A stretch of DNA of 42,073 nt, from NCBI GenBank assembly GCA_026991755.1, contig JALXAX010000165.1, positions 1 to 42,073 on the forward strand, read 5' to 3'. A program made the position numbers and the translations under genes. The stretch's first letter is position 1, and each line of letters opens with the position of its first letter. Below are positions 1 through 42,073 of this stretch, one piece after another. The notes under the pieces are model-generated. The model did no database searches, was not told the origin of the DNA, and saw only the letters and a program-made list of their open reading frames with translations. Origin of the DNA: Thiotrichaceae bacterium. GTDB taxonomy: Bacteria; Pseudomonadota; Gammaproteobacteria; Thiotrichales; Thiotrichaceae.

Positions 1-75
1 CGCGAGAATGCAATCACTGAGCCTTCTTTACTTAGTAAAGAAAATAGCGATAAAAAACCAGCTAGATCACGATAG
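1..75 (+). CDS. rpsF: Ribosomal protein S6, C-terminal end (partial)
   Basis: Open frame running in from the left edge and stopping at TAG 73-75. Its 24 residues include ENAITEPS, which resembles the HAVTEASP segment near the C terminus of E. coli S6, followed by a basic tail. S6 binds S18 in the platform of the 30S subunit, and rpsR follows 11 bases later, as expected for rpsF-rpsR. No priB gene lies between them, unlike in enterobacteria. The identification rests on a short tail plus position. Confidence 0.8.
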
Positions 76-86
76 GAGATAAGACG

Positions 87-314
87 ATGTCACGCTTTTT
101 TAGAAGACAAAAGTATTGCCGTTTCACAGCTGAAGGCATTACCGATATTGATTACAAAGATCTTGATTTATTAAAGGACTTTGTTACAGAAACAGGAAAG
201 ATCGTACCTAGCCGTATTACAGGTACCTCTGCGAAATACCAGCGTCAATTGGCGACTGCTATCAAACGCGCCCGTTTCCTTTCTTTGCTGCAATATACTG
301 ATCAGCATAAGTAA
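87..314 (+). CDS. rpsR: 30S ribosomal protein S18
   Basis: 75 residues, the normal length for S18. It carries family features: an N-terminal [10 protein letters not shown] segment, the central [12 protein letters not shown] stretch and the conserved basic [19 protein letters not shown] region, where S18 contacts 16S rRNA and S6. A GGAG ribosome site lies about 9 bases before the ATG. It sits between rpsF and rplI in the usual operon order and should be co-transcribed and translated at high level. Identification is secure. Confidence 0.97.
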
Positions 315-339
315 AATATTAGATTTAAGGTGAATAACC

Positions 340-882
340 ATGGAAGTCATACTTCTTGAAACCATAGAAAACCTAGGCCGCCTAGGTACTGTTGTTAACG
401 TACGCTCTGGCTACGCACGTAATTATCTGGTTCCCCAGAGAAAAGCAAAAATGGCAACAAAAACTAATCTGGCTGAGTTTGAAAAAATTCGCGCTGAGTT
501 AGAAAAAGCTGAAGCTGAAGTTGTTACTGCTGCGGAAGCACGTAAAGCAGAGCTTGATAATATCTCTGTTACTATCACCGCTAACTCAGGTACAGAAGGC
601 AAGCTATTTGGCTCTGTATCTCCTGCTGATGTGGCTGAAGCACTAGTTGCTACAGGTGCTACCGTTGAGCGTAGTGAAGTACGCATGCCTGAAGGCCCTA
701 TCCGTGAGACAGGTGAGCATGATGTGCTTATCCACTTGTACACAGATATTGATGCAATCGTTAAAGTAACGGTTATCGGCGACGGTGAAATCTCTACGAT
801 TATTGACGAGATTGATGCAGAAGAAGCTGAGGCTGCTGAGTACGAAGAAGATACTGCAGATTCTGATACAGAAGAAGCATAA
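340..882 (+). CDS. rplI: 50S ribosomal protein L9 with acidic C-terminal tail
   Basis: 180 residues. The N-terminal domain (residues 1-50) has the L9 signature: MEVILLE, LGRLGTVVNVRSGYARNYL and the basic PQRKAKMAT segment that binds 23S rRNA. The long connecting helix rich in Ala, Glu and Lys follows (about 45-75), then the C-terminal domain with GKLFGSVSPADVAEAL (about 88-103). E. coli L9 has 149 residues. Here an extra tail of roughly 25-30 residues, almost entirely Asp/Glu/Ala, follows the folded domain. L9 stabilises the L1 stalk region and limits frameshifting. The gene is 25 bases after rpsR and ends before a strong terminator. Confidence 0.97.
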   Translation: MEVILLETIENLGRLGTVVNVRSGYARNYLVPQRKAKMATKTNLAEFEKIRAELEKAEAEVVTAAEARKAELDNISVTITANSGTEGKLFGSVSPADVAEALVATGATVERSEVRMPEGPIRETGEHDVLIHLYTDIDAIVKVTVIGDGEISTIIDEIDAEEAEAAEYEEDTADSDTEEA

Positions 883-931
883 GCAAGTTATTGGCGTTTA
901 ACGCTACATAGTTTAGCTTAGTTAGCTCAAT

Positions 932-968
932 AAAAAGGGCGGCCTTATTACTAAGGCTGCCCTTTTTT
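932..968. terminator. Bidirectional terminator between rplI and argF
   Basis: An A-run, the stem AAAGGGCGGCCTTA, a TTAC loop, and the partner TAAGGCTGCCCTTT running into T's. There is one G-T type mismatch. Because the stem is bordered by A's on the left and T's on the right, it can end both the rpsF operon (+) and the convergent argD-argF operon (-). Confidence 0.9.
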
Positions 969-1022
969 GTGTCTGGAATTTATGTGGATGGCGCTTAGCT
1001 TATTTACTAACTTGCTATGGTG

Positions 1023-1943
1023 CTAGTCGATTTGATCCACAAGCAGACTAACCAAAAGTGACTTTTGCGCATGCAGGCGATTCTCAGCCTCTTGCCATAC
1101 AACACTCTGTGAACCTTCTAGAACATCTTCGGTAACTTCTTCACCACGGTGTGCGGGTAAGCAATGCATAAAGAGTGCATCTTTATCTGCTTCTGCCATT
1201 AACGATGAGTTTACTTGATAGTCAGCAAAGGCAAGTTCACGTTTCTTTTGCTCATCTTCTTGACCCATGCTAGCCCATACGTCAGTAACTACTAGGTTAG
1301 AGTTTTCACTAGCCTGCTTGGCATCATGGATAATCGTAGCGCGATCACCTAGCTCTGCAAGCAGCTGTGCGTTAGGCATATAGCCTTCAGGGCAAGCAAT
1401 ATTTAGCTGGAAATCAAACTGTCGTGCTGCATTCATCCAAGAGTGGCACATGTTGTTGCCATCGCCGACCCAGGTAACCGTTGCACCTTTTATAGAGCCG
1501 CGTTGTTCCACATAAGTCATCACGTCTGCTAATAACTGACAGGGGTGATAATCATCTGTTAGTGCATTAATAACAGGTACTTGTGAGTATGTTGCAAATT
1601 GCTCAACAGTGGCATGGTCGAATGTTCTGATCATGACTACATCAGTCATGCTTGAAATAACTCTAGCTGAATCTTGTACAGGTTCTCCACGACCTAACTG
1701 AGTGTCGTTAGGTGATAGGAAAATCGCATGACCTCCTAATTGCGTCATACCTGCTTCGAAAGAAACGCGTGTGCGCGTCGATGATTTATCAAAAATCATA
1801 GCCAACGTTTTATTTTTTAGTGGCGAGTAAGGATCACCTTCTTTCCACATGCTTTTCAATTTGGTGGCTTTTTGTATGAGTGTGTCTAACTCCTGTGGAG
1901 TGAAGTCCATTAAAGTCAGGAAGTGTTTTATATTTTTATTCAT
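1023..1943 (-). CDS. argF: Ornithine carbamoyltransferase
   Basis: 306 residues, typical length. It makes citrulline from ornithine and carbamoyl phosphate, a late step of arginine biosynthesis in the cytoplasm. Visible motifs are the carbamoyl-phosphate loop [13 protein letters not shown] (about residues 52-64), the HPCQLLADV segment (about 132-140) and the ornithine-side motif [13 protein letters not shown] (about 259-271). The start codon lies one base after the argD stop, so the two genes form an operon and are probably translationally coupled. Regulation by ArgR is likely from the pathway, but I did not find a convincing ARG box. Confidence 0.96.
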
Positions 1944-1944
1944 A

Positions 1945-3117
1945 TTACGTACTTATAAATTGCTTGATAAGGCTAGATACGGTGTTGATCAGCTCATCAG
2001 CTTGTTCTGTTGTTAAAATCAAGGGAGGTAGTAAACGCACTACTTTATTAGCCGTTACGTTAATTAAAACGCCTTGTTGTAGCGCTAGCCCAACCAGTTC
2101 GGCACAGTCTTTTTCAAGCTCAATACCAATCATCAGGCCTTTACCTCTGATGCTAGTAATGCCCTCTATCGACAATTGCTTAGTAAATTCGTCCACTAGG
2201 TATGTGCCCAGGCTGGAAGCGACCTTATCAAGTTGCATGGTTTGCATTACATCAATGACCGCTAGGGCAGCTCTACAAGCAAGCGGGTTGCCACCAAAGG
2301 TAGAGCCGTGAGTACCAGCTGTGAAAACGCCTTTAGCACGACCACTAGCCATACAAGCCCCAATAGGTACACCATTGCCTAGTGCTTTGGCTAATGTCAT
2401 GACATCAGGCTTAATATGTTGATGTTGGAAGGCAAACCATTTACCGGTTCTGCACATGCCCGTCTGGATCTCATCCAGCATAAATAACCAGTCTTGCTGA
2501 TCACACAATTGACTTATTTTAGTAAGATAGTCATCAGCAGGAATATTGACCCCGCCTTCACCCTGAACAGGCTCTACTAAGACAGCAACAATATTTGGGT
2601 TGGTCTTAACTAGTGCTTCTATTGCATCAAAATCATTATAAGGAACACGGATGAAGCCAGAGACTAAAGGCTCAAAGCCCTGCTGGATTTTGGTGTTTCC
2701 CGTGGCTGATAATGCAGCTAACGTTCTGCCGTGAAAGCTGCTTTCCATTACCACAATTTCAGGATTGCTGATGTTCTTCTTGCTCGCATAAAGACGTGCA
2801 AGTTTAATCGCGGCTTCATTAGCCTCAGTGCCCGAATTACTGAAGAAAACTTCATCAAGCCCTGATAGCTCACAGAGCTTGTCCGCAAGTTTTTGTTGCA
2901 AATCAATCTGGTACAAGTTTGACGTATGTACTAGCTTTCCTGCTTGGTCAGCAATAGCTTGAGCTACCTCTGGTCGTGCATGGCCTAAACTACATACGGC
3001 AATACCTGAAATAGCATCTAGATAGTGTTTATTATTTGCATCCCAAAGATACGCGCCCTCACCCCGTTCAAAGGTGACGGATAAAGGTGAATAGGTAGCC
3101 ATGATTGTACTTGCCAT
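1945..3117 (-). CDS. argD: Acetylornithine aminotransferase
   Basis: PLP-dependent class III aminotransferase converting N-acetylglutamate semialdehyde to N-acetylornithine. Family features are the [15 protein letters not shown] segment, the cofactor-binding [32 protein letters not shown]-type [12 protein letters not shown], and the lysine of [14 protein letters not shown] that forms the Schiff base. I chose the ATG at 3117 (protein of 390 residues starting [10 protein letters not shown]), because a TAGG site lies about 9 bases before it. The first in-frame ATG at 3156 falls next to the T-run of a terminator-like hairpin and is unlikely. The ATG at 3102 is the alternative. argF follows directly. 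Confidence 0.94.
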
Positions 3118-3153
3118 TGTGAATAACCTACGGTTAGGATTAGACCATACCAA

Positions 3154-3179
3154 CAAAAAAAGGTAGCCGATGCTACCTT
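3154..3179 (-). terminator. Terminator-like hairpin in the argD 5' leader
   Basis: Read on the minus strand: AAGGTAGC, loop ATCG, GCTACCTT, then a run of T's. The 8-bp stem is perfect and the T-run is immediate, as in an intrinsic terminator. No minus-strand gene lies upstream, so it sits in the short argD leader between a candidate promoter and the chosen start codon. It may be an attenuator, or it may block antisense read-through. Confidence 0.6.
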
Positions 3180-3194
3180 CGAAAAAAGGCAGAT

Positions 3195-3223
3195 ATGTTA
3201 CCCTAGCGCGCTTTGTACGTCAA
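3195..3223 (-). promoter_or_regulatory. Candidate sigma-70 promoter for argD-argF
   Basis: On the minus strand TTGACG (3223-3218) is followed after 17 bases by TAACAT (3200-3195). The fit is five of six and four of six to consensus. A start about 7 bases downstream would put the leader hairpin almost at the 5' end of the mRNA. Confidence 0.45.
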
Positions 3224-3293
3224 ACCAGCGACTTATCTTTGGATTTGCAAATCATGAAGCTCCGTTTTTTAAGAGTAATTTGACGTGTCTTCA

Positions 3294-3530
3294 ACCTGGA
3301 AAATGCAGTTGGATAACTTGTAGAGTGATTCTGTTGGGCTGAATGGCGTAATGAAAAAAGGAATTAATGGTTGATCCTTAATGAGTTTTTTCATATAGCT
3401 AGTCAGCTCAACAGGGTTGCTCTACATGTTGTAGCGTCCTCATTGAATAAGTGAATGATTCTACCGCACATATCTAATCATTTATCAAATGTTAGTATTA
3501 CTTTGTAGTGGTCAACTGCGTTTTCTAGGT
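3294..3530 (-). mobile_element. Family 1 miniature inverted-repeat element, copy A
   Basis: 237-bp non-coding element between argD and rplU. Its ends are inverted: ACCTGGAAAATGCAGTTG on the left and, reading inward from the right, ACCTAGAAAACGCAGTTG. The direct repeat TCA flanks both sides (3291-3293 and 3531-3533). The interior matches copies at 29629 and 36308, but in the opposite orientation: the shared core ACTCATTAAGGATCAACCAT is on the minus strand here. Inner stem CTGTTG (3331-3336) pairs with CAACAG (3409-3414). It fills most of the gap 3118-3627. Confidence 0.85.
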
Positions 3531-3561
3531 TCAATGTAATAAATAAAATATAAAATGATGT

Positions 3562-3590
3562 TTGACAGTAACTATAAGGAGTTCTACAAT
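3562..3590 (+). promoter_or_regulatory. Strong sigma-70 promoter for rplU-rpmA
   Basis: TTGACA (3562-3567), 17-base spacer, TACAAT (3585-3590). This is a near-consensus match just outside the right end of the family 1 element and 37 bases before the rplU start, as expected for a highly expressed ribosomal operon. Confidence 0.8.
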
Positions 3591-3627
3591 ACCGCTCCCT
3601 TTTTCATGGGGTTTTTGGAGAATTATC

Positions 3628-3939
3628 ATGTACGCTGTTATTAAAACAGGTGGAAAACAATATCGTGTTGCTGAAGGCGACGTGATAGAAATAGAAAAAT
3701 TAGACTTAGAAGAAGGCGCAACTGTAGACTTCGAAGAGATCCTTATGGTAGGTGAAGGTGAAGATGTTAAAATCGGCACACCTTTCATTGAAGGCGGAAA
3801 AGTTACGGGCACTGTTCAAGAACAGAAGCGTGGCAAGAAAGTTGAGATCATCAAATTCAGACGTCGTAAGCATCACCAGAAGCGTACGGGTCATCGTCAA
3901 TACCTGACAAAAGTAGAAATCACTGGTATTTCTGCATAA
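3628..3939 (+). CDS. rplU: 50S ribosomal protein L21
   Basis: 103 residues from [14 protein letters not shown], the universal L21 start. A longer frame opens upstream, but the promoter lies inside that extension, and a GGAG site stands 8 bases before this ATG. The C terminus has the RNA-binding basic stretch [16 protein letters not shown] and ends in the usual LTKVEITGI-type strand. L21 binds 23S rRNA near L20. The gene leads the rplU-rpmA-obgE-proB cluster. Confidence 0.97.
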
Positions 3940-4030
3940 GTTTTTAATGTAGCGCTAGCTATGTCTTGTGATGTGGCTTGCATATTTACATTATTTCTTA
4001 CATATAGAAAAATAGGTTTAGAAGAAAGAT

Positions 4031-4303
4031 ATGGCACATAAGAAAGCAGGCGGTAGTACCCGCAACGGTCGCGATTCAGTATCAAAACGTCTTGGCGTAA
4101 AGCGTTTCGCTGGTCAAGTTGTTTCAGCAGGTAGCATTATCGTTCGTCAACGTGGTACACGTTTCCATGCAGGTGAGAACGTAGGTTGTGGTAAAGACCA
4201 CACGTTATTTGCTAAAGCGGATGGTGAAGTACGTTTCGAAGTGAAAGGACCTCGTAGCCGTAAATATGTAAGCATCACTGCATTAGAAGTAGAAGCTGCA
4301 TAA
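4031..4303 (+). CDS. rpmA: 50S ribosomal protein L27
   Basis: 90 residues, beginning [16 protein letters not shown], the conserved N-terminal tail that reaches toward the peptidyl-transferase centre. There is no Firmicutes-type cleavable N-terminal extension. The beta-barrel portion contains [15 protein letters not shown] and [11 protein letters not shown]. It lies 91 bases after rplU and is followed by a strong terminator, so much of the transcription probably stops before obgE. Confidence 0.97.
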
Positions 4304-4381
4304 AGTAGTTGATTGAGTTGTTTGCTTATTAATGGCAAATAATAGCAACTCAGCCTCCTAGCTACTTTTAAGAAGTATCTG

Positions 4382-4406
4382 AAGCCCCGCATAGTCGGGG
4401 CTTTTC
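4382..4406 (+). terminator. Terminator after rpmA
   Basis: AAGCCCCG, short loop, CGGGGCTT, then TTCTTGTT. A GC-rich 8-bp stem with a T-rich tail, between rpmA and obgE. Confidence 0.85.
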
Positions 4407-4484
4407 TTGTTATTCCTATTCTGTAATAATTCGTTGGGCTTACAGTCGTAGCCAAGTACGATTGTTTTAATCAATTAAAGTTGA

Positions 4485-6630
<2,146 letters not shown>

Positions 6631-6682
6631 AGAGGCTGTGCTTATTTTTGCAAAAGTACTACTTTACACGCTACCTTTATCT

Positions 6683-6703
6683 GAAGCGATTAAATCGTTC
6701 TTC
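6683..6703 (+). terminator. Weak hairpin after proB
   Basis: GAA-CGAT pairs with ATCG-TTC around a TAA loop, followed a few bases later by a short T-run. It is a modest candidate for the end of the obgE-proB transcript. The rest of 6631-6790 shows no gene. Confidence 0.3.
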
Positions 6704-6798
6704 ATAAGTTTTTCTAATCTGCTACAATCTATGGCAGGATTGTTGGTTTCATAGACTTAAAACCCTACTTAAGTTCTAAGTAACCGGAGTTACATTAA

Positions 6799-6915
6799 GG
6801 AATCTCTGATTAACTCTGATCGGAGTTTCTGTGAGATAGAGTTTGTCACTTTTATAGCGAGAAGCTGGCGGATTCTAGCCTCAGAAAAACGAATCATGAG
6901 TTGATCAGAGCTTCC
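6799..6915. mobile_element. Family 2 (IS5-like) miniature element, copy 1
   Basis: 117 bp with inverted ends GGAATCTCTGATTAACTC (left) and GGAAGCTCTGATCAACTC (read inward from the right); 16 of 18 positions agree. TTAA flanks both sides (6795-6798 and 6916-6919). There is no coding capacity. The ends resemble those of the copy at 29056-29213. It fills part of the 317-base gap before the lipoprotein gene. Confidence 0.75.
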
Positions 6916-6947
6916 TTAAGAGCCTTCTTACTGGTAAAGGAATATAA

Positions 6948-7838
6948 ATGAAATATCATAACCCTCTCGTTAAAATAGCGACTGGCTTAGTGCCTCTTAT
7001 TCTTCTTTCATCGTGTAGCCAATCACAATCCGTTCCAGAAGCTGAGGCAATCCCCGTTGTTGTAGTACCTAACCAGCAAATCCCCTACCCCAAAGGTGTG
7101 AAAAGGCCTAAGCTTTCTGAGCGTGAGTTACAAGCCATTAGTCGCCGGATTTATTACAACGAGGCTTCCTCCAAACCTAAAAATTTAATGATATGGAATG
7201 ATAATGAGAATTTTGTATCCTTGGGCATAGGGCACTTCATTTGGTATCCCGTAGGTTCTAATAAGCGTTTTGATGAAACATTTCCCAGCATGATTGATTA
7301 TTTTCAGCAACATAATGTACGGATTCCTCATTGGCTTATTAGTGCCAGAAATAGAGGTGCACCTTGGCCTAATAAGCAGGCTTTTTTACAGTCTCAGAAT
7401 GATCCTGAAGTTCGTGAGTTGAAAAGAATTCTTCTAGATACTAAAGAGTTACAGACGTTGTTCTTCTTTGATCGTATTCACCAATCTATTCCTTCTATTG
7501 TTAGACAGGCACCTGCCAACAAACGTCAACTCATGATTCAAAACTACAATGCTATTGCTAATACAAAAGGTGGATGGTATCCGTTAATTGATTATATTAA
7601 TTTTAAAGGCACGGGTTTAAAGCCAACAGAACGCTATAGCGGTCTGGGTTGGGGATTATCTCAAGTGTTACAAGAGATGAGGCCTGTTGCCGCTGGTCCA
7701 CAGGCATTGCAAGAGTTTGCTAAAGCTTCACGTTTTGTATTAGAAAGAAGAATTAACAACTCTCCTTCAGCTAATAATGAACGCAGATGGTTGCCAGGTT
7801 GGAGAAACCGTCTTGCTACTTACACTCAGCCATTATAA
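6948..7838 (+). CDS. Putative lysozyme-like lipoprotein
   Basis: 296 residues. The N terminus is a lipoprotein signal: basic start, hydrophobic GLVPLILL, lipobox LSSC with the cysteine at about residue 23. The following 20 residues are a Ser/Gln/Pro/Val-rich linker. The mature region has ISRRIYYNEASSK (about 65-77), then a spaced FVSLGIGHFIWYP (about 89-101). This Glu...SLGIGHF arrangement recalls the Glu/Asp plus G-x-T/G-x-G pattern of phage-type lysozymes, so a peptidoglycan-cleaving role is possible. I do not recognise a named family. It stands alone between a family 2 element and a convergent SDR gene. There is a moderate AAGG ribosome site about 9 bases upstream. Confidence 0.7.
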   Translation: MKYHNPLVKIATGLVPLILLSSCSQSQSVPEAEAIPVVVVPNQQIPYPKGVKRPKLSERELQAISRRIYYNEASSKPKNLMIWNDNENFVSLGIGHFIWYPVGSNKRFDETFPSMIDYFQQHNVRIPHWLISARNRGAPWPNKQAFLQSQNDPEVRELKRILLDTKELQTLFFFDRIHQSIPSIVRQAPANKRQLMIQNYNAIANTKGGWYPLIDYINFKGTGLKPTERYSGLGWGLSQVLQEMRPVAAGPQALQEFAKASRFVLERRINNSPSANNERRWLPGWRNRLATYTQPL

Positions 7839-7884
7839 AGCCGGTGCTTTGCTTGGGGGGTAAGGTGTATCAATTTGCAATAAG

Positions 7885-7923
7885 TAGTTCCTGCATAGGT
7901 TGTTAGAAGCAACACAGGAACTA
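7885..7923. terminator. Hairpin between convergent genes
   Basis: TAGTTCCTG (7885-7893) pairs perfectly with CAGGAACTA (7915-7923), with a smaller GTTG/CAAC stem inside. There is no good T-run on either strand. Its position between two convergent genes suggests a transcript end. Confidence 0.4.
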
Positions 7924-7940
7924 TCAGGTTTTGATCTCAT

Positions 7941-8636
7941 CTACCAAGGTATTTCAGTACCATCGATATCTAAGAACTTTCCGCTATGACTCATATCTGA
8001 ATTGCCGATGAGTTTGAGCAACATGCTAACCGATTGTTCGACGCTTAGCTCCCCATGAGGGCCACCCATATCCGTTCTTACCCACCCTGGGTGTAAGATC
8101 ATTACGATAATATCTCGATGCTTTAGGTCTTGTGCTGCACTAACTGTTACCGCGTTAAGGGCTGCTTTTGTTGCTCTGTAGGCATAACTTCCGCCTGAGC
8201 TGTTATCAGTAATACTACCCATTTTACTGCTTAGGTTTGCGATAACTTTCATCTCGCTTTTTGCTACGTTATCGACAAAATATTCCATCATTTTCATGGG
8301 GGCTAGTAAGTTAACTTCCACAGCTTCTTGCCATGCGTCATCATCACAGTCACCAAAGGTTGATGCGCCTTTTGCATGGACTCCTGCGTTATTGAAGAGT
8401 ATATCGATAGGAGTATTCTTTAGTTCTTTTTGTAGCGCTTCTAGTTGCTCAATGTGTTGAACGTCTAGTTTATGGACTGTAAGTTTGTCTTTGTGCTCTT
8501 TGGCTAATGCCGAAAGTTCTTTTGCCTTTTTTGGGGCTCGGCAACATGCATGGATAGTCCAGTCTTCAATAAGACATTGCTTACATAGTTCTAGACCTAT
8601 ACCTCTATTCGCGCCTGTGACAAGTAAAGTGGGCAT
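7941..8636 (-). CDS. Short-chain dehydrogenase/reductase
   Basis: 231 residues, a classical small SDR. Cofactor motif TGANRGIG (7-14), structural NNAG (82-85), the LSS catalytic serine region (about 135-137) and active-site YRATK (Y153, K157) are all present. It most resembles the group of cytoplasmic SDRs related to C-factor/CsgA, but substrate and physiological role cannot be read from the sequence. The start is supported by a GAGGAG ribosome site that overlaps the stop of the preceding FHA gene; the gap is 8 bases. It is therefore the last gene of a three-gene operon with a protease and an FHA membrane protein. Confidence 0.88.
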   Translation of the reverse strand: MPTLLVTGANRGIGLELCKQCLIEDWTIHACCRAPKKAKELSALAKEHKDKLTVHKLDVQHIEQLEALQKELKNTPIDILFNNAGVHAKGASTFGDCDDDAWQEAVEVNLLAPMKMMEYFVDNVAKSEMKVIANLSSKMGSITDNSSGGSYAYRATKAALNAVTVSAAQDLKHRDIIVMILHPGWVRTDMGGPHGELSVEQSVSMLLKLIGNSDMSHSGKFLDIDGTEIPW

Positions 8637-8644
8637 GACAATGG

Positions 8645-9631
8645 TTACTCCTCTTCTTTATTTTTTTCATCAAGTTCTGCAAGCACAATATTAGCCAATT
8701 CTACTTCCGATTGTTGGATAAAGTCAGCAATGCTGATGGTTTTCTCTTGACGCAAATCCAAGGAACTAAGACTTTTATTATAAGAGGGTAAAGGAGAGAA
8801 TCCTGGGCGTGTAAGCTCTCGTACAAAGTCAGAAGCTTGGTAGGCCATGAAAGGCGCGCTAACTAGTAGTGATACACCTAATGCAGCTGCAAATGGAGAG
8901 TGGGCTATTCGCATCATAAAGACGGTGATTAGTCCAGGTAATAGCACAAAGTTGACTAGATTCAGGCTGACTGTTTTGATTGATTCCGATGAGAAATAAT
9001 AGCTTACAAAGTGCGATATATACTCGACTAGTTGCGGGACAAGGAATAGTAACGAAGCGACACTAATAGCAGGGACAATATCCCATCGGTGTGAGGCGAG
9101 TCGACTGATACCTGCAACCACAAGGAAGAAACCGAGTAGGTATAGCATTGAGGTGAAGCTTGCATCAATATAATGACCGATAGGTCGATCCATTGAGGTG
9201 CTCATGTACTGGTCGAATAGGAACATACCCAAAGCAGATAGCAGAAGGAAGGTTGCCCAAATAGGGCTAGTATAAAGGCAAAAGAAGCCATTGCACTCAC
9301 GAACACGGGTAGGCTCAACAGCCATGTCAGATGACAATAAGCGAATCTTGCTACTGGCGAGGTTTATATCTGTTGGGAGGTGTACTTTACGCCCTTCACC
9401 TACCTTCAACTTTTCTTTATTAAGGCGTGAACCGTTTTCATTAGACAGATTGGTGACGATAAACGCATCGTCATCATTGCTTTGTTCTATTTTTAAATGA
9501 TGTGGTGACACCGACAAGTCTGAAAGAATAATGTCATTGTCTAATGCTCTGCCAATCGTTGCTGAGCCAGACTTAACAGGGTGAAACTGACTAACTCCGC
9601 GAGAATGTGTTTCTACAATTAATGTTGCCAT
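8645..9631 (-). CDS. FHA-domain membrane protein
   Basis: 328 residues. An N-terminal forkhead-associated domain (about 1-100) has the phosphothreonine-binding pattern IGRALDNDI, LSVSPHHL and NLSNENGSRLN. A cytoplasmic linker follows, then about four or five hydrophobic helices (about 128-275), and a hydrophilic C-terminal tail rich in Glu and Lys. The FHA part should face the cytoplasm and recognise a phosphorylated partner. The start overlaps the end of the upstream protease gene by 13 bases and the SDR gene follows 8 bases later, so the three are co-expressed. No kinase is adjacent. Function is otherwise unknown. Confidence 0.85.
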   Translation of the reverse strand: MATLIVETHSRGVSQFHPVKSGSATIGRALDNDIILSDLSVSPHHLKIEQSNDDDAFIVTNLSNENGSRLNKEKLKVGEGRKVHLPTDINLASSKIRLLSSDMAVEPTRVRECNGFFCLYTSPIWATFLLLSALGMFLFDQYMSTSMDRPIGHYIDASFTSMLYLLGFFLVVAGISRLASHRWDIVPAISVASLLFLVPQLVEYISHFVSYYFSSESIKTVSLNLVNFVLLPGLITVFMMRIAHSPFAAALGVSLLVSAPFMAYQASDFVRELTRPGFSPLPSYNKSLSSLDLRQEKTISIADFIQQSEVELANIVLAELDEKNKEEE

Positions 9632-10878
9632 GTGATGTTCTCCAACATTTTCTGTAGTAGGTCCATTGCTGAATTAAAGTCTGTACCGACTAGATCTAAA
9701 TTAAAAATAAACCCCTCTTTTTTGTGACCGACCATAGCAACGGTGGTGAGTACATCACTGAGGCCTGTGTATTTTAGGTAATCTCTACGACAAATAGTGG
9801 CTTTAAAATTGATACCAGATAAGTCAATGTAGCGAGTCGTGCATGCAAAGTTGGTAACATCTTCTTTTCCAGCACCACTAGGTGGCACACTATCGTTGAG
9901 CTTTTCATAAGCCGCATGATAGAAACGAGAAGGTGACATGTTTTCAGTTTCTAACCAATGGTATTCGTAAGCAAGACCACCCACCTCTAAAGACTCGGAT
10001 AGAAAAATATGATACTCGTTGGTGCAGCTTGAAGAGGTAAGGCTATACTGAACTTCTTTTTTGAAGTTGGGGCTGGCATCCCAGCAACGGTAAGTATCAA
10101 ATAGCTCAGAGGGTACATTAAATTTCCCAATTTTGGTCACGCCCCATTCATGGTTAAGTACCATATTCATTTTTTGCTGAGCGTTATTCACGAGCTGTTC
10201 GGAGATCAGTTCATAAATGTCGGTTGCAGGTTCAAAGTCACGCTGAGCCAGTCTTTCTAAAATTTTAACTAAATGCTCAGCAGAGACTAAAAAACTGATT
10301 TCATTACCAGAAGTAGCAACGTTAATGCCAATGACTTTACCGTCTTCATTTAAAGTGGGGCCTCCACTCATACCTGGATTCAAGCTGCCCGATACTAGTA
10401 TATTTTTCTCTTCGCTGTTATTCATGATGCCATTGTTGACGCCTTCAACAATAGAAAACCCCAGGTCTAGAGGGTTGCCTAAAGAAAATAGGCGCGCCCC
10501 TTTTTCGGGTATATGAGTAATTTCTAAGGGCTTACCAAGATGAGTGTCTGCTTGAAGTACTGCAAGGTCGTGTGTGATATCCAAATCTAAAATGCGTAGA
10601 GAGCCTTTCTTTCCATCACGGGTGAGGTACTCAAGAACGTATTTATCGGGTTCGTTAACAAAACCACTAACCACATGAAAGTTAGTGGCAATGATGTTGG
10701 AGTTTATGACGGTAAAGCCAGAGCCGATACTGGCTTTTTTCCCAGTTTGCTTATGTACAACTCTTATTTGAAAAACAGACTTGTCTGTTTCAGAATAAAT
10801 ATCTGCACTATCTGAAATAGCATAGACATGGCTGATGGATAGGAGACTTATTATTAAGATAAGAAGTGATTTCTTCAT
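9619..10878 (-). CDS. Secreted trypsin-like serine protease with extra C-terminal domain
   Basis: 419 residues. A cleavable signal peptide ends at HVYA (about residue 20). The S1-type protease domain (about 25-215) has a complete triad: His68 in TNFHVVSG, Asp104 in ITHDLAVL and Ser171 in GMSGGP. The HtrA-like fold is not followed by a PDZ domain. Instead there is a region of about 190 residues (about 225-419) with several cysteines that I do not recognise. The protein is probably periplasmic. It is the first gene of the protease-FHA-SDR operon, suggesting an envelope process linked to an inner-membrane phosphoprotein reader. Confidence 0.85.
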   Translation of the reverse strand: MKKSLLILIISLLSISHVYAISDSADIYSETDKSVFQIRVVHKQTGKKASIGSGFTVINSNIIATNFHVVSGFVNEPDKYVLEYLTRDGKKGSLRILDLDITHDLAVLQADTHLGKPLEITHIPEKGARLFSLGNPLDLGFSIVEGVNNGIMNNSEEKNILVSGSLNPGMSGGPTLNEDGKVIGINVATSGNEISFLVSAEHLVKILERLAQRDFEPATDIYELISEQLVNNAQQKMNMVLNHEWGVTKIGKFNVPSELFDTYRCWDASPNFKKEVQYSLTSSSCTNEYHIFLSESLEVGGLAYEYHWLETENMSPSRFYHAAYEKLNDSVPPSGAGKEDVTNFACTTRYIDLSGINFKATICRRDYLKYTGLSDVLTTVAMVGHKKEGFIFNLDLVGTDFNSAMDLLQKMLENITWQH

Positions 10879-10984
10879 TGTTATACTTTTTATTAGCAGT
10901 TTAGTTTTCTAGTTTTTAGAGAGGCTACATGATTTCATGGGTTTATACTAGATCAAGCCCTGTTTGAGGCTATAAGGAGTGAGG

Positions 10985-12064
10985 TTAAAGAGATAAATCA
11001 AATGAACGGATGCGCTTTAATGACCACTGGATATGCTCTTTAACCAATGGTGTCGAATGTTCCAGATGCTTAGTTAGGCTTTTCTTAACCAAGGTATTTA
11101 GGGAGCTTTTGGGGTTTGCAGAGTTACCTAGTGCAATAGCTATATTCCTTTGCCAGCGTTCGTAACCTATTCGTCGAATGGGGGAGCCTTGCATGCGATT
11201 TAGAAACGCTTCTTCAGTCCATTCAAATAATTCAATTAAGTGACTGCAATCTAATTGGTGACGTGCGGCAAAGTCATCGAGCTGTGAGAACTGGGCAAAA
11301 CGATTCCATGGGCAAATCAATTGGCAGTCATCACAACCATAGATGCGATTTCCCATAAGGGGACGTAGTGCTTCAGGAATGGCTCCCTTATGTTCGATGG
11401 TGAGGTAAGAGATACAAAGTCGTGCATCAAGCTCATAAGGGGCAATAATAGCTTTGGTAGGGCAAATGTCGATACAGGCTGTGCACTCTCCACAATGATT
11501 TGAGAGTGGCGTGGAAGGTGCTAGGGGCAAGTCTGTATATATTTCACCTAGGAAAAACCAAGAGCCAGCTTCTCTACTTAATATATTGGTGTGTTTCCCC
11601 ATCCACCCCAAACCTGCCTTAACAGCTATGGGCTTTTCGAGTACAGGTGCACTGTCCACGAAGACTCGGTAACCAAAGTCACCGATTTCCTCAGTAATCT
11701 TACCTGCCAGTTTTTGTAGTTTCTTACGCATGACTTTGTGGTAATCACGACCTAATGCATAGCGTGAGATATATCCGAGTTCGGGGTGGTTGAGTACCAT
11801 AGCAGGGTCGGCAGAGTCTACGGGTAGGTAATCCATACGAACGCTGATAATGCTACAGGTATTCTCAACCAGCTCGGCAGGGCGGCTACGTTTTGTACCG
11901 TGCTTTAGCATCCAGTCCATATCACCCTGATAGCCTGCTTGTAGCCATGACATTAGGTATCGTTCTGAGGTTGATAAATCAATATCGCTAAAACCAGTGG
12001 ATTGGAAGCCTAGCTGAGCCGCCCATGTGACAATGTCTTTTTGCAGTCCATTATTGGTGTCCAT
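10985..12064 (-). CDS. queG: Epoxyqueuosine reductase
   Basis: 359 residues. It carries out the last step of queuosine tRNA modification, reducing epoxyqueuosine with cobalamin and two 4Fe-4S clusters. First cluster motif CGECTACIDICP (Cys191, 194, 197, 201); the second uses CDDCQLICPWNRF (Cys244, 247, 251) with Cys217 nearby. The substrate-pocket segment VDSAPVLEKP with its conserved Asp is present. The gene diverges from the methyltransferase/tsaE side. The neighbourhood queG/tsaE/amidase is common in gammaproteobacteria. A GGAA site precedes the ATG. Confidence 0.95.
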   Translation of the reverse strand: MDTNNGLQKDIVTWAAQLGFQSTGFSDIDLSTSERYLMSWLQAGYQGDMDWMLKHGTKRSRPAELVENTCSIISVRMDYLPVDSADPAMVLNHPELGYISRYALGRDYHKVMRKKLQKLAGKITEEIGDFGYRVFVDSAPVLEKPIAVKAGLGWMGKHTNILSREAGSWFFLGEIYTDLPLAPSTPLSNHCGECTACIDICPTKAIIAPYELDARLCISYLTIEHKGAIPEALRPLMGNRIYGCDDCQLICPWNRFAQFSQLDDFAARHQLDCSHLIELFEWTEEAFLNRMQGSPIRRIGYERWQRNIAIALGNSANPKSSLNTLVKKSLTKHLEHSTPLVKEHIQWSLKRIRSFDLSL

Positions 12065-12285
12065 TAATTGTTCCGTGGTTGCTGATTAGAGGTGAGGGTA
12101 ATAGAAGCAATGTGAGTTCTTAAGTGATGGGTGAGGAAGCTATTATATAGAATTAAAAAAGCTAAGGAATATGGAATTACTCTGTAGTGTTGTAAGCATA
12201 TATGTGGTAGGTTAAAAATCAATCGGTATAAATAAGCCGATAAATGGTTTTTATAGAATGCTACTGGGGGGATTAAGGTGATTAT

Positions 12286-13029
12286 ATGGGGACGGAAGAA
12301 AAAATAAAGAAATTGAGTGATCAGCAGGTTGAAGATTTCAATCAAGAATATGTCAAAGGAGAGCTTTGGGATACGCTGGTGAAAAGGCTTAACCGGTCAG
12401 ATATTGTAAAGAACGACTTCACATTTTTGGATATAGGTGGTGGGAATGGGGTCTTTACTGATCGAATTTTAAACCAATATCCTAATAGTCAGGGTTACTT
12501 ATTGGATAATTCTCGTTTTTTATTAGATATGAATATTGAACATCCTAGGAAAGAGCTTGTTGAGGCTAGTGCAGAAAGTTTAACAGAGACTTATAAGGAT
12601 AAAAAATTCGATATTATATTTATGAATTGGTTCTTGCATCATACGGTTAAAAGTACATTTTCTAGTACTTTAGTTACTCAAAGAGAGATGTTAGAAACAG
12701 CACATTCATTATTAAGTGAAAACGGTCAATTGGTTGTTTTTGAGAATCTTCCAGAGGGTTGGTTTGGTGAAAAAGCATGCTGTTATGTTATTAATAGAAT
12801 TACTTCTAGTCGATTATTGGCACCTTTTGTGAAAAAAATGGGCGGGAATACCGCAGGTGTTGGTATTTGTTTTTTGGGTGAAAAGCAGTGGAATGACCAA
12901 TTCAATAAGAGTGGGTTTACTGTTTTAAGTCTAAAGAAGTTTAAGTACTGGCATTTGAACCCTATCAAAAAAGCATTACTCACAATTAGGAATGTTGGCG
13001 AAGGGCTTTATATTCTTAATAAACAGTAA
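12286..13029 (+). CDS. Class I SAM-dependent methyltransferase
   Basis: 247 residues. Motif I is FLDIGGGNGVFTDRIL (about 46-61), followed by YLLDNSRF at the acidic-loop position and DIIFMNWFLHHTV (about 106-118), the post-II region of Rossmann methyltransferases. The later NGQLVVFENLP fits motif III. Substrate is unknown. The gene is visibly richer in A and T than the neighbouring tsaE and queG, and it occupies the position between queG and tsaE where no gene or nnr is usual, suggesting a late insertion. tsaE starts 21 bases downstream. The 221 bases upstream (12065-12285) show no gene. Confidence 0.85.
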   Translation: MGTEEKIKKLSDQQVEDFNQEYVKGELWDTLVKRLNRSDIVKNDFTFLDIGGGNGVFTDRILNQYPNSQGYLLDNSRFLLDMNIEHPRKELVEASAESLTETYKDKKFDIIFMNWFLHHTVKSTFSSTLVTQREMLETAHSLLSENGQLVVFENLPEGWFGEKACCYVINRITSSRLLAPFVKKMGGNTAGVGICFLGEKQWNDQFNKSGFTVLSLKKFKYWHLNPIKKALLTIRNVGEGLYILNKQ

Positions 13030-13050
13030 TGAGGCCTTTGCACGAAAGAT

Positions 13051-13497
13051 ATGACGGATGCTAACCTTATTGGCATGATGAAATTATTTCTTGCTGATGA
13101 ATCCGATACCCTCAAGCTTGGTGCAAAAATAGCTAATCAATTTCCCCAAGGGGGGATTGTTTTACTCTATGGGGATTTAGGAAGTGGCAAAACCACTTTC
13201 GTCCGAGGGTTGTTGGCTGCCTGTGGGCATCAGGGTGCAGTAAAAAGTCCAACCTACACACTGGTAGAGCCTTATGAGTTGCAAGGGCGTACCATCTATC
13301 ATTTTGACTTATACCGGCTTGGAGATCCTGAAGAGTTGGAATATGTGGGTGGGCGTGATTATTTTGATGAGAATGCATTGTGCTTGATTGAATGGCCCGA
13401 AAAAGCAGCTGGTTTTTTACCCAAAGCAGATATTTCTATTCATTTGAGATATCAAGGTGAAGGGAGAGAGGTAAAGATAGAAACTATTACTTCATAA
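13051..13497 (+). CDS. tsaE: tRNA threonylcarbamoyladenosine biosynthesis ATPase TsaE
   Basis: 148 residues. Walker A GDLGSGKTTF (41-50), SPTYTLVE, the HFDLYRL segment and LIEWPEK are all typical of TsaE (YjeE). It powers the TsaBD complex that makes t6A37 in ANN-decoding tRNAs. The GTG or a later ATG at residue 9 or 10 could also serve as starts; the first ATG gives normal length. An amidase gene follows 103 bases later, as in E. coli tsaE-amiB. Confidence 0.95.
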   Translation: MTDANLIGMMKLFLADESDTLKLGAKIANQFPQGGIVLLYGDLGSGKTTFVRGLLAACGHQGAVKSPTYTLVEPYELQGRTIYHFDLYRLGDPEELEYVGGRDYFDENALCLIEWPEKAAGFLPKADISIHLRYQGEGREVKIETITS

Positions 13498-13600
13498 ATT
13501 TCATTAGCTTATGAAATATACTTAAATTCTACTTGAATTAAGTGCTATATTATTATTTACTATAAGAACTTCTCATTAAGTATTGATAATTAACTAAGTT

Positions 13601-15025
13601 ATGGTGTTTTTCTCAAACAATAAAAAAAGCAGGGGATTTGTATTGCAAATCACCCAGATAATGTTGCTATTAGGGCTAGCACTGGGTGCTGTACCGTCGT
13701 ATGCAAAAGATCGAAATGCTACGATCAAGAAAGCAACTATTACTCAAAAAAATGATCAGCAAGCGGTTATAAACTTTACTTTTGATAAGCCTGTAAAGTA
13801 TAAAATATTTACTCTTAAGTCTCCTAATCGCGTGGTTATTGATCTTGAAAAAACTACAGGTAACGTCAAGTTACCGACGATAAAGTCTGCAATATTTAGC
13901 AAGCTTCGTCACGCAACGCGAAATACTAGTGATTTAAGAATCGTACTGGATGTTAAAAAAGCAGTAACACTTAAAACTAGTATGAAAGGTAAGCAATTAA
14001 GTGTGGCTTTGCTAACAGCCAAACCATCCACTAAGCCTTCGGCAAAATCTTCTACAAAGCCAGCCCATAAAGCTAAACCTAAAAAGGCTCCGAAAAGTTC
14101 TCCTACGATAGTTCCTACCAGACCAAGGCGCGGTGATTTTGTGGTTGCAATTGATGCGGGGCATGGCGGTAAAGATCCTGGTGCTTTAGGTGCAAGAGGT
14201 AGTAGAGAAAAAGATATCGTCTTACAGATTGCGAAGCGTTTGAAGGCTCGTGTAGACAGAACGCGTGGAATGAGGGGCGTTTTAATACGCGATGCTGATT
14301 ATTATGTTCCTTTGCGCAAACGTATGGAAATAGCGCGTAAAAACCACGCAGATTTATTTGTATCCATTCATGCGGATGCGAATCCAAACCGACACCTAAC
14401 AGGCTCATCCGTTTACATTTTGTCGCAAAATGGGGCCTCTAGTGAAGCGGCAAGATGGTTGGCTTCTAAAGAAAATAACTATGAGAATAAGTTAGGAAAT
14501 ACTAGTTTACATGGCAAAGATAATACACTTGCTACGATGTTGATGGATTTATCGCAAGCAGCAACGATTGATAATAGCCTAACGCTTGCGAAAAATACCC
14601 TAAGAGAATTAGGTACAGTGACTAGGTTGTTACATAGAAAAGTTGAGAGTGCTGCCTTTGTAGTGTTGAAATCTCCTGACATCCCTTCCATGTTGGTCGA
14701 AACAGCCTTTATCAGTAACCCTGCTGAAGAACGTAGGTTGAATACAGCACAGTATCAAAATAAGCTTGCCAGTGCCGTATTTAATGGGATTAAGCGTTTT
14801 CAAGTAGTACATGCACCTGGTGGTAAGTTGAAGCATTATGCACAGAGAGCACAGAGAGGTGCTTCCAGAAATAAAGCAACTCGACATGTTGTTAAATCGG
14901 GTGAATCACTTTCAGTTATTGCTCAGAGATATGGGGTTAGTGAGAATAAGTTAAGTCGACACAATCGATTGACTAGTACTCATATCCGCATCGGTCAAAA
15001 GCTTTATATACCCACATCCTCATAA
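13601..15025 (+). CDS. amiB: N-acetylmuramoyl-L-alanine amidase (AmiB/AmiC type) with AMIN and LysM
   Basis: 474 residues. Signal peptide (about 1-35, ending PSYAKD). AMIN domain about 40-135, which targets the septal envelope. A Lys/Pro/Ser-rich linker of about 45 residues follows. The zinc amidase domain (about 180-405) has DAGHGGKDPGA (zinc His), the Glu of SREKDIV, SIHADANP (zinc His) and the catalytic Glu of MLVETAFISNP. A LysM module ends the protein (about 427-473; HVVKSGESLSVIAQRYGVS). It cleaves the stem peptide from MurNAc during daughter-cell separation and normally needs an EnvC/NlpD activator. AmiB is chosen over AmiC because of the tsaE neighbour. Confidence 0.93.
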   Translation: MVFFSNNKKSRGFVLQITQIMLLLGLALGAVPSYAKDRNATIKKATITQKNDQQAVINFTFDKPVKYKIFTLKSPNRVVIDLEKTTGNVKLPTIKSAIFSKLRHATRNTSDLRIVLDVKKAVTLKTSMKGKQLSVALLTAKPSTKPSAKSSTKPAHKAKPKKAPKSSPTIVPTRPRRGDFVVAIDAGHGGKDPGALGARGSREKDIVLQIAKRLKARVDRTRGMRGVLIRDADYYVPLRKRMEIARKNHADLFVSIHADANPNRHLTGSSVYILSQNGASSEAARWLASKENNYENKLGNTSLHGKDNTLATMLMDLSQAATIDNSLTLAKNTLRELGTVTRLLHRKVESAAFVVLKSPDIPSMLVETAFISNPAEERRLNTAQYQNKLASAVFNGIKRFQVVHAPGGKLKHYAQRAQRGASRNKATRHVVKSGESLSVIAQRYGVSENKLSRHNRLTSTHIRIGQKLYIPTSS

Positions 15026-15050
15026 AGAATTATCCCCTTCGTTGTGACTT

Positions 15051-15079
15051 GGCCATAGCTTTGCTATGGCCTTTTTTTT
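15051..15079 (+). terminator. Terminator after the amidase gene
   Basis: GGCCATAG, loop CTTTG, CTATGGCC, then eight T's. Clean intrinsic terminator. Confidence 0.93.
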
Positions 15080-15082
15080 GCC

Positions 15083-15232
15083 GTAACTACTCAAGAGCTC
15101 ACCCACTACTTTGCCCAATAGCTGCGTCGCCTACAGGGATGTAGGTGAGGGGTGAAAGCAGGACGCGGTAGCTTTGAAAGTGCTCATTTATATAGGTAAT
15201 CTGAGTAGTTACGAATTATGCGGAGTAGTTAC
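15083..15232. repeat. Family 4 palindromic element
   Basis: Inverted ends GTAACTACTCA (15083-15093) and TGAGTAGTTAC (15202-15212), with a second GAGTAGTTAC at 15223-15232. Inside are nested stems: AGCTGCGTC pairs loosely with GACGCGGTAGCT, and CTACA-GGGA-TGTAG is a perfect small hairpin. Non-coding. Only one copy in the window; it lies between the amidase terminator and the beta-helix gene. Confidence 0.6.
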
Positions 15233-15248
15233 TTTTCGCCTTATTTCT

Positions 15249-17303
15249 CTATGGCTGTAAGAGGTGTCGGAGATTTTTTAAAGCATCTTTTCTTATTCCA
15301 AAGCCTTGGCAAGGAGAACCTTTTTTAAGGGAAAAGTCATTATTCTTCGGATCTAAGAACATAGGGTCGTCAACCATAACTGGAGTATTCCCCGAATCCC
15401 CCATATGTTTTAGTGCATTAGGGATGCAGTTATTAGTTACTTTTGAAGTATTGGAGTGGCCTAGTTTCATTGCAGAAGGCTTGCTATTCGCAATGACATT
15501 ATTGAATATTTCTCCATCAAACTGTGATTCAGTCATGATCCCCCAGCCCCAGCCTTTAGTAGCTCCAGCGTTATTAATGGTATTGTTATATATTTTAATA
15601 TTAGTTCTTGGTTTAAGGGTAAACTTTCCTTCTTTACTGTTAGGGTCAAAGTTATAAAAAGCTATTCCTGAATAGCCAGTGGTATCGGTAACATTATCGA
15701 AGATTTCAATGTTGTCGATTTTCCCTCCATCTTCTCCAGCAACAGGGATGCCATAACCTGTCACGTTCTTCACAATATTTTTATAAACTTTGATGTTGGT
15801 AGCTTCAGTTCCTCCAGCATCGACGTAAATTCCATTACTTGGGATATTTTCGACCTCATTATGGTGAATAACACCGTTTCGTACTCCCGCTTTCACATCA
15901 ATCCCAATGGGGCCAACATGATATTGCTTGTTATCATAGGCATTTACATAGTTATAGCTGACATCAAAGTTTTCGATTCCGCCTGCGAGTGTAATATCTT
16001 CTTGCCATATGAGGTTGCCGTCAAAGGCACCTTCTTGAGGCCAATGAACATCATTATATTTTATAATAACATCGCTAATATGGTATCCCGTGAAAGGCCA
16101 CTCCCCATAAATATATATTCCAGAACCACGTGTATGCTCAGTTCTACAATGGCTAATTTGGATATGTTTACCCGTACCTTCGTAGTAAATACCATGTGTT
16201 AGAGCGTTTCTTACCGTTAGCCCATCTAAAATGATATAACTAGCATCTTTAATGGTGACTAGGCCTTGGCTAGCGTCATCATAGCCAAAGCTGCCATCAA
16301 CAATTGCTCCGTCCTCGGCTAGTATTTTGATAAAGTTTTTAGCGGTTCCGGAGTGAGTAAAAGTGACGTTTTCTTTATAGATGCCTGCTTTGATGTGTAA
16401 GGTTCCACATTTTAGATGTTTTGCAGCATGAGATAGGGTTTTCCAGGGGGATTTTAAATTGCCAGCATGCTGGTCATTGCCTTGAGGTGAAACATAAAAG
16501 TGAGGTTTTTTTGAAGCTCCACATAGATTGGGTTGTGCTGACTTTTTAGGAACTTCAGGGGCTGTATTTGAAAGTTTGGTGGTGCTTTGAGATACCTTGG
16601 CGAGTAGACGTAACTCCTCGTTAGTTAATGCACGCTGATAAACACGGACATCATCAATGTCACCTAAAAAGACACGTTCGCCTTGCATTGAGCCAATAGT
16701 AAATTGATTGCCACGTGTATAGGTAATCGCACGGTTTTCTTTTTGGTGTGCTACTTCAAGACCATCAAAATAGACTCTTAAGGTGTTACCGTCATAGCTT
16801 CCTGCTAGATGATGCCACTGGTTGTCAGTAAATTTCAGGTTGCTTCCTGTTACGGGTATCCAAATATTATTGTGATGGATATAAAAAGTTACTTGATGGT
16901 TATTATTAAGAAAAAGCCCATAGTTATCACCTTGTGCAGCTATCCATTGCCATCTCCCTTGAATTACACGAACCCATCCGCTTAATGTGAGGTGAGGAGG
17001 CTTTAGGTGGTCTGTAATATTAAGATTAATGATGGCATCATCTTGACCATCCACATTGAGTGCATAATCTATTTTGCCAGTTATGGGGGTTGTAGGGATT
17101 TCTTTTTTTGTCAGCTGGAGGGTGTTTCTATCGAAAGTGTCTGCTGTTGTATTGTTATCGACAGTATCGTCAAGTTTCCAGTGAGCTACTAAGCTGCTGT
17201 CGAATGTAAATGAGTCGGAGGAAGTGTCTTGTGTGTTTCCTTCACAAGAACCCAATAATAAAAGTAGAACCGCAGGTAATAAGAACTTATTGAATAGAGT
17301 CAT
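15249..17303 (-). CDS. LamG plus right-handed beta-helix lipoprotein (possible polysaccharide lyase/binder)
   Basis: 684 residues. Lipoprotein signal with lipobox LGSC (Cys at about 20). Residues about 35-235 form a concanavalin/LamG-like domain: LVAHWKLDD start, LSGWVR, NQWHHLAGSYDGNTLRVYFDG and DIDDVRVYQRALTNEEL. After a Ser/Pro-rich linker, PHFYVSPQGNDQHAG begins a parallel beta-helix (about 265-670) with repeated short strands and Asn ladders (IKIYNNTINNAG, IEIFDNVTDTTG, IKVYKNIVKNV). Such helices occur in pectate/alginate lyases, epimerases and surface binders; no catalytic set can be assigned. It probably sits on the outer membrane. It neighbours polysaccharide genes at 17386-22096. Confidence 0.85.
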   Translation of the reverse strand: MTLFNKFLLPAVLLLLLGSCEGNTQDTSSDSFTFDSSLVAHWKLDDTVDNNTTADTFDRNTLQLTKKEIPTTPITGKIDYALNVDGQDDAIINLNITDHLKPPHLTLSGWVRVIQGRWQWIAAQGDNYGLFLNNNHQVTFYIHHNNIWIPVTGSNLKFTDNQWHHLAGSYDGNTLRVYFDGLEVAHQKENRAITYTRGNQFTIGSMQGERVFLGDIDDVRVYQRALTNEELRLLAKVSQSTTKLSNTAPEVPKKSAQPNLCGASKKPHFYVSPQGNDQHAGNLKSPWKTLSHAAKHLKCGTLHIKAGIYKENVTFTHSGTAKNFIKILAEDGAIVDGSFGYDDASQGLVTIKDASYIILDGLTVRNALTHGIYYEGTGKHIQISHCRTEHTRGSGIYIYGEWPFTGYHISDVIIKYNDVHWPQEGAFDGNLIWQEDITLAGGIENFDVSYNYVNAYDNKQYHVGPIGIDVKAGVRNGVIHHNEVENIPSNGIYVDAGGTEATNIKVYKNIVKNVTGYGIPVAGEDGGKIDNIEIFDNVTDTTGYSGIAFYNFDPNSKEGKFTLKPRTNIKIYNNTINNAGATKGWGWGIMTESQFDGEIFNNVIANSKPSAMKLGHSNTSKVTNNCIPNALKHMGDSGNTPVMVDDPMFLDPKNNDFSLKKGSPCQGFGIRKDALKNLRHLLQP

Positions 17304-17385
17304 TTTAAAAACCTGATCCTTCTTTGGGGAGCATCATATGATGTAGGACACTTTAGTCCTTTTTCTATTTATTTGTCAGCAAGGG

Positions 17386-18216
17386 TTATTTTGTACCGAT
17401 GAAGCGTATATCTAAAACAGATTGGAAGAGTTTTAATTTCGCAATGGGTTTATGTATTTTATAGGGTAAAATATTTAGAACCGCTTCTAGTATTCTTACG
17501 GGGAAAGTAGGAATTGTAAGATATAAACCTCTGGCACCGATAATGACTTGTCGTCTAGAAAAACCTATCTCCTTGAATAGGGTATCAAGCTCGGTAGTTG
17601 TGTATTCTTTGAGGTGAAAACAAGTGGCTTTAGTATCAAAACCTTCTGAAACATCATGCGGGCCATTTAATCTATTAGGTGTCTGGCAATAGTAAATGCC
17701 ACCTTTAGTCAGTGCATTATAGATGTTTTTTAATTGTTTTTTTGCGTCATCGGGGTGCAGGTGTTCCATAAGTTGGTTTGAATAAACTACATCAGTGCCC
17801 CCGGCTTCAACAGGGATGCTTGTACCATCTGTTAATACTAATTTAAAGTTATCGGGTGTCTGTTGGCTATCGGTAATAATTTCACTGACATCTATTGCAG
17901 TAACGCTTTTAACATAGTCAGCTACCATGAAGGATACGCCACAATCACCTGCTCCAATTTCTATAAAGGAAGTGTCTTTATTAAGGTATTTCTTTAGGTA
18001 GTTAAATTCTTCGTTAATTTCTTTTTGTCGCTCATCAGAAGAAGACTTTTCAATCATCATAGGATGCAGAGGCACACGATGAAAAAGCTCATCATATAAC
18101 TCCCCATAAAACTTAGTTCTTTCTTCAGTTGTTGCATCACGTAACTGAGAAGCAAGTTTTTTTTCTATTTTGTAGTGTTCTTCGACCTGGTAGGATTCTT
18201 TTGCTGATAATTCCAT
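17386..18216 (-). CDS. Class I SAM-dependent methyltransferase in the polysaccharide region
   Basis: 276 residues. Motif I FIEIGAGDCGVSFMVADYV (about 80-98), VTAIDVSEII (acidic loop), DVVYSNQLMEHLHPDD (about 141-156) and GGIYYCQTPNRLNGPHDVS define a Methyltransf_11/25 type enzyme. A charged N-terminal segment of about 60 residues precedes the fold. Enzymes like this often methylate sugars or polyprenyl-linked glycans in surface-polysaccharide loci, which is what the neighbours suggest here; the substrate itself is not visible. It lies 151 bases after the glycosyltransferase gene in the same direction. That gap is AT-rich and holds no gene. Confidence 0.85.
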   Translation of the reverse strand: MELSAKESYQVEEHYKIEKKLASQLRDATTEERTKFYGELYDELFHRVPLHPMMIEKSSSDERQKEINEEFNYLKKYLNKDTSFIEIGAGDCGVSFMVADYVKSVTAIDVSEIITDSQQTPDNFKLVLTDGTSIPVEAGGTDVVYSNQLMEHLHPDDAKKQLKNIYNALTKGGIYYCQTPNRLNGPHDVSEGFDTKATCFHLKEYTTTELDTLFKEIGFSRRQVIIGARGLYLTIPTFPVRILEAVLNILPYKIHKPIAKLKLFQSVLDIRFIGTK

Positions 18217-18367
18217 GGTGAGCTCCCTATATTCCGCTAAATTTTCTTAAGCGGTACTTTAGTTTATTTTTATAATACGTTATGTTAATTAAAAATAACG
18301 TTGCAAATGATTGTATTTATTTAGTAAATAGTGTCTATGAGAAAAAAAGGTTGTTGGTTGGTATTTA

Positions 18368-19423
18368 TCATACACTGAGCATTTGTTCGGTGATTTTTTC
18401 AACACTGATGAATTCAACAGAAGACTTTGCATTTGCTTTAAGGTGGTCATAAAGATCAGTATCAAAATACACCCTATCGATAGCCTTTGCTAGTGCTTTA
18501 GCATCATTAACAGGAGTTAATAAGCCATTTTCCTCATGAGTAACGATTTCTCGTGGACCTGTTGGGCAATCGGTTGAAACTACAGGTATCCCTAAGCTAA
18601 GGGACTCAATGAGTGACATAGGGAATGCTTCATGATGACTACTACTGGCAAGGAAGCGAGCTTTTGCTACATATTTAAAAGGGTTTTCATCAAAACCGAC
18701 TAATGTAATATGGCTTTCCATTTTATAGTCTCGTATAAGTCCTTCTAGCTTTTCTCGTAACTCTCCTTCCCCAAGAATGAGAAGGTGGCAAGTTTCTTTA
18801 GTTTTTGTTAGTGCAAAGGATTCAATCAGTAGTTCGAAATTCTTTTGATGCGTTAATCTACCAATAGCAATAATATACTCTTCTTTGAAGTCGATAGGGT
18901 CTTTGGCAGCTTTTTCAAGCTGAGCAAAATCTACTGGATTGTAAACACGCACTACATTTTTAAGTTTCAATTTTTTCTTAACGATAGTAGCCACGTCATC
19001 AGATACCACAATCATAGTTTTTGCACGAGGGTAAACAAGCCGAGAAAATATCCACTCGCGTGTGGTGTAGAGCATTTCAGGGTTGCAGTGCATAGATCCG
19101 ATGACATTTTTATCTGCTAAAATAGCGGGATAGTTAGCGCCCTCCATATAGGTGAAAATTTTATCGAACTTTTGTTCTTTAAAGACTTTTCGTAAAACCC
19201 AGCTTAGGCGAAAGATATTGAGAACTTTGCCTATAGCCCCGCCTTTCTTATAGAAATCAAAGTTCAAACATAGTGTCTTTCCACCTTGTGGGTAGATTCT
19301 CTCTGAATCCTCGAAAGTGATAAAAGTAACATCGTGCTCTTTAGCAAGTTCAACAGAAAGTGTTGAAGCTACGCGTTGTGCGCCCCCAAGATCCATAGCG
19401 TGTAACACCAATGCTATTTTCAT
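18368..19423 (-). CDS. GT4-family glycosyltransferase
   Basis: 351 residues. N-terminal GGAQR loop (LHAMDLGGAQRVASTLS, about 8-24) binds the acceptor side. The C-terminal nucleotide-sugar domain shows IIAIGRLTHQKNFELLIESF (about 184-203), LLILGEGELREKLE and the EX7E motif EAFPMSLIE with SLGIPVVSTDCPTGPREIV. These are features of GT-B retaining enzymes of family GT4, close to exopolysaccharide/LPS transferases related to GalNAc transferases such as PglJ/PglH. The precise sugar is unknown. It is divergent from the SGNH/O-ligase pair across a 390-base gap. Confidence 0.9.
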   Translation of the reverse strand: MKIALVLHAMDLGGAQRVASTLSVELAKEHDVTFITFEDSERIYPQGGKTLCLNFDFYKKGGAIGKVLNIFRLSWVLRKVFKEQKFDKIFTYMEGANYPAILADKNVIGSMHCNPEMLYTTREWIFSRLVYPRAKTMIVVSDDVATIVKKKLKLKNVVRVYNPVDFAQLEKAAKDPIDFKEEYIIAIGRLTHQKNFELLIESFALTKTKETCHLLILGEGELREKLEGLIRDYKMESHITLVGFDENPFKYVAKARFLASSSHHEAFPMSLIESLSLGIPVVSTDCPTGPREIVTHEENGLLTPVNDAKALAKAIDRVYFDTDLYDHLKANAKSSVEFISVEKITEQMLSV

Positions 19424-19535
19424 AATTGTCCATAGATGTAAAATTGAAGAGGCAACTTTAGCAGGAATTTTGCTTATTTCAATTTTAAGTGATAAATGTG
19501 GATATCTGAATGGGGCAGTTTTTTACTCGGCCAAA

Positions 19536-19549
19536 ATCTTGTACAAGAT
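19536..19549. promoter_or_regulatory. Perfect 14-bp palindrome between divergent genes
   Basis: ATCTTGTACAAGAT reads the same on both strands. It lies 113 bases upstream of the glycosyltransferase start on one side and 265 bases upstream of the SGNH gene on the other. It has the symmetry and length of a dimeric repressor/activator site. No matching regulator is identified. Confidence 0.35.
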
Positions 19550-19639
19550 GTGTAACTAAACTGGTATTATTGGCGCGCTTGTCGTTTCAGTTGTCCCGTT
19601 ATCTAAATAGAAGAAGAAATTAGCTAATAAAGCAATACA

Positions 19640-19759
19640 CTAGTACTCCAACAATATAGGTTTGGCGGGTACAGAGCAATCCAGGGCATTCAAGACACGC
19701 CTAACGGCTAACCGCATCATGGCTCGGTATCCATCAAACCTATGTTGTTGGAGTACTAG
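19640..19759 (-). repeat. Family 3 palindromic element, copy 1
   Basis: 120 bp with long inverted ends: CTAGTACTCCAACAATATAG on the left and, read inward from the right, CTAGTACTCCAACAACATAG; only one base differs over about 24. The left 70 bases, reverse-complemented, match the right end of the element at 28160-28428 (shared GGATTGCTCTGTA and TGTCTTGAA). No coding capacity. It fills the middle of the gap 19424-19813. Confidence 0.75.
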
Positions 19760-19813
19760 GGCGCTGTTAAATATTAGTAGTGTAGTCATTCATTAGTTTT
19801 AATTGGAATAAAT

Positions 19814-20836
19814 ATGTCAAAAGTTACACTTTCTGGAGAGAAATCTTTTATTAGGTCGTTATTGAGTAACCTTTTTGCTCTTGCAATGGGACTCATTGTA
19901 GCACTTGTCATTGGTGAGATTATTACTCGCATATTTATGCCTATTTTCCCTGGCACTTTTAAATTAGATAAAGAAGGGGAGCGCCTTGAAATTAGTGATG
20001 TTGAACCAGGGGCTGTTTATCGTCAATTCTCAGAGGAGTTTGATGCTATAACGACAATCACTAAAGATGGATACAGAGCACCTGAAGCTAAAGGTAACCC
20101 AGATATTGTTTTTATTGGTGATTCATTCACCTATGGCCAAGGCTTAAAAGATGAAGATACCTTTGTAATGCAATATTGCAGTAAGGTAAATTTATCTTGT
20201 ATGAACCTTGGAGTTCCAGGGTTAGGTACAATAGAAGAGGTCGAAAGACTTGAAAAGTATTTGAAAGAATCCAACGTGCGCCCAAAGAAAGTTTATCTTG
20301 TAATGCTCGCAATGACGGGCTTTTTGAGTGCTGGTAATGATTTGAGTGATAACCTATTGTCTGCCAAGAGACGTCAAGATGTCCTAGATAACAAAAGAGA
20401 AAAGATACAACCTCAAGGTGGTATCAGAGATATTGCGAATAGTGCTTTTAAGTATTCTAACTTAGCACGAGTGGTTAAATTTAATTTCTTCCCTGTTATA
20501 AAAAAGTTGATTGTTGTTGAGCCAGAAGAAGATCAGTTGGAGAAAGCACTAAAGCTAACGAAAGAACAGCTGATAAAACTTGATGAACTTAGTAAACAGT
20601 ATCAATTTGAGTATCAAACTATCTTGATTCATCCCGTACAAGACATATCAAGAGGGACATATCGCGATACATTCAAGCAGATTCAGTCTATTTCCCCTGC
20701 TCCTATCGTGTCGAGTGCAGAATGGCTAGAGAAAAACCCAGAGCAGTATTATTTCGCGATGGATGGACATTTTAATAAAGCGGGCAGTGATAAGATGGTT
20801 GAGTTGTTACTTTCATTAGATGAAGTACATCGTTAA
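19814..20836 (+). CDS. Membrane-anchored SGNH-hydrolase-like protein
   Basis: 340 residues. One N-terminal membrane helix (about 17-40, ALAMGLIVALVIGEIITRIF) and an exported body. Block I GDSFTYGQGL (102-111) carries the candidate nucleophile Ser104. Near the end MDGHFNKAG supplies the Asp317-x-His319 pair of SGNH enzymes. Such proteins often deacetylate or O-acylate surface glycans (compare AlgX/AlgJ-like proteins). It is 45 bases before an O-antigen ligase/polymerase gene in the same direction, so a role in modifying the exported polysaccharide is a reasonable inference. Confidence 0.8.
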   Translation: MSKVTLSGEKSFIRSLLSNLFALAMGLIVALVIGEIITRIFMPIFPGTFKLDKEGERLEISDVEPGAVYRQFSEEFDAITTITKDGYRAPEAKGNPDIVFIGDSFTYGQGLKDEDTFVMQYCSKVNLSCMNLGVPGLGTIEEVERLEKYLKESNVRPKKVYLVMLAMTGFLSAGNDLSDNLLSAKRRQDVLDNKREKIQPQGGIRDIANSAFKYSNLARVVKFNFFPVIKKLIVVEPEEDQLEKALKLTKEQLIKLDELSKQYQFEYQTILIHPVQDISRGTYRDTFKQIQSISPAPIVSSAEWLEKNPEQYYFAMDGHFNKAGSDKMVELLLSLDEVHR

Positions 20837-20881
20837 TATTATTATTGATATATAAAATATAAAAAGGGGCGCTGAAACCAC

Positions 20882-22096
20882 ATGCTAGATAATATTAAAG
20901 CTTTTTTCGTTTTTGTTCTTGTTTTTGCATTTGCGAGTAATGGCTATGAAGCAATTGAGTCACAGCTTTATTCTGAAGTTAAAGAAGCATACTGGTATAT
21001 TATGCTACTTGGTATTTCAGGGGTTTTCTTGCTATTGACCCCAATCGAAGCGATTAGTAATTTACCAAAACCAATTTTCATTTGGCTACTTCTCTTTTTA
21101 CTAACTATTGTATTTTCTTATGCACTTTCTAGCCAAAGTGAAGTAGCTCAGAACATTGCCGTGTTGTTAGTTAAATCCTTAAGTGTCTTCGTTAGTATAT
21201 TTATACTAGTTACCAATCAAAAATTACTGAAAGTAGGCTTTGCAGCGATCGTTTTAGTGCTATTTGTTTCCGTTGCAAGTAACGTGATTGAGTTTTTTGA
21301 TGAGTCAATAAAGTGGTCGTACATTCCAGGTCGTTCAGCAGGTTGGTATTACGATGCTAACCTGTCGGCAAGAAATATTGTCATGAGTCTATTGTTTGCT
21401 TCATTAGTACTCCCTAAAAAGTTACTGTGGCCCGTTATTATTATTGCAACTGTTGGCGTCATCCTTACATTCAGTCGTGGTGGCTGGCTGATGCTGTTTA
21501 TGGTTATCGCAGGGATCAGTATGTTGCGTGCGGCAAAGCCTGGGCAAAAATTCAGCTTATTGGATATTAAGCCATCTAGTTTTCTTGCAATGGTTTTCGG
21601 TGGTGTTATGGCATCATTGTTACTTGCTTTGTTTATTTCAGGAGAAGCCTATCAACTCGTTAAAGATACCCCTTTTGAAGAGTACCTACGTGAAGATACT
21701 ATAGGTCGATTGAGTGGTGATTTTAAAGATGAATCATCAAATCATCGTGGTGAAGTGTTAATGGCGGCACTTGAAATGGGGATGGAAAGTCCACTTACTG
21801 GTTCGGGGCTGGCGCGGACACACGAATGGCAGTATGACGTAGCTGCTCACAATGATTTTGCGACGCTTTTTGCTGAGCGAGGGGTTGTAGGTTTGGCTGC
21901 CTATCTTTATCTGTTGTGGATTATTTGGTTTGCAGGAGGGGGTTATGCTCGGCTGTTTGTAATGGTTCTGGCCTTTTCCAGTATTACATCTCATACAACC
22001 TTTGAGCAACCGGCGACTTATATATTTATAGCATTTGCTTTGTTATATAAGGAGAAGTCAGAGCAAGACCAAGGACAACCGCCAGTGCCAACCTAA
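20882..22096 (+). CDS. O-antigen ligase / Wzy-type polymerase membrane protein
   Basis: 404 residues, about ten membrane helices. The large periplasmic loop has RSAGWYYDANLSARN before a helix, then LTFSRGGWLMLF and, later, SSNHRGEVLMAALEMG, GSGLARTHEW and AAHNDFATLFAERGVVGL. The Arg/His-containing motifs are typical of the O-antigen ligase superfamily (WaaL/Wzy). It would join or polymerise undecaprenyl-linked glycans at the periplasmic face. Ligase and polymerase cannot be separated by sequence alone. It follows the SGNH protein after 45 bases and converges on srkA with only 29 bases and no clear terminator between. Confidence 0.85.
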   Translation: MLDNIKAFFVFVLVFAFASNGYEAIESQLYSEVKEAYWYIMLLGISGVFLLLTPIEAISNLPKPIFIWLLLFLLTIVFSYALSSQSEVAQNIAVLLVKSLSVFVSIFILVTNQKLLKVGFAAIVLVLFVSVASNVIEFFDESIKWSYIPGRSAGWYYDANLSARNIVMSLLFASLVLPKKLLWPVIIIATVGVILTFSRGGWLMLFMVIAGISMLRAAKPGQKFSLLDIKPSSFLAMVFGGVMASLLLALFISGEAYQLVKDTPFEEYLREDTIGRLSGDFKDESSNHRGEVLMAALEMGMESPLTGSGLARTHEWQYDVAAHNDFATLFAERGVVGLAAYLYLLWIIWFAGGGYARLFVMVLAFSSITSHTTFEQPATYIFIAFALLYKEKSEQDQGQPPVPT

Positions 22097-22125
22097 CTTG
22101 TTGGAGTTACAGTTATAGCCCAATG

Positions 22126-23118
22126 TTACCAAATCAAAGCAGGCTCATTCATAGCCGAAGCCTGCTCTCGCAAAGTCAATACATGATCTTCCCAGTAATT
22201 AATAGTATTAAACCAAGGGAAGGCATGAGGGAAGGCAGGGTCTTCCCAGCGCATAGCTAGCCAATAGGCATAGTGGATCATTCTTAACGTACGTAGTGCT
22301 TCTAATAAGTGCAACTCGCGTGGATCAAACTCGTAGAATTGCTCGTAGCCTACTAATAAATCACCTAGACGGGCTTGCATATATTGCCTATCGCCCGATA
22401 GAAACATCCATAAATCCTGAATAGCTGGGCCAGTTCTTGCATCATCGAAATCTACAATGTGTGGGATTTCATCTCTATAGAGAATATTGCTGGGGTGGCA
22501 GTCGCCGTGTAAGCGAATAGTAGTGAAATTACCTGTTGTTTCAAAGGCATTGTTGATTTGTTTGAGTAAATCACGGGTGAGTGTTTCGTATGATTCTTTT
22601 AGGTAATCAGGGATGAAATTGTTTTCGAGCAAATATGCTCTAGGTTTAACCCCAAAGCTTTCTATATCAAGGCTGGGGCGATGCTGAAAATCTTCTGTCG
22701 CACCTAATGCATGGATTCTTCCTATAAAACGCCCTAACTGTTCTAGCTGATCTGCATTATCTAGCTCTAAAGGACGACCGCCACGATTGGGGTATAAAGA
22801 AAAGCGGAAGTTACCTTGTTTGTGCAGTGTTTTCCCCTCCGCATTAACTACAGGAGGAATAACGGGGATTTCTTGCTCGGCTAAATCCAATGTGTATTGA
22901 TGTTCTTCGAGAATAGCTTCGTCTGTCCAGCGTTGTGGACGATAGAATTTCGCGACTAATGCATCACCGTCTTCTACGCCAATTTGATAGACGCGGTTTT
23001 CATAACTGTTTAAAGCTAAAAAACGACCATCACAGCGTATACCTTCGGCTTCGATAGCGTCTAGCATGGTATCGGGGGTTAAGCCTGTAAAGGAGGCTAC
23101 TTCGGAATCGTTAGTCAT
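22126..23118 (-). CDS. srkA: SrkA/YihE-like stress response protein kinase
   Basis: 330 residues, close to E. coli SrkA (328). It belongs to the APH/choline-kinase fold: FLALNSYENRVYQIGVEDG forms the nucleotide-loop region, VAKFYRP holds the Lys, and the catalytic loop is IRLHGDCHPSNILY with the metal-binding HIVDFDDA (about 204-227). SrkA phosphorylates Ser/Thr and protects cells from stress-induced death in E. coli. It starts 9 bases after the amidotransferase gene, so the two form an operon. Partnership with osmolyte synthesis is my inference from that. Confidence 0.92.
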   Translation of the reverse strand: MTNDSEVASFTGLTPDTMLDAIEAEGIRCDGRFLALNSYENRVYQIGVEDGDALVAKFYRPQRWTDEAILEEHQYTLDLAEQEIPVIPPVVNAEGKTLHKQGNFRFSLYPNRGGRPLELDNADQLEQLGRFIGRIHALGATEDFQHRPSLDIESFGVKPRAYLLENNFIPDYLKESYETLTRDLLKQINNAFETTGNFTTIRLHGDCHPSNILYRDEIPHIVDFDDARTGPAIQDLWMFLSGDRQYMQARLGDLLVGYEQFYEFDPRELHLLEALRTLRMIHYAYWLAMRWEDPAFPHAFPWFNTINYWEDHVLTLREQASAMNEPALIW

Positions 23119-23127
23119 CGCGTGAGT

Positions 23128-24909
23128 TTATAGTCCGTTAGTTTGTAGCCAGAATTCTAATAAAGCCATGTGCCATAGCTTGCTGCCTTTGATTCTTGTT
23201 AGATAGTCTTCAGGCTTTTTTAGCAACTTATCGACATAACTGCGCTGATAAATCCCGCGTTCTTTACAGGCTTGTGAGTTAAGAATATCTTGCATAAAGT
23301 CTAAAAACTCACCGCGTACAAATTTTAATGCGGGTACAGGAAAATAGCCTTTGGGGCGATCTATCACGCTATCAGGCACGATGCCACGGGATATTTTTTT
23401 GAGTACATATTTGCCGTTATCTCGTAGCTTCATATGTGCAGGCATGGCGGCGGTTAGCTCAACTAACTCGTGATCGAGAAAGGGTACGCGAGCTTCTAAC
23501 CCCCAAGCCATTGTCATGTTGTCGACTCGCTTCACAGGGTCATCGACGATTAAGGTAGTGGTGTCGGCACGCAAAACAGCATCAATATAGTCATCTGCAT
23601 GAGGGGTTTCTAATAAGGCTTTCATTTGCTCGGCGGTAAAGTCCCGATCTATAAAATCAGGCGTAAGCATTTGTACCATCTCATCATGGTCACGATCAAA
23701 GTAATGTGCGCGGAAGCTTTCTAACGCATCGCCACTTTTCTCATAAGTATCTTTCATTTGTGGATACCAAAAGTAGCCACCGAAGACTTCATCAGCACCT
23801 TGTCCTGATTGCACCACTTTTACTTCTTTTGCGACTTGTTCAGAGAGTAAATAGAAACCAATAGCGTCCTGCCCAAACATAGGCTCTGCCATATTGGCAA
23901 CGGCTTCAGGCAGACGTTTCAATGTCATCTCATTGGGAATGTGTACTTTATGATGTGTGGTGTTAAAGCGCTCGACAACGGCATCAGAAAATTCATATTC
24001 ACTGCCTTTTTCTTCGGGCTGATCATCAAAGCCAATAGTAAAAGTGCGAATATCATCTATGCCGATTTCATCCAGCAAACCGACGAGTAAACTAGAATCT
24101 AATCCGCCAGATAACAAGACACCCACGGGTACATCTGCAATTCTATTACGACGGCTAACCGCTAGCTTTAAAGCTTCATGAATGGCATCTGTCCATTCTT
24201 CGTCGGTGCGTGATTCACTGGGGCGTTTAGCTTCTAACGTCCAGTAACGGTTAAGTGTTTGTTCGCCGTTTTCTTTGATGAGTAATGTATGAGCGGGTTC
24301 TAGCTTTTTTACACCCTTCAGTACGGTACGGGGGGCAGGTACAACAGCATGTAATGAAAAGATATTGTGTAAAGCGGCAGCATCAATACGGGTGTCAATA
24401 TGGCTAGTGGCTAACAGCGACTGCATATTCGAGGCAAAACGAAAGCCATCATCGGTAAAGGCATAATAAAGCGGCTTGATACCCATGCGGTCACGGGCGA
24501 GGAATAAAGTCTTCTCACGCATATCCCAAATAGCGATAGCGAACATGCCAAGGAAGTGTTTGACACAATCTGACCCCCATTCGGCATAGGCTTTCAGGAT
24601 AACCTCGGTGTCGCCTTCAGAGGTAAAAATATGCCCTTTGGCTTTTAGTTGTTCGCGTAATTCGGGGTGGTTGTAAATAGTGCCGTTAAAGACGAGTGCA
24701 AGGCTACTATGACCATCAACCATAGGCTGGTTGGACTTCTCGGATAAATCTATAATGGATAAACGTCGATGACCAAATGCCAAAGCACCATCAGAATACG
24801 TGCCAGCATGGTCGGGGCCACGCTTCTCTAACTTCTCCATCATGCTTTGGATATGGGTTAAGGTTGGTAAAGACCCGTCTAGCTTGAACTCGCCACAAAT
24901 TCCGCACAT
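23128..24909 (-). CDS. Asparagine synthase-like amidotransferase, probably for N-acetylglutaminylglutamine amide
   Basis: 593 residues starting MCGICGEFKLDG; the N-terminal Cys2 must be exposed as the glutaminase nucleophile, so the ATG 15 bases further upstream is rejected. The class II glutaminase domain (about 1-190) has RGPDHAG, GHRRLSIIDLS and FNGTIYN. The synthetase domain has the PPi loop LLSGGLDSSLL. The segment HAVVPAPRTVLKGVKKLEPA and overall length match the group that makes N-acetylglutaminylglutamine amide, an osmolyte, rather than plain AsnB; that assignment is from memory. The usual partner gene (GNAT/ATP-grasp NAGGN synthetase) is not nearby. srkA follows 9 bases on. Confidence 0.85.
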   Translation of the reverse strand: MCGICGEFKLDGSLPTLTHIQSMMEKLEKRGPDHAGTYSDGALAFGHRRLSIIDLSEKSNQPMVDGHSSLALVFNGTIYNHPELREQLKAKGHIFTSEGDTEVILKAYAEWGSDCVKHFLGMFAIAIWDMREKTLFLARDRMGIKPLYYAFTDDGFRFASNMQSLLATSHIDTRIDAAALHNIFSLHAVVPAPRTVLKGVKKLEPAHTLLIKENGEQTLNRYWTLEAKRPSESRTDEEWTDAIHEALKLAVSRRNRIADVPVGVLLSGGLDSSLLVGLLDEIGIDDIRTFTIGFDDQPEEKGSEYEFSDAVVERFNTTHHKVHIPNEMTLKRLPEAVANMAEPMFGQDAIGFYLLSEQVAKEVKVVQSGQGADEVFGGYFWYPQMKDTYEKSGDALESFRAHYFDRDHDEMVQMLTPDFIDRDFTAEQMKALLETPHADDYIDAVLRADTTTLIVDDPVKRVDNMTMAWGLEARVPFLDHELVELTAAMPAHMKLRDNGKYVLKKISRGIVPDSVIDRPKGYFPVPALKFVRGEFLDFMQDILNSQACKERGIYQRSYVDKLLKKPEDYLTRIKGSKLWHMALLEFWLQTNGL

Positions 24910-24957
24910 ATAAATTTTCCACACTCAAAAATAGTGACACCATGTTAAGATGTTTAC

Positions 24958-26322
24958 ATGCCTGAAACAATCGAAACACTAAAAACTCCTCCACATTCCA
25001 TTGAAGCCGAGCAATCGGTTTTGGGTGGTTTATTGCTCGATAACGAAGCGTGGGATCAAGTCGCAGACCGTGTCTGTGAGACTGATTTTTATCGCCACGA
25101 TCATCGGCTTATTTTTCGCTCTATCGTGCATTTAGCTGAAGATCAGCAGCCATATGATGTGGTTACACTATCGGATTGGCTCAAAACCCGTGGTGATTTG
25201 GAAGATGCGGGCGGCTTGGCTTATTTAGGCACCTTGGCAAAAGATACCCCTAGTGCAGCGAACATTAAAGCGTATGCAAAAATTGTGCGCGAAAAATCTA
25301 TTTTGCGTCAATTGATTAGCGTAGGGACAGACATCACTGATATGGCGTTTAATCCAGGCGATCAAGATAGTCGTGAGATTTTGGATGTTGCTGAAAGCAA
25401 AGTTTTTGAAATCGCTGAACAAGGGATGCGTCAAGAACAAGGCTTTCGACCTGTTAGAAGTATTATGAAAAACACCCTCGCACAAATCGAGGAACTCGGC
25501 AAATTAGGCGAAGGCATCACAGGTGTATCAACAGGCTATGATGAGCTGGATGAAATGACCAATGGCCTACAAAAAGGTGATTTGGTGATTGTTGCAGGTC
25601 GACCATCAATGGGTAAAACAACCTTGGCAATGAATATTGCAGAGTTTGCCGCAGTCAACCAGAAAGTCCCTACCGCCGTATTTTCACTGGAAATGCCTGG
25701 CGAACAGCTGACTATGCGTCTGCTTTCATCACTAGGTCGGGTGGATCAGACTCGGTTGCGTAATGGTCGCTTATTAGAAGAAGATTGGCCGCGCATAGCC
25801 ACTGCCGTTAAATTGTTCTCAGATGTGCCGTTATATATTGATGATAGTGCCGGTCTTAGCCCTAACGAAGTGCGAGCTAGAGCGCGTCGTCTAGTACGAG
25901 AACATGGCAGTCTTGGTTTGATCGTGTTGGACTATTTGCAGTTAATGCAGGGTAATGCTGGTCAAAGTGAAAACAGAACAAACGAAGTCTCGTCTATTTC
26001 ACGATCACTTAAAGCGCTAGCAAAAGAGCTGGATGTGCCCATTGTGGTGCTATCACAGCTTAACCGTAGTTTAGAGCAACGGCCTAATAAACGCCCGATC
26101 ATGTCGGATTTGCGTGAATCGGGAGCGATTGAGCAGGATGCAGATTTAATCATGTTTATTTATCGTGATGAGGTTTATAACCCAGAATCGGAAAATAAAG
26201 GCATGGCAGAAGTCATTATTGCCAAGCAACGTAATGGTCCCATTGGTAATGTGCGGTTAACGTTCTTGGGTAAATACACACGCTTTGAGAATTTTGCACC
26301 GAATGTTTATGCACCTGAATAG
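24958..26322 (+). CDS. dnaB: Replicative DNA helicase DnaB
   Basis: 454 residues. The N-terminal primase-binding domain (about 8-110; PHSIEAEQSVLGGLL) is followed by a linker and the RecA-like helicase domain from about 180: Walker A GRPSMGKTTLAMNIAE (about 217-232), Walker B LIVLDYLQLMQG, the LSQLNRSLEQRP sensor and SDLRESGAIEQDADLIMFI (about 380-398). No intein is visible. It unwinds DNA at the fork as a hexamer. It diverges from the amidotransferase across 48 bases and precedes alr, as in most gammaproteobacteria. Confidence 0.97.
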   Translation: MPETIETLKTPPHSIEAEQSVLGGLLLDNEAWDQVADRVCETDFYRHDHRLIFRSIVHLAEDQQPYDVVTLSDWLKTRGDLEDAGGLAYLGTLAKDTPSAANIKAYAKIVREKSILRQLISVGTDITDMAFNPGDQDSREILDVAESKVFEIAEQGMRQEQGFRPVRSIMKNTLAQIEELGKLGEGITGVSTGYDELDEMTNGLQKGDLVIVAGRPSMGKTTLAMNIAEFAAVNQKVPTAVFSLEMPGEQLTMRLLSSLGRVDQTRLRNGRLLEEDWPRIATAVKLFSDVPLYIDDSAGLSPNEVRARARRLVREHGSLGLIVLDYLQLMQGNAGQSENRTNEVSSISRSLKALAKELDVPIVVLSQLNRSLEQRPNKRPIMSDLRESGAIEQDADLIMFIYRDEVYNPESENKGMAEVIIAKQRNGPIGNVRLTFLGKYTRFENFAPNVYAPE

Positions 26323-26354
26323 TCTCGTCTGCTGTCGTGGTAAGGCGCGCTAAC

Positions 26355-27434
26355 GTGTCGCGACCTGCTCGTATTACTATCCACACAGAGGCTTTACGAC
26401 ATAACCTGTTAGTCGCCAAGCAAGCTGCACCACATAGCAACATTATGCCCGCAGTTAAGGCTAATGCTTATGGTCATGGCATGGTTCGAGTGGCTACCAC
26501 GTTGGCAGATTTAGCGGATGGCTTTATCGTCGCTTGCATGTCGGAAGCCCTACAACTTCGTGAGGAGAAAATAACCAATACATTGTTGGTCATACAAGGG
26601 CCTCTTTCGCTTGATGACCTTAAAGTAGCGGTGGAAAAAGATATACGTCTAGTTATCCATGATGAGAGTCAGCTTGCTTTGTTAGCTGACTTTATTTCAT
26701 CAAAGCCTGTCAAAATCGCTTTAAAATTAGATACGGGAATGCATCGTCTAGGCATTGAATCGGTAAAAACCAAACAGCATTATTCAACCCTGAAAGCCTT
26801 ATCCGTTGTACACCCTGATATTTGGCTAATGACGCACTTAGCTTGCGCTGATGATATTAATAATGACTATACACAACAGCAAATCAGTAGCTTCAATGAG
26901 CAGGCTCAATCACTAACTTGTACTCAAACTATTGCTAATTCAGCGGGCATTTTAGCGTGGCCTGACTCCCACAAAGATTGGGTGCGACCAGGTATTATGA
27001 TTTATGGCTCTTCGCCTATTAATGACAAATCGCGGGAAGATTTCGGTCTTCGTGCCAGCATGACATTCAGTGCACCTTTAATTGCGATTCACGCACTTAA
27101 AAAAGGCGATGCAATTGGTTACGGTTCTACCTATCTTTGCCCAGCAGATATGAAAGTCGGTGTAGTAGCTTGCGGTTATGCTGATGGCTACCCACGACAC
27201 GCACCTAGTGGTACTCCTGTGTTTATCAACGGGAAAACTACTCAGATTCTAGGGCGAGTTTCGATGGATTTGATCGTAGTCGACCTAAGCCATGATCAAC
27301 TCAATGAAGCAAAAATAGGTCAGCTAGCCGAGTTATGGGGCAACCATATAGACGTCGACGCTATCGCCCAATCTGCCGAAACGATCAGCTATGAACTTCT
27401 CTGTCATGCAGGTGCTAGCTGTAAAAATCTTTGA
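26355..27434 (+). CDS. alr: Alanine racemase
   Basis: 359 residues from a GTG at 26355 (reads MSRPARITIHTEALRHN), the same length as E. coli Alr. TAAGG stands 9 bases before this GTG, while the earlier GTG at 26337 has no ribosome site. The PLP lysine is Lys35 in AVKANAYGHG. The C-terminal domain shows AIGYGSTY with the catalytic Tyr and MKVGVVACGYADGYPRH. It supplies D-alanine for peptidoglycan. It lies 32 bases after dnaB, so the two are probably one transcript. Confidence 0.94.
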   Translation: MSRPARITIHTEALRHNLLVAKQAAPHSNIMPAVKANAYGHGMVRVATTLADLADGFIVACMSEALQLREEKITNTLLVIQGPLSLDDLKVAVEKDIRLVIHDESQLALLADFISSKPVKIALKLDTGMHRLGIESVKTKQHYSTLKALSVVHPDIWLMTHLACADDINNDYTQQQISSFNEQAQSLTCTQTIANSAGILAWPDSHKDWVRPGIMIYGSSPINDKSREDFGLRASMTFSAPLIAIHALKKGDAIGYGSTYLCPADMKVGVVACGYADGYPRHAPSGTPVFINGKTTQILGRVSMDLIVVDLSHDQLNEAKIGQLAELWGNHIDVDAIAQSAETISYELLCHAGASCKNL

Positions 27435-27586
27435 ACCTTCTGAAAACACCTCTGTCATAGCCTTTTAAGAACACACTTATTTTAAGTGTTAAAGAAGCTT
27501 ACTTAATCAGAAATTCCTTAAGTATTCTTTAATTCTTAATTGATTACATACATAACAAAAAATATATCTATATTCGGAGACAACAC

Positions 27587-28081
27587 ATGAACATTATTTC
27601 AAAAGGCTTGCTAACAGGTACTCTTGCATCAGCACTTACACTTACAGGTTGTGCAACAGGGCCAAATGGTGGGGGAGTGCCAGGTGGCGGTATTACGAAT
27701 GATCAGGCGAAGGTCATAGCAGGCACGGTGCTTGGTGGTGTCATTGGTCGTCAATTTGGTAAGGGTGATGGTCGAACTGTTGCTACTATCATTGGTGCAG
27801 TGATTGGTGGTTATGTGGGTACAATGATGAGCAACCAAAGCCGTCAACGTACGAACTATGCACTGGACAGAGCGCCAGACTACCAGCCAACCACATGGAC
27901 AGAACCACAAACTAATAACCGTTATACAGTAACCCCCACTAATACCTATAATGCACCTGTTAATGGTCAGCAAAGTCTATGTCGTGATTATACGATGGAT
28001 GCTTTTATCGACGGACGTATGCAACAAGTTAAGGGACGTGCTTGTAAAGATACAGCAGGCCAATGGGTAGCAGTGCAATAA
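27587..28081 (+). CDS. Glycine-zipper outer-membrane lipoprotein (17-kDa surface antigen type)
   Basis: 164 residues. Lipoprotein signal with lipobox LTGC (Cys22). After a Gly-rich linker comes a glycine-zipper pair of hydrophobic segments (about 47-85): VIAGTVLGGVIGRQFGKG and TIIGAVIGGYVGTMM, the RT821/17-kDa antigen signature. The C-terminal half (about 120-164) has RDYTMDAFIDGRMQQVKG and ends GQWVAV, with two cysteines that could pair. Such proteins sit in the outer membrane; function is poorly known. A good GGAG site precedes the ATG, and a strong terminator follows, so it is probably monocistronic. Confidence 0.88.
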   Translation: MNIISKGLLTGTLASALTLTGCATGPNGGGVPGGGITNDQAKVIAGTVLGGVIGRQFGKGDGRTVATIIGAVIGGYVGTMMSNQSRQRTNYALDRAPDYQPTTWTEPQTNNRYTVTPTNTYNAPVNGQQSLCRDYTMDAFIDGRMQQVKGRACKDTAGQWVAVQ

Positions 28082-28116
28082 TCTGTAATCTACTGAAAAT
28101 AATACTAATAATAAAA

Positions 28117-28142
28117 GGGGGCTGAAAAAGCCCCCGCTTTTC
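28117..28142 (+). terminator. Terminator after the glycine-zipper lipoprotein gene
   Basis: GGGGGCT, loop GAAAA, AGCCCCC, followed by GCTTTTCT. Strong GC stem with a short T-rich tail. Confidence 0.9.
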
Positions 28143-28159
28143 TAAATCCATACTACACT

Positions 28160-28428
28160 CTTGTACATCAACCTGCTTAAAATGACGGTGTCAGCGCTTT
28201 TGTGGGGCTTTGCATCAAGGCACAGTGCGCAGGCAATGGCAGCGTCCTTGTCAAGCACTGTAACGCAGAGGCAGAGTCTCACAAATGCGCCCGAAGGGAG
28301 CAACCCAAAGCGCTCAATACTGCGTTATGGGTCTTGCCAAGGGAACAACCATTGCCTGCAACCCAAGCCTTGTCTTGAACGCTTTGGATTGCTCTGTATC
28401 CATCAAACCTAAGTTGATGGAGTACTAG
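28160..28428 (+). repeat. Family 3 palindromic element, copy 2 (longer)
   Basis: About 265 bp. The right end (CATCAAACCTAAG to GGAGTACTAG) matches the ends of the element at 19640-19759; the left end (TACATCAACC) is more diverged. Internal arms pair over long distances: GCAGGCAATGG with CCATTGCCTGC, and AACGCAG with CTGCGTT. An 83-codon frame crosses it but is only a by-product. It occupies most of the 442-base gap 28082-28523. The remainder, 28429-28523, is AT-rich and contains GGTATACC just before the next start. Confidence 0.7.
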
Positions 28429-28523
28429 CTACTTGCCAATAGTGTGATGCTCATGTCATGATCATATGAAGAGCTGATAAGGCTTTATTTATCTAGTAGC
28501 AGAATAAGTGTGGTATACCATCA

Positions 28524-28823
28524 ATGAAAGCGAATAGCTCATCAATTCAAACATCTAAGCCTATTAATCCCAGTATTACTTTTACTAGACCTGTAAGAAG
28601 TAGGCCTTCCGTTACTAACAAATCACCAATAACCCTCAGAGAAGGCGAATGTCTTAGCTGGGCAGCAGTCGGCAAAACAGCCAATGAAATTGCTGCTGTT
28701 CTTAATATATCCGAGCATACGGTTCACTTTCATACCAAGAATGCTATTAAGAAATTGAATGCATCTAATAAGACTCATGCTGTTGTCATAGCGATTCTGG
28801 CTAAATACATTACAGTAAAGTAG
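28524..28823 (+). CDS. Small LuxR-type helix-turn-helix protein
   Basis: 99 residues. The C-terminal 65 residues form a complete GerE/LuxR HTH: ITLREGECLSWAAVGKTANE, then IAAVLNISEHTVHFHTKNAI and KKLNASNKTHAVVIAI. The N-terminal 33 residues are Ser/Pro/Thr-rich and probably disordered. No receiver or autoinducer domain is present, so it resembles stand-alone regulators of this class or a remnant of a longer regulator. The ATG has no clear ribosome site, so the start is uncertain. It lies among repeat elements and has no obvious operon partner. Confidence 0.8.
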   Translation: MKANSSSIQTSKPINPSITFTRPVRSRPSVTNKSPITLREGECLSWAAVGKTANEIAAVLNISEHTVHFHTKNAIKKLNASNKTHAVVIAILAKYITVK

Positions 28824-28860
28824 TTTTTGTTTAAAATATAACTAGAAAACTACTAGTTTT
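28819..28860 (+). terminator. Hairpin overlapping the end of the LuxR-type gene
   Basis: AGTAGTTTT (28819-28827, containing the stop codon) pairs perfectly with AAAACTACT (28846-28854), and AGTTTT follows. The loop is long (18 bases) and the stem AT-rich, so it is a moderate terminator candidate. Confidence 0.4.
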
Positions 28861-28897
28861 GGCAGGTATGTAAACTAATAAAAGCTGTTAAATTATC

Positions 28898-29013
28898 TTA
28901 AGAACCTTTGGTCACGAATCTAGTAGTTCAGAAACCGCTAGAAGATTATACAAAAGATACCGCTCAATTTTTTGTTACAAGATCTCGTGACTAGAGGCTC
29001 TACTCTTTCTTAA
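28898..29013. repeat. Weak inverted repeat of unknown kind
   Basis: TTAAGAA (28898-28904) and TTCTTAA (29007-29013) face each other, and GTCACGA (28911-28917) faces TCGTGAC (28985-28991), but the spacings on the two sides differ. It may be a decayed miniature element. No gene is visible in 28861-29051. Confidence 0.3.
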
Positions 29014-29055
29014 ATTCGATCAAGTTAGAAGCCTCACTTCTTTAAATACCTTTAA

Positions 29056-29213
29056 GCAACCTCTGAACAAGTCATTAGCGGTTTTCTCGACGCTGAAACT
29101 GCCTATTTTTTGCTTAAAATATCCCTAATAGAACGACTATTAGCTTCATTTGTAAGCAAAAACTGAACAATTTCATCTGTCGATAAATTCCGCCCGACTT
29201 ATTCAGAAGTTCC
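29056..29213. mobile_element. Family 2 (IS5-like) miniature element, copy 2
   Basis: 158 bp with inverted ends GCAACCTCTGAACAAGTC (left) and GGAACTTCTGAATAAGTC (read inward from the right); 15 of 18 positions agree. TTAA flanks both sides (29052-29055 and 29214-29217). The ends resemble the E. coli IS5 end as I remember it (GGAA...GAACAAGTC), and TTAA fits the YTAR target of that group. The right-hand TTAA contains the stop codon of the DsrC-like gene. No transposase is encoded. Confidence 0.75.
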
Positions 29214-29531
29214 TTAAACTACACTACCAAATGATTGGTCAATGCTTCCTGCGGGTGGTTGAATTCCCGCTATAACACAGCCTTGTGCTACAGGGCCACC
29301 TGGCAATAGTTGGTAAAGTTTCTTAAGCCCCCCATTATTGTGGAACTTTTCTTCCAAGGCATCCGTTAGCTCACGGCGATTAATAGAGTCGTTTTTACTA
29401 AAGTATTCTTGTAGCGCCTGGACCACTGACCAGTGATCCTTCTTCATGGTAATCCCCAGGTTTTCTGCCTTCTCTTCAGTTGCTTCAATACTCCAATTTT
29501 GAGGGGCGTTTGGGAAGTCATTCATATTCAT
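29214..29531 (-). CDS. DsrC/TusE-family protein lacking the C-terminal cysteine
   Basis: 105 residues. The family pattern is clear: KKDHWSVVQALQEYF (30-44), the GGLKKLYQLLPGGP segment (67-80) and a C-terminal arm with Cys85 in AQGCVIAG. In DsrC the arm ends GCV, with the second cysteine 11 residues after the first; here that position is Ser96 and the chain runs on nine more residues (IDQSFGSVV). DsrC carries sulfur for dissimilatory sulfite reductase, and TusE relays sulfur for tRNA thiolation. With one cysteine, and not the terminal one, this is neither canonical; a regulatory or modified relay role is possible. GGAGA precedes the ATG. The stop lies in the TTAA target of a miniature element. 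Confidence 0.82.
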   Translation of the reverse strand: MNMNDFPNAPQNWSIEATEEKAENLGITMKKDHWSVVQALQEYFSKNDSINRRELTDALEEKFHNNGGLKKLYQLLPGGPVAQGCVIAGIQPPAGSIDQSFGSVV

Positions 29532-29628
29532 AGCTAGTCTCCATTTATGATGTAAGTCAGGTTTGACTTAAGGAAACTATGAACAAGTCTAATTATTTAC
29601 TGGCAAGAATTTAACTAGACTTGATTAA

Positions 29629-29859
29629 ACCTAGAATCCTGTTACTGCTCTAAGTTATTGCTAAGTATCTGATAAAAAGTAAATAACAATACCAATCTTC
29701 ACTCTTAGAATGAAGGCGCTACACCATATAGAGCAACCCTCACAGACTGACTGGCTATGTAAAAAAACTCATTAAGGATCAACCATTAACTCCTTTTTTC
29801 ACTACGTCACTCAGCCTGTGAGAATTACTCTATAAGCCGTCTAACTGAGGATTCTAGGT
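29629..29859 (+). mobile_element. Family 1 miniature inverted-repeat element, copy B
   Basis: 231 bp. Perfect inverted ends ACCTAGAATCCT and AGGATTCTAGGT, flanked by direct TAA on both sides (29626-29628, 29860-29862). Inner stem CTCACAG (29739-29745) pairs with CTGTGAG (29816-29822); TATAGAG pairs with CTCTATA. The central core ACTCATTAAGGATCAACCAT is shared with copies A and C. Same orientation as copies C and D. It lies in the 515-base gap 29532-30046, of which the right part holds a promoter. Confidence 0.9.
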
Positions 29860-29941
29860 TAAAGTCTCCTTAATAAAGATAGGACAGTACAAAGGATTTG
29901 CTCGATTCACCTAGCAAGCATGAGGGTTTATCGTAGTTACT

Positions 29942-29970
29942 TTGGATATTGTGAGCGTAGATAGTATGAT
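29942..29970 (+). promoter_or_regulatory. Candidate sigma-70 promoter for the ABC importer operon
   Basis: TTGGAT (29942-29947), 17-base spacer, TATGAT (29965-29970), about 76 bases before the substrate-binding protein start. It lies just downstream of the family 1 element. Confidence 0.5.
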
Positions 29971-30046
29971 GGGAAAATAAACTAAAATAAGTGATACAAC
30001 ATATGCAAATAATAATGGCTTGTTGTCATAATAATAGGATACTTGG

Positions 30047-32278
30047 ATGTTAAAAACGGCTAAGTATTCTTTATCATTTTTACTATTATCGTCTTTACTG
30101 CTCTTTGCAGAAAATGTGAGTGCAGGTGTGTGGAATAGCCCTCATTCTGCTTCTAAGGTAGAAGATGATGTTTTATTCTCCTCCTTCTCTGCACCACCTA
30201 AACATTTAGATCCGGTTATTTCGTACAGCTCAAATGAGTGGGCTATTATCAGCCAAGTGTATGAACCTCCTTTGCAATATCATTATCTGAAACGTCCGTA
30301 CGAGCTTGAGGCTTTAACACTAACTGCGATGCCAGGCGTGCGCTATCTAGACGAGCAAAATAATGAAGTAGATAAGGATGCGATGAATGTTGCTTATTCA
30401 GAGTACACCCTTAATTTGCGAGATGATATTCGCTATCAACCGCACCCTGCTTTTGTGACTAATGCAAACGGAGGATTAGAATACGGAGAGCTGTCTGAAA
30501 ATGAATTACAAGACATCAATACTCTTGATGATTTTAAGAAAACCAGTTTTCGGGGCTTGAATGCAGAAGACTACGCCTATGCGATTAAGCGTATGGCGGT
30601 TAGACAGAATCACTCTCCCATTTTGGGTACGATGGAAGAGTATATTGTTGGACTTAGTGAATTTTCCAAAAAGATATCTGAAGTTGCAAAGCAACAAAAA
30701 GAAAGTAAGCAATTACTTGATCTGCGTAACTATCAAATATCAGGCGTAAAAGTGGTTGACCCCCATACGCTGACCATCAAAATTAAAGGGCGTTATCCTC
30801 AGTTTCTCTATTGGTTAACGATGAACTTTTTCGCGCCTATCCCTTGGGAAGTGGACTTGTTTTATCAACAGCCAGGGTTAATTAAAAAGAACTTAAACCT
30901 CAATTGGTTTCCTGTGGGTACAGGGCCTTACACGTTAGTGGAAAATAATCCCAATAAACAAATGCGTTTAGTGGCGAACCCTAATTACCATGATGAGCGT
31001 TATCCATCGTTGTCTGAAGAGCAAGCTAAAGCAACATCAATTCCGAGCGAGGTACTTCAAGATGCGGGTAAAAAACTACCCTTTGTAAAAGAAGTGATCT
31101 ATTCGCTAGAGAAAGAAACGATTCCCTTATGGAATAAGTTTTTACAAGGCTATTACGATGCTTCTGGCGTTAGCTCCGAAGCCTTTGATCAAGCGGTGCA
31201 AGTTTCGGCTGCGGGTGATATGGGCTTAAGCGAGGAGATGAAAGCAAAAGGCATTCAGCTACGGGGTTCAGTCCAGCCAACCGTTTACTATATGGCGTTT
31301 AATATGGTTGATCCTGTTGTAGGCGGCTACTCGGAGTCGGCCAAAAAACTACGCCAAGCGATTAGCATTGCGATTAATGAAGAAGAATATATTTCCATTT
31401 TTAGAAACGAACGTGGTATAGCAGCACAAGGCCCCCTTCCTCCAGGAATCTTCGGTTACTTAGAAGGTGAAAAAGGTACGAACCCCGTTGTTTATGAATG
31501 GAAAGACGGCAAAAATCAACGAAAACCTATTGAGGTTGCCAAGCAGTTATTAGCTGAAGCGGGCTATCCTAATGGTATCTCCAAAGAAACGGGTAAGCCA
31601 TTAGCGCTCTATTACGACTCAGCAGCTAGTGGCCCTGATAATCGTGCTGAAATGGATTGGAGACGTAAGCAGTTCGACAAAATAGGGGTTCAATTGGTGA
31701 TCCGAGCAACTGATTACAATCGCTTTCAAGATAAAGTGCGTAAAGGTAAAACCCAGCTATTTTCATGGGGCTGGAATGCGGATTATCCTGACCCTGAAAA
31801 CTTCTTATTCTTATTGTATGGCGGTAATGCGGCAGTCACTACTAACGGAAGTGGTATTAATAGCTCTAATTACAATAACCCAGAGTTTAATCGCTTGTTT
31901 GAAGAAATAAAGACGATGGAAAATACGCCTGTCAGAGCAGAAAAAATTAAGCAGATGATAGCAATAGTCAGAGAAGATGCGCCGTGGGTATGGGGCTTTC
32001 ATCCAAAGTCTTTATCGCTATTTCATAAGTGGTACAAAAACGTCTGGCCTAATGAAATGTCTAGAGGCACATTAAAATTCAAACGTGTTGATGGCGCACT
32101 GCGGGCACAGCAACAGCAAGCATGGAATCAGCCAGTTATTTGGCCTTTAGTGTTATTTATAGTGTTTATTTTATTGATGATCTACCCATTGTATCGCGCC
32201 TATCAAGCACGACAAACAGCGGTTATTGGCGATGGCTCGGCTAGTGTTAATAGCCTTAATGAAAAAGGAGGGCGATAA
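30047..32278 (+). CDS. Peptide-type ABC importer substrate-binding protein with C-terminal membrane anchor
   Basis: 743 residues, longer than the 500-600 usual for SBP family 5. A signal peptide (about 1-27, ending NVSAG) leads to the binding fold: LDPVISYSSNEWAIISQVYE (about 57-76), WFPVGTGPYTLVENNPNKQM (about 287-306), KLRQAISIAINEEEYI, LAEAGYPNG and WGWNADYPDPENFL. Unusually, a hydrophobic helix follows near the C terminus (WPLVLFIVFILLMIYPLY, about 700-717), so the protein should be anchored in the inner membrane rather than free. Ligand is probably a peptide or related compound. First gene of a four-gene operon; the permease starts 2 bases after its stop. Confidence 0.9.
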   Translation: MLKTAKYSLSFLLLSSLLLFAENVSAGVWNSPHSASKVEDDVLFSSFSAPPKHLDPVISYSSNEWAIISQVYEPPLQYHYLKRPYELEALTLTAMPGVRYLDEQNNEVDKDAMNVAYSEYTLNLRDDIRYQPHPAFVTNANGGLEYGELSENELQDINTLDDFKKTSFRGLNAEDYAYAIKRMAVRQNHSPILGTMEEYIVGLSEFSKKISEVAKQQKESKQLLDLRNYQISGVKVVDPHTLTIKIKGRYPQFLYWLTMNFFAPIPWEVDLFYQQPGLIKKNLNLNWFPVGTGPYTLVENNPNKQMRLVANPNYHDERYPSLSEEQAKATSIPSEVLQDAGKKLPFVKEVIYSLEKETIPLWNKFLQGYYDASGVSSEAFDQAVQVSAAGDMGLSEEMKAKGIQLRGSVQPTVYYMAFNMVDPVVGGYSESAKKLRQAISIAINEEEYISIFRNERGIAAQGPLPPGIFGYLEGEKGTNPVVYEWKDGKNQRKPIEVAKQLLAEAGYPNGISKETGKPLALYYDSAASGPDNRAEMDWRRKQFDKIGVQLVIRATDYNRFQDKVRKGKTQLFSWGWNADYPDPENFLFLLYGGNAAVTTNGSGINSSNYNNPEFNRLFEEIKTMENTPVRAEKIKQMIAIVREDAPWVWGFHPKSLSLFHKWYKNVWPNEMSRGTLKFKRVDGALRAQQQQAWNQPVIWPLVLFIVFILLMIYPLYRAYQARQTAVIGDGSASVNSLNEKGGR

Positions 32279-32280
32279 AT

Positions 32281-33258
32281 ATGTTTGCTTATATTATTAG
32301 ACGCATTTTATACGCGATTCCTATTCTGATTGGTGTCAATCTGATTACCTTCGTGTTGTTCTTTATGGTCAATACGCCTGATGATATGGCGCGTGCGCAA
32401 CTAGGGGCAAAGCAAGTCACGCCAGAGTTAATTCAGTCGTGGAAAGAAGAACATGGTTACGATAAACCAATGTTTGTTAATGCTAAGGCGGAGGGCGTGG
32501 ATAAGCTTACCGATACGCTATTTGTACAAGAGTCGCTAAAGTTATTCGTATTCGATTTTGGTTTTTCTGATGCAGGGCGAGATATTGGTAATGATATCAA
32601 GCAGCGCATGTGGCCTAGCTTAGAACTAGCTTTACCAACTTTTATTATTGCACTTATTACTAATATTTCATTAGCGCTATTGCTTGTGCTATTTCGTGGT
32701 TCAGCACTGGACACCAGTATGATGATAGTCGCTGTTATGATCATGTCTATTTCGGGGCTGTTCTATATTATCGCGGGGCAAGTTGTATTTAGTAAGATTT
32801 GGCACTGGGTTCCTATTTCGGGTTTCGAGTCAGGCTGGGGTGGCTTTAAGTTTATTATCTTGCCCGTATTGATCGGTGTGTTTGGGGGAATTGGCTCTGG
32901 TGTGCGATGGTATCGGAGTATTTTTCTTGAGCAAATTAATCAAGATTACGTGCGTACCGCACGAGCCAAAGGCTTGTCAGAACTAAAGGTATTGTTTGGT
33001 CATGTACTAAGAAACGGTATGTTGCCTATCTTGACTGGGGTTGTGGTAGTTATCCCCACCTTGTTTATGGGTAGCTTGATCATGGAATCCTTCTTTGGTA
33101 TTCCTGGTCTTGGTAGCTATACGATAGACGCGATTAACTCACAAGATTTTGCGATTGTTAAAGCGATGGTTTTTCTGGGAGCGGTGCTGTATATCATCGG
33201 TCTAATTCTTACTGATATATCCTATACGCTGTTTGACCCAAGGGTGAAGCTATCATGA
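32281..33258 (+). CDS. ABC importer permease, OppB/DppB type
   Basis: 325 residues, six membrane helices. The N terminus MFAYIIRRILYAIPILIGVN is typical of OppB-like permeases. The cytoplasmic EAA loop, which contacts the ATPase, is DYVRTARAKGLSELKVLFGH (about 222-241), followed by LRNGMLPILTG and the ESFFGIPGLGSYTIDAI region. It starts 2 bases after the binding-protein gene and overlaps the next permease by four bases (ATGA), so the operon is tightly coupled. Confidence 0.92.
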   Translation: MFAYIIRRILYAIPILIGVNLITFVLFFMVNTPDDMARAQLGAKQVTPELIQSWKEEHGYDKPMFVNAKAEGVDKLTDTLFVQESLKLFVFDFGFSDAGRDIGNDIKQRMWPSLELALPTFIIALITNISLALLLVLFRGSALDTSMMIVAVMIMSISGLFYIIAGQVVFSKIWHWVPISGFESGWGGFKFIILPVLIGVFGGIGSGVRWYRSIFLEQINQDYVRTARAKGLSELKVLFGHVLRNGMLPILTGVVVVIPTLFMGSLIMESFFGIPGLGSYTIDAINSQDFAIVKAMVFLGAVLYIIGLILTDISYTLFDPRVKLS

Positions 33259-34664
33259 TGATTTCACTGTTATGGACAGACGTAATGGTCTGGATTTTAG
33301 TGCTTGCATTGATCGCATGGGGCTGGGTTATTTCGCATTCGCCACAAGTTAGAAAACAATGGCATATGATTTTTCAATCTAATATAGCGATAAGTTGCGC
33401 GGTAATTTTGTTGTTTTATTTGTTCTTTGCTTTGATGGATTCCGTGCACATGCGTTTTGAGGTTGAGACAACTGAAGGCAGTGAGAAAGCAGCCGAAGTG
33501 CAATACCAGGCAGATATGGTCAGTCTGCTCGATCAGTTTTTTAAACATAGTATTGAAAATACTGAGCGTACTTATTCTTCGCCCTTTGCAACTGAGGAAT
33601 ACACCAAGTCGATAGTGGTGGACGATAGTGGTGTATCAAAACAAGAATACTTGCCGTTAAAACATGCAGGTATTGATTTGGACAAGGGTGAAAGTAGCCA
33701 AAGTGATATTCTAGGAAAATCTCTATTTGCATTGCTGGTTGGCTTATTGATCAGTGATCTGTTGATCGCGTTACACATATTCTGGCGAAGTAGAGTAAGC
33801 CGTATCAGCTTTATGGAGCAAATCCAGCAGGTTATCCAAGGCAAAACTCAGCTACCATGGCGTACAGCCTATTTTACCTTCGCGGTACTTATTGTGCTGT
33901 TTACATGGTTGTATTACCTGAGCTTTTCTTATCATGTATTAGGCACAGATAAGGTTGGCGGGGATGTGCTTTATCACAGCCTGAAAAGCATCAGAACAGG
34001 CGTACTTATTGGTATTTTGACGACTTTAGTCATGCTACCTGTTGCTGTGTTCTTAGGTATTAGCGCGGGTTTATTTGGGGGTTGGATTGATGACGTTATC
34101 CAGTATCTCTACACCACACTAAACTCCATCCCCGGTGTGTTATTAATCGCTGCGGGTGTACTGGTGATGCAAGTTACGATGGATAACAACCCGCAATGGT
34201 TTGAAACAACGGTTGAGCGCTCGGATTTACGTTTGATGTTCTTGATTATTATCCTCGGCATCACCAGCTGGACAGGGCTGTGCCGTTTGCTTAGAGCTGA
34301 AACGTTAAAAATATCACAGGTAGAATTTGTTACCGCAGCCAAGGCATTTGGAGTCAGTAAAATGGCTATTATTCGTCGCCATATTATGCCGAACTTAATG
34401 CATATCATTTTGATTTCTGTCGTGCTGGATTTCAGTGGGTTAGTGCTAGCTGAAGCTGTGCTGTCATATGTCGGGGTGGGGGTAGACCCAACCATGCATA
34501 GCTGGGGTAACATGATCAATCAGGCAAGGTTAGAAATGGCGCGTGAGCCGATGGTGTGGTGGTCGCTGTTTTCTGCGTTTATCTTTATGTTTGTGTTAGT
34601 GCTAGCGGCTAACTTGTTTTCTGATCGCATTCAAACCGTTCTAGATCCCAGGAATAACTCATGA
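33255..34664 (+). CDS. ABC importer permease, OppC/DppC type, with long N-terminal extension
   Basis: 469 residues, against about 300 for typical OppC. Residues 1-200 contain extra membrane helices (about 8-27, 44-63, 155-175) and a polar segment of about 85 residues between them. The transport core begins with FTWLYYLSFSYHVLGTDKVG (about 215-235), the usual LGTDxxGRD-like entry, then LYTTLNSIPGVLLIAAGVLV and the EAA loop VTAAKAFGVSKMAIIRRHIM, with VLSYVGVGVDPTMHSWGNMI near the end. Overlaps of 4 bases at both ends couple it to its neighbours. Role of the extension is unknown; it may meet the anchored binding protein. Confidence 0.9.
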   Translation: MMISLLWTDVMVWILVLALIAWGWVISHSPQVRKQWHMIFQSNIAISCAVILLFYLFFALMDSVHMRFEVETTEGSEKAAEVQYQADMVSLLDQFFKHSIENTERTYSSPFATEEYTKSIVVDDSGVSKQEYLPLKHAGIDLDKGESSQSDILGKSLFALLVGLLISDLLIALHIFWRSRVSRISFMEQIQQVIQGKTQLPWRTAYFTFAVLIVLFTWLYYLSFSYHVLGTDKVGGDVLYHSLKSIRTGVLIGILTTLVMLPVAVFLGISAGLFGGWIDDVIQYLYTTLNSIPGVLLIAAGVLVMQVTMDNNPQWFETTVERSDLRLMFLIIILGITSWTGLCRLLRAETLKISQVEFVTAAKAFGVSKMAIIRRHIMPNLMHIILISVVLDFSGLVLAEAVLSYVGVGVDPTMHSWGNMINQARLEMAREPMVWWSLFSAFIFMFVLVLAANLFSDRIQTVLDPRNNS

Positions 34665-36307
34665 TGAAGTCTACTGCGTCTACCCAGCCGATACTTAGCG
34701 TGCGTGATCTTTCATTGGTAGTTGATAAGACCAGCGAGCTTTTATTAAAGTCGATTAGTTTTGATATTCAGGCAGGTGAAATTTTTGCCTTGGTGGGTGA
34801 ATCTGGCAGTGGTAAGTCACTTACTTCCTTGGCGATTATGCGCTTATTACCTGACGCATTACGCGTGACAGCTGGTGATATTAGTTTGCATCAGCAGTCG
34901 TTGTTTGCGATTCCTGAAGTGCAAATGCAGAAAATACGTGGCAAATCCATTGCGATGATCTTTCAAGAGCCTATGACTGCACTTAACCCTGTTATGACAA
35001 CAGGTGAGCAAGTGGCAGAAGTGATAAGGGTTCATCTGGGGCTAGAGAATGCAGCAGTAAAAGCCAAAGTAATCTCCTTGTTTGAAGAAGTCGGGCTTAA
35101 AAATGCTGAGCAACGCTATAACTGGTATCCACATCAGCTATCAGGCGGGCAAAAGCAACGAGTGATGATAGCTATGGCGCTAGCATGCGAGCCTGATCTG
35201 TTAATTGCTGATGAGCCAACAACCGCTTTAGATGTAACTATTCAGGCACAAGTTTTGGCATTACTTAAACAAATTAGACAAGACCGTGGTTTATCTATTT
35301 TGTTTATCACTCACGACATGGGTGTTGTAGCGGAAATGGCAGATCAAGTAGCTGTGATGCGTGATGGTGAGATTTTAGAGCAGGCAGAATGCAATCACTT
35401 TTTTACTAACCCTGAGCATCCGTATACCCAAAGTTTATTAAAAGATGCAATCCCTTCAAAAGGCCGAAAGACTGAGGAAGCTAATGATGTTAGTAAGCTA
35501 CTTGAGGTTACTGATCTAAAAGTCCATTTCCCTATAAAAAAGGGCTTACTACAACGAACCATTGGTTATGTAAAAGCCGTTGATGGCGTAACCTTGAGTA
35601 TTCCTAAAGGGAAAACACTGGCTTTGGTGGGTGAATCGGGCAGTGGTAAAAGCACCATCGGGCAAGCTATTTTAAGGTTAATTAAGAAAACAGAAGGAAA
35701 AGTTAGCTTCGATAGTATCGACTTAGCTCAACTAACCGAGAAACAGCTCAAGCCGTATCGACGCAAAATACAAATTATTTTCCAAGACCCTTATTCAGCG
35801 CTTAACCCCCGTATGACTATTGGCGAAATTATCCGTGAAGGTATGAATAGCCTAAAAGTAGGGTCACGAGATAAAGCAGGACAAGACGCTCGAATCAAAG
35901 AGTTGCTTCTAAAAGTAGATTTAGAGGCCGAGCATGCAGAGCGTTATCCGCATGAGTTTTCAGGAGGTCAGCGGCAGCGCATAGGTATTGCCAGAGCGCT
36001 AGCGGTAGAGCCAGAGCTGATTATTTGTGACGAACCTACCAGTGCACTTGATGTATCAGTGCGAGCACAGGTGTTACAGTTGCTAAGTGATTTGCAACAA
36101 GATTATGGTGTGTCGTATCTATTTATCACTCATGACTTATCAATTATCCCGACCATTGCCCACGAAGTGGCTGTGATGAAAGAAGGTAAAATCGTTGAGC
36201 AAGGTTTGGTTGCAGATATCATGAAAAATCCACAGCAAGCATATACACAGAAATTATTGGCGTCTGCACCTAAGCTGGTTCGGGATCATATTGCTGGTAT
36301 AGGTTGA
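34661..36307 (+). CDS. ABC importer ATPase, fused double domain (DppD-DppF / YejF type)
   Basis: 548 residues with two complete nucleotide-binding domains. Domain 1: Walker A GESGSGKS (46-53), signature LSGGQKQRV, Walker B LLIADEPTTALD, switch His in LFITHDMG. Domain 2: Walker A GESGSGKST (about 325-333), signature FSGGQRQRI, Walker B LIICDEPTSALD, LFITHDLS. The oligopeptide-type C-terminal parts (ILEQAECNHFFTNPEHPYTQ and QQAYTQKLLASAP) follow each domain. The fusion provides both ATPases of the importer. The stop codon TGA is exactly the left target repeat of a family 1 element. Confidence 0.95.
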   Translation: MMKSTASTQPILSVRDLSLVVDKTSELLLKSISFDIQAGEIFALVGESGSGKSLTSLAIMRLLPDALRVTAGDISLHQQSLFAIPEVQMQKIRGKSIAMIFQEPMTALNPVMTTGEQVAEVIRVHLGLENAAVKAKVISLFEEVGLKNAEQRYNWYPHQLSGGQKQRVMIAMALACEPDLLIADEPTTALDVTIQAQVLALLKQIRQDRGLSILFITHDMGVVAEMADQVAVMRDGEILEQAECNHFFTNPEHPYTQSLLKDAIPSKGRKTEEANDVSKLLEVTDLKVHFPIKKGLLQRTIGYVKAVDGVTLSIPKGKTLALVGESGSGKSTIGQAILRLIKKTEGKVSFDSIDLAQLTEKQLKPYRRKIQIIFQDPYSALNPRMTIGEIIREGMNSLKVGSRDKAGQDARIKELLLKVDLEAEHAERYPHEFSGGQRQRIGIARALAVEPELIICDEPTSALDVSVRAQVLQLLSDLQQDYGVSYLFITHDLSIIPTIAHEVAVMKEGKIVEQGLVADIMKNPQQAYTQKLLASAPKLVRDHIAGIG

Positions 36308-36582
36308 ACCTAAATTCCTCAGTTAACCGCTTCCAGTACTGGTTAAACTGATGATAATATTAAAGTAAATAGTCTTGTCTGTCTTCACTTGTAGAGTGAA
36401 GGCGCTACAGCCTATAGAGCAACCCTGCTGAAGCTTCTAAGTTTCGCTAAAGCTCAACTAAGTCTTCGGCTGACTGGCTATGTAAAAAAACTCATTAAGG
36501 ATCAACCATTGATTCCTTTTTTCACTACGCCATTCAGCCGAAGAGAATCACTCTATAGGCTGTCTAACTGAGGATTTTAGGT
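36308..36582 (+). mobile_element. Family 1 miniature inverted-repeat element, copy C
   Basis: 275 bp with ends ACCTAAATTCCTCAGTTAAC (left) and, read inward from the right, ACCTAAAATCCTCAGTTAGA. Direct TGA flanks both sides (36305-36307, which is the ATPase stop, and 36583-36585). A perfect 13-bp arm ACAGCCTATAGAG (36407-36419) pairs with CTCTATAGGCTGT (36551-36563), and CTTCGGCTGA (36464-36473) pairs with TCAGCCGAAG (36534-36543). It is longer than copy B by an extra segment near 36426-36463. It fills the gap 36308-36666. Confidence 0.9.
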
Positions 36583-36666
36583 TGAACCACTTGTCGATAT
36601 TAAGCTTATCTTAACCCTGTAAAGAGCATAGTGGGATTACCCTAAAATAATAAAAAAAGACCCCCT

Positions 36667-37326
36667 ATGACCTCTTTTCCTAAGAAAGTGCTAGCATTTG
36701 GCGTTAGCTTATCTCTTCTGTCAACGCTTTTTCTATCATCCGCTTCGTTTGCGGGTGTGGCTAATTATCCTGCGCAACAACAGTGGCAAGGTGCAGCTGT
36801 TTATTCAATGTTCGATACTATGGGTAGCGGCGTGCCTGTTTCTCAATGTCATGTTTTAACGAATGAACATGTGGTGCGTGGCAGTAAACGTGCCAACGTT
36901 GATATCGCGGGTGAGCGCTATACAGCAACAGTTATTTCAATAGATAGTGATAACGATATGGCGTTGTTGAAGGTAAGTGGTTGTCCAATCGAGTATTTTG
37001 CTAAGCTCTCTAAAGTAGCTCCTAAAAAAGGCGATATGTTGACCTCTGTTTATTATAAGCCAGGCTTTAACTTCTTTCGCAGGATGACAAAAACCAAAGG
37101 GAAGTTTGTAGGTTTTGGGCAAATGCTTACTGAAGAAGACAAAATAATGACGTCAATGATTATTGATGATAAGCGTCCGCGTATTGGTTCATCAGGTGGG
37201 GGTATTTCAACTAAGAATGGTTTGGTTTCGATTATCTACGGTGTTGCGTCCAAGTATGCAAAGCCGACGACTTACGCGATTAGCTATGATGCGCTTAAAG
37301 CTTTTATGCATAAAAATCATATCTAG
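36667..37326 (+). CDS. Secreted trypsin-like serine protease (minimal)
   Basis: 219 residues. Signal peptide ends near SASFAG (about 30). The S1-type triad is His68 (TNEHVVRG), Asp97 (DSDNDMALL) and Ser176 (IGSSGGGI). Cys61 and Cys106 are placed so that a disulfide could link the His and Asp regions. No PDZ or other domain follows. Expected location is the periplasm or outside. It is unrelated in operon to the larger protease at 9619-10878. There is no clear strong ribosome site before the ATG; an A-rich tract precedes it. Confidence 0.82.
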   Translation: MTSFPKKVLAFGVSLSLLSTLFLSSASFAGVANYPAQQQWQGAAVYSMFDTMGSGVPVSQCHVLTNEHVVRGSKRANVDIAGERYTATVISIDSDNDMALLKVSGCPIEYFAKLSKVAPKKGDMLTSVYYKPGFNFFRRMTKTKGKFVGFGQMLTEEDKIMTSMIIDDKRPRIGSSGGGISTKNGLVSIIYGVASKYAKPTTYAISYDALKAFMHKNHI

Positions 37327-37409
37327 AGGCTCATATTTAGGGCGACTTCCGTATTAAATGAAAGTTTATTTAGCGATCATCTCGACTTAACCCAAAGCCA
37401 CATAGAGGT

Positions 37410-37415
37410 TATAAT
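37410..37415 (+). promoter_or_regulatory. Possible -10 element for thrC
   Basis: TATAAT, 30 bases before the thrC start, with only a weak -35 (TTAACC at 37387-37392, 17 bases away). A second TATAAT occurs at 37426-37431. Confidence 0.3.
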
Positions 37416-37444
37416 CAGCCCACTTTATAATCTCGGATACCATC

Positions 37445-38923
37445 ATGCAGTTTATCGAATCACGTGGCAACGACGGCAAGCGTCCGTCTTCTGTTAGCTT
37501 TTCTTCCGCTATTCTTGAGCCAATGGCCTCATTCGGAGGTATATATGTGCCAGAAAACTTACCTGATTTAGGCAGTGATTTCTTAGCTAACCATGTGGAT
37601 GCTAACTATAAACAACTAGCAAAAGATATTTTAAATGCCTTTGCCATTGATATCGAAGCAGACGTTATTGATGCGGCACTTGATCGTTATGATGAGTTTG
37701 ACGACCCTACAAATCCTGTTCCTGTCGTTAAAGTGAAAGATCAGCTTTATGTGAGTGAGCTTTGGCATGGTGCAACACGTGCCTTTAAAGACATGGCATT
37801 ACAGCCTTTTGGAGTGGTGCTTTCAGCAATTGCACAACAGCGCGATGAGAAGTATCTCATTTTAACAGCAACCAGTGGTGATACGGGGCCAGCTGCGCTA
37901 GAAACCTTTAAGAATAAAGATAATGTGCAGGTGGCTTGTTTGTATCCTGATGGTGGCACATCTGATGTGCAACGTTTGCAGATGGTGACTGAAGACGCTG
38001 AAAATCTAAAGGTCATCGGTATTCACGGAAACTTTGATGATGCTCAAAAAGCGCTAAAGTCGTTGCTTAGTTCAGACACTTTCAAAGCAAAGTTACAAGA
38101 AAATAAGATTCACTTGTCAGCGGCTAACTCGGTTAATTTTGGTCGCATCATTTTCCAACTTATTTATCATATTCATAGCTACTTGGAGCTAGTTTGCCAA
38201 GGTGAGATAGCCCTAGGTGAAAAGATATATTTAGACGTGCCTAGTGGTAACTTTGGTAATGCATTGGGTGGCTTTTATGCCGCTCAAATGGGGTTGCCTA
38301 TTGAGAAAATCCTAATTGCTTCGAATCAGAACAACATACTTACCGAATTAATCAATACGGGTAAATATGATCTGCGCAGTTCTGAGCTTATTGCAACTAC
38401 ATCACCTGCAATGGATATTCTTATTTCATCTAATGTAGAGCGTATTCTTTATGCCCTATTTGGCAGTGAAAGAACAAAAGAGTTGTTATCGCAATTAGAG
38501 TTTGAGAAGTTTTATGAGTTAACGGCTGATGAACTAGCTCAATTAAAAAAATATTTTGTAGCAGACTTCTGCACCGATGAAGAAGGTAAAGATTACATCA
38601 AAAAAGCTTTTGCAGCGGGTTACTTAATGGATCCGCACACTGCAACTTGTTTCAAAGCCTTTGATACAGTGCGCGAACAACCTTTAAAGACAATCGCTTA
38701 CTCAACAGCTGAGTGGACAAAGTTCTCCCCAACCATTGCTAATGCACTAACAGGTGAACAAGGGGCTAAGGATATTGATGCGTTACAGGCGATTGCTAGA
38801 GAGGCAAAAATTAAGATTCCTGAATCTATTCAAAGCTTATTTGATAAAAAGGTAGTTCAGGATAGTGTGGTAGATAAAGAAAATATTGAAACAGAGATAC
38901 TGGCTTTCTTGATTAAGAATTAA
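37445..38923 (+). CDS. thrC: Threonine synthase
   Basis: 492 residues, the long gammaproteobacterial/yeast-like class. The N terminus has FIESRGNDGKRPSSVSFSSA, then FGGIYVPENLP. The PLP lysine is in HGATRAFKDMALQPFG (about 103-118), followed by LTATSGDTGPAALETF and VACLYPDGGTSDVQRLQM. Later SAANSVNFGRIIFQL and VPSGNFGNALGGFYA bind substrate and phosphate. It converts O-phosphohomoserine to threonine. thrA/thrB are not adjacent. Its stop codon TAA is the left target repeat of a short family 1 element. Confidence 0.95.
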   Translation: MQFIESRGNDGKRPSSVSFSSAILEPMASFGGIYVPENLPDLGSDFLANHVDANYKQLAKDILNAFAIDIEADVIDAALDRYDEFDDPTNPVPVVKVKDQLYVSELWHGATRAFKDMALQPFGVVLSAIAQQRDEKYLILTATSGDTGPAALETFKNKDNVQVACLYPDGGTSDVQRLQMVTEDAENLKVIGIHGNFDDAQKALKSLLSSDTFKAKLQENKIHLSAANSVNFGRIIFQLIYHIHSYLELVCQGEIALGEKIYLDVPSGNFGNALGGFYAAQMGLPIEKILIASNQNNILTELINTGKYDLRSSELIATTSPAMDILISSNVERILYALFGSERTKELLSQLEFEKFYELTADELAQLKKYFVADFCTDEEGKDYIKKAFAAGYLMDPHTATCFKAFDTVREQPLKTIAYSTAEWTKFSPTIANALTGEQGAKDIDALQAIAREAKIKIPESIQSLFDKKVVQDSVVDKENIETEILAFLIKN

Positions 38924-38973
38924 ACCTAGAAAACAGAATCACTCTACAAGTTGTCCAACTGCGTTATCTAGGT
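38924..38973 (+). mobile_element. Family 1 miniature element, copy D (internally deleted)
   Basis: 50 bp. ACCTAGAAAAC at the left joins directly to CAGAATCACTCTACAAGTTG, the right-arm sequence of copy A, and ends CTAGGT. Direct TAA flanks it (38921-38923, the thrC stop, and 38974-38976). It has lost the whole interior, leaving the two ends. Confidence 0.8.
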
Positions 38974-39003
38974 TAAATGGATATTTGAAAAGCAGACAGG
39001 TAT

Positions 39004-39030
39004 AGCCAACCCTGTATTTTAGGGTTGGCT
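39004..39030 (-). terminator. Hairpin after the UDP-glucose dehydrogenase gene
   Basis: AGCCAACCCT (39004-39013) pairs perfectly with AGGGTTGGCT (39021-39030) around a 7-base loop, 13 bases past the stop. It lacks a T-run on the minus strand, so termination may be weak or bidirectional between convergent thrC and ugd. Confidence 0.5.
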
Positions 39031-39042
39031 AAGAGTCACTGA

Positions 39043-40371
39043 TTAAACACCACGACCTATTGCGTAGTAGTTGAAACCTTTTTCAGTCATGGTTTCAGGA
39101 TCATAAAGGTTGCGACCATCAACAATCACAGGATCTTTAAGGGTTGCCTTTATTTTCCCAAGATCAGGGCTACGGAATTCTTGCCATTCCGTAACAATAA
39201 TCAAGCTATCCGCGCCTTCTAATGCTTCGTCGGCACTGCCATATAGTGTTAATTCTTTAGTTTTATCACCATAAATGCGAGTGCATTCTTCCATTGCTAC
39301 AGGGTCATAGGCTTGTACCGTGGCACCTTCTTTGATCAAAGTGTTAATGACTACACGGCTAGATGCTTCACGCATATCATCAGTATTGGGTTTGAAAGCC
39401 AGCCCCCAAAGTGCAATAGTCTTTCCTTTTAAGTCGCCACCATAATGCTTTTTAAGTTTTTCAACGGGGCGATCTTTTTGGCGATAGTTTACGGCTTCTA
39501 CCGCTGCTAATAACTCAGCGTTATAACCAATTTCTTGAGCCGTTCTTTCCAATGCTTGTACATCTTTCGGGAAGCATGAGCCGCCATAGCCGCAACCAGG
39601 ATAAATAAAGTGATAGCCAATTCTAGGGTCAGAGCCGATACCAATACGTACATTTTCAATATCAGCACCCAGTAACTCAGCCATGTTAGACAGCTCATTC
39701 ATAAAGCTGATCTTGGTAGCAAGCAAAGCATTGGCCGCATACTTGGTTAATTCTGCAGAACGGATGTCCATAGTGATAATGCGTTCATGATTTCGGTTAA
39801 AGGGAAGATATAGCTCGTGCATTGTTGCTGTCGCTTTATCCGTTTCCGAGCCAATAACAATACGATCAGGCTTCATGAAATCTTCAATCGCACTACCTTC
39901 TTTGAGGAATTCTGGGTTAGAGACCACATCAAAATCAAGGTCAGCGCAACGTTCTTTTAATATATCCTGTACTGCACTTTTAACTTTATCAGCAGTGCCA
40001 ACGGGTACTGTTGATTTGTCGACAATCACTTTGTAGTCGTCCATGTGTTGGGCGATAGACTTAGCAACTGTCAGTACATAAGTTAGATCAGCCGAGCCAT
40101 CTTCATCAGGAGGTGTGCCTACAGCAATAAATTGAATGGTTGAGTGTTTAACGCCTTCTTCTGGGGAAAGTGTAAAGCTTAAACGTCCAGCTTTAATGTT
40201 TTCAGCAACGATGGCATCTAGGCCAGGTTCATAAATTGGGATTTCGCCATTGAGTAGACTATTGATTTTAGCTTCGTCCACATCAACGCATAAAACGTTA
40301 TTACCTACCTGTGCCAGACAAGCACCAGTGACAAGGCCTACATAGCCTGAGCCGTATATTGTGACATTCAT
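39043..40371 (-). CDS. ugd: UDP-glucose 6-dehydrogenase
   Basis: 442 residues, the bacterial TuaD/RkpK-like class. The N-terminal NAD domain starts [20 protein letters not shown]. Other motifs are [43 protein letters not shown], the central-helix [20 protein letters not shown] and the catalytic Cys in [14 protein letters not shown] (about residue 260). The C-terminal domain has [19 protein letters not shown]. It makes UDP-glucuronate for acidic polysaccharides, which fits the glycan genes at 17386-22096, though the two are 17 kb apart. It is single-gene and convergent with thrC. Confidence 0.95.
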
Positions 40372-40518
40372 AGTAAAAGCTCTGAATTTAGTTATAAAAA
40401 TTGTTTAGTTATTGTGATTTTGCGGATAATAGCAACAATCTAAGTAAGGATGTAATTATTGTGATAAGCGTACTAAAGTAAAAAGATAAAAATAAAGTGA
40501 AATGCGACGAAATCATTG

Positions 40519-40547
40519 TTGACATTATTAGTTGATTCGCTCACAAT
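40519..40547 (+). promoter_or_regulatory. Candidate promoter of the tRNA-tuf operon
   Basis: TTGACA (40519-40524), 17-base spacer, CACAAT (40542-40547), 17 bases before the first tRNA. Confidence 0.6.
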
Positions 40548-40563
40548 TCCTCGCTCTTTTATT

Positions 40564-40648
40564 GGAGGGGTTCCCGAGTGGCCAAAGGGGGCAGATTGTA
40601 AATCTGCTGGCATTGCCTTCGGAGGTTCGAATCCTCCCCCCTCCACCA
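40564..40648 (+). tRNA. tRNA-Tyr (GTA)
   Basis: 85 bases including encoded CCA. Acceptor GGAGGGG pairs with CCCCTCC; anticodon stem GCAGA/TCTGC holds loop TTGTAAA with anticodon GTA at 40598-40600. A long variable arm is present, as expected for bacterial tRNA-Tyr. T arm GGAGG-TTCGAAT-CCTCC. The anticodon is a substrate for queuosine, linking to queG in this window. Confidence 0.97.
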
Positions 40649-40693
40649 TTAAGAGAGTAACAAGCATTGTTTAATACAGACAAGCTTCATTGA

Positions 40694-40767
40694 GCGGGTG
40701 TCGTATAGTGGTAATACCTTAGCCTTCCAAGCTAAAGCTGCGAGTTCGATTCTCGCCACCCGCTCCA
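40694..40767 (+). tRNA. tRNA-Gly (TCC)
   Basis: 74 bases with encoded CCA. Acceptor GCGGGTG/CACCCGC; anticodon stem TTAGC/GCTAA with loop CTTCCAA, anticodon TCC at 40726-40728; T arm contains TTCGATT. Confidence 0.97.
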
Positions 40768-40877
40768 CTATTTTGGCTGAGGCTATTTAGCCTTAGCTAT
40801 ATTGTTTTATGTAGACTGAGTTGCTGGAAAGTATCTATTCTAATTATTCTATAGGTTGATTTCCGGACAATATCAAT

Positions 40878-40953
40878 GCCCATATGGCTCAGTCGGTAGA
40901 GCGCACCCTTGGTAAGGGTGAGGTCATCGGTTCAATTCCGATTATGGGCACCA
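40878..40953 (+). tRNA. tRNA-Thr (GGT)
   Basis: 76 bases with encoded CCA. Acceptor GCCCATA/TATGGGC; anticodon stem CACCC/GGGTG with loop TTGGTAA, anticodon GGT at 40911-40913. It lies 38 bases before tuf, the same order as glyT-thrT-tufB in E. coli. Confidence 0.97.
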
Positions 40954-40991
40954 TATTTATTTTATTTAACGATCTGTACGGGGATGTAACG

Positions 40992-42073
40992 ATGTCCAAA
41001 GAAAAATTTGAACGCACGAAACCGCATGTAAATGTAGGTACAATTGGTCACGTAGACCACGGTAAGACCACATTAACAGCAGCTATTACCAAAGTGATGG
41101 CAGAAAAGATGGGTGGAGAAGCGAAAGACTTCGCAGACATCGACAATGCCCCAGAAGAAAGAGAGCGCGGCATCACGATCGCTACCTCTCACGTAGAGTA
41201 CGAATCAGAGAGTCGTCACTACGCACACGTAGACTGCCCAGGACACGCAGACTATGTAAAGAACATGATCACAGGAGCCGCACAAATGGACGGCGCGATA
41301 CTCGTAGTATCGGCAGCAGACGGCCCCATGCCACAAACCCGTGAGCACATTCTATTATCACGTCAAGTAGGCGTACCTTACATCGTAGTCTTCATGAACA
41401 AAGCGGACATGGTAGATGACGAAGAACTGCTAGAGCTAGTAGAAATGGAAGTACGCGAGCTACTCGACGAATACGACTTCCCAGGTGACGACACGCCGAT
41501 CGTTACAGGATCAGCGCTAAAAGCGCTAGAAGGCGACGCAGACTACGCAGAGAAAATCGTAGAATTAGTTGACGCACTAGACAGCTATATCCCAGAGCCA
41601 GAAAGAGCCACAGAAGGCGACTTCCTAATGCCTGTTGAAGACGTATTCTCAATCTCAGGACGAGGAACCGTAGTAACCGGCAGAATCGAACGTGGTGTAG
41701 TAAACGTAGGTGACGAAATAGAAATCGTTGGAATCAAAGATACAGCTACTACCACCTGTACAGGTGTAGAAATGTTCAGAAAACTACTAGACTCAGGCGA
41801 AGCAGGAGACAACGTAGGAGTACTACTACGTGGAACCAAGCGTGAAGAAGTAGAGCGCGGACAAGTATTATGTAAGCCAGGCTCAATTACACCACATACC
41901 AAGTTCGAAGCAGAAGTCTATGTGCTGTCAAAGAACGAAGGTGGAAGACACACACCTTTCTTCACCAACTACCGTCCCCAGTTCTACTTTAGAACAACTG
42001 ACGTAACCGGTGCAGTAGAATTGCCAGAAGGAACCGAAATGGTCATGCCAGGCGACAACGTAAAAGTAGTTGT
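40992..42073 (+). CDS. tuf: Elongation factor Tu (partial, runs off the right edge)
   Basis: About 360 of some 394-396 residues are present. [20 protein letters not shown] leads to the P-loop GHVDHGKT (about 19-26), switch I RGITI, DCPGH (about 81-85), NKADMVD and GSALKALEG. Domains 2 and 3 follow up to the edge ([15 protein letters not shown]). It delivers aminoacyl-tRNA to the ribosome. The gene is co-transcribed with the three upstream tRNAs, as for tufB. Codon use is unlike other genes of the window: Val is mostly GTA, Leu mostly CTA, and AGA and GGA are frequent, while two-fold amino acids strongly prefer C. Confidence 0.97.

Follow-up and report, generated by a model that had tools for sequence, protein, structure and literature searches.

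What keeps the two arms of a long hairpin complementary when their letters differ from one copy of a repeat to the next, and on which molecule does that pairing matter? The question is raised by positions 36407 to 36563 of a 42,073-nucleotide stretch from a Thiotrichaceae bacterium (the window, by which we mean the whole stretch of DNA analysed). The original prediction held that three copies of a repeat in the window, A, B and C, had changed both arms together, so that base pairing itself would be maintained, either through a DNA cruciform or transposition mechanism or as an RNA structure. All of the stem arms that it quoted are present where it had placed them, and 36407-36563 is exactly the hairpin of copy C.

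Copy C lies on the plus strand at 36309..36581 and measures 273 bp including an inserted module, M1 (36427..36463, plus strand), or about 236 bp without it. Its first and last bases are 17-bp terminal inverted repeats on the plus strand, CCTAAATTCCTCAGTTA at 36309..36325 and TAACTGAGGATTTTAGG at 36565..36581, which follow the general form of the element's ends, CCTA(A/G)AATCCTCAGTT. It is bordered by a target duplication, TTGAA at 36304-36308 and 36582-36586, and the stop codon TGA (36305-36307) of the open reading frame at 34661-36307 falls inside the left one. The long hairpin starts with ACAGCCTATAGAG, finishes with CTCTATAGGCTGT, pairs on the minus strand with G.U wobbles, and has M1 at one side of its stem base. 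Its outer arms are CCTATAGAG (36411-36419) and CTCTATAGG (36551-36559), its inner stem joins CTTCGGCTGA (36464..36473) to TCAGCCGAAG (36534..36543), and its apical core is the 24-nt AAAACTCATTAAGGATCAACCATT (36487..36510); a second small hairpin, HP1, is formed by CTTCACTTGTAGAGTGAAG at 36383..36401. There are no open reading frames of 80 or more amino acids within 36309-36581. A flanking gene encodes an ABC ATPase, relatives of which occur in records of Thiomicrorhabdus (73%) and Thiotrichales (68%) and in a MAG labelled Sulfurovum (76%), so that the host is probably a gammaproteobacterium.

Copy A (3295..3529, minus strand; hairpin 3313-3432, stem CTGTTG/CAACAG, target duplication TTGAA) and copy B (29630..29858, plus strand; hairpin 29721-29840, stem CTCACAG/CTGTGAG, target duplication TTAAA) have the same design as copy C. 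Copy D (38925..38972, plus strand, target duplication TTAAA) is an internally deleted remnant, and the stop codon of the open reading frame at 37445-38923 is inside its left target duplication. The window also holds another repeat pair (19640-19759 and 28366-28428): an inverted repeat of 41 nt around CTAGTACTCCAACA..TGTTGGAGTACTAG, of which one more copy lies near 28.4 kb.

In the genome to which the window belongs (G000, 3.66 Mb in 207 contigs), a search tolerating up to 3 mismatches found the 24-nt core at 72 places, 61 of them identical and 11 with one mismatch, and the reversed pattern used as a control had 0 matches; the 16-nt end, with up to 2 mismatches allowed, matched 170 places and its control 2. 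Both ends could be placed in 56 of the 72 copies, leaving aside L041 and L063, for which the script had set the ends wrongly. The 5-mers that flank these 56 copies are identical in 39 and differ by one base in 12 more, and the pattern (A/T)TNAA fits 32 of the 39 identical duplications. Copies with both ends correctly located, again without L041 and L063, are 229-238 bp long without modules and up to 322 bp with them. By a simple open-reading-frame test, none of the 72 copies is spanned by a reading frame and all are intergenic. Several contigs (for example C36, C116, C135, C151 and C183) terminate in or near a copy, and because the draft assembly breaks at copies the element may be undercounted. 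The element is thus a MITE: short and non-coding, with 17-bp terminal inverted repeats, a fixed 5-bp target duplication and many dispersed copies. We rejected identity with REP or BIME sequences, which are defined as palindromes of 20-40 bp (PMC3733652, in the part available), since the element is about 236 bp long and has terminal repeats and target duplications.

Two small modules vary among the copies. In 26 copies M1 occupies the left stem base, and 8 of these have M2 as well; in 5 it is found in reverse at the right stem base, and the other 41 copies are free of both modules. The reversed M1 occupies the mirror position in L011, L019, L023, L042 and L050, in which the core is unturned. 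Recognised by its core, GAAGCTTCTAAGTTTCGCTAAAGC, M1 is found at 80 places in G000, against 31 element copies that bear it. Elsewhere it occurs inside another dispersed repeat, in the context cctgacaaattctaTCTGCTG..AAGTctcagaaattccgat (for example at L184, L174 and L006), and L230, a repeat of the related genome G014 that resembles this one, is by eye apparently without M1, so that M1 may be a small module able to insert into other repeats. A stand-alone M1 lies near L056, and in the subfamily alignment a stand-alone M1 was probably cut from L006 instead of its inner one (its row is without the left end). M2 is 48 bp long and has its own hairpin, ACACCTACA..TGTAGGTGT; its 8 carriers (L018, L026, L032, L044, L051, L055, L074 and L076), all of which also have M1 on the left, belong to two different stem subfamilies and bear it at a single site 3' of the apex. 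In L162, a truncated copy at about 535-700 of contig C98 of G000, the apical region has turned into an almost perfect palindrome, whose arms are AAAAAAGCTCATTAA and TTAATGAGCTTTTTT, likely by a template-switch event.

If pairing is maintained in this family, it should be visible both in the fold of single copies and in the history of the stems. Copy C folds at -101.7 kcal/mol on the plus strand and -107.8 kcal/mol on the minus strand, where shuffled sequences average -60.8 and -67.3; with z scores of -9.0 and -8.3, respectively, chance is ruled out for this fold. We aligned 38 sequences, comprising 36 of the 41 module-free copies of G000 (duplicates and cut copies excluded) and 2 from G014. 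In this alignment the minus-strand consensus hairpin has 49 pairs, 24 of which have changed on both sides, against a mean of 8.1 in column shuffles. Standard pairs make up 98.3% of the pair cells, and when the partner is slid by 1-3 columns only 39-47% are paired.

Because kinship among copies inflates counts of both-sides change, we ran tree-aware tests, a G-test and event counts, in our own implementations. The R-scape-like G-test with a tree-based null passed 1 of 67 pairs at E<=0.05 when applied pair by pair, and no pair in its all-pairs version; the per-pair test is weak here because most stem differences separate a few subfamilies from one another. When the tree was built from all columns, we counted 22 both-sides Watson-Crick changes over all helices (null mean 2.4, maximum 7 in 400). 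A tree built only from columns outside the hairpin gave 27 double changes from one Watson-Crick pair to another in the inner hairpin; when stem substitutions were re-dealt among stem columns in 1000 runs, the mean was 3.0 and the maximum 10. Four of the 74 rows, too gappy or duplicate, were dropped for the per-pair test and the all-column tree, and one further row for the outside-column tree, which used 69. The larger alignment on which the original prediction had staked its covariation is therefore near-null pair by pair and rejects the null by event counts. Whole stems differ at neighbouring positions between subfamilies. These results support a real family hairpin with compensatory stems, in which the pairing itself has been maintained. 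The inversion of a single stem, which the prediction had named as a competing source of the arms, is a misfit, with the core in standard orientation in 68 of the 72 copies; in the remaining 4 the loose orientation test was matched in either direction, since the element is almost a palindrome.

The departures from perfect pairing bear on which molecule is concerned. With pairs defined by Watson-Crick complementarity and the helices OUT, S, TGGC, A and AP summed, the 43 pairs of the inner hairpin depart from Watson-Crick on the plus strand as A.C in 193 cells and as G.T in 12. Two positions supply 71 and 36 of the A.C cells, and counted by position A.C exceeds G.T at 20, with the reverse at 2 and one tie. 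An A.C on the plus strand is a G.U on the minus strand, which therefore stays paired: over the 38 sequences, the minus strand has G.U in 215 cells and A.C in 9. The internal branches of the outside-column tree have 18 A.C and 0 G.T changes on the plus strand, and the excess of A.C over G.T was matched in 0 of 1000 re-dealings of the stem substitutions. The consensus folds at -68.6 kcal/mol when read on the minus strand and at -31.4 kcal/mol on the plus strand, and the minus strand is the lower in 38 of 38 sequences. What appears on the plus strand as an internal loop closes on the minus strand by four G.U pairs, present in 31-35 of the 38 sequences, and several stem positions show the series GC, A.C, AT on the plus strand. 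There is no one-strand excess of this kind in the ends (A.C/G.T 19/10) or in HP1 (13/19).

Mutation bias was considered as a cause of this asymmetry and rejected. Excluding branches above more than 60 copies, G>A plus T>C changes stand against C>T plus A>G changes at 30 to 42 on shared branches and 59 to 77 on leaf branches in the unpaired columns, which lean the opposite way, and the re-dealing described above never reached the observed excess. The same spectrum is even in the inner stem columns (57 to 53) and leans mildly to A.C-making changes in the columns of the terminal repeats and HP1 (40 to 29). Variants private to 1-2 copies of the main subfamily show no wobble-type excess (7 vs 14), and leaf events on the all-column tree do show one (38 vs 14), so that the constraint may hold every copy or only the lineages that spread. 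The wobble pattern suggests that just one strand needs to pair, which would be typical of RNA but not of a DNA cruciform. Because it is one-sided, we favour RNA of the minus strand, or less likely single-stranded DNA, over a cruciform. The claim that base pairing is kept thus stands, and of the two molecular options that accompanied it RNA is favoured over the cruciform.

The asymmetry extends to relatives of the element. Among 63 genomes from the GTDB family, 2 contain the core, and under strict filters an RNA model matches at least 2 of the 63, the same 2; element DNA is found in 3 of the 6 genomes of the genus, and a wider scan of genome contigs, with near genomes left out, returned 0 exact cores. 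Two sister species, G014 and G016, have elements whose ends are the same and whose inner sequence differs, with 42-56% identity to a copy of G000. Nine loci of these species were examined, and the six with both ends and the inner hairpin were folded; L230, L231 and L233, truncated or internally deleted, were left out. Five of the six are 235-237 nt long and the sixth is 263 nt. The minus strand folds better in 6 of 6, with minus/plus energies of -70.6/-48.4, -63.6/-42.0, -48.2/-28.6, -45.4/-30.0, -72.1/-57.6 and -48.5/-15.6 kcal/mol; G.U pairs number 5-12 on the minus strand and 0-5 on the plus strand. Since five of them are 66-90% alike in the hairpin and L197, which is also among the 38 aligned sequences, is only 37-41% alike to these, the six amount to two independent groups. 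By eye, HP1 of cousin L236 appears to use G.U pairs on the plus strand, the reverse of what the main hairpin does.

If the constrained molecule is RNA, the minus strand would have to be transcribed. There are two weak promoter-like sites (shuffles mean 0.8, sd 0.8), both on the minus strand, and one of them, whose -10 lies in the right end, is directed into the hairpin; terminator-like sites in 36250-36700 number 0. A promoter in the right-end flank was rejected, as 63 right flanks show no excess of -35 sites at the right spacing (2.60 vs 2.33-2.60 elsewhere). The genes around the copies are arranged ++ in 16 cases, -- in 13, convergently in 17 and divergently in 9, with one side unknown in 17. 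With no strand preference in this even gene orientation, host use of the element as an untranslated region in one direction is unsupported, and we rejected it. A known Rfam family was likewise rejected, since the only families in the window are tRNAs and the best weak match for 36300-36590 has an E of 0.87.

Read on the minus strand of 36487-36510, the apical core gives AAGGA, four bases and then ATG GTT GAT CCT TAA TGA, a ribosome-site-like start followed by a four-codon frame that ends at TAA. This frame is part of the 24-mer, which has identical letters at 61 of 72 places, but cousin L197 does not have the frame; the short apical AATGGT recurs in cousins L197, L234 and L236.

The ends of the element are presumably similar to those of ISEcp1. 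They begin with CCTA, and this, together with target duplications that are mostly (A/T)TNAA, likens the element to the IS1380 family and to piggyBac, which duplicates TTAA and has IS1380 as its outgroup (PMC10813416, in the part available). At the IS1380-type fragments found in this genus, no copy of the element's ends was seen. Broken pieces of IS1380-type transposases lie at G000:C108:4623-5444 and G000:C140:38962-47419, and the repeats upstream of them include CCTGAATCCGTGACTTC, which by eye starts like the element's ends and is otherwise different. The PF13701 hits of the 6 genus genomes, which are draft assemblies, comprised 4 loci in G000 and 1 in G015 and revealed no parent that has the element's ends.

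Our main reading, to which we give a probability of about 0.6, is that of a MITE, perhaps mobilised by IS1380, whose spreading lineages keep a hairpin of about 49 pairs in a putative RNA of the minus strand. The element, about 236 nt long, would be a non-autonomous terminal-inverted-repeat transposon that depends on a transposase acting in trans; this enzyme would leave 5-bp duplications and is possibly of IS1380 type. The constraint would act on RNA of the minus strand, presumably produced when the element is transcribed, and the lineages that keep the hairpin would be those that spread, their stems drifting step by step by way of G.U around an apical core that hardly changes. The use of G.U would also weaken the DNA palindrome, so that a long RNA hairpin could be easier to carry in DNA. 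Candidate roles for such an RNA are shielding from incoming transcription, processing by RNase III, or a direct part in mobilisation; it may promote mobility or do no more than render the insertion tolerable. One-strand wobble, the GC-G.U-AU series, the near-fixed core and the near-constant length fit selection on RNA better than selection on a cruciform. It is conceivable, and in our estimate quite doubtful, that the minus-strand RNA hairpin is needed in cis for mobilisation, so that the transposon would spread only when its transcript folds, with RNA structure and not the DNA sequence between the ends as the inherited requirement.

If selection acted instead on the minus strand as single-stranded DNA, in a lagging-strand template or a transposition intermediate, G.T would need to be tolerated better than A.C, and G.T is indeed the better mismatch in DNA. 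The one-strand pattern would suit any single-stranded molecule, and energies calculated with DNA parameters again place the minus strand lower in 38 of 38 sequences. We nevertheless consider this unlikely. The four G.U pairs kept in 31-35 of the 38 sequences should cost more in DNA than in RNA, and by analogy the fixed 5-bp duplications and terminal inverted repeats would point to double-stranded transposition.

Arms that look compensatory could also arise with no selection at all, through template switching that repairs one arm of an imperfect palindrome from the other. The near-perfect palindrome that L162 has acquired and the whole stems that differ at neighbouring positions between subfamilies are what such repair could leave behind. 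It would, however, have no strand preference and would erase wobbles, and yet wobbles persist on one strand; the four conserved G.U pairs (31-35 of 38 sequences) would be expected to have been converted to Watson-Crick pairs, and the GC, A.C, AT series at several positions also stands against it. As an account of the family, template switching therefore seems to us improbable.

We give still less credence to a vestige, in which the hairpin would serve an autonomous parent, for example by guarding its transposase mRNA, and the subfamilies would be separate deletion products of different parents. The IS1380-type fragments in the genome are in keeping with this, but the PF13701 hits of the 6 genus genomes yielded no parent with these ends, and separate deletions would not readily produce the near-constant length of 235-237 nt seen in 5 of the 6 cousins. 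A DNA cruciform or palindrome required for transposition, which a long imperfect palindrome with terminal repeats might bring to mind, would use both strands equally and is hardly credible with A.C at 193 cells against G.T at 12, and at 18 against 0 on internal branches.

Bacterial MITEs are usually regarded as ends plus filler. Under the minus-strand RNA reading, the filler of this element would have been rebuilt letter by letter with its one-strand hairpin kept, as it is in the cousins despite their different inner sequence. A role in cis for RNA in a DNA transposon thereby becomes testable. For any palindromic repeat, counting A.C against G.T offers a simple way to tell RNA from cruciform. 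In the literature searched, which left most subscription papers outside its scope, we recognised no case of one-strand wobble conservation in a MITE.

Comparison with known systems helps to place this result. Correia elements duplicate TA, and the present element differs from them in its ends and in its target duplication, mostly (A/T)TNAA. The likeness lies in small size and hairpin formation: Correia/NEMIS are small elements whose transcripts form hairpins and are reported to be cleaved by RNase III at the terminal repeats (PMC10969869, in the part available). The bcr1-bcr18 repeats of the Bacillus cereus group are likewise interspersed and intergenic, in another phylum, and are likened here by description and not by sequence comparison; bcr1-3 are MITE-like, and bcr10 and bcr18 have conserved secondary structures and are transcribed in 5' untranslated regions, and the available part of the same paper makes no statement on one-strand wobble in these repeats (PMC3446304). 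ERIC/IRU too are a long single stem-loop that recurs in intergenic regions. For these and other stem-loop families folding has been described as usually common to both strands unless GU pairing is essential, and the term "compensatory" is absent from the main text of that paper, in the part available (PMC2267715). In the present element, by contrast, GU pairing makes the fold strongly one-stranded, and the stems are rebuilt between subfamilies. Hairpin-forming repeats such as ERIC, Correia and bcr are already well known; what is new here is the strand.
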